This document shows positions 1 to 41,604 of a stretch of DNA of 41,604 nucleotides, in pieces. How positions within the stretch are numbered: position 1 is the stretch's first letter; every line of letters begins with the position of its first letter. The translations under genes were made by a program, and so were the position numbers. The notes under the pieces were generated by a model. The model had not been told where the DNA came from. It did not search any database and worked only from the letters and a program-made list of their open reading frames with translations. Source of the DNA: a virus; the IMG/VR virus record IMGVR_UViG_3300050821_021707, positions 1 to 41,604 of that record; one strand, written 5' to 3'.

Positions 1-1218
1 ATGCGCTACGACTTCATCGTCTGGGACGACCTGGTGGACTTGCGAGTGCTGCGCACCATCGAAAGCCGCCAGACCCAGCAGGAGTGGTGGGACGACGTAG
101 CCGAGAAACGCCTCGAGCCGGCGGGACTCTTGGTCCTGCAGGGCCAGCGCATGGGCGCCGACGACCTGTACCGCTACGCCCTGGACAAGCGGGTCTTCCC
201 CGAGGGCGAGGATATCGACAGTAGCGAGGATAAGGGCCGCCCGGCCAAGTACCACCACGTGGTCTTCAAGGCCCACTACCTCGAGCGCTGTGAGGGCCAA
301 CACGAACTCGACGCCCCTTACTACCCCCAGGGCTGCCTCTTGGATCCGAGAAGGCTGCCTTGGCGGGAGTTGCGCTCGGAGATGGCCAACCCCCGCAACA
401 ACTTCGAGGTCATCTACCAGCAAGAGGACGTCGACCCGTCCAACGTCCTGGTGGACGCCATCTGGGTCACCGGCGGGCGCGACCCCCGCACCGGCGAGCA
501 CTTCCCCGGCTGCGTGGACCGGGAGAGAGGGATCGGCGAGTTGCCGCCCGGCCTGGCCGGCGATCTGCTGAGCGTGGCCACCGTCGACCCCTCGGCGGTC
601 AACTGGTGGTCCATCCAGTGGTGGGTCATCCGCTGCGTGGACGGCGTGCCCTACGAGCGCTATTTGCTGGACCACATCCGCCAGAAGATGGACGCCCCCA
701 CCTTTCTGGATTGGTCGGAGTCCACCCGGGCCTACACCGGAGTGGCCGAGGCCTGGCAGACCCGGGCCGCCGCCGCCGGGGTGCCCATCGGCTACTGGAT
801 CGTGGAAGCCAACGCCGCCCAGCGCTACATGCTGCAGTTCGAGCACATGCGGCGCTGGTTGGCCTTCCACCGGGTCTCACTCATTCCCCATCAAACCGCG
901 GCCAACAAGTCCGACGAGCAATACGGGGTGCAGACCATGGGCCCCATCTACCACCACGGCCTGGTCCGCCTGCCCTACCGGGCCGGCCCGGCCTACCTGG
1001 CCTCCCAGAAGTTGATTGATGAGGTCACCCATTGGCCGTCCTGGCGCACCGACGACTGCGTGATGGCCCAATGGTTCGTGGAGTGGCACCTGCCCCATCT
1101 GGTCCCCACCGGCAAACCGCTGCCCCGACAGCAACGGCCGTCCTGGCTGCGCCATTCCAACACCTGGGGCTGGCGCCGGGAGGAAAGGACCAAACGATTG
1201 GTGGCGGCCCGTGACTAG
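1..1218 (+). CDS. Terminase large subunit, 5' partial
   Basis: This is the ATP-driven DNA packaging motor and its headful or cos-cleaving nuclease. Only the C-terminal 405 residues are present. Residues 4-10 (DFIVWDD) look like the Walker B strand, and LLVLQGQR near 43-50 resembles the ATPase coupling motif, but no Walker A loop exists before them, so the true start should lie left of the window. The RNase H-like nuclease domain follows, with probable metal ligands D196 (VATVDPS), E269 (WIVEAN) and D351/D352 (TDDCVMAQ). The ATG at base 1 is probably an internal Met. The next gene overlaps its stop. The terminase assignment is firm; the packaging type cannot be read from it. Confidence 0.88.
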   Translation: MRYDFIVWDDLVDLRVLRTIESRQTQQEWWDDVAEKRLEPAGLLVLQGQRMGADDLYRYALDKRVFPEGEDIDSSEDKGRPAKYHHVVFKAHYLERCEGQHELDAPYYPQGCLLDPRRLPWRELRSEMANPRNNFEVIYQQEDVDPSNVLVDAIWVTGGRDPRTGEHFPGCVDRERGIGELPPGLAGDLLSVATVDPSAVNWWSIQWWVIRCVDGVPYERYLLDHIRQKMDAPTFLDWSESTRAYTGVAEAWQTRAAAAGVPIGYWIVEANAAQRYMLQFEHMRRWLAFHRVSLIPHQTAANKSDEQYGVQTMGPIYHHGLVRLPYRAGPAYLASQKLIDEVTHWPSWRTDDCVMAQWFVEWHLPHLVPTGKPLPRQQRPSWLRHSNTWGWRREERTKRLVAARD

Positions 1219-1405
1219 AGCCACCCGCCTGAACACCTACACCCCCCTCGACGCCCCCTGGGACACCCCCATGACCGACGACGACCAGACCGCCTTCGCC
1301 GAGAGCGCGGTGATCAGTGGCGCGGAGAGCGAAACCCAGATCCTGGCCCTCCTGGCCGACAACCCCCGCATCTTCGTCGACAACCAAAGGCTGGCTTCCA
1401 AATGA
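1211..1405 (+). CDS. Small hypothetical protein between terminase and portal
   Basis: A 64-residue acidic protein that I do not recognise. A GTG at 1211 overlaps the terminase stop by 8 bases; an ATG at 1271 would give 44 residues. Neither start has a clear ribosome binding site, so the longer, overlapping start is preferred. The C-terminal half (TQILALLADNPRIFVDN) looks helical. The stop overlaps the next ATG as ATGA, which suggests translational coupling in the packaging operon. Small genes here are often head or packaging accessories, but nothing in the sequence shows a function. Confidence 0.55.
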   Translation: MTRATRLNTYTPLDAPWDTPMTDDDQTAFAESAVISGAESETQILALLADNPRIFVDNQRLASK

Positions 1406-1806
1406 TCGTGTGGTCGGTCATCGCCGTGGGCGAGCGCATGTCGCGCGGTCGCGACCCCACCCAGCCCTTGACCGGCGGGCCGCTGTCCATCTTCACCCCC
1501 CAGGCCGTCAAGGTCACCAGCGAGGTCGAAGCGGTCGGGGTGTTCACCACCGCCGAGGCCGCCCAGTTCGCCGCCGGGCACCACATCGAGCACCACCCCG
1601 GCGACCGCATCAAGATCAAAGTGGTCACCCTCGACGACACCCGGGGGGCCAAGGCGGCCGAGGCGACCGTGCTGACCTGCTCCGACTGCGGGCGGCCCAC
1701 CGCCGGGGGTAATCGCTGTGGTCCCTGCCAGCAGGCCTTCTGGGCCGCCTGCCGGGAGAACGACCCCGAACTGTTGGAGGAACTGGCCCGGGTGAAAAGC
1801 CCATGA
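1402..1806 (+). CDS. Small protein with C-terminal zinc ribbon
   Basis: 134 residues. The N-terminal part is predicted alpha/beta (repeated V/I-rich strands such as RIKIKVVTL). The C-terminus carries two Cys pairs, CSDCGRPTAGGNRCGPC, the spacing of a zinc ribbon. It is joined by ATGA overlaps to the gene before and to the portal gene after (ATG at 1803). I do not recognise the family; a DNA- or protein-binding accessory of packaging or head assembly is only inferred from position. Confidence 0.6.
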   Translation: MIVWSVIAVGERMSRGRDPTQPLTGGPLSIFTPQAVKVTSEVEAVGVFTTAEAAQFAAGHHIEHHPGDRIKIKVVTLDDTRGAKAAEATVLTCSDCGRPTAGGNRCGPCQQAFWAACRENDPELLEELARVKSP

Positions 1807-3710
1807 CCACCCCGGCCGCCACCATCGTCGACTGGTACCGCCAGCGCCGGGCCAGCGCCGGCCCCTCCCGGCAGCGCATGGCCCAGCTGCGCGACATCTA
1901 TTACGGCGACGTCCAGGTCCCCCTGCCCGAGCTGGACCGCAACGAGGCCGCGGCGGTGGCCAACCTCATCGCCCAGGGCCTGGACCAGATGGCCATGCGG
2001 GTGGCCTCCACCCTGCCGTCGGTGCTCTACACCCCGACCAAGCCGGGGTCGGTGCGAGCCGAGGACTTCGCCCGCCGCCGGGCCCTGGCCACCTACTCCT
2101 GGTGGCAGCTGAACCGCTTCGATCGCCTGCAGCGCAAACGGGCCCGCTGGATCGTGGGCTACGCCGCCGCCCCGGTGGTTATGCGCCCCAACTTCAAAAA
2201 GCAGATCCCGGCCTGGCAGCCCGTCGACCCGCTCACCACCTTCCCGGCCCCCATGGACCCGGTGGACCTGATCCCGGCCGACTGCATCATGGCCTTCAAA
2301 CGGGCCCTGGCCTGGCTGGACCGCACCTACCCGACCCAGATCCGCCAGCTCAGCCTGGGCCAAAACCCCAGCCCCGACACCGAGATCGAACTGGTGGAGT
2401 ACGTCGACGACGAAGAGCACGTGCTCATCGCCATCGGCCAGGCCCCCGAGCAGCCCCACATGGTGTGGGGCAGCGTGCCCAAGGCCAGCGGCAAGCCCTT
2501 CGTGGAGTTGACCCGCTTCCCCAACCGGCTGGGCCGCTGCACCGTGGTCTACCCCACCCGGCCCTCCCTCGGCGAGCCCATCTCCCAGTTCGACGGCATG
2601 CCGGCCCTGTACAAAACCCAGGCCCGGGCCATGGCCCTGTGGCTGATCTCGGCCGAGCGGGCCATCTTCCCCGACACCTGGTTCATCAGCCGCCCCAACG
2701 AGACCGTCGACATCATCGAGGAGCCCGACGGCCGGGCCGGCATCGTGGGCCGGGTCAAAGGCGGCGACCTGCGCGAGGTCACCGCCGCCCCGAGCCCCCA
2801 GACCGGCCAGATCGTGGACCTGCTGGAACGCAACCAGCGCGTCACCGCCGGCATCTCCCCCGACTTCGGCGGCGAGGCCCCCACCAACGTCCGCACCGGC
2901 CGAGCCGGCGAGCAATTGCTCAGCGCCACCGTGGACTTCTGGGTGCAGGAAGCCCAGGAGACCCTGGCCCTGTCCTACCAGGAGGAGAACGCCCTCGGCA
3001 TCAAGATCATGCGGGAGTACTTCGGCTCCGAGCACAAGTTCTTCGTGGTCAACTTCGCCAAGGTCAAAGGCCAGGCCGACTACATCCCGCTCATCCACTT
3101 CGAGTCCGACACCAACGTGGTGTCCTTCCCCCACGCCGGGGCCGACGCCAACAGCCTGGCCATCGGGCTGGGCCAGCGCCTGGGGCTCGGAGAGATGTCC
3201 ATCCGCACCGCCCAGGACATGGACCCCTACATCGACGACTCCGAACGCGAGCACCGTCGCATCACCACCGAGTCCATGGAGAAGGCCATGCTCTCGGCCC
3301 TGGAGCAGGCCATCGCCGCCGGCCAGATCGGCCCCCTCGAGGTGGCCCGCATGGTGGAGCTGGTCAAAACCGGCCAGATGCAGATCTACGAGGCCTTCCA
3401 GAAGATCCACGACGAGATCCAGGCCCAGGCCCAGGCGGCGCAGCCGGGCCAGGGACCTGGGGCTCCGCCCGGTTTGCCGCCCGGCGGGGCCCCGGGGCCG
3501 GGTGGCCCGGCCCCTCCCGGGTTGGGGGGTCCGCCGCCCCCCGGAGGGCCCGGAGGAGGTGGGCCGCCCGGCCTGATGGCGCCCGGCGTGGCCGCCCAGC
3601 TGGGCCTGGGTCAGCAGAACCCGCCCGGCCAGACGCTGGCCGCCCCCACCCCGGGGGTGCAGCACATGGCTCAGCTGTTCTCCGCCCTGCGGCCTCGAAG
3701 GGTGAGCTGA
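1803..3710 (+). CDS. Portal protein
   Basis: 635 residues, a typical portal length. It is the dodecameric ring at the packaging vertex through which DNA enters and leaves. The N-terminus (residues 1-75) has the helical pattern seen before the portal stem, including RDIYYGDVQVPLP and LIAQGLDQMAMRVAS. The mid part, with GMPALYKTQARAMALW and a polar wing, resembles phage portals in arrangement. The last about 80 residues are a low-complexity Pro/Gly tail, unusual for a portal. Position directly after the terminase and two small genes supports the call. Identification rests on context and overall pattern more than on one diagnostic motif. Confidence 0.8.
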   Translation: MTTPAATIVDWYRQRRASAGPSRQRMAQLRDIYYGDVQVPLPELDRNEAAAVANLIAQGLDQMAMRVASTLPSVLYTPTKPGSVRAEDFARRRALATYSWWQLNRFDRLQRKRARWIVGYAAAPVVMRPNFKKQIPAWQPVDPLTTFPAPMDPVDLIPADCIMAFKRALAWLDRTYPTQIRQLSLGQNPSPDTEIELVEYVDDEEHVLIAIGQAPEQPHMVWGSVPKASGKPFVELTRFPNRLGRCTVVYPTRPSLGEPISQFDGMPALYKTQARAMALWLISAERAIFPDTWFISRPNETVDIIEEPDGRAGIVGRVKGGDLREVTAAPSPQTGQIVDLLERNQRVTAGISPDFGGEAPTNVRTGRAGEQLLSATVDFWVQEAQETLALSYQEENALGIKIMREYFGSEHKFFVVNFAKVKGQADYIPLIHFESDTNVVSFPHAGADANSLAIGLGQRLGLGEMSIRTAQDMDPYIDDSEREHRRITTESMEKAMLSALEQAIAAGQIGPLEVARMVELVKTGQMQIYEAFQKIHDEIQAQAQAAQPGQGPGAPPGLPPGGAPGPGGPAPPGLGGPPPPGGPGGGGPPGLMAPGVAAQLGLGQQNPPGQTLAAPTPGVQHMAQLFSALRPRRVS

Positions 3711-3711
3711 T

Positions 3712-4212
3712 ATGCCCCGGGTGCGCCAGGCGCCGGGGGGCATGCGGCCGGGCACCCCGGGCCAGCAATACCCCAACCGGACCGACCTGTCCTCCCAGCC
3801 CAGCCTGCCGGCCCGGGTGGCCACCGACCAGACCTACGGCAAGGCCCAGCAGCAGCTGCAGGCCCAGCGCACGGTGCCCATGGCCCCGCCGCCCAGCCTT
3901 ATCCCGCCACCCGGCGCTGGGCCGGCGGGGCCACCTCCGGCTCCCACCGCGCCGGGGCCGGCTATCGGCGGCCCGCCCCCGCCCCCCGGTCCCGGCGCCC
4001 TCGGCCCCGTCGACGCCTTCACCAACCGCCCGGGCGAGCCGGTCACCCACGGCGCCCCCATGGGCGTCGGCCCCGGCCCGGAGGCTTTGCCCACCATGGC
4101 GGTGGCCGCCCCCGGCCTGGGTCTCTCGGCGCTATTGACCCAGGTGGCCCAGGCCACCGGATCCTCGGCCGTTCAGCAACTGGCCAATCACGCCGTCGCC
4201 AACGGGCAGTAG
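3712..4212 (+). CDS. Proline-rich, low-complexity protein
   Basis: 166 residues rich in Pro, Gly and Ala, with several runs such as PPPPPGPG. The final about 35 residues (LSALLTQVAQATGSS) look helical. The start follows the portal stop after one base. Its composition resembles the portal's own Pro/Gly tail, so the two may be parts of one flexible region split between genes, but that is inference. It may be a virion linker or assembly factor; no family is recognised. Confidence 0.6.
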   Translation: MPRVRQAPGGMRPGTPGQQYPNRTDLSSQPSLPARVATDQTYGKAQQQLQAQRTVPMAPPPSLIPPPGAGPAGPPPAPTAPGPAIGGPPPPPGPGALGPVDAFTNRPGEPVTHGAPMGVGPGPEALPTMAVAAPGLGLSALLTQVAQATGSSAVQQLANHAVANGQ

Positions 4213-4215
4213 GCC

Positions 4216-7200
4216 GTGAGCGACCTCGGTCTCATGTTGGCGGCGGCCGCCGGGGCGGCCCCGGGCTCGAGCCCGGAGGTGGCCTCGGCCATCGCCTCCT
4301 CCGCGGCCAGCCCCGACGACGCCGCCATCGCCACCCAGGCCGTGGCCCACTACGTCAACTCGGCGGTGCAGGCCGGGCAGCTGTCGGCCCAGCCCCTGGG
4401 GGTGCAGCAACAGGCCTACGGCAGCGCCCCGGTCGGCATCCAGAACAGCCTGCAGGCGGCCGGCTACCAGCCTCCGCTGCAGGCCCCCCCGCCACCGGCG
4501 CCCGGCCATGAGGGGTTGTTCGGACGCCTGGTCCACGACGTGGTCTCCAACCCGGTGACCCGGCTGGTCTCCCGGGTGGCCACCGCCCCGGTCATCGGCG
4601 GCGCCCTGCACGCCATGGGCACGCCGCTGCGCTTCGAGCAGCACCTCGAGCGGACGGCCTACGACGTGGCCAACCAGGCCACCACCGGCGGCGAGGGGGG
4701 ATTCCTCGGCAACGCCCTGGCCGGGGCCATCCAGACCCTGCCCGGCGGGGTCGAAGCCGGCACCGCCATCGGCACCATCTCCAATCCCAGCCAGCTGGGC
4801 CCGACCTTCTCCAAGCTGATGAACGTGCCCGAATGGGCCCGGGCCTTCGACGAGACCAGCAACGGCACCAAGTTCATCCTGCCCCAGGTCACCCGGCAGG
4901 TCTCAGCCCAACTGGATCCCAACGACTACGCCCTGGCCTACAAGCTGGCCACCGGGGCCACCCCGGACCAGATCGTCAAGGCGGCCGCCCCCGCCGATCA
5001 GGCCGCCATCGCCCAGAAGCTGACCGACCCGGCCATCACCAAAGCCGTATCCCAACTCAACGCCGGCCACGTGTCGGTGGGGCGGATGCTGGTCGGCGAA
5101 CACTTCCTGGTCAACCACCCCGACGCCGGCAACGTCCTCTCCGGCGGCATCGACGGCCTGATGGACTGGTACTCCGACCCCACCCTGCTGGGCGGCAAGC
5201 TGGCCAAAGGGGCCCAGACGGCCCGGTTCCTGGTCCGCAACGCCGACGACGTCCGCCGCCTGGCCGCCGATAGCGGATCCACCGGCGTAGCGGTCCGCAA
5301 AAGCCTCGACGACATCGCCAGCAAACTGGCGGCCGGCGACCAGGTGGGGGTGATCAGAAACTACGGGGGCCTGGCCCCGGTCGTCGATGACATGGCCCAG
5401 CGGGGGCTGGACACCCCCGACAAGGTCCTCAACTATTTCGCCGACGACCTGGCCGGGACCATGGCCATCATCAAAGGCAACCCGGCGCACGTCATGGGCT
5501 TCGATGGCGGCGTCATGCCCCACCTGTCCCGGGTGGGCATGGCCAAGGTGGCGGTCAAGGAGCAGCTGACCAAAGCCATCAACTTCGCCGACGACGGCCC
5601 GGCCACCATCACCGGCCTCGGTCCCGACGACACCGTGGCCACCGGCGGGTCCGGACCGGTCACGGCCATCAAGATCGGGGCCCAAAACGCCGTCCGCCAG
5701 GCCGGCTACACCGCCGCCGCCACCGCCCGGCGGGCCCTGACGTTGGTCCACCCCGGCGACACCTTTGATTCCGGCGCCCCCGACGCGGTGGCCAAGTTCC
5801 GCAACATCGCCATGTACGGCCTGACCCCCCAGGCCGCCGACCGGCTGACCAACGCCTTCGCCGCCACCACCAACGTGGGCATGAAGAAGGCCATCTACTT
5901 CGGGATGATGAAGGAGCTGGCCGAACGGGAAGGGGCCGGGGGCGAAGCCTCCGAGATGTTCGACCAGTACATGCGCTCCTTTACCTCCCACGGCGAGGGC
6001 GAGAACGCCATGCGGCTGTACTCGCCCAACGGCGAAGACCTCTTCGACGTCGACGGCCAGCAAACCCACGCCGGCATCCTCGAGGGCGAAGCCAACGAGC
6101 GCTGGGCCGTGCCCGACTTTCGCACCTACTACCTCAACTCCAAGAAGGTCGGTTTGCTGCGCCGGGTCACCGGCCCCATCAACGCTGACTTCCTGGGCCG
6201 GTTCATGGACCCCTGGCGGGCCCTGACCCTGGCCCGGGTGGGCTTTGCGCTCCGGGCCGGCGGCGAGGAGGCGGTTCGCTTCGGGCTGTCCGACGGCTTT
6301 CGCAACTGGATCAGCGCCCGGGTGGCGGGCTCGGGCGCCTCCGCCGCCGACCGGCTGGCCCAAATAGCCGAGCGCAGCCCCGAAGAGGTGGCTGATGCGG
6401 CCAAGACCGACGCCGACAAAGCCGCCTTCGAGCAGGTGGCCGGCAGCCTGCCTACCGGGGTGTTGGCCACCTTGAAGACCCCCAAGGACGTGGTGGTGGC
6501 GCATATGCGCCAGGTAGTGTCGAACTCGCTGGCCAAGGTGACCAACCGGCTGTCCGACAACGACTACGGCTACGGCCTGTCCAAACTCTACGACCACGAC
6601 GTGCTCGGCTCCGAGGCCTTCGCCAAACACATCTCGGCCTCCGAGCGCGGCTACGAGGTCGGCGGCCGCCCGGTCCAGAAGGTGCTGAGGGAAGGCAAGC
6701 TCCTAAACGCCGAGCTGTCCGACACCGGCAACTGGCGGCAGATGAAGGTGGGCGACCCCCACTATCTGATGGCCTACAAACGCCAGCTGGACAGCCTGGC
6801 CAACAGCGCCTGGGCCCGCACCTCCATGACGTTGCGCGACGCCGATCCCATCGTCCGGCAGAACCAGGTGGCCGACCTGATCCAGCGCTACCCCAAGCTG
6901 TGGCAACGCTTCGTGCGCTCCCAGGGCACGCGCGACGGCAGCCTGATCGCCACCGGCGAGACCACCGAACGCGACGCCGCCATGGATCACGCCCAGGCCG
7001 TCAACGAACTGGTCGACGCCCACCTGTACTCGCCCAACGGGGACGAGATCCAAGGCCTGGCCGACCATCTGCTCGAGAACCGCAAAGCCCCGTCGGTGGA
7101 GGCGCTGGGCGAGATCGACCCCGACCTGCGGCCCGAGCACGTCAAAGGCCCGGAGCAGATCCCGGTGCTGACCGCCAACGGCGGCCTGTTGACCCAGATG

Positions 7201-9102
7201 GCCAACCGGGTCTTCGAAAAGGCCATCGGCCCCATGATGGACTGGATTTCCCGCCAGCCCATGTTCATCCACAACTACACCGCCTCCCGGGCCGCTCTCG
7301 AGGGGCCGGGCGGGCTGGCCGAACGCTGGACCCAGGCCGGATTCCACCCCGACACCATCGAGCAGATGGTGCACGACAACGCCATGGACCGGGCCATGAG
7401 CCTGACCACCCCGTTCATCCACGACCCGGAACTCAAATCCCAGTTCTCCACCCTGACCCGCAACCTCATGCCCTTCTGGTTCGCTCAGGAGCAGTTCTAC
7501 AAACGCTGGGCCCGCACCGCGGTGGTGGCGCCCTGGGCCTTCCGTAAGGCGCAGCTCATCAACTCCGGCCTGCAGCACACCGGGGTGTTGCACACCGATC
7601 CCCAGACCGGCCAGGAGTACTTCGTCTACCCGGCCTCGGGGGCGGCGCTCGACGTGCTGACCCACGCCGCGGCGGTGACCGGCATGAAAGCCACCTTGCC
7701 CATCCCGGGGGCGCTGACCGGCCAGGTCAATCAGATCAACCCGGGCCTGGAGCGGGTCGGGCTGCCTAACTTCGGGCCGTTCGTCACCGCCCCGCTCAAT
7801 CAGATCAAAAGCATGGACCCGGCCCTGACCAGCCTGATCGACAAGATCGAGGGCTCTCAGTCGGCCTCGGCCGGCACCCTCAAGCCGTTCGTGCCCACCA
7901 CCCTGCAGCGCCTGATGACCGTGGTCGACCCCTCTTCGACGTTCGGTTCGGGCCAGTACGCCTCGGCCCAGATGCAGGCCTTGCAGCAGCTGGAGGCCAC
8001 CGGGCACGGCATCGGCGAAGCCCCGGTCAACTACCTGGGCCAGACCACCACCACCGGCCAGCCGGCCGGGCTGCCCGGCAAACCCGGCGACTACGTGACC
8101 GACCAGGGCGGCACCGACTGGGTCATGCAGGGCGACGGCACCTGGCGCCAGAACAACGCCCAGGCCCTGCAGACGGAAATGAACCGGGTCAAAAACTGGA
8201 CCCGCAACCTGCTGCTCCTGCGATTGGTGGTCGGCTTCGGGGCCCCGGCCTCGCCCGAAACCCAGTTCGACGCCAACCATCTCCACGACGACCTGCAAAA
8301 GAACCTGCGTCAGCTGCCCTTCAACGAAGCCCTGAACGCCTTCATCGCCCAGCACCCCGACGCCACCCCCTACACCGTCTTCCAGACCAAAACCGCCGGC
8401 AACACCGTGCCGCCGGCCACCGCCGGGGCCATGAACTTCATGGACGCCAACAAAGGCTTCATGGACGCCCACAAGATGGCCGGCAGCTTCTTCCTGCCCC
8501 AGCCCGACACCTCCGGGGATTTCAACCTGGCCGCCTACCAGGAGCAGCTGCACGAAGGCATGCGGATCAAAAAGACCCCGCAGGAGTTCGCCGACGACGT
8601 CATCTACGCCATGTCGGCCAAAACCTTCTTCGACCAGGACGACCTCTACCACCAGATGATCGCCGGCATGCCCAGCAACAGCGCCCAGCGCCAAACCCTG
8701 GACCAGCAGTGGTCGGCCTGGTCCAACCAGTTCCTGGCCGTCAACCCCATCTTCGCCGACCAGATGTCCTCGAGCACCGGGTCCACCACCCGGGCCCAGG
8801 TCATGCACGACGTGGCCGCGGCGCTGTCGGATCCCCGCCTGCCCGCGGGTCCGACCACCGACGACGTCCGCACCCTCTACGGGCAGTGGCAGCTGTGGCA
8901 GAACATGATCGCCACCACCGCCGGCACCAACGCCCCGCACCTGTCGTCGGCCACCAAAGCCGCCGTCAACCTGCAGTTCGCCCAATGGGCGGACGGCTTC
9001 GCCAAAGACCACCCCGACGTCCAGGCCCTCTACAACAAGGCCATCCGGCCCGGGTTCACTCCCACCATCCAGAGTCAGCTAGCCGGGGAGGCGACGACGT
9101 AA
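4216..9102 (+). CDS. Giant virion (internal/ejection) protein
   Basis: 1628 residues from a GTG three bases after the previous stop; the largest gene here. It is Ala-rich and largely helical, without a recognised enzyme motif. A recurrent-looking segment GGIDGLMDWYSDPTLLGG lies near residues 310-327. The segment LMPFWFAQEQFYKRWAR is near 1090, a short hydrophobic stretch (NLLLLRLVVGFGAP) near 1330, and the last 250 residues are strongly helical. Size would suit a tape measure, but no tail-tube or chaperone genes flank it, and it sits between portal and scaffold beside peptidoglycan hydrolases. An internal protein ejected with DNA, as the gp15/gp16-type proteins of podoviruses are, is the best inference. 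Function is unproven. Confidence 0.7.
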   Translation: MSDLGLMLAAAAGAAPGSSPEVASAIASSAASPDDAAIATQAVAHYVNSAVQAGQLSAQPLGVQQQAYGSAPVGIQNSLQAAGYQPPLQAPPPPAPGHEGLFGRLVHDVVSNPVTRLVSRVATAPVIGGALHAMGTPLRFEQHLERTAYDVANQATTGGEGGFLGNALAGAIQTLPGGVEAGTAIGTISNPSQLGPTFSKLMNVPEWARAFDETSNGTKFILPQVTRQVSAQLDPNDYALAYKLATGATPDQIVKAAAPADQAAIAQKLTDPAITKAVSQLNAGHVSVGRMLVGEHFLVNHPDAGNVLSGGIDGLMDWYSDPTLLGGKLAKGAQTARFLVRNADDVRRLAADSGSTGVAVRKSLDDIASKLAAGDQVGVIRNYGGLAPVVDDMAQRGLDTPDKVLNYFADDLAGTMAIIKGNPAHVMGFDGGVMPHLSRVGMAKVAVKEQLTKAINFADDGPATITGLGPDDTVATGGSGPVTAIKIGAQNAVRQAGYTAAATARRALTLVHPGDTFDSGAPDAVAKFRNIAMYGLTPQAADRLTNAFAATTNVGMKKAIYFGMMKELAEREGAGGEASEMFDQYMRSFTSHGEGENAMRLYSPNGEDLFDVDGQQTHAGILEGEANERWAVPDFRTYYLNSKKVGLLRRVTGPINADFLGRFMDPWRALTLARVGFALRAGGEEAVRFGLSDGFRNWISARVAGSGASAADRLAQIAERSPEEVADAAKTDADKAAFEQVAGSLPTGVLATLKTPKDVVVAHMRQVVSNSLAKVTNRLSDNDYGYGLSKLYDHDVLGSEAFAKHISASERGYEVGGRPVQKVLREGKLLNAELSDTGNWRQMKVGDPHYLMAYKRQLDSLANSAWARTSMTLRDADPIVRQNQVADLIQRYPKLWQRFVRSQGTRDGSLIATGETTERDAAMDHAQAVNELVDAHLYSPNGDEIQGLADHLLENRKAPSVEALGEIDPDLRPEHVKGPEQIPVLTANGGLLTQMANRVFEKAIGPMMDWISRQPMFIHNYTASRAALEGPGGLAERWTQAGFHPDTIEQMVHDNAMDRAMSLTTPFIHDPELKSQFSTLTRNLMPFWFAQEQFYKRWARTAVVAPWAFRKAQLINSGLQHTGVLHTDPQTGQEYFVYPASGAALDVLTHAAAVTGMKATLPIPGALTGQVNQINPGLERVGLPNFGPFVTAPLNQIKSMDPALTSLIDKIEGSQSASAGTLKPFVPTTLQRLMTVVDPSSTFGSGQYASAQMQALQQLEATGHGIGEAPVNYLGQTTTTGQPAGLPGKPGDYVTDQGGTDWVMQGDGTWRQNNAQALQTEMNRVKNWTRNLLLLRLVVGFGAPASPETQFDANHLHDDLQKNLRQLPFNEALNAFIAQHPDATPYTVFQTKTAGNTVPPATAGAMNFMDANKGFMDAHKMAGSFFLPQPDTSGDFNLAAYQEQLHEGMRIKKTPQEFADDVIYAMSAKTFFDQDDLYHQMIAGMPSNSAQRQTLDQQWSAWSNQFLAVNPIFADQMSSSTGSTTRAQVMHDVAAALSDPRLPAGPTTDDVRTLYGQWQLWQNMIATTAGTNAPHLSSATKAAVNLQFAQWADGFAKDHPDVQALYNKAIRPGFTPTIQSQLAGEATT

Positions 9103-10704
9103 ATGGTTGCATCCACTTCTGCTCCCGGCGTGGCCATCGTCCCCGGCAGCGCCGACACCCCTCCTGGCGCCCAGCCTGGCACCGCCGTCACCCAGGCCGG
9201 CGGCGCCACCCAGCCGCTGTTCACCCAGGGCGGCACCGGGGCCGGCCTGTCGGCCCAGCCCACCGTCTTCTCGCCCGGCCAGGGGGCCTCCCCCTACTTC
9301 TTGAACCAGGTGGAGTCCTCCAACCAGGTCAACGTCAGCAGCGACATGGCCACGGTGCTGGGCATACCGGCCGGGACCTATCACATCGGCGATTTGCTGA
9401 ACGCCTTCAATCATCTGGACCGAGCCCACCTGGTCACGCTGCAGTCCATGCTCAGCAAAGGCGGCTTCTACTCCGGTACCGGCGGCACCCCGGGCACAGC
9501 CCAATCCATGGGCACCGTCGACGACGCCAGCTTCTCGGCGTTCACCGACGCCCTGCTGCAGGCCAGCCAGAACGGCCAGAGCCTGGACACCACGGTGGCC
9601 ACCGGTATCGGCACCGGGGCCGGATCGCAGCCTCAGGGCAGTCCCATCATGGGCGGCGGCAACACCTACCAGGTGGACCTGACCAACCCCGCCGACCTGG
9701 CCTACACCGCCCACACCATCTTCCAGGCCGCCCTCGGCCGTAACCCCACCGCGGCCGAGCTGGCCCGGCTCACCTCCACCATGCAGGGCGAACAGAGCAC
9801 CTACCAGACGGCCAAGAACACCCAGGCGGAGACGGCCAGCCAGGCTAAATACCAGGCCGACGTGTCCGCCGAGCAGGCCCAGAAAGCCCCCCAGCTCAGC
9901 CTGGGCGACATTCCGGCCGGGCCCTTCAAGGACATCAACCAGTGGGCCACGGCCCTGCTGCAGTACATGAATGATCCCATCACCACTTCCAACGTGGCCA
10001 CCATCGTGGGTTTGGTCAATGCCACCGGCGGCGACCTGGCCAGCAACAACCCGCTGCGGATCACCCTCGAGAAGCCGGGCTCCAGCCAGACCGGCGGCGG
10101 CACCACCCCCACCCCCCAGAAGTACGCCAGCGCCGCCGACGGCATGCAGGCCACGGCCCAGACTCTGGCCGAATACCCGTGGCTCCTGGCCGCCCTGCAG
10201 CAGGGCACGGCTCAGTCGGTGCTGGGCAAATCTCAGGTCCAGGGCGAGATCAGCCAGCTGACCGGCGGCAAAGCCAAGGACATCACCGCCGATGTCGGGG
10301 CGGCCCAGACCGCGGCGGAGGCGGCGGTCAAGCAGTACACCCCTCCGACGCCCACTCCGGCGGTGACCCACCAGGGGATGCGCCGCCTCGGCGACGACCA
10401 GGGCGAGGCCCAACCAATCGGCCAGCCGACGGTGGCGGCTACCGCCCCTCCGGCGCCGGCCCAGGCCTCTCCGGACATGCTCAGCCCCAGCGAACTGCAA
10501 ACCCAGCAGGGGGCGCTGCCGGCCGGCTCGCAATACATCGCCCCCACCACCCTGACCCAGACGGCGCCGCCCGACCCCAGCGCCCTGGCCTTCCAGCAGG
10601 CCACCACCGGCGCCAACCAGATCCCCTACGAGGGCTACCAGTACCTGCAGGCCTTCAACGCCATCATGCAGATGGTCCACGCCAACACCACCCAGGGCGG
10701 CTGA
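9103..10704 (+). CDS. Virion protein with degenerate lysozyme-like domain
   Basis: 533 residues; ATG directly abuts the previous TAA. Residues about 195-225 contain ALGRNPTAAEL, a helical motif like those of DUF4214-type modules, then a Gln/Ala-rich helix to about 262. Residues 278-375 align with the N-terminal domain of the next protein (WATALLQYM, SSNNPL-like and GMQATAQTL segments). Where that protein has the candidate catalytic Glu (AEGG), this one has Thr308 (ATGG), so it is probably catalytically dead. The C-terminus is Pro/Gln-rich. It is probably an internal or ejection protein; the pseudo-enzyme reading rests on my hand alignment. Confidence 0.65.
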   Translation: MVASTSAPGVAIVPGSADTPPGAQPGTAVTQAGGATQPLFTQGGTGAGLSAQPTVFSPGQGASPYFLNQVESSNQVNVSSDMATVLGIPAGTYHIGDLLNAFNHLDRAHLVTLQSMLSKGGFYSGTGGTPGTAQSMGTVDDASFSAFTDALLQASQNGQSLDTTVATGIGTGAGSQPQGSPIMGGGNTYQVDLTNPADLAYTAHTIFQAALGRNPTAAELARLTSTMQGEQSTYQTAKNTQAETASQAKYQADVSAEQAQKAPQLSLGDIPAGPFKDINQWATALLQYMNDPITTSNVATIVGLVNATGGDLASNNPLRITLEKPGSSQTGGGTTPTPQKYASAADGMQATAQTLAEYPWLLAALQQGTAQSVLGKSQVQGEISQLTGGKAKDITADVGAAQTAAEAAVKQYTPPTPTPAVTHQGMRRLGDDQGEAQPIGQPTVAATAPPAPAQASPDMLSPSELQTQQGALPAGSQYIAPTTLTQTAPPDPSALAFQQATTGANQIPYEGYQYLQAFNAIMQMVHANTTQGG

Positions 10705-10705
10705 G

Positions 10706-12238
10706 GTGGCCATCCCGAATCGCGTCGGCGACAACAGTCCGCCGCCCCCCTCGGCGCAGGCCTCCTACGACATCGCCAATATCTCCACCCCGGATTCCTG
10801 GGCCCGGACCCAGTTGCAGTACATGGGGCTGCCGGTCACCTCCTCGAATGTGGCCTTCCTGGTCAGCTGGGCCGCGGCCGAGGGCGGCAACTGGCGCAAC
10901 TCGGCCACCTTCAACCCCCTGAACACCACCCAGCGCGAGCCCGGCAGCCAGGTCATGTTCGGCGGCAACTCGGCCGGGGTGCAGGCCTACACCTCCTGGC
11001 AGATGGGCCTGTCGGCCACCGCCAACACCCTGAACAACGGCTTCTACCCGCAGATCATGGCCGCCCTGCGCTCCGGCAACGCCTCGGCCTACAACGCCTC
11101 AGGGTCGCTCAACGGCAACCTGCGGACCTGGGGGACCGGGTCGGTGCCGGCCAACACCTCCTACGGGTCGATCACCAGCCCCGGCGTTGGCGGCGGGGCC
11201 AACGCCGGTGGCACCAGTTCCATCATCACCGGCCCGGGGGCCCCGGCCCAGGTGGGCGGCGGCGCGCCAGGCGGCACAACGCCAGGTGGTGGTGGCGCCA
11301 TGCCGGCCGCGCCGCCCATCACCAACATCCCGGCGCTGGACGCCTACATCCGCCAGAACTACCCCCAGGACGCCTGGCTGCTGGATGTGCCCGAGGTCCG
11401 CCGCACCATAGAGACGGCGGTGTCCCAGGGCCTGTCCACCGACCAGGTCCAGGCTCAGCTGCAGCAGACGGGCTGGTGGAAACGCACCTCCCAGGCTCAG
11501 ATCGCTTTCCTCCAGCTGCAGCATCAAACGCCCGAGGAACTCAACTTCAACGATCCGGGCTCGAAAATCAGCTCGGTCCTGGCCAACGTGACCAATATCG
11601 GTTCCACCATCGGGTTCCCGGTCAACACCGTGGTGGGCCGGACGGTGGCGCTGGAGGCGATGCGCTACGGCTGGTCGAACCAGCAGATACAGACCAAGTT
11701 GGGCAGCCTGGTGCACGTCATGCCCACCGGGCCGGGGGCCAATGTCGGCGTGACCTCCAATGACCCGCAGGTGCTGGCGCAGCTGACCAAAGCGGCCGGC
11801 ACCTATCTGGTCAATCCCAACTTCGTCACCCTCAACACTTACGCCAATCGCATCGCCCGGGGCGCCGCCACCGAGGCCGACTGGGAGGCCTACCTGAAAG
11901 GCCAGGCGGCGGCCAAATATCCGTCCATGGCCGGCCAGATCGCCCAGGGCATGACCCCGGAGCAGATCGTCGACCCCCTGCGCCAGGACGCGGCCCGGCT
12001 GATGGAGGTCAGCCCCGACGCCATCAACTTCATCGCCGATCCCACCTACGCCAGGATCCTCACCTACCGGCCGCCTGATGCCGGCGGCAAGGTGCAGCCC
12101 ATTCGCACCATGACCAACTCGGAGATGGAAACCTACCTGCGGGGCACCGGGGCTTACGGCTACACCCAGAACGCCCGTAACGACGCCAGCGATCTGACCC
12201 AGTCCATTCTGACCACGCTGGGCAAGGTGGCCGGCTAA
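10706..12238 (+). CDS. Virion-associated peptidoglycan hydrolase, lysozyme-like
   Basis: 510 residues from GTG one base after the previous stop. Residues 29-150 form a lysozyme-like domain of the type common in actinophage lysins: WARTQLQYM, AAAEGGNW with candidate catalytic E59, FNPLNTT, and GVQAYTSWQMGL followed by YPQIMAALRSG. A Gly/Ala linker (155-205) leads to a helical module (208-510) that is duplicated in the next gene. The domain should cut the glycan strand of the wall during DNA entry. Its place among virion genes, far from the endolysin, argues for a particle component rather than a lysis enzyme. Confidence 0.72.
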   Translation: MAIPNRVGDNSPPPPSAQASYDIANISTPDSWARTQLQYMGLPVTSSNVAFLVSWAAAEGGNWRNSATFNPLNTTQREPGSQVMFGGNSAGVQAYTSWQMGLSATANTLNNGFYPQIMAALRSGNASAYNASGSLNGNLRTWGTGSVPANTSYGSITSPGVGGGANAGGTSSIITGPGAPAQVGGGAPGGTTPGGGGAMPAAPPITNIPALDAYIRQNYPQDAWLLDVPEVRRTIETAVSQGLSTDQVQAQLQQTGWWKRTSQAQIAFLQLQHQTPEELNFNDPGSKISSVLANVTNIGSTIGFPVNTVVGRTVALEAMRYGWSNQQIQTKLGSLVHVMPTGPGANVGVTSNDPQVLAQLTKAAGTYLVNPNFVTLNTYANRIARGAATEADWEAYLKGQAAAKYPSMAGQIAQGMTPEQIVDPLRQDAARLMEVSPDAINFIADPTYARILTYRPPDAGGKVQPIRTMTNSEMETYLRGTGAYGYTQNARNDASDLTQSILTTLGKVAG

Positions 12239-13645
12239 ATGGCCGTCAGCTGGAACGCCCTTTACAGCTACGCCCATTCGCTGGTCGGCACCCCCTACCT
12301 TTACGGCGGCACCGGCCAGGGGGGCTTCGACTGCTCGGGGTTCACCGAGGCGGTGTACGCCAAGCAGGGCCTGCAGATCGGCCGGACCACCGTCGACCAG
12401 CTGCAGTCCGGCCAGGCCGTCGGCCAGGACGGCAACTGGCAGACCGACATCGCCCAGCTCCAGCCCGGCGATCTCATCTTCTACGGCCAGGCCGGGGCCT
12501 CAGGACCGAACGCCCACGTGGTCATGTACGTCGGCAACAACCAGGTCATCCAGGCCGGCGGCAAAAACGTCAACGTCACCAGCCTGTTCCAGTCGGCCTC
12601 GCCGAACGAGCCCTTCCTGGGGGTGCGCCGCTACACCCAGCTGTCCGGCGCCCCGCCCGGCGGGGCCAGCGGGGCGGCCGGGATCGGCCCGCCCGGGAAC
12701 ACCTCGGCGCCGAGCGCCCCGTCCATGTCGGACATTCCCGCTCTGGACGCCTACATCAAACAGAACTACGCCCAGGACGCCTGGCTGCTAGCCGAGCCCG
12801 AGGTCCGCAGCCTGCTCGAGTCGTCGGTGGCGCAAGGCCTGACCGCCGATCAGATCCAGGCCAAACTGCAGCAGACGGGCTGGTGGAAGAAAACCTCCCA
12901 GGCCCAGATCGCCTTCGACCAGCTGCGCAACCAAACCCCCGACGAGCTGAACTTCAACGACCCGGGATCCAAGGTCAACGCGGTGCTGGCCAATGTGACC
13001 AACATCGGCTCGACCATCGGCATCCCGGTCAACACGGTGGTCGGTCGCACCGTGGCTCTCGAGGCCATGCGTTACGGGTGGTCCAATCAGCAGATCCAGG
13101 CCAAGCTGGGCTCGCTGGTGTCGGTGACACCGTCGGGCCCGGGGGCCAACGCGGGCGTCACCTCCAACGACCCGCACATGCTGGCCCAGCTGGAGCAGGC
13201 CGCCGGCCAGTACCTGTACAACCCCAGCCAGGCCACCCTCAACACCTACGCCCGCGGTATCGCCTCGGGCACCATGACCATGGACACCTTCAACGCTTTC
13301 CTGGCCAATCAGGCGGCCACCAAATACCCCAGCCTGGCGGAGCAGATCAAAGGGGGCATGACCCCGGCTCAGATCATCGATCCGCTTCGGACCGAGGCGG
13401 CCAACACCATGGAAGTCAGCCCCGACTCCATCAACTTCATCGCCGACCCCACCTACGCCAAGATCCTGAACTACCGGCCCCCGGCGGTCAACGGAGCCCA
13501 GCAGGCCCCCCGGGTGATGACCACCTCGGAGATGGACACCTACCTGCGCGGCACCGGCGCCTACAGCTACACCCAGAACGCCCGTAACAGCGCCTCCGAT
13601 CTGACCGACGCCATTGTCAAAACCTTCGGAAAGGTGGCGAGTTAA
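12239..13645 (+). CDS. NlpC/P60 peptidase fused to shared virion module
   Basis: 468 residues; ATG abuts the previous TAA. Residues 5-135 are an NlpC/P60 cysteine peptidase, with the nucleophile C32 in FDCSGF, H93 in NAHVVMYVG, and Q105 as possible third residue. Such enzymes cut peptide stems of peptidoglycan. A Gly/Pro/Ser linker follows. Residues about 166-468 repeat the C-terminal module of the preceding protein; in the first 58 aligned residues I count 43 identities. The pair therefore offers two different cuts, glycan and peptide, on the same scaffold. It is likely a virion component used to open the wall at entry. Confidence 0.85.
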   Translation: MAVSWNALYSYAHSLVGTPYLYGGTGQGGFDCSGFTEAVYAKQGLQIGRTTVDQLQSGQAVGQDGNWQTDIAQLQPGDLIFYGQAGASGPNAHVVMYVGNNQVIQAGGKNVNVTSLFQSASPNEPFLGVRRYTQLSGAPPGGASGAAGIGPPGNTSAPSAPSMSDIPALDAYIKQNYAQDAWLLAEPEVRSLLESSVAQGLTADQIQAKLQQTGWWKKTSQAQIAFDQLRNQTPDELNFNDPGSKVNAVLANVTNIGSTIGIPVNTVVGRTVALEAMRYGWSNQQIQAKLGSLVSVTPSGPGANAGVTSNDPHMLAQLEQAAGQYLYNPSQATLNTYARGIASGTMTMDTFNAFLANQAATKYPSLAEQIKGGMTPAQIIDPLRTEAANTMEVSPDSINFIADPTYAKILNYRPPAVNGAQQAPRVMTTSEMDTYLRGTGAYSYTQNARNSASDLTDAIVKTFGKVAS

Positions 13646-13648
13646 CTC

Positions 13649-14524
13649 ATGGTCGCATCCGCGTTCCCGACCCAGCGGGCCCCCGCCTTCACTTCCACCG
13701 AGCAGTCGGCTTGGGCCCAGCTGCAGCAGACGCTGGGGGCCTACGGCTTCTCCGGGGCCGACCTGGTGGCCCTCACCAACTGGGCCAAGACCGAGCTGAT
13801 CGCCGGCAAGGACTCCAACCAGATCGCCCTGGACCTGCAGAACACCCCCCAGTTCGTCAAACGCTTCCCGGCCATCGTGGCCCGTCGCAACGCCGGCCTG
13901 CCCCCGGTCAGCCCGGCCGAGTACCTGTCGCTGGAATCGTCCTACGCCCAGCTGGAGACCGCCGCCGGCCTGCCCCGCAACTTCGCCTCCTACGACGCCC
14001 TCATCGCCAACGACGTGTCGCCCACCGAGTACGCCGACCGCCTCAACCAGGGCTACCTGGCCGTAGCCCAGGCCGACCCCGAGGTGGTGAAAGCCTTTCA
14101 GGATTACTACGGGGTGACCAAAGGCCAGCTGGCGGCGTGGTTCCTCGACCCCAAGAAGACCGAGCCCATGCTGCTCCAGCAGGCCGCCGCGGCCCAGGTG
14201 GGCGGAGCCAGCGCGGGGTCGGGGTTCGGCGAGGTGTCGTCGGCGGAGGCCACCCGCCTGGCCCAGATGGGCGTCAACTTCTCCCAGGCCCAGCAAGGCT
14301 TCCAGAAGCTGGCCGGCGAGAGCCAGCTGTACCGGGGCCTGCCCGGCCAGTCCGAACCGCAGCTGACCGACGACCAGCTCCTAAACGCCCAGTTCGGCTC
14401 CGACGCCGCCACCCAGCTGGAACTGCAGCGCCGGGCCGGCTACGAGACCGGCACCACCGCCGCCGGCACCCAGGTGGCAGGCACCAGCACCGGGGCCACC
14501 GGCCTCGGGACGGTGCAGCGTTGA
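13649..14524 (+). CDS. Helical virion protein, likely internal
   Basis: 291 residues, ATG three bases after the previous stop. It is helix-rich with Gln/Ala. It carries a pattern I have seen in internal or tail proteins of uncultured phages: FVKRFPAIVARRNAGLP, then AEYLSLESSYAQLETAAGLP, then NDVSPTEYADRL. Its first half loosely resembles the DQIQAKLQQTGWWK segment of the two preceding proteins. It closes the block of five probable ejection proteins before a 171-base gap and the scaffold gene. The role is inferred from position and pattern. Confidence 0.6.
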   Translation: MVASAFPTQRAPAFTSTEQSAWAQLQQTLGAYGFSGADLVALTNWAKTELIAGKDSNQIALDLQNTPQFVKRFPAIVARRNAGLPPVSPAEYLSLESSYAQLETAAGLPRNFASYDALIANDVSPTEYADRLNQGYLAVAQADPEVVKAFQDYYGVTKGQLAAWFLDPKKTEPMLLQQAAAAQVGGASAGSGFGEVSSAEATRLAQMGVNFSQAQQGFQKLAGESQLYRGLPGQSEPQLTDDQLLNAQFGSDAATQLELQRRAGYETGTTAAGTQVAGTSTGATGLGTVQR

Positions 14525-14552
14525 CGCCGGCCGCTCAGGTGGTTTAACCTTC

Positions 14553-14577
14553 GCCCCAGGACGTGAGCCCCTGGGGC
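14553..14577 (+). terminator. GC-rich hairpin between ejection block and scaffold
   Basis: GCCCCAGG at 14553-14560 and CCTGGGGC at 14570-14577 form a perfect 8-bp stem with a 9-base loop. It lies in the 171-base gap (14525-14695), the longest gap in the structural operon. No T-run follows, so it may be a weak terminator, a processing site or a leader structure that sets capsid expression apart from the upstream genes. I see no convincing promoter hexamers in the rest of the gap. Confidence 0.4.
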
Positions 14578-14695
14578 CGTCCGGCGCTGGCGGCGCCCCC
14601 GAGCGGCACCGACCATGACACGCATTGCTCGCTGAAACGCAGGACCCCCCCGTCGACGCGTCACTCCGCGCCCCGACGTGAAAGGAATCGGAGCC

Positions 14696-15184
14696 ATGAC
14701 TGACACCAATTTGGATTACGACCCCGAGGATTTCGAAGGCAACATCGAGCCCAAGATGGCCACCCTGCCCAGAGCAGAGGTGCGCCGTTTCGAGCGGGAC
14801 CGCAAGGAGCTGAACGCGGCTCGAGCCGAGCTGGACGCGGCCAAGCGCCAGCTGGCTTTCTCGAAGGCGGGTATCGACCCCGACGACCCGGCCGCCAAGT
14901 ACTTCATCAAGGGCTACGACGGCGACCTGGACCCCGAGGCCATCCGAGCCGAAGCGGTGGCAGCCCGTTTGATTGGCACCCCGCCCGCCTCGCTCGAGGA
15001 GCGGGCCGCCCATGAGGGTTTGGCCCGCGCTTCTACCGGGGCGGTCTCCCCCTCCGAAGAGGACGAGATCAATCGTCAGCTGACCGAGGCCGGCAAACGG
15101 CACTGGCGGGACGCCGATCAGGCCATTCCCGAGATCATGCGCGTCATCGACGCCAACAACATCAAGCTGCACGTAACGGGGTAA
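14696..15184 (+). CDS. Capsid scaffold protein
   Basis: 162 residues. The ATG at 14696 is chosen because AAAGGA at 14681-14686 lies at a good distance upstream; the in-frame GTG at 14678 would put that site inside the gene. The protein is acidic at the N-terminus, strongly charged and probably coiled-coil around residues 25-55 (alternating RDRKELNAARAELDAAKR), and basic near the C-terminus. This is the usual make-up of phage scaffolds, which guide shell assembly and then leave. Position immediately before the major capsid gene supports it. Confidence 0.72.
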   Translation: MTDTNLDYDPEDFEGNIEPKMATLPRAEVRRFERDRKELNAARAELDAAKRQLAFSKAGIDPDDPAAKYFIKGYDGDLDPEAIRAEAVAARLIGTPPASLEERAAHEGLARASTGAVSPSEEDEINRQLTEAGKRHWRDADQAIPEIMRVIDANNIKLHVTG

Positions 15185-15199
15185 CCCCCAGGAGATCCC

Positions 15200-16174
15200 A
15201 TGGCGCTCACCGTCCAGGCGTCCACCGACTTCGCCCAGAAGGCCTACGAGCTGCTGGCGTTCTACGCTCTGCGGCCCGAGCTGTACTTCGACAGCGTCGC
15301 CGATGTGCGCCCCACCAACCAATCCCAGCCCGGCTCGTCGGTGCAGTTCACCATCGTGGCCGACTTGGCGATTGCCTCCACGCCGCTCAACGAGTCCGTC
15401 GACGTCACCCCGGTGGCCCTCTCGGACACCACCGTGCTGGTCACCCTGCTCGAGTACGGCAACGCCGTGACCACCACCGCCCTGGCCCGGGGCACCTCGT
15501 TCGTCAACCTGGATCCGGTGGTGGCCAACGCGGTCGGCTTCAACGCCGGCATCTCGGTCGACACCGTCACCCGCAACGTGCTGACGGCGGGGACCAACGT
15601 GGCCTACGCGGCCGGCGACGGCTCCAACGTGGCCACCGCCCGAAACCAGATAGTGCCGAAGAACACCCTGGTGGCTTCCGATATCCGGGCCGCCCGGGCG
15701 GTGCTGGCCCGCAACAACGTGGCCAACATCGGCGGCTACTACATGGCCTTCATCCATCCCGACACCGCCTTCGACCTGCGAGGCCAGACCGGCACGGCCA
15801 CCTGGAACGAGCCCCACGCCTACTCCAGCCCGGAGAACATCTGGACCGGCGAGATCGGCTCCTTCTCCGGGTTCCGTTTCATCGAAACCCCCCGGGTGCA
15901 GATCTTCGCCGACGCCGGCTCCGGTCCGGCCACCACCGACGTCTACGCCAACCTGTTCATGGGCCGCCAGGCCCTGGCCAAGGCCTACTCCTACGTGGAC
16001 GGCAACGGCGAGTACCCCCTGGTGGTGCCCGGCCCGGTGGTGGACTCGCTGCGGCGCTTCGTGCCCATCGGCTGGTACGACCTGGTCGGCTACGGCATCT
16101 TCCGTCAGGCCGCCCTGCTGCGCATCGAGTCGGCCAGCTCCATCGGCAAGAACGCTTCTGCCGGCAGCAACTGA
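15200..16174 (+). CDS. Major capsid protein, N4-gp56 type
   Basis: 324 residues with AGGAGA upstream of the ATG. It forms the icosahedral shell. The sequence fits the N4-gp56 branch of HK97-fold capsid proteins: an N-terminal helix (TDFAQKAYELLAFYALRPEL), the characteristic LLEYGNAVTTTALARG segment near residues 80-95, helices with LVASDIRAARAVLARN near 155-170, and a C-terminal part rich in short strands. Length is normal for the family. Its stop shares a base with the next ATG (TGATG). This capsid type occurs in both podoviruses and siphoviruses, so it does not decide tail type alone. Confidence 0.82.
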   Translation: MALTVQASTDFAQKAYELLAFYALRPELYFDSVADVRPTNQSQPGSSVQFTIVADLAIASTPLNESVDVTPVALSDTTVLVTLLEYGNAVTTTALARGTSFVNLDPVVANAVGFNAGISVDTVTRNVLTAGTNVAYAAGDGSNVATARNQIVPKNTLVASDIRAARAVLARNNVANIGGYYMAFIHPDTAFDLRGQTGTATWNEPHAYSSPENIWTGEIGSFSGFRFIETPRVQIFADAGSGPATTDVYANLFMGRQALAKAYSYVDGNGEYPLVVPGPVVDSLRRFVPIGWYDLVGYGIFRQAALLRIESASSIGKNASAGSN

Positions 16175-16809
16175 TGGCCGTCAAGCGGACCGCGGACACC
16201 ACCGAGGTTGGTGGTGCCGCGGTCGCTATCAGCGAGGCGGTGGTAGGCCAGACGGCCACGGCCACCCTCACCGGCGGCCCGGCCGACGTCGACGTGATCT
16301 TCTCCATCGCCGCCCCCGACGGGGGAGCGGCCGAGCAGACGGTACACACCGACGAGAACGGCGAGGCCAGCGTCGACATGGTGCCGAGCACCACCGGCAC
16401 CCTGTCGGTGGCGGTCAGCCAGACCACTACCACTGCCGTCGGGGCGGCCTCCGCCGAGGTGTCGGGCAGCGCTCCGACCGAGGCTTTGAGCCTGACCGGC
16501 ATCGACCCCACCTCGAGCGTGGTCGGCCCCCCGGAGTCGGTCCTGCTGGTCATCACCGGCACCGGCTTCGACATCAACACCCGGGCCGCCTTCGGGGTCT
16601 TCTCGGCCGAGGAGGCGGAGGCCGGCGCCGGGGCGGAAGGCGAGCCGAAATGGGAGCCGGCCACCCGCTTCGTCTCCGACACCACCGTGACCCTGGAGAT
16701 CAGCCAGGGTCTGTTCCCGGGGGCCGACCCGGCCATCCCGGTTCTGGTCGGCCAGCCCGACGGCACCACCGCGGGGCCGGTCAACTTCGCTTTCACCGAG
16801 GAGGAATAG
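16174..16809 (+). CDS. Ig/IPT-like domain protein, possible capsid decoration
   Basis: 211 residues, translationally coupled to the capsid gene by TGATG. Residues about 17-97 look like a bacterial Ig-like (Big) sandwich (alternating TATLTG, VIFSIAAPDG, GEASVDMVPS, GTLSVAV). Residues about 106-211 look like an IPT/TIG fold with LTGIDPTSSVVG and VITGTGFD. Cysteine is absent. Ig-like domains beside capsid genes usually decorate the shell and may bind carbohydrate. Decoration is inferred from fold and position; a head-tail role is the alternative. Confidence 0.6.
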   Translation: MAVKRTADTTEVGGAAVAISEAVVGQTATATLTGGPADVDVIFSIAAPDGGAAEQTVHTDENGEASVDMVPSTTGTLSVAVSQTTTTAVGAASAEVSGSAPTEALSLTGIDPTSSVVGPPESVLLVITGTGFDINTRAAFGVFSAEEAEAGAGAEGEPKWEPATRFVSDTTVTLEISQGLFPGADPAIPVLVGQPDGTTAGPVNFAFTEEE

Positions 16810-16811
16810 CA

Positions 16812-17012
16812 ATGGGAAATCAAGGATGGTCCAACAGCGGCGGGGAGGCGGTGGCTTCCACCGCCCGCACCACCGGGGTCACCACCGACACCAGCGACGC
16901 CGAGCCGTTCACTCGCGGCTCCAACACCGCGGATATGAACACCCCTCTGCCCCACACCAGCGGGGATCGGTCCGATCTCTTCGAGGTGCCGGGCCAGCTG
17001 TCCACCACCTGA
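16812..17012 (+). CDS. Small Ser/Thr-rich hypothetical protein
   Basis: 66 residues. ATG at 16812 is preceded by GAGGAGGA, an excellent ribosome binding site that decides this start. The protein is polar and rich in Thr, Ser, Gly and Asp with no predicted core. The ending SDLFEVPGQLSTT may be a short docking segment. The stop overlaps the next ATG (TGATG at 17010-17014). It could be a minor head or decoration protein; no family is recognised. Confidence 0.6.
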   Translation: MGNQGWSNSGGEAVASTARTTGVTTDTSDAEPFTRGSNTADMNTPLPHTSGDRSDLFEVPGQLSTT

Positions 17013-17251
17013 TGGCCAAGCTGTCGGCGGCAGCCCGCAAGAAGATCCCCCAATCGAAGTTCGGGCTGCCCGAGAAGGCCGGCTCGGCGTCGGGCAAGGC
17101 CGCCTCGGGGTCGTACCCGATGCCGGACAAGAAGCACGCCGCGGTGGCCAAGGCCTACGCCAAACGCTACGCCTCCCCGGCGCAGCGGGCCCGCATCAAC
17201 GCCAAGGCCAACAAGGTGCTGGGCTCCTCGGCCGGGAAAGGAAAGAAATGA
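17012..17251 (+). CDS. Small basic protein with FGLPE/YPMPD motif
   Basis: 79 residues, very rich in Lys, Arg and Ala. The pattern KFGLPEKAG, then YPMPDKKHAAVAKAYAKRY, then a helical basic tail matches a small family common among phage head genes and prohead-protease-linked proteins (FALPxxxxYPIxDxxHARNA-like). A basic helix suggests DNA or capsid-interior contact. It starts within the previous stop and its own stop overlaps the next ATG (ATGA). The motif match is from memory; function is unknown. Confidence 0.65.
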   Translation: MAKLSAAARKKIPQSKFGLPEKAGSASGKAASGSYPMPDKKHAAVAKAYAKRYASPAQRARINAKANKVLGSSAGKGKK

Positions 17252-17532
17252 GTCGCACCGATCCGAAGAACTCCACCGACCGCCACCGCGACCCCATAGA
17301 GGGCTACGACTACTGCGCCCAGACGGCGCCGTCGACCATCGCCGACCAGCTGCGCAACCAGGGCTATCTGCGCACCGACGCCCCCCAGGGCTCGGACGGG
17401 CCGGTGCGCAACCCGCCCCGCTACCCGCTGCCCGGCAACGCCGGCTTCGACACCGACAACGACGCCGACGATTACAACACCGCCGCCTACGGCCAATCGG
17501 CGGCTACCACCTCGTCGTCTGGTCCCTTCTAG
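17248..17532 (+). CDS. Small acidic hypothetical protein
   Basis: 94 residues, ATGA overlap with the preceding gene. It is rich in Asp, Gly, Asn and Tyr, and probably loosely folded, with the acidic patch TDNDADDYN near residues 69-77. Nothing diagnostic is seen. By position between capsid and connector-like genes, a head-completion or minor head role is possible. Confidence 0.55.
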   Translation: MSRTDPKNSTDRHRDPIEGYDYCAQTAPSTIADQLRNQGYLRTDAPQGSDGPVRNPPRYPLPGNAGFDTDNDADDYNTAAYGQSAATTSSSGPF

Positions 17533-17556
17533 CGCACCCAGAGTTCGGGGGTAGCG

Positions 17557-17973
17557 ATGTACACGTTCACCCCGCCGACCGAGCTGTACGTGCCGCCGGT
17601 GCCGGCCAACGAGGACGGCACCCACAACCCGGGCTGGCGGCTCATGCAGTACTACCCGCCCACGCCCCGGGGGGTGAACGTCTACAAGCTGTCCGACGGC
17701 ACCTACCCCCGCGACGACCAGGTCGGGGTGTGGCCCACCACCGACGTGGTCCCCAACGACGCCATCTCGTCGTCGTGGGGGATGGGCTCGATCAGCCCCA
17801 TCATCGTGCCCATCGACCCGGAGGTGCTCTTCGTTTACTACGGCGGCCACTCCTACCGCGTCGACGACGCCGAAGCCGGACGATTGGCCGCGGCGGGCTA
17901 CACCGACAACCTGGTGCCGCTCCGGGGCTTCGGCGACGGCACCTTCGGGTCCGGCACCTTCGGAGGCAACTAG
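17557..17973 (+). CDS. Hypothetical head-tail region protein
   Basis: 138 residues with a G-rich ribosome binding site (GGGGG) 5-9 bases upstream. Predicted beta-rich, with the segments [32 protein letters not shown] and [17 protein letters not shown]. The C-terminus is Gly/Phe-rich. It is followed without a gap by the collagen-like fibre gene. A connector or fibre-attachment role is suggested only by place. Confidence 0.55.
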
Positions 17974-18774
17974 ATGGCATTACGCACCGATCTCACCGAC
18001 AACACCGTGGCCGCCACCGTGCACGCCGACCAGCACAACCAGGTCAACGGGGCGGTGCTGACCCTGCAGACCACCGGCGGACCCCCGGGCCCGCCGGGCG
18101 CGCAAGGCCCCCAGGGGCCGACCGGACCGCAGGGAGCGACCGGGCCGCAAGGGGCGACCGGCTCGCAGGGACCGCAAGGAGCGACCGGGTCGCAGGGCCC
18201 GCAAGGAGCGACCGGACCGCAGGGCCCCCAGGGGGTGTCGGCACTGGGGCAGGCCGCTGGCGACTGGATACAGCCGCCGGGGGGCATCTCCGGCGTCTAC
18301 GTGGGGGCCAACAACACCATGTACGTCACGCCGATTTACATCGCCCCGGGTCGCTCCATCGCCAACTTCTCCACCAACGTGTCAACCGCCGGAGCGGCCG
18401 GGGCAGTCCTCCGCTTCGGGATCTACGCCGATAACAACGGGGTGCCCGGGACTCTCATCGTCGACGCCGGGACGGTCATCACCACCGCCACCGGCACCGT
18501 CTCAATCGCCGGGGGCTCCCCGGCGGCCCTCCAGGCCGGCGGCATCTTCCACATCGCCTGCTGCCCGCAAGGCTCGCCCACCACCCAGGCCACGTTCTTC
18601 CAGTCGACCGGCGACCCGCACACCAAATATCCGACGGCGGCGTCGAGCGTGGTCAACGCCCAGACCATCGGGATCGTCTCAGGGGTGTCCGGCGCCCTGC
18701 CCAACCCGGCCATCCCCACTCGCACCCTGTCGCCGTTCGGTCAGATGCCGGCTCTGTCGGTGCAACTGTCGTGA
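17974..18774 (+). CDS. Collagen-like tail fibre or spike protein
   Basis: 266 residues; ATG abuts the previous TAG. The N-terminus ([20 protein letters not shown]) resembles the virion-anchoring start of many phage fibres. Residues 36-86 are 17 uninterrupted Gly-X-Y triplets, rich in GPQ, GAT and GSQ, which would form a collagen-type triple helix and so a trimer. The C-terminal about 175 residues form a beta-rich head with [15 protein letters not shown], a jelly-roll-like pattern, likely the receptor-contacting or trimerisation part. It lies in the tail gene block. Confidence 0.72.
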
Positions 18775-19118
18775 CCCACGACGGCAGCCACGAAAACTGC
18801 TTCGGCTGCAAGCTCCGGACCATCCAGTTCGGCGCCGCCCCGGCGCCCCAGACGTTGATGGAGCGGCGCTGGGAGGCGGACATGCCGGCCTACGCCCGGC
18901 TCCGCCGGGACGGGCTGCAGCCGCGGGGCATCGACGGCTCGGCCGAACTCGAGACCAACCTCAACCACGGCCAGCTGGAGGTGGACATGCGCCATCTCTT
19001 CAACGAGAACTTCGGGGCCAAGGATCTGCCCCGCCTGGCCGACACCATGGAAGAGGTCAAGAGCACCGGCTGGGAGCCGCGCGATTCCATCGAGGATTAC
19101 CGGGAGAAGCAGCGGTGA
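18771..19118 (+). CDS. Small NCFGCKL-type actinophage protein
   Basis: 115 residues from a GTG overlapping the previous stop (GTGA). The N-terminal motif [13 protein letters not shown], a CxxC pair before a short strand, is typical of a small protein family found near tail or head genes in actinobacteriophages. A helical C-terminal part contains the segment [18 protein letters not shown]. It overlaps the glycosyltransferase start by four bases (GTGA). Function is unknown; the lone CxxC could bind metal or act in redox chemistry. Confidence 0.6.
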
Positions 19119-20401
19119 CCGCCCACGTGCTGTGGACGCATACCACCCGCACCGGCTACGGCCGCTACGGCTCCAAGCTGGCCGGGGCCCTGCGCCGGGG
19201 CGGCTACCGCTTCTCCGAGACGCTCACCCCCGACGACAACCCCGGCCATCTGGCCGTGTGGATTAGCACCCCCAACCACGCCCGGGGCTTCTTCGAGGGC
19301 CAGCGCACGGTGCTGTCGACCATGTGGGAAACCGAGCAGCTGCCGGAAAGTTTCCGCGAGGGGCTCGGCAACTTCGACCAGATCCTGGTCCCCTCCGAGC
19401 AGAACCTGGCCCTGTTCTCGCAGTACCACGACAACGTGGCCAAGGTGCCGCTGGGGGTGGACGCCTGGGATTGGCGGTACCGGCCCCGTCAGGCGCCGTC
19501 CACCCGCTTCGTGTTTCTCATCTGCGGCAACAGCAACCGCAAAGGCCTGGACCTGGCCGTGGCCGCCTACACCCGCCTGTTCCGCAGCTTTCCCCGCAAG
19601 TCGCCCCGGCCGGTGCTGATCATCAAATCGACCGAGCCCTACGACACCCAGGGCCTCAACGACGGCGTCCAGAACGTGACCGGCTGGCTGAGTGACTACG
19701 AGGAGCAGGAGCTGTACGCCTCGGCCCACTGCTATCTGCAGCCGTCGCGCGGCGAGGGCTTCGGCCTGATGCCGCTGCAGGCCATCGCCCAGGGCTGCCC
19801 CACCATCCTGACCGCGGCCCACGGCCACGCCGAGTTCGCCAACCTGGGCTGGCCCGTCAAAGCCGGCCGCTCCGAGGCCGACTATTTCATCCACGGCGAC
19901 GGCGGCCAGTGGTGGGAGCCGGACCTGGACCAGCTGTGCGCCCGCATGGACGAGGTCTACCGCGACTACGACCTGGCGGCCAAGGAGGCCAAGGTGTCCT
20001 CCGACCTGGCCCACCAGGTGTTCAGCTGGGAGCGCTGCGCCGAGCGCACGGTGGAGGCCATCGGCGAGGACCACTTCTACACCCCCTACGCCGGCTCGGG
20101 GGCCTGGAAGGTGGCCGACATCGTCCGCTACCCGGTCATCGTGGCCAACTTCTGGGCCTGCGAGGTGGCCGGCGCCCACTACCAGTTCCACCCCGGCCGC
20201 ACCTATTACGAGACCGCCGACGTCAAACGCATCCTGTACGAGGCCAACCTGTTGGACCCGGCCTGCGTGGACCCGGGCCACCCCGACGCCAGCGGCCTGA
20301 CCGCGGCCCAACTGGAGCGCTTCGGCGACTACAGCGCCTCCCAGTCCTACTGCCATCACTGCGGCCAGAAACTCGGATCCGGGGAGATGTACCAGCCGTG
20401 A
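19115..20401 (+). CDS. Glycosyltransferase, GT-B (GT4-like), with Cys-pair tail
   Basis: 428 residues from GTG. It should move a sugar from an activated donor to an acceptor. The N-terminal Rossmann half starts with HVLWTHTTRTGYGRYG. The C-terminal half has the hallmark donor-binding pattern: QPSRGEGFGLMPLQAIAQG, an E-x7-(E/Q)-like motif near residues 210-228, after LILKS- and GWLSDYEEQELY-type segments. The last 25 residues add a CHHCG pair not usual in the family. Its place inside the tail operon, coupled on both sides, suggests it modifies virion proteins rather than DNA or host wall; that is inference. Confidence 0.78.
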   Translation: MTAHVLWTHTTRTGYGRYGSKLAGALRRGGYRFSETLTPDDNPGHLAVWISTPNHARGFFEGQRTVLSTMWETEQLPESFREGLGNFDQILVPSEQNLALFSQYHDNVAKVPLGVDAWDWRYRPRQAPSTRFVFLICGNSNRKGLDLAVAAYTRLFRSFPRKSPRPVLIIKSTEPYDTQGLNDGVQNVTGWLSDYEEQELYASAHCYLQPSRGEGFGLMPLQAIAQGCPTILTAAHGHAEFANLGWPVKAGRSEADYFIHGDGGQWWEPDLDQLCARMDEVYRDYDLAAKEAKVSSDLAHQVFSWERCAERTVEAIGEDHFYTPYAGSGAWKVADIVRYPVIVANFWACEVAGAHYQFHPGRTYYETADVKRILYEANLLDPACVDPGHPDASGLTAAQLERFGDYSASQSYCHHCGQKLGSGEMYQP

Positions 20402-21312
20402 CCACCCTCGACCACATGGTCAACGAGATCCGCTCCCGGGCCCTGTCGGGCTTTCGGGACGAGAAGATCCCCGGCGGCCTGGCCGGGGCCATGGACGCCG
20501 TCACTACCAGCGTGACCTTGCCGGCCGGCGTCACCCGCACCGCCATCGAGCCGGGCGCCTCCCTGCAGATCGACTACGAGCTGATGGAGGTGCAGTCGGT
20601 ACCCAGCCCCAGCCAGGTCATCGTGACCCGGGGGGTGTTCAACTCGGTGGCGGTCACCCACGCCGTCGGCGCCCCCATCACCATCAACCCGCATTTCCCT
20701 ATCGCCGACATCGTGGCCGCCATCAACGAGGACATCGACGACCTGTCCGCCCCCGGCAACGGCCTCTACCAGGCCAAGGTGGTGACCTTCACTTTCAATC
20801 CGGCCACCACCGGCTACGACCTGCCCGGACTGGCCAACGACCAGGTGGGCGAGATCATCGAGGTCCGCACCTGGGACTACGGCTCCCAGCAGTCCTGGCC
20901 GCTCTTGGTGCCGTCCAAATACAAGCTGGAACGCAACGCCGCCCCCGACAACTTTCCGTCCACCATGAGCCTCAAGCTCTACGAGGGGGCCTACCCGGGC
21001 CGGCCGGTGCGGGTGCAATACAAGAGCCGGTACACCACCCCGCTGGTCAACCCCTCCGACGACGTGCTGGCCGTCACCGGCCTGCAGGCCACCGCCCAGG
21101 ACATCCCGGTGCTCGGGGCCACCTACCGGCTGATGATGTTCCGCGAACTCAAACGCTCCTTCACCGAAGCCCAGGGCGAACCCCGCCGGGCCGCCGAGGT
21201 GCCGGTGGGCTCGAGCCTGACGGCCATCCGCGGCATCGCCCAGATGCGCACCGACCGCATCAACGCCGAGCGGGAACGGCTGAACCAGATGTACAAGCAG
21301 CAACGCCGGTAG
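20398..21312 (+). CDS. Tail or connector structural protein
   Basis: 304 residues from a GTG that overlaps the glycosyltransferase stop (GTGA). Predicted beta-rich in the middle (VTLPAGVTRTAIEPGASLQ, VIVTRGVFNSVAVTHAVG) with a mixed second half and a long, basic C-terminal helix (RTDRINAERERLNQMYKQQ). Such a helix-ended protein before a large propeller-like protein recalls the adaptor/tubular A position of podoviruses. Assignment rests on order and gross fold only. Confidence 0.6.
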   Translation: MTTLDHMVNEIRSRALSGFRDEKIPGGLAGAMDAVTTSVTLPAGVTRTAIEPGASLQIDYELMEVQSVPSPSQVIVTRGVFNSVAVTHAVGAPITINPHFPIADIVAAINEDIDDLSAPGNGLYQAKVVTFTFNPATTGYDLPGLANDQVGEIIEVRTWDYGSQQSWPLLVPSKYKLERNAAPDNFPSTMSLKLYEGAYPGRPVRVQYKSRYTTPLVNPSDDVLAVTGLQATAQDIPVLGATYRLMMFRELKRSFTEAQGEPRRAAEVPVGSSLTAIRGIAQMRTDRINAERERLNQMYKQQRR

Positions 21313-23196
21313 ATGCCCATCCTGCTGCGCCAGGCCGCCTTCTACGGCCACGACCGATCAAAGGTCGACTTCTTCTCCGGGTCGGTCTCGATCTCGTCGC
21401 TGGTGCCGCATCTCTTCCACTGCTCGCTGGCCGGCCGCCCCTACATCGTCGACTTCTCCCAGCCCTTCTACCGCCAGTACCGCCGCCAGCTCACCCAGAT
21501 CACCCGCACCCAGGCCGACACCTCCACCGACCCCGGCGAGCAAACCCTCGACCCTTCCGGCATGTGGCGGCGCAGCGCCGAGGACTGGTCGCTCGGGGCC
21601 GGGCAGCGCTGGAAGGACCGCAAAGAGTCGCTGCCCAACCGGTTCTGGGCTTCCAAGGGCATGGACATGCTGACCGAGCGGTGGCAGATGACGCTGTTGC
21701 CCGACACCATTTTGATGCGGGCCGCCACCAACACCAACCTGGCCCTGGTCTACGCCGGGGCCTACGTCTACCTGGTGGACGGCACCCACGTGTACTTCGC
21801 CACCACCACGACCGGGCCCTGGACGGCGGTGGCCGGCACCCCGGCGGTCATCTGCTCGAGCATCTGCACCGACGGCAACAGCGTGTGGATGGCGTATGGG
21901 GCCAGCGGGATCTACGTCACCACCGCCGGCTCGGTCGCGGCGGCCACCCAGTTCATCACCAGCCCGCTCGATTCGGGCGCCCTGCTCGGCTACACCAACG
22001 CCCGGCTCATGCTGGCCAACCTCAACAGCCTGTACAACCTGACCGCCTCGGGGGCCCTGCCCTCTACGCCGCTGTGGGCCGCCGGCAACCCGGCCACCCG
22101 CTTCGTAGCCTTCGCCGAGGGCAACGACGACATCTACGTGGCCGGCGGGGTCGGCAACCGCCATTACATCTGGGGCATGGCCGTCACCTCCGACGGCACC
22201 CAGCTCGGCGCCCCCATCGTGCAAGGCCAGGTCCCCGACGGCGAGGTGATCGCCAGCCTGTACGGCTACCTGGGTTTTCTGATCGTGGGCACCTCCGAAG
22301 GAGTGCGCATGTGCACCACCGGCTCGACCGGCTCGGTCAGCCTGGGCTCGCTCATCCCCACCCCCAACCCGGTGGCGGCGCTCACCGGCTGGGACCGCTT
22401 CGTCTACTTCGGCTGGACCGGCTACGACAACCTGTCCACCGGCATCGGCCGCATGGACCTCCAGAACCACGTCATCGCCAACGTCCTGCCGGCCTACTGC
22501 TCGGATCTGATGGCCCCGGGCGGGGCGCCGGTGGTCAGTCTGGTGGCCTGGTACGACGACATCTGCTTCGCCGTGGCCGGCGTCGGCGTCTACGCCCCCG
22601 ACGACACCCACCTGGTGGCCTCCGGCGACGAGTACTCGGGCCTGATCATGTACGACCTGACCGACCCCAAGGTGGCCTGCCAGATCGACGTGGGCGGGCC
22701 CATCACGGCCGGCTCCTACGGCATGGAACTGTCGACCGACCAGGGGCCGTTCGTGCCCATCGGCTCCCACCGCTCGGTGGACGGCGAGCCGGTCACCTTC
22801 TCCTGCGGGCCGGTCACCGGCCAGACCTTCGAGATCCACACCATCCTCTACCGCGACCCCGTCAACCCGGCCACCGGGCCCGCCATCACCCGGGCCACCC
22901 TGCGCTCCTACCCGGCCCCGCACCGGCCGCTGACCTGGCAGCTGCCCATCATCTTGAACGAGGCGGTGGTCGACATCACCGACGGGGTCAACAGCTTCGA
23001 CCCCCTGGTGGAGCTGGAAGCCCTCGAGGCCATGACCGAAACCGGGCAGATGGTCACCTTCCAAGAGGGCCCCAACGCCTACCCGGTGTTCATCACCGAC
23101 GTCAGCTTCCTGCCCACCTACCCCACCCGAGACAAGCACTTCTTCAACGGCATCGCTTTGCTCACCCTGCAGGGCCTGCCCCCGCCGGGAGGTTGA
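21313..23196 (+). CDS. Large beta-rich tail protein, possible nozzle
   Basis: 627 residues; ATG abuts the previous TAG. After an N-terminal region rich in aromatics (VDFSQPFYRQYRRQL), residues about 130-430 repeat a propeller-like pattern of strands with G/D turns (LALVYAGAYVYLVDGTHVYF, SVWMAYGASGIYV, VYFGWTGYDN). The C-terminal third is also beta-rich and ends in the strand-rich DKHFFNGIALLTLQG. The nozzle proteins of short-tailed phages contain beta-propellers, and the position after a connector-like gene fits. A siphovirus minor tail protein is the alternative. Confidence 0.6.
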   Translation: MPILLRQAAFYGHDRSKVDFFSGSVSISSLVPHLFHCSLAGRPYIVDFSQPFYRQYRRQLTQITRTQADTSTDPGEQTLDPSGMWRRSAEDWSLGAGQRWKDRKESLPNRFWASKGMDMLTERWQMTLLPDTILMRAATNTNLALVYAGAYVYLVDGTHVYFATTTTGPWTAVAGTPAVICSSICTDGNSVWMAYGASGIYVTTAGSVAAATQFITSPLDSGALLGYTNARLMLANLNSLYNLTASGALPSTPLWAAGNPATRFVAFAEGNDDIYVAGGVGNRHYIWGMAVTSDGTQLGAPIVQGQVPDGEVIASLYGYLGFLIVGTSEGVRMCTTGSTGSVSLGSLIPTPNPVAALTGWDRFVYFGWTGYDNLSTGIGRMDLQNHVIANVLPAYCSDLMAPGGAPVVSLVAWYDDICFAVAGVGVYAPDDTHLVASGDEYSGLIMYDLTDPKVACQIDVGGPITAGSYGMELSTDQGPFVPIGSHRSVDGEPVTFSCGPVTGQTFEIHTILYRDPVNPATGPAITRATLRSYPAPHRPLTWQLPIILNEAVVDITDGVNSFDPLVELEALEAMTETGQMVTFQEGPNAYPVFITDVSFLPTYPTRDKHFFNGIALLTLQGLPPPGG

Positions 23197-23197
23197 T

Positions 23198-24343
23198 ATG
23201 GCCGGTCCTCTGCAACGCTTCAGCCACTCCGGGGCCGCCGTCCCCTCGTCGTTGGCCAGCAATCTGTCCATCTCCGGCGTGAGCTTCGTGCTGACCCAGA
23301 TCGCCGGCTGGCCCACCGGGGCCGGCGGCCAGCCGTTCTGGGTGGTGATCGACCCCGGCAACGCCGCCGAAGAGCACATCCTGTGCTCGTCGCAGTCCTC
23401 CGGCAACGTCAACGTGGCCAGCGGCGGCCGCGGCGGCGATGGCACCGTGCCCATCGCCCACCAGGCCGGGGCGGTGGTCGAACACATCTTCACCGGCGTC
23501 GAGGCCGACGACGCCAACGCCCACATCTACGACGCCACCCGCGACGACCACGCCCGCTACGCCCCGGTCAACGGGTCGCGTCCCTTCACCGGGCTGGTGA
23601 CCTTCCAGGCCGGCATCACCGACACCGGCCCGCTGACCCAGACCGGCCCGGTCACCATCACCGGCAACGAGACGGTGTCGGGCTCGCTCGGCGTCGGCGG
23701 CCTGGCCACCCTCGGGGCCGGGGCCAACGTCACCGGCAACGCCGCGGTGAGCGGCGACATCTCCGGGCGCTCGCTGGCCCTCTCCGGGCTGACCGGAGCC
23801 ACCACCCCCAGCCGCTACGTGGGCGCCACCACCGGGGCCGCCCCCACCACCGGCACCTTCGCCGTCGGCGACTACGTCATCGGCACCAACGGCACCGTCT
23901 GGGTCTGCACCGCGGCCGGCTCGCCCGGTACCTGGGTGGTGGCCATCCCGGCCAGCTACCCCCGGGGCTGGATAGGTTCAGCCCTTGGCAACGCCGTCGA
24001 CGGCACTTCCAATAGCACCATCGTGGCGTTGCCTGTCCCTCTGGTTTCGGGTAGGCGCTACCGGGTGAGCGCGCACGCTATAGCCACCCAGATCACCTCT
24101 GCTGGTGCCATCACTACAGCGCAGCTAGCGGACACCGCCGGATATATAGCGGTCAATGTCTGGAGACTGTTCAGCGCCACGGCTGCCCCTCTCAATAGTG
24201 CTCTAGCCGGAGCCGCGGTATATACCTTCCAGGCCACCGCCACGGCTACTGACACCTTCAGTGTGGTAGCTAACGCTACGGCTGGTGCCGTCCGGTTTCT
24301 GGTCAATCAATCTCAGATCGAAGTCGAAGATATCGGAGGCTAA
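23198..24343 (+). CDS. Mosaic tail fibre / receptor-binding candidate
   Basis: 381 residues. Residues 1-115 look like an attachment domain (FWVVIDPGNAAEEHILCSS, then ANAHIYDATRDDHARY). Residues 120-200 are a repetitive beta-helix-like stretch (TGPLTQTGPVTITGNETVSG), as in fibre shafts. From about residue 258 (nt about 23970) the codon choice changes: ATA, TAT, CTA and AGA codons, rare before, become frequent, and the tip ends in a beta-sandwich-like domain. A recently swapped host-recognition tip is likely. Similar fibre layouts are common in phage minor tail proteins. Confidence 0.65.
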   Translation: MAGPLQRFSHSGAAVPSSLASNLSISGVSFVLTQIAGWPTGAGGQPFWVVIDPGNAAEEHILCSSQSSGNVNVASGGRGGDGTVPIAHQAGAVVEHIFTGVEADDANAHIYDATRDDHARYAPVNGSRPFTGLVTFQAGITDTGPLTQTGPVTITGNETVSGSLGVGGLATLGAGANVTGNAAVSGDISGRSLALSGLTGATTPSRYVGATTGAAPTTGTFAVGDYVIGTNGTVWVCTAAGSPGTWVVAIPASYPRGWIGSALGNAVDGTSNSTIVALPVPLVSGRRYRVSAHAIATQITSAGAITTAQLADTAGYIAVNVWRLFSATAAPLNSALAGAAVYTFQATATATDTFSVVANATAGAVRFLVNQSQIEVEDIGG

Positions 24344-24352
24344 GGAGCGCCC

Positions 24353-24655
24353 ATGAGTTTTCAACAAATAGACGAACTGACCCAGGATCCGGTTTTTAAC
24401 GGCAGGGTCAGAGCCTGTGCGGTGCAGCAGGCCGAGACTTTCAAGGATGACGCCAGGCCAGACTTCGTATCCCTGGCCAATGACCAGCTGGTGGGGGGAA
24501 CCACCTATCTGGCCTTCGTGCGCATCATCGCCGCCTTCCCAGGTCTGGCTGACGCTGATGAGGTCGCCGATGGTGACATTCTGAGCCAGATGCAGGCCAA
24601 CTGGCCGGTGGTGGCCGGCCTGTACTTCAACGACGACGGGAGTCCCAAAACATGA
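24353..24655 (+). CDS. Small helical protein, tail-end or lysis region
   Basis: 100 residues with TAAGGAGCG upstream. It is mainly helical (ELTQDPVFNGRVRACAVQQA, then LVGGTTYLAFVRIIAAFPG). The pattern resembles small proteins of unknown role that follow tail fibre genes in other actinophages. It shares the lower-GC codon choice of the preceding fibre tip. It overlaps the next small membrane gene as ATGA. Function is unknown; chaperone for the fibre is one possibility. Confidence 0.6.
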   Translation: MSFQQIDELTQDPVFNGRVRACAVQQAETFKDDARPDFVSLANDQLVGGTTYLAFVRIIAAFPGLADADEVADGDILSQMQANWPVVAGLYFNDDGSPKT

Positions 24656-24750
24656 ACAACGCCCAGTGGATCGCCCTCCTCGTCGAAGTTGGCATCATCG
24701 CCTTTGCTGCCCTCATCTACATCCTCATCGCCCTCAGCCACCGCAGCTGA
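24652..24750 (+). CDS. 32-residue single-span membrane peptide
   Basis: A very short gene, ATG overlapping the previous stop as ATGA. It encodes a short N-terminus (MNNAQW), one hydrophobic helix (IALLVEVGIIAFAALIYILI) and a polar end (ALSHRS). One acidic residue sits inside the helix. Its place just before the endolysin suggests a lysis-related membrane peptide, such as a pinholin-like or holin-modulating protein. The overlap and clean membrane helix argue that it is real. Confidence 0.55.
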   Translation: MNNAQWIALLVEVGIIAFAALIYILIALSHRS

Positions 24751-24770
24751 AACAAACGTAGGAGAAACGT

Positions 24771-24854
24771 ATGTCTGACGTGACCCCGGATCCCGAGCCC
24801 GCCCCCGAGCCCGACGAGGAGCCGAGCCATCCGCCCACCACACCGGAGGACTGA
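24771..24854 (+). CDS. 27-residue acidic Pro-rich peptide
   Basis: ATG at 24771 has AGGAG at 24760-24764 upstream. The peptide is nearly all Pro, Glu and Asp (DPEPAPEPDEEPSHPP) and its TGA shares a base with the endolysin ATG (TGATG). It may be a real small protein or mainly a coupling leader for endolysin translation. No family can be assigned. Confidence 0.4.
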   Translation: MSDVTPDPEPAPEPDEEPSHPPTTPED

Positions 24855-25717
24855 TGGCGCTCCAGCGTCTATGGATGCCCAGCCCCTGCTACTCCAGCCG
24901 GGGCGGCTCGAAGGTCCGCCTGATCGTGGTGCACACCAGTGAAGGGGCGCAAACAATCCAGTCGCTGGCGAACTGGTTTGCCAACGCCGGCAATCAGGTG
25001 TCGTCGCACACCGGGATCGACAACGCTTCGGCCACGACCATCGGCGAGTACGTCAAGCGCGACCAGAAGGCATGGACCAGCGCGAATGCAAATCCGGTGG
25101 CGACCCAGACCGAGCTATGCACGCCGTCTGGGGCGGCTCAAGGCTGGTCGGCGGCGACGTGGGCGGCCCAGACCAACATGCTGGCCGCCTGCAGCGCCTG
25201 GATCGCCGAGGAGGCCGCAGCATTTGGCATCCCCATCGTCAAGCTGACCCCCCAGCAAGCTCAGGGCGGCTCGGCAGGCGTGTGCGGCCACGGCGACCTG
25301 GGGTCATGGGGAGGCGGCCACACCGATCCGGGCCCCAATTTCCCGTGGTCGCAAGTGATCGCCATGGCCACCGGGGGCACCGCGCCGGCCCCAGCCCCGC
25401 CGAAGCCAACCCCGACCCCGCCACCGGCAAGTACGGCCCCGCCCTTCCCCTGGCCGTCCGACAACTACATCGGGCCGCCCTCATCCGACCCGAAATGCCA
25501 CTCCGGTCACTACGGCCCGCCCGACTCGACTCAGGTAGCGAAGTGGCAGAGCCAAATGATCGCTCGGGGCTGGAGCCTGTCGGGCGGGGCTGATGGCGAC
25601 TACGGGCCCAGCTCGCAGAGCGCTTGCCGCCAGTTTCAGCAGGAGAAAGGGCTAGGCGTGGACGGACTCGTCGGACCCCAAACCTGGAGCGCCACCTGGA
25701 CCGCACCCGTCACCTGA
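24854..25717 (+). CDS. Endolysin: N-acetylmuramoyl-L-alanine amidase with PG-binding domain
   Basis: 287 residues. It cleaves the amide bond between N-acetylmuramic acid and L-alanine, to release progeny at lysis. Residues 20-170 are an Amidase_2/PGRP-type zinc enzyme: H27 in IVVHTSEG, H146 in CGHGDL and D158 in HTDPGPNFPW are the expected zinc ligands. A Pro/Thr linker (about 176-200) leads to a peptidoglycan-binding domain of the PG_binding_1 type (about 224-283; DGDYGPSSQSACRQFQQ and GVDGLVGPQTW). No signal peptide is seen, so export should depend on a holin. Small membrane genes surround it. Confidence 0.9.
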   Translation: MALQRLWMPSPCYSSRGGSKVRLIVVHTSEGAQTIQSLANWFANAGNQVSSHTGIDNASATTIGEYVKRDQKAWTSANANPVATQTELCTPSGAAQGWSAATWAAQTNMLAACSAWIAEEAAAFGIPIVKLTPQQAQGGSAGVCGHGDLGSWGGGHTDPGPNFPWSQVIAMATGGTAPAPAPPKPTPTPPPASTAPPFPWPSDNYIGPPSSDPKCHSGHYGPPDSTQVAKWQSQMIARGWSLSGGADGDYGPSSQSACRQFQQEKGLGVDGLVGPQTWSATWTAPVT

Positions 25718-25917
25718 CCGCGTGGAAGTCCATTCGACAAACCCTGCTATTCGTTCTGGGCGTGGCCCTGGTCCTGCACGCCACCTTCGGCAACGGATCC
25801 ATCGACCGAGTGGTCGAGCTGATCGTCGGGCTCATCCTCATGGGCATCGTCCCCGTTGACGTCTTAGTGGACCGCTTCCTGAGTCACATCAAACCGTCGC
25901 CACCTGAAGAGCCGTGA
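25624..25917 (+). CDS. Holin candidate, two membrane spans
   Basis: The open frame gives up to 97 residues. Two membrane helices are clear: TLLFVLGVALVLHATFG and VVELIVGLILMGIVPVDVLV. The C-terminus is polar (SHIKPSPPEEP). The start is uncertain: TTG at 25624 gives the full frame with a basic N-terminus overlapping the endolysin by 94 bases; a CTG at 25714, in the endolysin stop, would give a shorter protein that keeps both helices. Two-helix topology right after an endolysin fits a class II-type holin. Confidence 0.6.
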   Translation: MPPVSAGERARRGRTRRTPNLERHLDRTRHLTAWKSIRQTLLFVLGVALVLHATFGNGSIDRVVELIVGLILMGIVPVDVLVDRFLSHIKPSPPEEP

Positions 25918-25918
25918 C

Positions 25919-26152
25919 GTGGACGGCGACCGTCGTCCCGTCGATACCGTGGCCCTGGTGTTGGCCATCTCGCTCGGACTACTGGTGGTCCTCATCATGG
26001 TGGCCACGACAGTCCAGGTCATCTCCAGTAGTAGGCCCGTCGTCTCCCTGTCCGAGAACGCCACTCAAGTCCTGATCGCTGGAGTCGGCGGGCTGACGGG
26101 ACTCCTGGGCGGCTACATCGGGTCTCGGAGCAGACGACATGACGACGATTGA
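25919..26152 (+). CDS. Small membrane protein, second holin candidate
   Basis: 77 residues from GTG, one base after the previous stop. One strong membrane helix ([20 protein letters not shown]) follows a short charged N-terminus; a second, weaker one may be [18 protein letters not shown]. It ends in a basic/acidic tail SRSRRHDDD, typical of small phage holins. It overlaps the next gene by 14 bases. With the preceding gene it may form a holin/antiholin pair. Confidence 0.6.
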
Positions 26153-26921
26153 CGGCTTCACCGTAGGCGGGGTGACGCTGGACGGACTGTGGATCGGAGC
26201 CGTCCTGACCGGCCTAGCCGCCATCCTCACCGCCTGGGCCGCGGTGCTGCGAGCCAAGAAGCAGGGCAGCGCAGCCTGCGAGGAGTCCTTAGCTACCGCC
26301 CGCACCGAGGCCGAGAAAGCCCAGGCCGAGCTGCACCAGCTCCGCATGGAACGCGGCGCGGCGCCAGTCAGCGTATTGCTGGCCCTGACTGCGGCCTTTG
26401 TCGTGGCCTCTTCGACGCTCAGCTTCCTGGCCGGACGACACAACAACCAGCCCGGGCCGCCCGGCGCCACCGGCGCGATGGGACCTGCGGGAGCGACCGG
26501 ACCACCGGGACCAGCCGGACCCACGGGACCTCGGGGTCCTCGAGGAGTCAAGGGCGTCGCCGGCCCGGCGGGGAGTCCCGGCGCCCGCGGCCAAACCGGA
26601 ACGGCCGGCGCCACCGGTCCGACAGGAGCGACGGGGTCGGCCGGAGCCACCGGGCCAACGGGGATCACCGGCGCGAAGGGAGCGACAGGAGCGAAGGGAA
26701 CGACGGGAGCGATTGGTCCCCGAGGTCAAACGGGAGCCACCGGCGCCCGCGGGCCGCAGGGACCGCCGGGTCCAATCTGTCCGCCTGGCTTCACCGCCGT
26801 TCAGATCGGCGTCCACCAACGAGACCCGACCGACATCACTCGCACCGTCTTCGTCTGCGCTACCCCAACAACACCGCCAGCCCCAGCCCTAAGCACACGG
26901 CCAGCACCAGCATGGCGGTGA
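26139..26921 (+). CDS. Membrane-anchored collagen-like protein
   Basis: 260 residues, ATG at 26139. Two predicted membrane helices (about 17-37, [21 protein letters not shown]-like, and about 77-97) are separated by a charged coiled coil (about 45-73, [17 protein letters not shown]). Then 36 uninterrupted Gly-X-Y triplets run from G106 to I213, and a short C-terminal domain has CPPGF and FVCATP cysteines. This would place a collagen-like trimer stalk on the cell membrane. It follows the holin candidates in the lysis block. A spanin-like, surface-conversion or wall-contact role are possibilities; the family is not recognised. Confidence 0.6.
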
Positions 26922-27027
26922 GGATGGCCAGCCACAGCAGTAGCAGCCGACGCCGATACCACCCCCCCGACATCTTCCCAGCGTAGGCGGGCGACCGGAA
27001 TGGCTGGAGTGGCCGCCCGCCTCGCAT
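26860..27027 (-). CDS. Possible small membrane protein at operon end
   Basis: A 55-residue frame from ATG 27027 (an internal ATG at 26973 gives 37 residues). Its C-terminus is a strong membrane helix ([20 protein letters not shown]). It would be the last gene of the minus-strand early operon and overlaps the 3' end of the convergent collagen-like gene by 62 bases. No good ribosome binding site is seen, and the hydrophobic frame could arise by chance opposite a Pro/Ala-rich sequence. Low confidence. Confidence 0.3.
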
Positions 27028-27037
27028 GGTGATGACG

Positions 27038-27052
27038 CCCCGCAAGGGGTTT
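27038..27052. terminator. Small hairpin between convergent operons
   Basis: CCCC-GCAA-GGGG followed by TTT on the plus strand: a four-base stem (five with a G-T pair) closed by a GNRA-type loop. It lies between the plus-strand late operon and the minus-strand early operon, where a terminator is expected. The stem is short, so support is weak. Confidence 0.3.
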
Positions 27053-27081
27053 CAGGCCGCCCCGCGAGGATCGCAGTTGGT

Positions 27082-27687
27082 TTAAGGCACCACCTCCTCC
27101 CGCTGGTAGTAACGGTTGACCGGGTCAACCTCGACCAGGCGGTAGCCGGCCTTGGTGACCAGCGGCTCCCACTCGCCGTAGGTGGGCAGGTCGGAACGGT
27201 TCGGCACCGTCGACTCGATCACCAGCAGCCACGGCCGCCAGCGGTCCAGGTCGAAGCCCATCAGCACCCACAGCTCGTAGCCCTCCACGTCGATGGTCAC
27301 GAAATGGATGGGCCGGTCCTGCCAGCGGTGGGCCTCGAGGATGGCGTCCAGAGGGACCACCGGGACCTCGATGTCGACGTGCGGGGTGGGGGCGTAGTCG
27401 TGGCGCAGGGTGGACAGACCGTAGGTGGGCGCGGCGGTGTGCAGGACCGCGGTCGTCGGCACCGCCCCGCAGGCCGCCTGCACGCAGACGTCCCTCGGCC
27501 GCAGCTCCCGGTGCAGAGCGGCCAGCTCGGGCACCGGCTCCACGGTGATGCCGGACCAGCCCGCACAGTAGAAGGGCCAGGAGATGGAATCCTGCTCCGG
27601 GTGGTTGGCGCCCACGTCCACGTAGCGGCCGCGGCGCACGCCGGGCAGGTAGCCCCGCAGGATGGCGTCCTCGCCGAACTGGGTCAT
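27082..27687 (-). CDS. FkbM-family SAM-dependent methyltransferase
   Basis: 201 residues. ATG at 27687 shares a base with the previous gene's TGA (TGATG), which decides this start over a longer frame. The SAM-binding strand-loop is RYVDVGANHP (about 20-29), followed by WSGITVEPVPEL. The FkbM-type ending has HFVTIDVEGYELWVLMGFD near 125-143 and LLVIEST. Members methylate hydroxyl groups of sugars and secondary metabolites. In a phage it may methylate glycans on the virion or host surface, or complement the glycosyltransferase at 19.1 kb; the substrate is unknown. Confidence 0.78.
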   Translation of the reverse strand: MTQFGEDAILRGYLPGVRRGRYVDVGANHPEQDSISWPFYCAGWSGITVEPVPELAALHRELRPRDVCVQAACGAVPTTAVLHTAAPTYGLSTLRHDYAPTPHVDIEVPVVPLDAILEAHRWQDRPIHFVTIDVEGYELWVLMGFDLDRWRPWLLVIESTVPNRSDLPTYGEWEPLVTKAGYRLVEVDPVNRYYQREEVVP

Positions 27688-27893
27688 CAGTAGAAAAGCC
27701 GCAGCTGTTCGTCGACCTCGCGGGGCTCGACCCAGATCTCGAGGTGCTCGTCGGGGCAGCGGCAAGGGTCGCGGGAGATGAGGGTGATGACCGACGGCGA
27801 CGCCTTGACCTTACGGTTGGGGTAAGCCACCTCGGGGTGGAGCATGCCCAGCACGCCGGTGTGGGTGTAGCCCAGCAGAATCTTCTCAGCCAT
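27687..27893 (-). CDS. Small hypothetical protein
   Basis: 68 residues from ATG 27893, which lies 8 bases inside the upstream gene. Its beta-rich sequence (GYTHTGVLGMLHPEVAYPN, then SVITLISRDPCRCPDEHLEIW) holds a CRC pair. The upstream in-frame extension would overlap the preceding gene fully and is rejected. It is tightly coupled to the methyltransferase. Not recognised. Confidence 0.55.
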   Translation of the reverse strand: MAEKILLGYTHTGVLGMLHPEVAYPNRKVKASPSVITLISRDPCRCPDEHLEIWVEPREVDEQLRLFY

Positions 27894-28221
27894 CGGGCGC
27901 CCCCAAACTGTCGTTAGGGGATACGTAGCCACGGCGGATTTGGAACCGGAGGCTTTCCGCTGCCCACAACATCTTGCGCCTGGTCGTGGGCCACATGTGC
28001 GGATAACGGTCAGCGAAGGCGGCCAGGAGGTCAGCAATCTCTATCGCTTCGGCTCGCGGCGGGTAGTACGGCGCAGCGTGCTCGGTGTCCCCATAATCGG
28101 CGTTAGGTGGCGCGTGCTCTGGGCATGGCACCGGCTGCCCGCATACAATCATTCGCTTGCCGTCGGCTGATGCCCCGACTACCCGCGGGCAGGTGCGCGC
28201 CCTGTCGGCGTTCTGGGTCAC
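27886..28221 (-). CDS. Small Cys/His-containing early protein with NAD-type N-terminus
   Basis: 111 residues from GTG 28221 (GTGA overlap with the previous stop). It starts TQNADRART and has a second PPNADYGD motif at about residues 39-46; both belong to the recurrent short motif described in the findings. C11, C27, C33 and H36 could bind a metal. The C-terminal half is helical and basic (TRRKMLWAAESLRFQIRRGY). Unknown function; part of the replication operon's 3' end. Confidence 0.55.
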   Translation of the reverse strand: MTQNADRARTCPRVVGASADGKRMIVCGQPVPCPEHAPPNADYGDTEHAAPYYPPRAEAIEIADLLAAFADRYPHMWPTTRRKMLWAAESLRFQIRRGYVSPNDSLGAPDG

Positions 28222-28592
28222 GGTCCGAGCACCTCCCGCAGATCGTCCCGCAGGATGGGCCGGGTGGCGATGCGGGTCATGTGGCCGGGACAGCGGGGGG
28301 GCATGAGCGGGGTGTTGGTGGTGCAGCGGCGCCGGGCCTTGACCTTCATCAGCCGCAGCTCCGGGCAGGCCGAGCAGGCGAACCATTCGTGGCCGGTGCG
28401 CTGGCCGGCGAAGGTCCAGCCCAGCAGGCAGGTGACCACCTCGTCGGCCGCGACCTTCGCCTCGAGGGCCGCTTTAAGGGTATCGTCGGGGCCCCTAATG
28501 GTGGTGGCGTAGAGCAATCCCTGCCGGGCCAGCTCCTCGATTATGCCGTTATAGATGGGACTCAAATCTGCCGATTTCTTGGGGGGTGACAT
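28218..28592 (-). CDS. Small protein with C-terminal zinc-ribbon-like cysteines
   Basis: 124 residues from ATG 28592, with AAGGAGG five bases upstream. Helical N-terminal half (SPIYNGIIEELARQGLL, AALEAKVAADEVVTCLLG); C-terminal cysteines FACSACPE, then RRCTTN and PPRCPGH could form a zinc ribbon. It is the first gene after the primase-helicase and is preceded by a self-complementary leader (28598-28662) that can pair with its ribosome binding site. Function unknown; its individual control suggests a role needed at a set dose. Confidence 0.6.
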   Translation of the reverse strand: MSPPKKSADLSPIYNGIIEELARQGLLYATTIRGPDDTLKAALEAKVAADEVVTCLLGWTFAGQRTGHEWFACSACPELRLMKVKARRRCTTNTPLMPPRCPGHMTRIATRPILRDDLREVLGP

Positions 28593-28597
28593 TCCTT

Positions 28598-28662
28598 CCT
28601 CCTTGGTTAGAACATCAAGGACCGCAGGGGTGAGGTTCTAACAGTTAGAGACTCACCTCCTT
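28598..28662 (-). promoter_or_regulatory. Self-complementary leader that can mask a Shine-Dalgarno
   Basis: On the minus-strand RNA, GGTGAGTCTCTAAC (28657-28644) can pair with GTTAGAACCTCACC (28642-28629) at 12 of 14 positions. The GTTAGAAC part of the second arm can instead pair perfectly with GTTCTAAC (28613-28606). A third hairpin pairs TCCTTG (28621-28616) with CAAGGA (28605-28600), which covers the AAGGAGG of the gene starting at 28592. A strong orphan AAGGAGGTGA (28662-28653) opens the leader. The pairings are seen; regulation, either as RNA or as a DNA operator, is inferred. Confidence 0.5.
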
Positions 28663-28674
28663 ACACCGTCTGCT

Positions 28675-30834
28675 CTACGATTCTTGAGACTCTGAGGGGT
28701 GGATAAGTCCGAATGGTTCCTTACGCGGCCTATGTACCATCCACCCCCGAATGCCCTCCTGGCCGGCGGCCCGGAACTGGCGGGCTTGGACCTTCTCATC
28801 ATCCCTAGCCCGGTCGATAGTTGCTTTTGGAAAACCGAGTTCTTTGAGGGCCGATAGGAACTCATGCGAGGGCATCTCATTTTCGATCCCCACGGGTAGT
28901 AACTCTCGGATGGCCTGCCGGCACAGGTCCCGCTGACCGCCTCCCTCGGCCGGGCCGGCGATCAGGTCGTCGGCGCTGAAGTTGACCGTCTCCCCCCACT
29001 CCACGTAGGTGCAGGGCATGGTCTCATGGGGCAGCAGGCGGAAGCCGAGCGAGTCCGGGCGGGCCTCGGTGTTGACCTTGACCGCGGCCAGCACCCGCAG
29101 GGTGGCGTCCTCGGGGTGGTAGCCGATGTGATGCACGGCCCGGGCCACCCCGGCGATGCCGATGGAGCCGTTGCCCTGATAGATGGCCTTGCCGGCGTTC
29201 TCCTTGCGCAGGTGGCGGAGCAGGATCACCGTCACCTTGGTGGCTCGGGCCATGTCCACCAGGGGCTGCAGGGCCCGACGCACATCGGCGTCCTTGTGGG
29301 CGTCCACCTCGCTGCCCAGGTAGGAGGAGAGCACGTCCACCACGGCCAGGGTGGCCTTGGACTCCTCCACCTTGGCCCACAGCAGGTTGACGTTCAGGGG
29401 CAGCACTATGGGTGACAGCTCGTTCTTGTCGTCGGTGATGGCCTCCACGTGGATGACCCGGTCCAGGTCGGCCCCGGCCGCCCGCAAGCGCCAGGAGGTG
29501 GTGTCGTCGGGGTCGTCCTCGGCCGACAGAACGACCACGTTGGAGGCCGGCGAGCCCGGGGTGCGGTCGGGCATGGGGGCCCCCACCGTGAGGCGGGCGG
29601 CCAGGTCCAGACTGACGGTGCTCTTGCCCACCGAGGGATCGCCCTCGAGGATGACCAGCTTGCCTTTGGGCAGCCACCGCCGCCAGTGCCACTCGGGTGT
29701 CACCGGGGTGATCTCCGAGGCCAGCCGGGTGACCAGACGCAGACCGGCGGTGAGGGGCACCGTCTTCACCCCCCGGATGGGCGGAGTCTTGGCCGCGGGG
29801 TCGTCGCCCAGATCGCGGAACCCCTTCTCCACCAGATCGGCGTGAGCGGCCTTGAAATCGCCGTGATGGAACAGCCAGGTGTAAAGGCCGAAGGGGTCCA
29901 GCGGCTGGCGTAGCGGGCAGCCAGTGGCCGCTGCGACGGTCTCGGACCAGATGGCGGTGTGGCCGTCGTCGCCGTAGACGGTGGCCGACACCTCGTTGGT
30001 GGCCAGAGGGTGACGCCAGTGGTAATCGCCGGAGCGACGGTCCTTGCGGACCGGGATCCACGACAACGAGCGCAGGATCTGCACCCCGGTAACCCGCTCG
30101 TTGAAGCGGCTGCCGGCCAGGTGGCCGGTGGAGAACTTGGCCTCCCGCTCCTCGGGGGTAGGCAGCGGCTCGAGGAAATCCTCGATGTCGGAGGGGTTGT
30201 AGGCCACCCCCCAGTGGGAGCGGCCCAGCACCGGCACCGGCTTGTCCAGCTTGAAGTTGAAGGTGCCGACCAAACGCATGACCCGGTCGATATTGGACAC
30301 GTTGTCGAGGTGGACGCCGTGCTCGCCGGCCAGCTTCTCCCAGGTCACCTGCCAGCGGGTCAGCAGGGGCACAGCCTTCACCGCCGAGAGCGGCTCTTTG
30401 AAGCGCCACCAGCACTGCAGGCCGTAGCCGGACTGGATGACGCTGGTGGGCTGATAGGGGAACCGGCTAATCAGGGTGACGGCCTGCTCCTTGGAACCGG
30501 GCAGGCCCGGCAGGCGGTGGGCGGGCCCGGCGATATCGATGTCCAGCCACAGAGCCGGGATGGAGTCGCACATGGTGGCCCCACCCCGGGCGCCACCGTC
30601 GAGACGTATGGTCCGCGGCGCCACCCCGAACCACACGTCGCCGCGGGCGCCGAGGGTGCCGATGGGCACCAGCAGGGCCGGGATGCGGTCCACCTCCACC
30701 CACTCCACCCGGCGTTTGCCGGTCTCGCGGTCCACGCTAAAGAGGGTGATCCAGCCCTGCGTGGTGGCCCCGTACATGTTCTGCAGCCAGGTGATAGCCC
30801 GATCCACGTCGGGCATGGGGCGATCAGTCTTCAC
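28675..30834 (-). CDS. Primase-helicase (prim-pol-like domain plus RepA-like AAA ATPase)
   Basis: 719 residues; ATG overlaps the MazG stop (ATGA). The N-terminal part resembles the archaeo-eukaryotic primase class: metal pair D98xD100 in ALWLDIDIAG, SGYGLQCWWRF near 135-145, and NVSNIDRVMRLVGTFN near 178-193. The C-terminal part is a RecA-fold, RepA-type helicase: Walker A GDPSVGKS (398-405), Walker B LAVVD (496-500), and ILLRHLRKENAG near 537-548. It should prime and unwind DNA at the phage origin. The family's usual order is kept. No frameshift is seen. Confidence 0.85.
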   Translation of the reverse strand: MKTDRPMPDVDRAITWLQNMYGATTQGWITLFSVDRETGKRRVEWVEVDRIPALLVPIGTLGARGDVWFGVAPRTIRLDGGARGGATMCDSIPALWLDIDIAGPAHRLPGLPGSKEQAVTLISRFPYQPTSVIQSGYGLQCWWRFKEPLSAVKAVPLLTRWQVTWEKLAGEHGVHLDNVSNIDRVMRLVGTFNFKLDKPVPVLGRSHWGVAYNPSDIEDFLEPLPTPEEREAKFSTGHLAGSRFNERVTGVQILRSLSWIPVRKDRRSGDYHWRHPLATNEVSATVYGDDGHTAIWSETVAAATGCPLRQPLDPFGLYTWLFHHGDFKAAHADLVEKGFRDLGDDPAAKTPPIRGVKTVPLTAGLRLVTRLASEITPVTPEWHWRRWLPKGKLVILEGDPSVGKSTVSLDLAARLTVGAPMPDRTPGSPASNVVVLSAEDDPDDTTSWRLRAAGADLDRVIHVEAITDDKNELSPIVLPLNVNLLWAKVEESKATLAVVDVLSSYLGSEVDAHKDADVRRALQPLVDMARATKVTVILLRHLRKENAGKAIYQGNGSIGIAGVARAVHHIGYHPEDATLRVLAAVKVNTEARPDSLGFRLLPHETMPCTYVEWGETVNFSADDLIAGPAEGGGQRDLCRQAIRELLPVGIENEMPSHEFLSALKELGFPKATIDRARDDEKVQARQFRAAGQEGIRGWMVHRPRKEPFGLIHPSESQES

Positions 30835-31370
30835 GATGCCCTCGACCTGTCGTTTGGGGGCAGCCTGTCGGGGAAGCCTTGGCGCTCCGAAACCTTGTTG
30901 AACTTCGCCACGATGGCAGCGGGCAGGTCGATCCCTGCCTTGGCGGCGAGCAGGTCAAGGTAGAGGTACACGTCGGCGAGTTCCTCGGCCAAGGCTTCGG
31001 CCAGTTCCGCTATCGGCGGGTCAAGTCGGCCACGCAGCCCGTACTTCTGGCGGTGAATCTTCTTGACGACGTTGGCCGCTTCGCCCGCTTCGCCAACCAT
31101 CGCCAGGCACCAGTCGGCCAGTGACCAGTCCTCGTCATCAGGGAAACCAGGGTGCCACCGCAGGCAGCGGGCACGGTTCACGGCCGAGACTTCGGCGAAG
31201 GTCATAACGCGCCCTGAGTCGACGTTAGCGGGCACCACGGACGGGCCGTGCATCGTTTCCCTGTTCCAGATAACGCGCCCAGAGTCGGCGGTAGGGGCGT
31301 AGTTCGGGCGGTCGATGCCGTCGCCGTAGTCGAACGGGACGGTGCCCCCGTGATCGGCGTCTGGGGTCAT
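30831..31370 (-). CDS. MazG-like nucleotide pyrophosphohydrolase
   Basis: 179 residues from ATG 31370 (ATGA overlap with the SSB-like gene). Residues 85-165 hold the all-alpha NTP pyrophosphatase signature: MVGEAGEAANVVKK with E94/E97, and EELADVYLYLDLLAAKAG with E130/D133. Such enzymes hydrolyse NTPs or alarmone-like nucleotides; in phages they are thought to tune nucleotide pools or host stress signals. Residues 1-57 are an odd extension carrying the recurrent PDADHG motif and a repeated ADSGRV-type unit (about 29-33 and 50-55). A start at M56 would remove it. Confidence 0.8.
   Translation of the reverse strand: MTPDADHGGTVPFDYGDGIDRPNYAPTADSGRVIWNRETMHGPSVVPANVDSGRVMTFAEVSAVNRARCLRWHPGFPDDEDWSLADWCLAMVGEAGEAANVVKKIHRQKYGLRGRLDPPIAELAEALAEELADVYLYLDLLAAKAGIDLPAAIVAKFNKVSERQGFPDRLPPNDRSRAS
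31204..31298 (-). repeat. Direct repeat inside the MazG-like gene's 5' part
   Basis: ATAACGCGCCCTGAGTCG starts at 31204 and ATAACGCGCCCAGAGTCG starts at 31270, each followed by a GACGTTAGCGGGC / GCGGTAGGGGC variant. Both copies encode a DSGRV(M/I) unit in the minus-strand gene. Part of a wider family of short TCGGCGTT-type elements in this window. Confidence 0.6.
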
Positions 31371-31804
31371 GCGAAGAGATCTTCTTCGTCGTTCTCCTCG
31401 GCGTCGCCGTTGACCACGGCCATGGCTGCGGAGGCGTCGGTCCGCTGGACCACGATGTTGTAGATCTTGGTGGGGCTGGCGTACTGGCTGGGCCGGAACT
31501 CGACCAGCTCGATGTCCAGGCTGTCACCGGGGCGAGGTTTGAGCGTCATCATCTGGCCCTTCAGGTTCTTGGAGCCGGCGATGATCTCGGCCGACGGATG
31601 GGTGGACTGCACCCCGTTCTGCTTGGCCTTCACGTCGGTGAGGGTGTACTTGAGGGCCGGCTTCTGACCTTTGCCGTCGAAGCGGCCGACGGCGGAGACC
31701 ACGCCGCGGGCCCGGTCGCCGATGTTGTTGAACTTGAGGGTGGGTGGGAAGTCGCCGGTATCGGTGGGGTCGGCCAGTTCGGGGTCGTCGTAGATGTCTG
31801 CCAT
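31367..31804 (-). CDS. ssDNA-binding-like protein
   Basis: 145 residues. The core is beta-rich like an OB fold (RARGVVSAVGRFDGKG, ALKYTLTDVKAKQNG, GQMMTLKPRPGDSLDIEL, KIYNIVVQRTD). The C-terminus ends EENDEEDLFA, an acidic tail with a terminal aromatic as in SSB and T7 gp2.5, which recruits replication partners. It heads the SSB-MazG-primase unit and has a good AAGGAGAAAGGA site before CCACCATGG. The specific SSB family is not certain; function is inferred from tail, fold and operon. Confidence 0.65.
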   Translation of the reverse strand: MADIYDDPELADPTDTGDFPPTLKFNNIGDRARGVVSAVGRFDGKGQKPALKYTLTDVKAKQNGVQSTHPSAEIIAGSKNLKGQMMTLKPRPGDSLDIELVEFRPSQYASPTKIYNIVVQRTDASAAMAVVNGDAEENDEEDLFA

Positions 31805-31884
31805 GGTGGTTCCTTTCTCCTTACAATGACGTACTTACAGCGCGGTAACTGTGGGCAGCAAGACCGTTTACTGGGTGAATTTCG

Positions 31885-31925
31885 TGTGGATAAGTCCCGG
31901 CGGCTGGGGATAACGGTGTGGACTA
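31885..31925 (-). other. Cluster of DnaA-box-like motifs, possible origin
   Basis: The minus strand carries TTATCCACA (complement of 31885-31893), an exact match to the classic DnaA box, then TTATCCCCA (31905-31913), one mismatch, and TAGTCCACA (31917-31925), two mismatches. They lie in the 118-base gap between the nuclease and SSB-like genes, right beside the replication genes. An origin is inferred; no AT-rich unwinding stretch is obvious in the gap. Confidence 0.4.
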
Positions 31926-32915
31926 GCGGGCCAGGACGGGGGCGTCGGGATCGCTCATCAAATAGACGCCGACCATGCCGAGGGCGGCCTCGACGTGCTT
32001 CGCCGTCATCTTGTTGGGGTTGGTGGGGATGCCGGCCTCGCGCAGCTGCAGAGAGCAGTGCAGCTTCTGCTCCAGGGACAGCTGGGCGATGCGCTGGCGG
32101 AGCAGCACCAGATCCCAGGGCTCCTCGCCCGGCGGGTACTTGCACACCACCGGCACCTCGAGGGGATCGCCCAGCTTGGGTCCGTCCTTTTCCCACTTGC
32201 GGATCTCCAGGGCGGCCAGGAAAGCCCGGTAGAAGGCTTTGTCCATGGGCACCGGGCGGATCTCGTAGCCGGCTTCGGTCAGGTGCACCACCGCAGCCGA
32301 GTCCGGCGGCTGCCAGGGCAGCTCCCCGTCGTCGGCGTCGAGGGCGTAGTCGGCGCCCAGGGCGTAGCCGCCCACCACCTGCACCCCCATGTCGGGGTAC
32401 ACGCCCTTGGAGGTTTTCCAATCAATCAAACACCGGCCCAGCTCGGGGAAGGTTTTCAGCCGACCCAGAAAATCAAACGACCCGGCGAAGAGATGCTTCT
32501 CGTTGTAGACGGTGGTCTCGGTCAGCTCCGGCTCCGGTCGGACCTCCTTGACGAAGGTGGTGGCCGCCGCGATCCACGGCTCCACGCTGGCCTCGACGTC
32601 GTAGTCCTCGCCGTTGACCATGTTGTCGATGACCTGGTGGACCTCCGAGCCGCGCCCGGCGGCCTTGTCCCGGTTCTGCCAGGGAATGTTCTTGAGCAGC
32701 CGGTAGGCGTCGTCGGTGGGCAGGCCGGCGATCACGTCGTTGTGCAGCACGGCGTATTCGGCCACGGTGTTGGCCGCCCAGGCCGGCAGCGCCGGTTTGG
32801 GCAGGGCTCCCACCACGCTGGTGATGGACCGGTAGACCGGCTTGCCGTCATGGCGGGTGGGATGGCGGTACCAGCGGGTGCGATTGATATCCACCGCCCA
32901 CTTGGGACTGGTCAT
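31923..32915 (-). CDS. RecB/Cas4-like PD-(D/E)XK exonuclease
   Basis: 330 residues. Motifs of the PD-(D/E)XK fold appear in order: GRGSEVHQVID with H93, FAGSFDFLGRL with D148, LIDWKTSKG with D165 and K167, then QVVGGYALGA with Q179 and Y184. This matches phage exonucleases used in recombination or DNA processing. No clustered cysteines for a Cas4 Fe-S site are seen. The first four bases overlap the preceding small gene (ATGA). It probably works with the SSB-like and Hjc-like proteins in replication and repair. Confidence 0.8.
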   Translation of the reverse strand: MTSPKWAVDINRTRWYRHPTRHDGKPVYRSITSVVGALPKPALPAWAANTVAEYAVLHNDVIAGLPTDDAYRLLKNIPWQNRDKAAGRGSEVHQVIDNMVNGEDYDVEASVEPWIAAATTFVKEVRPEPELTETTVYNEKHLFAGSFDFLGRLKTFPELGRCLIDWKTSKGVYPDMGVQVVGGYALGADYALDADDGELPWQPPDSAAVVHLTEAGYEIRPVPMDKAFYRAFLAALEIRKWEKDGPKLGDPLEVPVVCKYPPGEEPWDLVLLRQRIAQLSLEQKLHCSLQLREAGIPTNPNKMTAKHVEAALGMVGVYLMSDPDAPVLAR

Positions 32916-33079
32916 CGCCCCTCCCTGAAGGCGGCCAACACCTGGTCCATCTCGGTCTGGTCCCCGAAGTTCAGGCCGACATGGATGAAGACGTTCTCGC
33001 CGTAGCGGCGGTCGCGATAGCTGACGGGAAGCAGCAGTACCGGGGGCAAGGTCGGTTCAGAAACCAGCGAAGCGGACAT
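32912..33079 (-). CDS. Small hypothetical protein
   Basis: 55 residues. ATG 33079 is chosen because AGAGGA lies six bases before it; the upstream GTG would swallow that site. Sequence PPVLLLPVSYRDRRYGENVF then HVGLNFGDQTEMDQVLAAF suggests a small alpha/beta protein. The stop overlaps the exonuclease ATG, so coupled expression is likely. Not recognised. The 101 bases upstream (33080-33180) hold no gene I can support. Confidence 0.5.
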   Translation of the reverse strand: MSASLVSEPTLPPVLLLPVSYRDRRYGENVFIHVGLNFGDQTEMDQVLAAFREGR

Positions 33080-33180
33080 GTGTGATCCTCTTGTCACGAA
33101 AGTCTCGGATGTGTGTTGCGGGGTGGCTGCAGGTCGTCGAGTCGTCTGGCCGGGCGGACAGCCGACGCACTCCGACCGGC

Positions 33181-33378
33181 CTACAGCCAGCCCCGCGCTT
33201 GCCAGTCGTACAGCTCGGCCTGGCGGAGCTTTACGACTGAAGAAGATGGTCGCCGAAAAGAGATGTCCCGACGGCGGTGGCGCTCAACCCATCCGGACAA
33301 CCACCAAGCCGCCGGGGAGCCAGGCATCACCATGTGCCGTCGGGACGGCCACACCTTAACCTGGCCGCGTCGAGTCAT
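33181..33378 (-). CDS. Small basic Trp-rich protein
   Basis: 65 residues from ATG 33378, which overlaps the Hjc-like stop as ATGA; this junction is the main evidence that the gene is real. It is rich in Arg, Trp and Ser (AAWWLSGWVERHRRRD), with a helical-looking end (VVKLRQAELYDWQARGW). It may bind nucleic acid. No family is recognised. Confidence 0.45.
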   Translation of the reverse strand: MTRRGQVKVWPSRRHMVMPGSPAAWWLSGWVERHRRRDISFRRPSSSVVKLRQAELYDWQARGWL

Positions 33379-33713
33379 GCCAGCGCCCGCTGGGCGTAGA
33401 GGGGGGCAAACACCTCGAGCCGGGTGGTGACATACCACTGGCCCGGGTCGCCCTTGCCCCGCCGTTTGTGGACTACGACGTAAGCGGCGGTACCAGCCCG
33501 GGCAGCCTGGGCCGCGGACTGGTCCACCCACTCGGCCAGGGCCAGCTCCCGCCGGACCTTGACCTGGATGGTGAGATCGGGCACCCCACCGAGGTCGCCG
33601 CAGTCGGCGTCGCCGGCCGGGGCCAAACGGTGAATGCCCGGGAACCACTGCAACAGGTATCTAGCAACCGCCGTTTCCCCTTCCGTACCGATTTGCTTCG
33701 GCCGGCGCTTCAC
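33375..33713 (-). CDS. Holliday-junction-resolvase-like nuclease (Hjc type)
   Basis: 112 residues from GTG 33713 (GTGA overlap with the HTH gene). The PD-(D/E)XK pattern of small resolvases is visible: GTEGETAVARYL with E11/E13, then CGDLGGVPDLTIQVKV with D40 and K52, then AEWVDQSAAQA, and VVVHKRRGKGD. The residue before the Lys motif is Gln50 (QVK) where Glu (EVK) is usual, so activity may be altered. It would resolve branched DNA before packaging or during recombination. Confidence 0.7.
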   Translation of the reverse strand: MKRRPKQIGTEGETAVARYLLQWFPGIHRLAPAGDADCGDLGGVPDLTIQVKVRRELALAEWVDQSAAQAARAGTAAYVVVHKRRGKGDPGQWYVTTRLEVFAPLYAQRALA

Positions 33714-33991
33714 CGGGCCGCCGTTCTGCGTTCTAGTTCTTCGGTTGGGCGGGAGGGAACTGCACAAACGGATTTTTTCGGGCGGCCCCGCTTGCGCCGG
33801 GTGGGCTCGATCTGACCGGCCGTCAGCCAGGCCTCAACCTCGTCGCGTTTGTACAGAACCTGCTGGCTGCCGGGCACCCGCAGGAAGGGTGGACCTTTAC
33901 GTTGATAACGCCAGAACTTGATGGTGGCCGGCGCCATCTTCAGGTAGGCGGCCACCTCGTCGTTGCTCATAAGGTCGGGTTCGTCGGGCAT
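33710..33991 (-). CDS. Excisionase-like helix-turn-helix protein
   Basis: 93 residues with a winged HTH of the MerR/excisionase (HTH_17) class: LMSNDEVAAYLKMAPATIKF for the helices, FLRVPGSQQVLYKRDEVEAWL for the wing. A basic tail (RRKRGRPKKS) could add DNA contact. It is transcribed away from the integrase across a 160-base gap and begins the early operon. This fits a recombination directionality factor whose expression accompanies lytic replication, though a transcription regulator is equally possible. Confidence 0.7.
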   Translation of the reverse strand: MPDEPDLMSNDEVAAYLKMAPATIKFWRYQRKGPPFLRVPGSQQVLYKRDEVEAWLTAGQIEPTRRKRGRPKKSVCAVPSRPTEELERRTAAR

Positions 33992-34078
33992 GCGAGGGAT
34001 AATCCCACCGGCTGAAAGCCCTGTAAAGAGGCTGTTTTAGCTTGAGGCCCTTGGCGTTCTGGAGGTTCTGACTCGATA

Positions 34079-34105
34079 GCGACTGGATGCGACTGAGAGC
34101 GACTG
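34079..34105. repeat. Three helically phased GCGACTG repeats upstream of integrase
   Basis: GCGACTG occurs at 34079, 34089 and 34099, exactly 10 bp apart, so all lie on one face of DNA. A partial GACT unit starts at 34070. The array lies in the gap between the excisionase-like and integrase genes. It may be arm-type integrase sites, excisionase sites or an operator. A TATGAT at 34107-34112 could be a -10 element for the integrase, but no good -35 is seen. Confidence 0.55.
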
Positions 34106-34151
34106 TTATGATCCTTGTCCCTACAACCACCAGCACCGAAAGGGGACTGTC

Positions 34152-35339
34152 ATGCCGAATGTCCAGTCGAAGAACGGCCGCTACCAGGCCCGCTACCGCG
34201 ACGCCGAGGGCAAACAGCATTCACGGAGCTTCACCGACTACGACGCGGCCTGGACCTGGGCCCGGGCCTGCGAGGCCGACGCCATCGGCGAAGGCACCCT
34301 CGAGCTGCGCCCCGGCGAAGTGACCGTGCGCCGCTTCGCCGAAGAATGGCTCGATGCCCTCGAGGGCGAGATGGGCCCCCACAGCCTGGCCCGCATGCGC
34401 CGGGGTTTCGAGAATCAGGTCTTCCCCAGCCTGGGCGGCATGCTGCTCGGCGAACTGTCCGCCCTGCGGATAAAGGCCTGGCGCAATGACCAGATGGATT
34501 ACGCGGCCAGCACCCGCCGACTGGTGGCCAGCTGGTTGCTGCGTTGCCTGACCGCGGCGGTGGACGACCGTCATCTCGATGATGAAATCCTGGCCGGTAT
34601 CACTCGGCAGCTCAAGAGCAAACCCATCCGCCGCGATCATCGGCCGCCGGTCTCGGCCTTGTCCACTGACGAGGTGATAATACTGGCCAACGCCATGCCG
34701 GCCCACGTGCAAGTGAGCGTAAAGATAGCCGCCATGACCGGCCTAAGGATCAGTGAAGTCCTGGGCTTAACAGTGGATAAGGTGGATTTCCTTCGTCACG
34801 AAATCCATATCCATCGCCAGCTGAAAAGCCTGCCTCATATCGGCACATACCTGGGGCCGACCAAGACCCAATCGTCCTATAGGACAATCCCGGTCGAGCC
34901 CATCGTGACCGACGCCATCGCCGCCCACCTGGCCCGCTTCCCCACCTTCGAGCAGGAAGTGCCGGTCTCCACCGATGACCGCCGATTCTCCCCGCAGAAG
35001 GTGCAGCTGACGGTGATGACCAAGACCGGCCGCCCCTACCTGGCCTCCAACTTCGACCACCTGATCAAGGCCCGGGGTCGCGAGGCCGGCCTCGGCCCGG
35101 GCGTCACCTTTCACCGGCTGCGCCACCACTACGCCAGCCTGCACCTCGCCGACGGCATGCCCCTGCCTGAGCTGGCCGCCTACCTGGGCCACGCCAACCC
35201 GGCCGTCACCCTGCGGGTCTACAGCCACTTCATGCCTCAACCGGACCGCCCCCAACGCAGCACCGTGGCCACCGCCTGGGGATACCAGGATCAGCGGCAA
35301 GATTATAAAACTCCCCTGACCCCTCTCCGATCGGAATGA
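34152..35339 (+). CDS. int: Tyrosine integrase
   Basis: 395 residues with AAAGGGGA before the ATG. It recombines attP with attB. Residues 1-50 form the arm-binding start (RYQARYRDAEGKQHSRSF); about 55-150 the core-binding domain (TVRRFAEEWLDAL); the rest is the catalytic domain, with R199 (TGLRISEVLGL), K238 (PTKTQSSYRT), H321 and R324 (FHRLRHHYAS), H347 (YLGHANP) and nucleophile Y357 (RVYSHF). All catalytic residues are present, so it should be active. It shows that the phage is temperate. Confidence 0.93.
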   Translation: MPNVQSKNGRYQARYRDAEGKQHSRSFTDYDAAWTWARACEADAIGEGTLELRPGEVTVRRFAEEWLDALEGEMGPHSLARMRRGFENQVFPSLGGMLLGELSALRIKAWRNDQMDYAASTRRLVASWLLRCLTAAVDDRHLDDEILAGITRQLKSKPIRRDHRPPVSALSTDEVIILANAMPAHVQVSVKIAAMTGLRISEVLGLTVDKVDFLRHEIHIHRQLKSLPHIGTYLGPTKTQSSYRTIPVEPIVTDAIAAHLARFPTFEQEVPVSTDDRRFSPQKVQLTVMTKTGRPYLASNFDHLIKARGREAGLGPGVTFHRLRHHYASLHLADGMPLPELAAYLGHANPAVTLRVYSHFMPQPDRPQRSTVATAWGYQDQRQDYKTPLTPLRSE

Positions 35340-35519
35340 GAAAGTGCTGGTCAGAGGGCCTAAAAAAATGGTAGGTACAATATCGTGGTTTATCCCGCCT
35401 GGAAAAGTGCAATGGAAGTCTACTTTCGCCCCCTCTGACCAGCCCGTTTATGCCCTCTGACCTGCAAGGACAGTGTCCTTACTGGGGGTTGAAGGGGACT
35501 GATAGAAACTGAAACGGGA
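35340..35519. other. attP candidate region downstream of integrase
   Basis: This 180-base gap is AT-richer than its surroundings. CTGGTCAGAGGG (35347-35358) and CCCTCTGACCAG (35431-35442) are a perfect 12-bp inverted repeat; CCCTCTGACC recurs at 35453-35462. The A-rich stretch between them (TAAAAAAATGG, then TACAATATCG) could hold the crossover core. Arm sites around a core next to int are the normal attP layout. No tRNA 3' end is recognised, so the core itself cannot be named. Confidence 0.5.
35466..35480. promoter_or_regulatory. Perfect palindrome, possible operator
   Basis: AAGGACA-G-TGTCCTT: two perfect 7-base arms around one central base, in the gap between integrase and the convergent minus-strand operon. 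The form suits a homodimeric DNA-binding protein. It might also be a part of attP or a terminator stem. Confidence 0.4.
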
Positions 35520-36068
35520 TTACTCTGTTGTTGACTTACGGTTGATCGGGCGCCGTCTACGCCGGGCCAGGTACCGGCGCATGACGGCCCCGCCGAACAG
35601 CCAGCCGCCGACCAGGGAGGGGATCAGGAACCACCAGGAGGCGGCCACGAAGCTGCCCACCACGCCGGCCAGGATCAGGAACTCCCCCAGGTCGGTCTGG
35701 CGCCGGTCGTCGAGGTGGTTGCCCTTCCAGGCCCGCCAGCGGGCTCGAGGGCGGCGTTGGAGGGCCACCCAGTGGTCATGGCCGAGGCGAGCCTCGGCCT
35801 CGGTGCAGTAGCGCTCCAGCTCGCCGTCGTGGGGGCCGCCGAAGACCATGGTCTCGAAGATGATGGGGGGGCCCTCACCGAAGCGGTGGTCCAGGCCCAG
35901 CCACACCGTGGACACCTGCACCCGGCCGACCCGGGTGTCGGCGATGCGGTAGTAGTCGGACCCGTACTTCATCTCGCCCCATTGGCGCAGGCTGATTTGG
36001 CGGCCGTCCCGGTCGTAGTAGCGGACCGGATCGTCGGGATTGCAGGAGTCGAAGAGGTCGCTATTCAC
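35520..36068 (-). CDS. Phage protein with conserved RYYDRDG/VSTVWLGLDH domain and membrane tail
   Basis: 182 residues from GTG 36068, overlapping the ParB-like gene's stop (GTGA). The N-terminal about 110 residues (RYYDRDGRQIS, VSTVWLGLDHRF, IIFETMVFGG, RYCTEAEARLGH) match a small soluble family frequent in actinobacteriophages, role unknown. Two membrane helices follow (FLILAGVVGSFVAASWWFLI and the next segment), then a very basic end. The membrane tail on this domain is unusual to my knowledge; it may tether the domain to the inner membrane. Confidence 0.65.
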   Translation of the reverse strand: MNSDLFDSCNPDDPVRYYDRDGRQISLRQWGEMKYGSDYYRIADTRVGRVQVSTVWLGLDHRFGEGPPIIFETMVFGGPHDGELERYCTEAEARLGHDHWVALQRRPRARWRAWKGNHLDDRRQTDLGEFLILAGVVGSFVAASWWFLIPSLVGGWLFGGAVMRRYLARRRRRPINRKSTTE

Positions 36069-36898
36069 CGCGGCAGCGGGAACTCCTCCCGGGTGGTGGC
36101 CCCGTAATGCCAGACCAGCTGACCCCGGTGCTCTCCCTCCCGCCACATGTTCCAGGCCTTGGTTACCAGCGCCACCTCGCGGTAGTCGACCATCTTCTTG
36201 AAGCCTCGGGCGTGGCTGTTCATCAGCAGATTGCGCAGCTGCAGGATGGGGTCGTTGCCGGAAAGGTTCTCGCCGGTGGTCAGGGCGTAGAAGAAGGCGT
36301 CGCGATGGTCGGCGTCGAGCTGACCGAAGCGGCGGTACAGGGTGGTGCCGGGCCCGGGCCGGATGCGGACCTGGCGCATGATGACCTGCATCTTCCGCAC
36401 CGACTCCCGCCAGGTGTCGGCGTCCTCGGCGAAGATGCCCAGCAACTGGGGAGTGGACACCGGAAACTTATTGGTGATCACACTGGCGTCGGGCAGGGCC
36501 CCGATCATGCGCAGCTTGGCCTCCCAGCGCAGGCCGGCGGCCAGGGCGGTGACGTTGACCTCGCCCCGCAGCTTCAAGGCATCGGCGGTGGCCCGGGTCA
36601 GCCCGGAGTCCATGATGTCCTGGTTCTCGGTGGGCAGATTTCTGGCGACGATGAACTCGAGTGTCACACCGGTCACGACCACCGCCGTCAGCCGGTGCTG
36701 GCCGTTGATCAGATGGCCACCCACGTCGAAGGCGATGGCGTCGTTGGAGACCCGCCACTCGCCGGCCTGGATGATGGCCACCCAGTACTCGACCCGTTGA
36801 TCGCGCAGCGCCCGGTTGTGGACCTGGGTGCCCAGGTACTTGTCGGCCATGGCCGGGCTGATCTTCTCGAGCCGGACGGTGACCCGGGGTTCGGCCAT
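36065..36898 (-). CDS. ParB/Srx-like domain protein
   Basis: 277 residues. ATG 36898 is preferred because AAGG lies seven bases upstream; a GTG three bases earlier is possible. Residues about 40-90 carry the ParB/sulfiredoxin-fold signature (AFDVGGHLINGQHRLTAVVV). The rest is helical, including DSGLTRATADALKLRG. This family is common in actinobacteriophages; ParB folds bind CTP or act as nucleases, but phage members are mostly uncharacterised. It stands in a three-gene minus-strand operon. A role in partition is not supported, since no ParA is present. Confidence 0.72.
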   Translation of the reverse strand: MAEPRVTVRLEKISPAMADKYLGTQVHNRALRDQRVEYWVAIIQAGEWRVSNDAIAFDVGGHLINGQHRLTAVVVTGVTLEFIVARNLPTENQDIMDSGLTRATADALKLRGEVNVTALAAGLRWEAKLRMIGALPDASVITNKFPVSTPQLLGIFAEDADTWRESVRKMQVIMRQVRIRPGPGTTLYRRFGQLDADHRDAFFYALTTGENLSGNDPILQLRNLLMNSHARGFKKMVDYREVALVTKAWNMWREGEHRGQLVWHYGATTREEFPLPR

Positions 36899-37209
36899 CA
36901 CACCGCCTTCAAGGCGGAAGCCGCGTAGCGGGTCTTGAAGCGCTCGTAGAGGCGTTGGCGGTACTCCGGCAGGGTCCAGCGGTGGTCCTCGAAGTCGGCC
37001 CGGTAGCCGTCGGGGTAGGCGTAGTGGCGGCTCTGCAGCTCGCCGATCAGGTCGATGACGTCGTGGCGCTCGGTGGTGCAGCGGTCGCAGCGCAGCGTCA
37101 GGCGCCAGCCCACCACCGCCGGCAAGTCACCGCGGGAGTATTCCGACCAGGCGTGCCCATAGGTCCGGCATTGCAGGCTGGCGGCGCCCAAATCCATTCG
37201 TTTCGGCAA
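36898..37209 (-). CDS. Small zinc-finger-like protein
   Basis: 103 residues from TTG 37209 with AAAGGG about 11 bases upstream; ATG 37197 is an alternative. QCRTYGHAWSEY and LRCDRCTTERHDVIDLIG give C-x-x-x-x-H and CxxC ligands for a zinc ribbon, followed by SRHYAYPDGYR. The same combination is known in small actinophage proteins of unknown role. It heads the ParB-like operon. In the 146 bases upstream (37210-37355), facing the divergent HTH gene, I see no promoter strong enough to name. Confidence 0.65.
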   Translation of the reverse strand: MPKRMDLGAASLQCRTYGHAWSEYSRGDLPAVVGWRLTLRCDRCTTERHDVIDLIGELQSRHYAYPDGYRADFEDHRWTLPEYRQRLYERFKTRYAASALKAV

Positions 37210-37355
37210 TGGGGAAGTGCCCTTTCGCTATAGGGGTGTGGTATCAAGGCGAGACTAACGGCGGATGAGGGCGGCGTAAAGGGTATAGAAGGAGGCTGAA
37301 AAAATAAGAAACCCAACCATTTAGACGTTCCTACCAGCGAGGAAGGGAGCTGGCA

Positions 37356-37565
37356 TTGGTGGTGGAAGCCGCCGATCTGATCCGTCAAGTCACCGTGCTG
37401 GCCGGCGAATATCACCGGCTGGAACAGCAAACCCGCGAGGCTCGAGACCGGCTGTACGGCCTGGTCAGGGCGGGAATTGAGGCCGGCCTGACCTACACCC
37501 AGGTCGGGGTGGCAGCCGGGGTGTCGCGGACCCGGGTGAAGCAAATCGTCAACGGGGGCCCCTAA
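37356..37565 (+). CDS. Small HTH DNA-binding protein, repressor candidate
   Basis: 69 residues from TTG 37356 (or GTG 37359/37362), with GGAAGGGAG upstream. An N-terminal helix (REARDRLYGLVRAGIEAG) precedes an HTH (TYTQVGVAAGVSRTRVKQIV). Except for the integrase it is the only plus-strand gene in the right part, divergent from the ParB-like operon and convergent with the eight-gene chain. Its layout resembles the HTH protein at 37664-37990. A regulator of lysogeny is possible; the sequence is too short for a family call. Confidence 0.6.
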   Translation: MVVEAADLIRQVTVLAGEYHRLEQQTREARDRLYGLVRAGIEAGLTYTQVGVAAGVSRTRVKQIVNGGP

Positions 37566-37576
37566 GGCAACCGCTA

Positions 37577-37612
37577 TTGCCCTTCTCACTGGTGGGGGAG
37601 TGAGAGGGGCAA
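37577..37612. terminator. Strong hairpin between convergent HTH genes
   Basis: TTGCCCTTCTCACT (37577-37590) and AGTGAGAGGGGCAA (37599-37612) form a 14-base-pair stem with one G-T pair and an 8-base loop. It lies 12 bases after the plus-strand HTH stop and 52 bases after (on minus) the opposing gene's stop, so it suits a bidirectional terminator. No T-run follows, as is common in GC-rich actinobacteria. Confidence 0.65.
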
Positions 37613-37663
37613 CGTTGCTCTGCGTCACCAAATACTCCGTAGAGTGGGCTCTACACCCGGGGG

Positions 37664-37990
37664 TCACGATTTCTTCTTTTTCGGCTTACGCCGGGGTTTG
37701 GTTTCCACATCGGCCTGGCCGGATACCTCGTCGCCGGCCTCGGCCAATTGCTGGATGCGGGTGTAGTGCACGCCGGCCGCCTGGGCGATGGCCCGGTAGG
37801 GGATACCGCGACGCACGGCGGCGATGATCAGGAAGTCCCGCCGGACCCGCAGCGCCTTCTGGGCCGCGGCCACCTCCCGATGCTGGGCGGCCACGGCCTC
37901 CAGGCGGTCCAGGGTGGCCCGGTCGGTCTTATTGGGCAGCTGGGGCCTCCGAGCTGTCGATGTGGGGCAGTCGTCCCGCCCGCTGCTCAT
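37664..37990 (-). CDS. Small HTH protein with basic tail
   Basis: 108 residues from ATG 37990, which would overlap the preceding gene by 62 bases; a CTG at 37939 with GGAGG six bases before it is a plausible shorter start (91 residues). A helix (AAQHREVAAAQKALRVRRDF) leads into an HTH (PYRAIAQAAGVHYTRIQQLA), and the end is strongly basic (KPRRKPKKKKS). It is the last gene of the eight-gene chain. The helix-plus-HTH layout parallels the convergent 69-residue protein. Regulator function is inferred. Confidence 0.6.
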   Translation of the reverse strand: MSSGRDDCPTSTARRPQLPNKTDRATLDRLEAVAAQHREVAAAQKALRVRRDFLIIAAVRRGIPYRAIAQAAGVHYTRIQQLAEAGDEVSGQADVETKPRRKPKKKKS

Positions 37991-38117
37991 ATGAGCAATC
38001 GCCGTCGTGTCCGTCTGGAAGCACGCACATCCATACGATGCGCTCGGGATCGTGACCCAGCTTCCCGCAGGGCGGGGCGCACTCATTATCGGCGTTCGGT
38101 GGCAGGGGAGGGCTCAC
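37929..38117 (-). CDS. Small Cys/His protein with NAD-type N-terminus
   Basis: 62 residues from GTG 38117 (GTGA overlap). The start, SPPLPPNADNE, carries the recurrent NAD motif. Ligands C13, C17, H22, C31, H37 and C41 (CAPPCGKLGHD; MCVLPDGHDGDC) suggest a small metal-binding fold. This arrangement, a Cys-Pro-x-Cys followed by PDGHxGDC, is known in small actinophage proteins. Function unknown. Confidence 0.55.
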   Translation of the reverse strand: MSPPLPPNADNECAPPCGKLGHDPERIVWMCVLPDGHDGDCSYEQRAGRLPHIDSSEAPAAQ

Positions 38118-38386
38118 CCCTCGGCCGCCTCGAGGGGAGCCCTTCTCGAGGCCTTCATGGCCCGGCTGTGGGCGGCGCGGTGCTCCGGGGTCCAGGTGTC
38201 GGCCGGGCGGCCTCGAGGGCGCCGGGAGGCCATCCAGGCGGCGATGGTGGTCGCCCACCAGAACGGGGTCCGGCCCAGCAGGCCGTCGGGGGCCGGCAGG
38301 GTGCCGCGCTGGCGGTGGGCCCGCACCGCCGAGACGGACAGGCCCAGCCGCTCGGCGATGTCGGGGATGGTCAGCTGTTCGGTCAC
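38114..38386 (-). CDS. Helix-turn-helix DNA-binding protein
   Basis: 90 residues from GTG 38386 (GTGA overlap). HTH at LTIPDIAERLGLSVSAVRAH, then RQRGTLPAPDGLLGRTPFWW like the wing of MerR/HTH_17 proteins, then a basic helical tail with TPEHRAAHSRAMKASRR. The tail resembles homing-endonuclease or NUMOD-type DNA-contact segments, but no nuclease domain is present. It sits mid-chain, so it may be a phage regulator. Confidence in DNA binding is good; its target is unknown. Confidence 0.65.
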   Translation of the reverse strand: MTEQLTIPDIAERLGLSVSAVRAHRQRGTLPAPDGLLGRTPFWWATTIAAWMASRRPRGRPADTWTPEHRAAHSRAMKASRRAPLEAAEG

Positions 38387-38556
38387 TTCGGCTCCTTCGG
38401 ACCGCCGATACCGGGGAAGAGGCGCTCGCTCCACACCTCGAGGCCATGGCTATGGCGCCGGCCCAACCAGCTCATCAGGCGCCATTGCAGCGAGAGGAAG
38501 GCCATGGTGCCCACGAAGATGGCCGGAACCAACCACAGCAGGTTCAGCCAGCTCAC
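38383..38556 (-). CDS. Small membrane protein
   Basis: 57 residues from GTG 38556 (GTGA overlap). One membrane helix (LNLLWLVPAIFVGTMAFLSL) followed by a basic, positive-inside end (WRLMSWLGRRHSHG). It lies between a coiled-coil and an HTH gene. Unknown function; small membrane proteins in phage early regions often act in host takeover or superinfection exclusion, but nothing specific is seen. Confidence 0.55.
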   Translation of the reverse strand: MSWLNLLWLVPAIFVGTMAFLSLQWRLMSWLGRRHSHGLEVWSERLFPGIGGPKEPK

Positions 38557-38765
38557 GGAGTTTCCTCGGGGTGGGAATGGCTCAGGTGCTCGGTCCACAG
38601 GTCGCGCATGGCGTGCTCCAGGTCGTGGACGGTCTGACGGAGGTTGGACACCTCCGTCCGGCCGTCGGCGACGGAGGCGCGGACCTCGGCGAAGCCGGCC
38701 CGCATCTCCAGGGCCAGGACGCGGATCTCGGCCAGCACGTCGGCGATGGTGGGCTCGGGGGTCAC
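38553..38765 (-). CDS. Small coiled-coil protein
   Basis: 70 residues from GTG 38765 (GTGA overlap). Almost wholly helical with heptad spacing (IADVLAEIRVLALEMRAGF, EVSNLRQTVHDLEHAMRDLW), ending in a His-rich tail HLSHSHPEETP. It would oligomerise. Coupled to the membrane-protein gene that follows, and possibly its partner. No family recognised. Confidence 0.55.
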   Translation of the reverse strand: MTPEPTIADVLAEIRVLALEMRAGFAEVRASVADGRTEVSNLRQTVHDLEHAMRDLWTEHLSHSHPEETP

Positions 38766-39169
38766 GGCCGCACCTCCGAACTATCGATCTGGGCGACCAC
38801 TTCGCTCAGATACCAGGCGTCCAGAACCTCAGCCTTGGCTTGCTGGACGGTCCTTGTCGTTCCGTCCTCAAGCACTTCACTTGGCTTATAGCGTCGGAGC
38901 TTCCATTCCCACCCTTCAGGTTGACGGGCCACCGTAAGCCAGTAGTCGTCGGCCATGCGCCTGCGCCAGTACACGGTTTTGCCGCCCGTCACTCGCTCAG
39001 TGATGCGCTCCCAGGGTCCGTGATCTCCGTAGCCACTGTGGCCGTGCCATTCGGAACCGCAGGACGGACAGAACCACTGATCTTCAATCCACCGCATCCT
39101 GCCACGGCATCCGTGGGGGCACCTCGGCATCGGTAGGGTGTCCGCATATTCGGCGTTCGGGGCGGTCAC
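38762..39169 (-). CDS. Zinc-ribbon protein with NAD-type N-terminus
   Basis: 135 residues from GTG 39169 (GTGA overlap). The start TAPNAEYADT is a copy of the recurrent motif. A zinc ribbon follows (CPHGCRGRMRWIEDQWFCPSC), then a beta-rich part (YWRRRMADDYWLTVARQPEG) and a helical end. The codon choice from about 38790 to 39110 is less GC-biased than its neighbours, hinting at a separate origin. Function unknown. Confidence 0.6.
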   Translation of the reverse strand: MTAPNAEYADTLPMPRCPHGCRGRMRWIEDQWFCPSCGSEWHGHSGYGDHGPWERITERVTGGKTVYWRRRMADDYWLTVARQPEGWEWKLRRYKPSEVLEDGTTRTVQQAKAEVLDAWYLSEVVAQIDSSEVRP

Positions 39170-39357
39170 GACCGCACCTGCCGGGCCCAGACCACCCCGA
39201 CGACGATGGTCACCAGGGCGCCCACAATGGCCAGGACGGCGAAACTATCGGCGACCAGGATGGCCAGGTCCACCATCAGGGCGGTCAGGCTGAGAGCCCA
39301 CCAGAAGAGAATTTCAATCCGGCGGCGGGGGCTATGGGTGGGGTAGTAGGGGGTCAT
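39166..39357 (-). CDS. Small two-span membrane protein
   Basis: 63 residues from ATG 39357, sharing a base with the previous stop (TGATG). Two membrane helices: EILFWWALSLTALMVDLAIL and SFAVLAIVGALVTIVVGVVW, with basic ends (PRRRIE; ARQVRS). The longer in-frame start is rejected because it would run into the upstream gene. Unknown role. Confidence 0.58.
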   Translation of the reverse strand: MTPYYPTHSPRRRIEILFWWALSLTALMVDLAILVADSFAVLAIVGALVTIVVGVVWARQVRS

Positions 39358-39524
39358 CAGATGAGCCCCGCGACCACTAGAGGATTGGCGGCCCCACACT
39401 CAGGGCAACGCGGGCAATCCTGCTCGATGGTGGTGCAGTGGACCAGGCAGGAATCCAGGCCGTAGCCGTCGGTCTCCCATTCCCCGGTCGGGTCCAGCTC
39501 GGCCAGTAGTTCTTCGAAATCCAT
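39357..39524 (-). CDS. Small Cys-rich protein, first gene of the chain
   Basis: 55 residues from ATG 39524, with AAGGGAAA about 11 bases upstream and a promoter behind it. Acidic N-terminal helix (DFEELLAELDPTGEWE), then C26, H29, C30, C37, C40 and C43 (CLVHCTTIEQDCPRCPECG), which could bind zinc. Its stop shares a base with the next ATG. It opens an eight-gene overlapping chain and shares its leader with the Gp88-like gene. Confidence 0.6.
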   Translation of the reverse strand: MDFEELLAELDPTGEWETDGYGLDSCLVHCTTIEQDCPRCPECGAANPLVVAGLI

Positions 39525-39562
39525 GGTGGTTGTTTCCCTTCGTTGTTTGGTTGCTGAGAACT

Positions 39563-39591
39563 AATGTAGCATACGGTGAGACGATAGGCAA
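39563..39591 (-). promoter_or_regulatory. Sigma-70-like promoter of the eight-gene chain
   Basis: On the minus strand, TTGCCT (39591-39586), a 17-base spacer and TACATT (39568-39563) give a credible promoter. The -10 area GCTACATTAG and the leader end AACAACCACCATGG recur before the Gp88-like gene. The transcript would start about 30 bases before the ATG at 39524. Confidence 0.6.
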
Positions 39592-39592
39592 G

Positions 39593-40414
39593 TCAGGCGG
39601 CCTTCACCATTCCAGAGGTGTCGCCAATCATGCGACCTTTGGCCCGCAGGCCCACCACTACGCCGCGAGGATCAAGATGACGAGCATCACTCTTATCGCC
39701 ATCGATGACGCGGAACCCCAGATAGGTCGCCGGTAGCGGCTGGCCGCGTTTGGTATCGAAGACAACCGCCACGTTGCGGCCCGTCTCGAGTACGGCGATG
39801 GTGGCGGCGTCCGTCGTCACCTCTGAGACGCTATAGGTCAAGTGATAATTCGCGGGTAGTTCGGTGCGGGACCAGTCTTTGGTGTAGTCATAAAACTGCA
39901 CCTCCGGAAACATGGTGAACAGCCACGGAACCAGCTGCTCCCACCGTTGGTCACTGAACGCATTGAGCCGCACGGCGACGCGGTCGGCACCGTAGCGACG
40001 CACCGCGGCCGCGATCTCGTGTACGGCGATGGTTACGAAGGCGGACGGATGGGCCAGGAGAAAATCGGTGCGCAGCTTGCGCCCCGCCTTGACGCTATCT
40101 AGTTCGCCCTTGCCGGCCTTGGCCACGCAACCGGCGCGGCAGGCAGGCGTGGCAAAGGGGCACATATTCCAGGTACCTGAGGTTTTATCCTGAGCGAACG
40201 ACCAACCAAACGTCAGGATGTCACCATCCTTGCCAAACTTGACGTTGGCGCTAGGTGGAGTCATAACGGGAGTGCGGCGCGCCTTAGAGGCGGCGCGGCC
40301 GGCAGTAATGCGCCAGTCCGCCCAGATGTCGAGCGCGTCATCTAGATCGATCAGATGGATATCGGCGGCCCGTAGGGCGCGAGCGGCCGAGCGAGTTAGG
40401 GTGATTGCTGCCAT
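39593..40414 (-). CDS. Gp88-like phage protein
   Basis: 273 residues with CAGGGA before AACAACCACCATGG. It matches my memory of the mycobacteriophage Gp88 family (PF17338-type): MCPFATPACRAGCVAKAGKG with C85, C92 and C96, then RTDFLLAHPSAFV, VAVRLNAFSDQRWEQL, VQFYDYTKDWSR and NYHLTYSVSE. The three cysteines and the alternating strand-helix run look like an Fe-S/TIM-barrel protein, loosely like radical-SAM relatives; this is inference. Codon use is less GC-biased than in the structural genes. It has its own promoter and a palindromic operator-like site. Confidence 0.72.
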   Translation of the reverse strand: MAAITLTRSAARALRAADIHLIDLDDALDIWADWRITAGRAASKARRTPVMTPPSANVKFGKDGDILTFGWSFAQDKTSGTWNMCPFATPACRAGCVAKAGKGELDSVKAGRKLRTDFLLAHPSAFVTIAVHEIAAAVRRYGADRVAVRLNAFSDQRWEQLVPWLFTMFPEVQFYDYTKDWSRTELPANYHLTYSVSEVTTDAATIAVLETGRNVAVVFDTKRGQPLPATYLGFRVIDGDKSDARHLDPRGVVVGLRAKGRMIGDTSGMVKAA

Positions 40415-40451
40415 GGTGGTTGTTTCCCTGCGTTTGGTGGTTGTGGTTGCT

Positions 40452-40492
40452 AATGTAGCACTAGAGGTGACTCTAGGTCAAGTCACCCCTAG
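40452..40492 (-). promoter_or_regulatory. Promoter with nested palindromes before the Gp88-like gene
   Basis: On the minus strand, TTGACC (40481-40476), an 18-base spacer and TACATT (40457-40452). The spacer contains CTAGAG-GTGA-CTCTAG (40461-40476). A larger repeat, CTAGAGGTGACT (40461-40472) against AGTCACCCCTAG (40481-40492), has one mismatch in 12. The palindromes overlap both promoter elements, so a repressor bound here would block transcription. Promoter seen as pattern; repression inferred. Confidence 0.6.
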
Positions 40493-40504
40493 CGCCTACA
40501 TTGA

Positions 40505-41431
40505 TCAGTCCTCTTCGAAGGTGGTACCGGCCAGGCGGTCTACCGCCTTCTGGGCGGCGCTAGCGGCCTTGATAATCAGACTGGCATCGCCGCGCAAGGC
40601 GGAGACCCAGTGAGCGAGGTAGCTAGCGCTACTGGGTAACGTAGCCGCCTGATTGATTCCAGCCAGGAGGCAGCACATAGCCGCCCCCATCTCCGCTACC
40701 AACTCTTCGAAGCTGTAGACCGCGTCGCCAAAGCGGCCGAACGTACCCTGAGCGATGCCATCACGCTTAAGCCGCGTATCGTGCCCCGTGCTATGGGTGA
40801 GCTCATGGTACAGCGTGCTGTAATAGTGCTCGGCCGATTCAAACGCGCTCATCTCTGGCATTTGCACCGCGTCCGTAGCGGGCCGGTAGTAGGCGCTATC
40901 GCCACCATGAGCGAGGGTGGGCCCAGTGGCCAGGTATCCGGCGACCAGCTGGGCGGCGTGCTCGATGGCCTCTACCGGGTTGGTCTCCGGTACCTGAGGC
41001 AACCTAGCGTCATCACTCCAATCACACTGCGCCACATTGAACACATGGAAGAGACGGAGCAACGGAATCTTGCGTGCCACCGCCTTACCGTCGACGGTCT
41101 CCGTCTTGTCAAGCAGTTTCCAGAAGACTATCTGAGTCGATTTCTCGCCCTTACGGACTTGGCCACCTCGCTCGCCGATCTGGCGATACGTGCCCCAGTA
41201 GGGCGACGCGTAGCCTTTGGCCATCGCTTCAAAGTCAAGCAAGAAAACGTTAATGCCACGGTACGGTTTGCCGGTACTCAGGCTGGTAGGGACGCGCACC
41301 GGTCCGGCGGACCACGGTCTCTGCCATGGCACCGTACCGGCCTCTAGTTGGGCCAGGATGGCGCTAGTGGTCTCGGCGGCCGCATCGCGGACGGTACGAC
41401 CAGTCTTCGGCCGCGTTTGGGTAAACGTCAT
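40505..41431 (-). CDS. ArdC-like antirestriction protein
   Basis: 308 residues. The N-terminal ArdC domain (residues about 10-130) binds single-stranded DNA: AGTVPWQRPW, PYRGINVFLL, YWGTYRQIGERGGQVRKGEK. A zincin metallopeptidase-like domain follows, with HELTH (H209, E210, H213) in YYSTLYHELTHSTGH and a third ligand candidate in FEELVAEMGAA (about 241-251). Length matches the family, known from plasmids and phages to protect incoming DNA from restriction. Codon use is again lower in GC than in late genes, suggesting acquisition. Likely an early-expressed defence counter. Confidence 0.85.
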   Translation of the reverse strand: MTFTQTRPKTGRTVRDAAAETTSAILAQLEAGTVPWQRPWSAGPVRVPTSLSTGKPYRGINVFLLDFEAMAKGYASPYWGTYRQIGERGGQVRKGEKSTQIVFWKLLDKTETVDGKAVARKIPLLRLFHVFNVAQCDWSDDARLPQVPETNPVEAIEHAAQLVAGYLATGPTLAHGGDSAYYRPATDAVQMPEMSAFESAEHYYSTLYHELTHSTGHDTRLKRDGIAQGTFGRFGDAVYSFEELVAEMGAAMCCLLAGINQAATLPSSASYLAHWVSALRGDASLIIKAASAAQKAVDRLAGTTFEED

Positions 41432-41483
41432 GGGTGGTTGTCTTTCTGGTTAGGTGGTTGTTTTCCGATTAGTCAATCGGCGC

Positions 41484-41509
41484 GAGCTCCGGAGCTGCCT
41501 CCGGAGCTC
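41484..41509. terminator. Perfect 10-bp hairpin before the ArdC gene
   Basis: GAGCTCCGGA (41484-41493), loop GCTGCC, TCCGGAGCTC (41500-41509). A second small palindrome, CCGATT-AGTC-AATCGG, is at 41465-41480. On the minus strand the large stem follows the stop of the gene at the edge by 11 bases, as a terminator would; the second palindrome holds a TTGACT that could be a -35 for ArdC. No T-run is present. Confidence 0.5.
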
Positions 41510-41520
41510 TGGTCGACGGA

Positions 41521-41604
41521 CTAAGCGCTGTAATCGATGGCCGTAGGGTAACGGGCCGCGATGTGTGCTTCGTCGACGTCGTCGACGGAATCGTCGCTGT
41601 AGTT
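41521..41604 (-). CDS. 3' end of a gene running off the window
   Basis: The last 27 codons of an open frame entering from beyond the right edge and stopping with TAG at 41523-41521. The visible part is acidic, then mixed (DDSVDDVDEAHIAARYPTAI). Too little is visible to name a product. The hairpin just downstream supports a real gene end. Confidence 0.45.
   Translation of the reverse strand, partial: NYSDDSVDDVDEAHIAARYPTAIDYSA

Follow-up and report, generated by a model that had tools for sequence, protein, structure and literature searches.

Adjacent phage genes carry an NlpC/P60 head and a probable glycan hydrolase head on copies of one duplicated module

Two adjacent genes in a viral DNA stretch of 41,604 nt (the whole of which we call the window) encode proteins that share a C-terminal module but have different N-terminal heads. 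One head belongs to the NlpC/P60 peptidase family, and the other is probably a glycan hydrolase. We consider it likely that the two proteins are virion peptidoglycan hydrolases that act at entry, with heads tethered by linkers to one docking module, and that this scaffold was duplicated and partly converted and its heads are replaceable. It is already known that phages carry both activities for entry, and a peptidase/glycosylase pair is annotated in the Beephvirinae. What we did not find described is the placement of both enzymes on one duplicated scaffold, its apparent recurrence, or the exchange of heads by fold. Our coverage of the literature was incomplete, and within it no paper described such lysins on a shared scaffold that had been duplicated.

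RESULTS

Two abutting genes share a 303-residue module

The window is from a short-tailed-type actinobacterial phage. The two genes abut (stop at 12238, start at 12239) in a tight plus-strand operon, and their locus is flanked by portal and capsid genes (Table 1). The two module copies align over 303 residues without a gap. They are identical at 221 of these positions and 75% identical at the DNA level. An earlier note on this DNA had counted 43 identities in the first 58 aligned residues, which we reproduced exactly, and its coordinates and its shared 303-residue module were also right. The two proteins match each other with a BLASTP E value of 3e-161, which excludes likeness by chance.

Table 1. 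The gene pair, its domains, and other features of the window
Feature	Position	Strand	Remarks
1628-aa protein, position of giant Beephvirinae gp9	4216..9102	+	Possible ejection protein
533-aa protein, gp10 position of Beephvirinae; holds Glu-less head 1 copy	9103..10704	+	
Degenerate head-1-like domain within 533-aa protein, residues about 274-399; EGG changed to TGG, NPLNTT to NPLRIT	9922..10299	+	
510-aa protein with EGG..NPLNTT head at N terminus, Gly/Pro-rich linker, and shared module at C terminus	10706..12238	+	Glycan-cutter slot
Head 1, uncurated phage hydrolase-like domain	10775..11164	+	Family invariants, including EGG Glu, all kept
Copy 1 of shared module, all-helical, 303 residues (208-510)	11327..12235	+	
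468-aa protein with NlpC/P60 head joined by linker to shared module	12239..13645	+	Peptide-cutter slot
Head 2, NlpC/P60 cysteine peptidase domain, residues 17-120	12287..12598	+	Pfam
Copy 2 of shared module, 303 residues (166-468)	12734..13642	+	
291-aa protein, Beephvirinae gp13 homologue (phrog_8424)	13649..14524	+	Adjoins module genes in mapped loci
Major capsid protein (MCP), Phage_capsid_3	15200..16174	+	44% identical to FlowerPower MCP
Separate endolysin, Amidase_2 and PG_binding_1	24854..25717	+	

Two other genes were observed nearby. The structural region encodes a collagen-like repeat protein (17974-18774; Pfam Collagen, 1.4e-9), and a family 4 glycosyltransferase gene (19115-20401; GT4-conflict, 1e-16) lies within the structural block that runs from capsid to tail genes.

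The pair is a standing feature of the Beephvirinae and their relatives

The closest named relatives of the window were the Beephvirinae, which are podoviruses of Streptomyces. One of them, Abafar, is podoviral by electron microscopy (PMC11536984) and carries the module gene pair. The gene order in FlowerPower, Immanuel3, Manuel, WRightOn, Stella, and Dennebes is a giant gene, gp10, "peptidase," "glycosylase," gp13, tRNAs, a gene in the scaffold position, and MCP. The "peptidase" is an NlpC domain plus the module, and the "glycosylase" is an SLT domain plus the module. The window has the same order with the hydrolases swapped and no tRNAs between, and its 291-aa protein is 35% identical to the FlowerPower counterpart.

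FlowerPower (NC_048706; cluster BF) gp11 and gp12 lie at the same locus as the window pair, have the same neighbors, and likewise put adjacent NlpC and glycosidase heads on a shared module, the two copies of which are 44% identical to each other. However, the NlpC gene comes first in FlowerPower, and its glycan head is of the SLT type and does not belong to the EGG..NPLNTT family that includes head 1. Also, Beephvirinae modules are only about 25% identical to those of the window and form a separate branch. The earlier note had presented the duplicated-scaffold pair as an event private to this phage. The pair is there, but it is a standing feature of the Beephvirinae, in which the proteins are annotated as peptidase/glycosylase or as minor tail protein, and of their relatives, with many environmental viruses having two such genes at this locus.

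We surveyed the viral loci fetched for comparison (labeled with L-numbers here) with a module HMM. Used singly as queries against IMG/VR, the window proteins found only L010, and wider relatives were recovered with alignment queries. An NlpC-module gene paired with an SLT- or SLT_3-module gene was present in 49 fetched loci, and the NlpC gene came first in all 49. When 44 representative glycan-type heads were scanned, 33 matched Pfam SLT and 11 matched SLT_3 (the two sets may overlap). In the window and L010 this order is reversed, and the glycan head comes first. Artifact rows of the catalogue were left out of the pair counts. These included frame-shifted overlaps (L065, L035, and L038) and a split NlpC gene in Streptomyces phage JXY1 (L006). 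Also left out were three single-module proteins with no catalytic head (L048, L064, and L040), which had clustered with the SLT group through weak or low-complexity matches. The JXY1 NlpC-module gene (12001-13307) appears as two open reading frames; its relatives have one, so a frameshift in the deposit is likely.

Several other layouts were found. In L010, the closest relative, the head in slot 1 is SLT_3 (5.9e-21), and the head in slot 2 is M23-like (1.8e-7; protein at 2592-4061). By eye, the M23-like head does not have the canonical His ligands (DQGWD, GWLEIG) and possibly has an inactive or altered metal site. This makes its activity doubtful, and conservation of the bond class of that slot is insecure there. 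In L011, the next relative, an NlpC module protein precedes the 291-aa homologue, and its upstream side is cut off. In L044 (2975-4030) and L045 (6544-7599), one protein fuses SLT and NlpC and lies immediately before a module protein that has a PG_binding_1 domain. L063 has an NlpC protein with an N-terminal sequence that is lysozyme-like by eye, upstream of a headless module, and L065 resembles this layout, with its module frame overlapping. Across the surveyed layouts, glycan-type and peptide-type domains tend to be present together.

The modules were duplicated and partly homogenized, and the heads were replaced

Modules of the Beephvirinae-like group fall into two clades in the module tree, one made up of those with NlpC heads (100/92) and one of those with SLT heads (95/81). 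By this tree, the group appears to have undergone one old module duplication. No head crossed between the two clades among headed rows (the placement of L078 and L047 is only partly settled). The L066 pair, with modules that are 64% identical, and the clade of the window, L010, and L011 lie apart from both. A tree constrained to unite all NlpC modules was rejected (AU p = 6e-31). This leaves two histories, at least three independent origins of the pair or homogenization of old pairs, and the reversed gene order favors an independent origin in the window clade.

The modules of the window clade are mosaics. In columns 143 to 276, copy 1 of the window groups with copy 1 of L010, and copy 2 groups with copy 2. 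This slot-specific grouping was found at 73% of the informative nucleotide sites in these columns versus 24% outside them (permutation p = 0.001). This shows that the duplication is older than the split between the window and L010, that the flanks were homogenized within each genome, and that the heads were replaced later. In slot 1, the window and L010 have heads of different families; in slot 2, the window and L011 both have an NlpC head, and L010 has an M23-like one. The earlier note had proposed duplication of a common scaffold and exchange of its heads. Both parts held up, the first in the module trees and the second in the SLT_3 and M23-like heads of L010. Comparison with related viruses suggests that the glycan-plus-peptide pairing arose more than once and that heads are exchangeable.

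We also considered a single ancient duplication. The window pair would then be orthologous to the Beephvirinae pair, conversion would have erased the older divergence, and function would be unaffected. The pair does occupy the same locus in both groups, and the mosaic within the window clade is conversion-like. However, the two groups have opposite gene orders, without an exception among the 49 loci, and head 1 is from a different family than the Beephvirinae-like SLT heads. The rejection of one NlpC-module clade also stands against a single duplication, though conversion would produce this too. We regard a single duplication as rather unlikely and favor a separate origin of the pair in the window clade.

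Head 2 is an NlpC/P60 domain and head 1 is probably a glycan hydrolase

The earlier note had assigned an NlpC/P60 head to the second gene, and this was borne out. Head 2 matched NlpC/P60 in Pfam (E = 2.8e-22), with Cys32 (in the motif DCSG) and His93 invariant among 36 homologues. Its relatives in the PDB include LytE, RipA, and others. Heads 1 and 2 did not align with each other.

Head 1 had no significant match in Pfam, PHROGs, or PDB sequences, and as a query on its own it found nothing in phage records or in a genome-contig scan. A DNA pattern for EGG(x)nNPLNTT found 57 viral stretches (L098-L154), mostly with one fixed spacing, which encode clear relatives. An alignment of 34 members of this family has 13 invariant residues, and all are kept in the window, including the Glu of EGG; the invariance of EGG and NPLNTT is partly circular, since members were picked by that motif. 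The family is about 120 aa long, widespread in phages, and absent from Pfam, and it occurs in tape-measure proteins, tail proteins, and small stand-alone proteins. The fusion partners of its members include NlpC/P60 (L112 and L137) and an M23 peptidase (L104; also L149, as judged from PHROG matches), and other members are inside tape-measure proteins (L140 and L133).

AlphaFold2 (AF2) modeled the module of the full 510-aa protein well, but not head 1. Therefore, we folded head 1 alone (pLDDT 85.5, pTM 0.80). The best Foldseek match of this model in the PDB was 3fi7, the catalytic domain of the Listeria autolysin Auto, which we take to be a GH73 glucosaminidase, and the match was not significant (E = 1.2, prob 0.21). 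Because its relatives occur in fusions with NlpC or M23 peptidases and in tape-measure proteins, head 1 is probably a glycan hydrolase, possibly lysozyme- or GH73-like. The description of head 1 as "lysozyme-like" in the earlier note has indirect support in the family motif, the domain partners, and the weak GH73 match in Foldseek, and in these searches head 1 had no significant similarity to a curated lysozyme or glucosaminidase family.

The gene upstream of the pair (9103-10704) encodes a second copy of head 1, which the earlier note had missed. It is 36 to 39% identical to head 1 and has lost the Glu (TGG). The L010 homologue of this 533-aa protein also has a head-1-like copy without the Glu. 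This common loss suggests that the domain in these upstream proteins may serve in binding. We rejected a derivation of head 1 from the upstream copy as improbable, since head 1 is up to 56% identical to domains of other phages versus 36% to the copy.

These Glu-less copies bear on another explanation, in which only one enzyme matters and head 1 serves for binding or structure. They indicate that noncatalytic versions of the head 1 fold are tolerated and kept, and among PDB sequences the family has no solved enzyme. However, head 1 itself keeps 13 of 13 invariant residues, it is nearer to the other family members than to the upstream copy, and the family is repeatedly paired with peptidases, whose usual complement is a glycan-cutting partner. 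We find a purely binding or structural head 1 quite unlikely, and a probable glycan hydrolase remains our assignment.

The module is best read as a virion scaffold

The module belongs to PHROGs 6654 and 34303, neither of which has a function annotation. The two window proteins match PHROG 6654 with E values of 2e-33 and 8e-40 and the Stella peptidase with BLASTP E values of 4e-18 and 2e-41. In the AF2 model of the 510-aa protein the module was confidently all-helical, with pLDDT mostly above 90 from residue 220, and residues 134 to 196, in the linker, had low predicted order. Foldseek with the module found no match in the PDB. Against viral models, it had significant matches only to a FlowerPower "minor tail protein" and to unnamed phage proteins. 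The earlier note had set against its proposal the case of a structure search returning a generic wall-binding domain of lysis enzymes, and the module matched no wall-binding family or fold in Pfam, the PDB, or Foldseek against PDB and viral models. Comparisons of the module with two neighbors, the 291-aa protein (profile comparison, prob 9) and the protein in the gp10 position, were unconvincing as evidence of homology, and we rejected both.

Members of PHROG 6654 include both headed and headless proteins. Many relatives have one module and no recognized head, including eight loci with such a single protein at the same locus (L012, L014-L019, and L021). In L028 and L047, the second gene is a headless module beside an NlpC gene. 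Since it is found without an enzymatic head, the module presumably has a structural, noncatalytic role of its own. The headless copies, the lack of a structural or wall-binding match in these searches, and the separate endolysin of the phage make a virion scaffold, rather than the binding domain of a lysis enzyme, the best reading of the module. Position beside portal and capsid genes is by itself no proof of presence in particles.

That the module is a wall-binding domain, and both proteins are lysis enzymes or released exolysins and not particle parts, is improbable: many endolysins do have a catalytic N-terminal head, a linker, and a conserved C-terminal domain, and the PG_binding_1 head on the L044 module protein means that wall binding occurs in this neighborhood, but the module resembles no wall-binding domain and is also found without enzymes, the locus lies between portal and capsid genes, the Amidase_2 and PG_binding_1 endolysin is distinct, and no signal peptide is evident by eye in either module protein.

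DISCUSSION

In phage phi29, a lysozyme domain in gp13 accompanies the peptidase, so that a single chain holds both the glycan cutter and the peptide cutter. In the window, each predicted cutter has its own copy of a shared scaffold. According to the citing passage in a later paper, phi29 gp13 is a tail-knob lysin, a virion peptidoglycan hydrolase that carries a peptidase for entry (Xiang et al. 2008, cited in PMC9662197). To that extent it is like the window pair, for which we infer a virion location, as a virion hydrolase of a short-tailed phage. T7 gp16 is an internal virion lytic transglycosylase of a podovirus (PMC6116005). It is a possible functional analogue for ejection, but, unlike the window pair, it is a single enzyme in a large core protein and has no shared module. 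In enterococcal myoviruses, a gene for a tape-measure protein with a lytic transglycosylase (TMP-LT) adjoins an NlpC/P60 tail gene. As in the window, a glycan cutter and an NlpC peptidase are encoded by neighboring structural genes; however, the available part of that report mentions no duplicated common scaffold (PMC10194240).

We propose that the module of the window proteins would anchor each enzyme in the particle, most likely together with the neighboring 1628-, 533-, and 291-aa proteins, and that flexible linkers would carry the N-terminal heads that open the cell wall during genome entry. Head 1 would cut glycan bonds and the NlpC/P60 head would cut peptide bonds, and the duplicated scaffold would let one head of each kind travel together. 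The two module copies were later partly homogenized through gene conversion, and other folds can replace the heads. Sequence comparison establishes the common module, the unlike heads with their linkers and conserved residues, the conserved locus, the duplications, the mosaic homogenization, and the replacement of heads; activity of the heads, a place in the virion, a role at entry, and co-assembly are inferred. The retention of headless paralogues and the homogenized flanks fit co-assembly of the pair, which the earlier note had raised as a possible hetero-oligomer cutting both bonds at one spot, but are no proof of it.

A broader proposal is that the virion has an entry complex in which the module serves as a dedicated tool-holder, kept as two co-assembling paralogues. 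Selection would keep one glycan head and one peptide head while their folds swap, conversion would keep the scaffolds compatible, and this arrangement would have arisen convergently at least three times (in the Beephvirinae-like group, in L066, and in the window clade). We offer this as a tentative idea, less likely than not to be true.

The EGG..NPLNTT proteins are a putative phage hydrolase family, uncurated and missing from Pfam. Together, the pairs form a natural series of putative phage entry enzymes: the scaffold is constant, the head changes, and the glycan-plus-peptide combination apparently recurs independently. This series makes it testable whether both bonds must be cut together for entry through thick walls.
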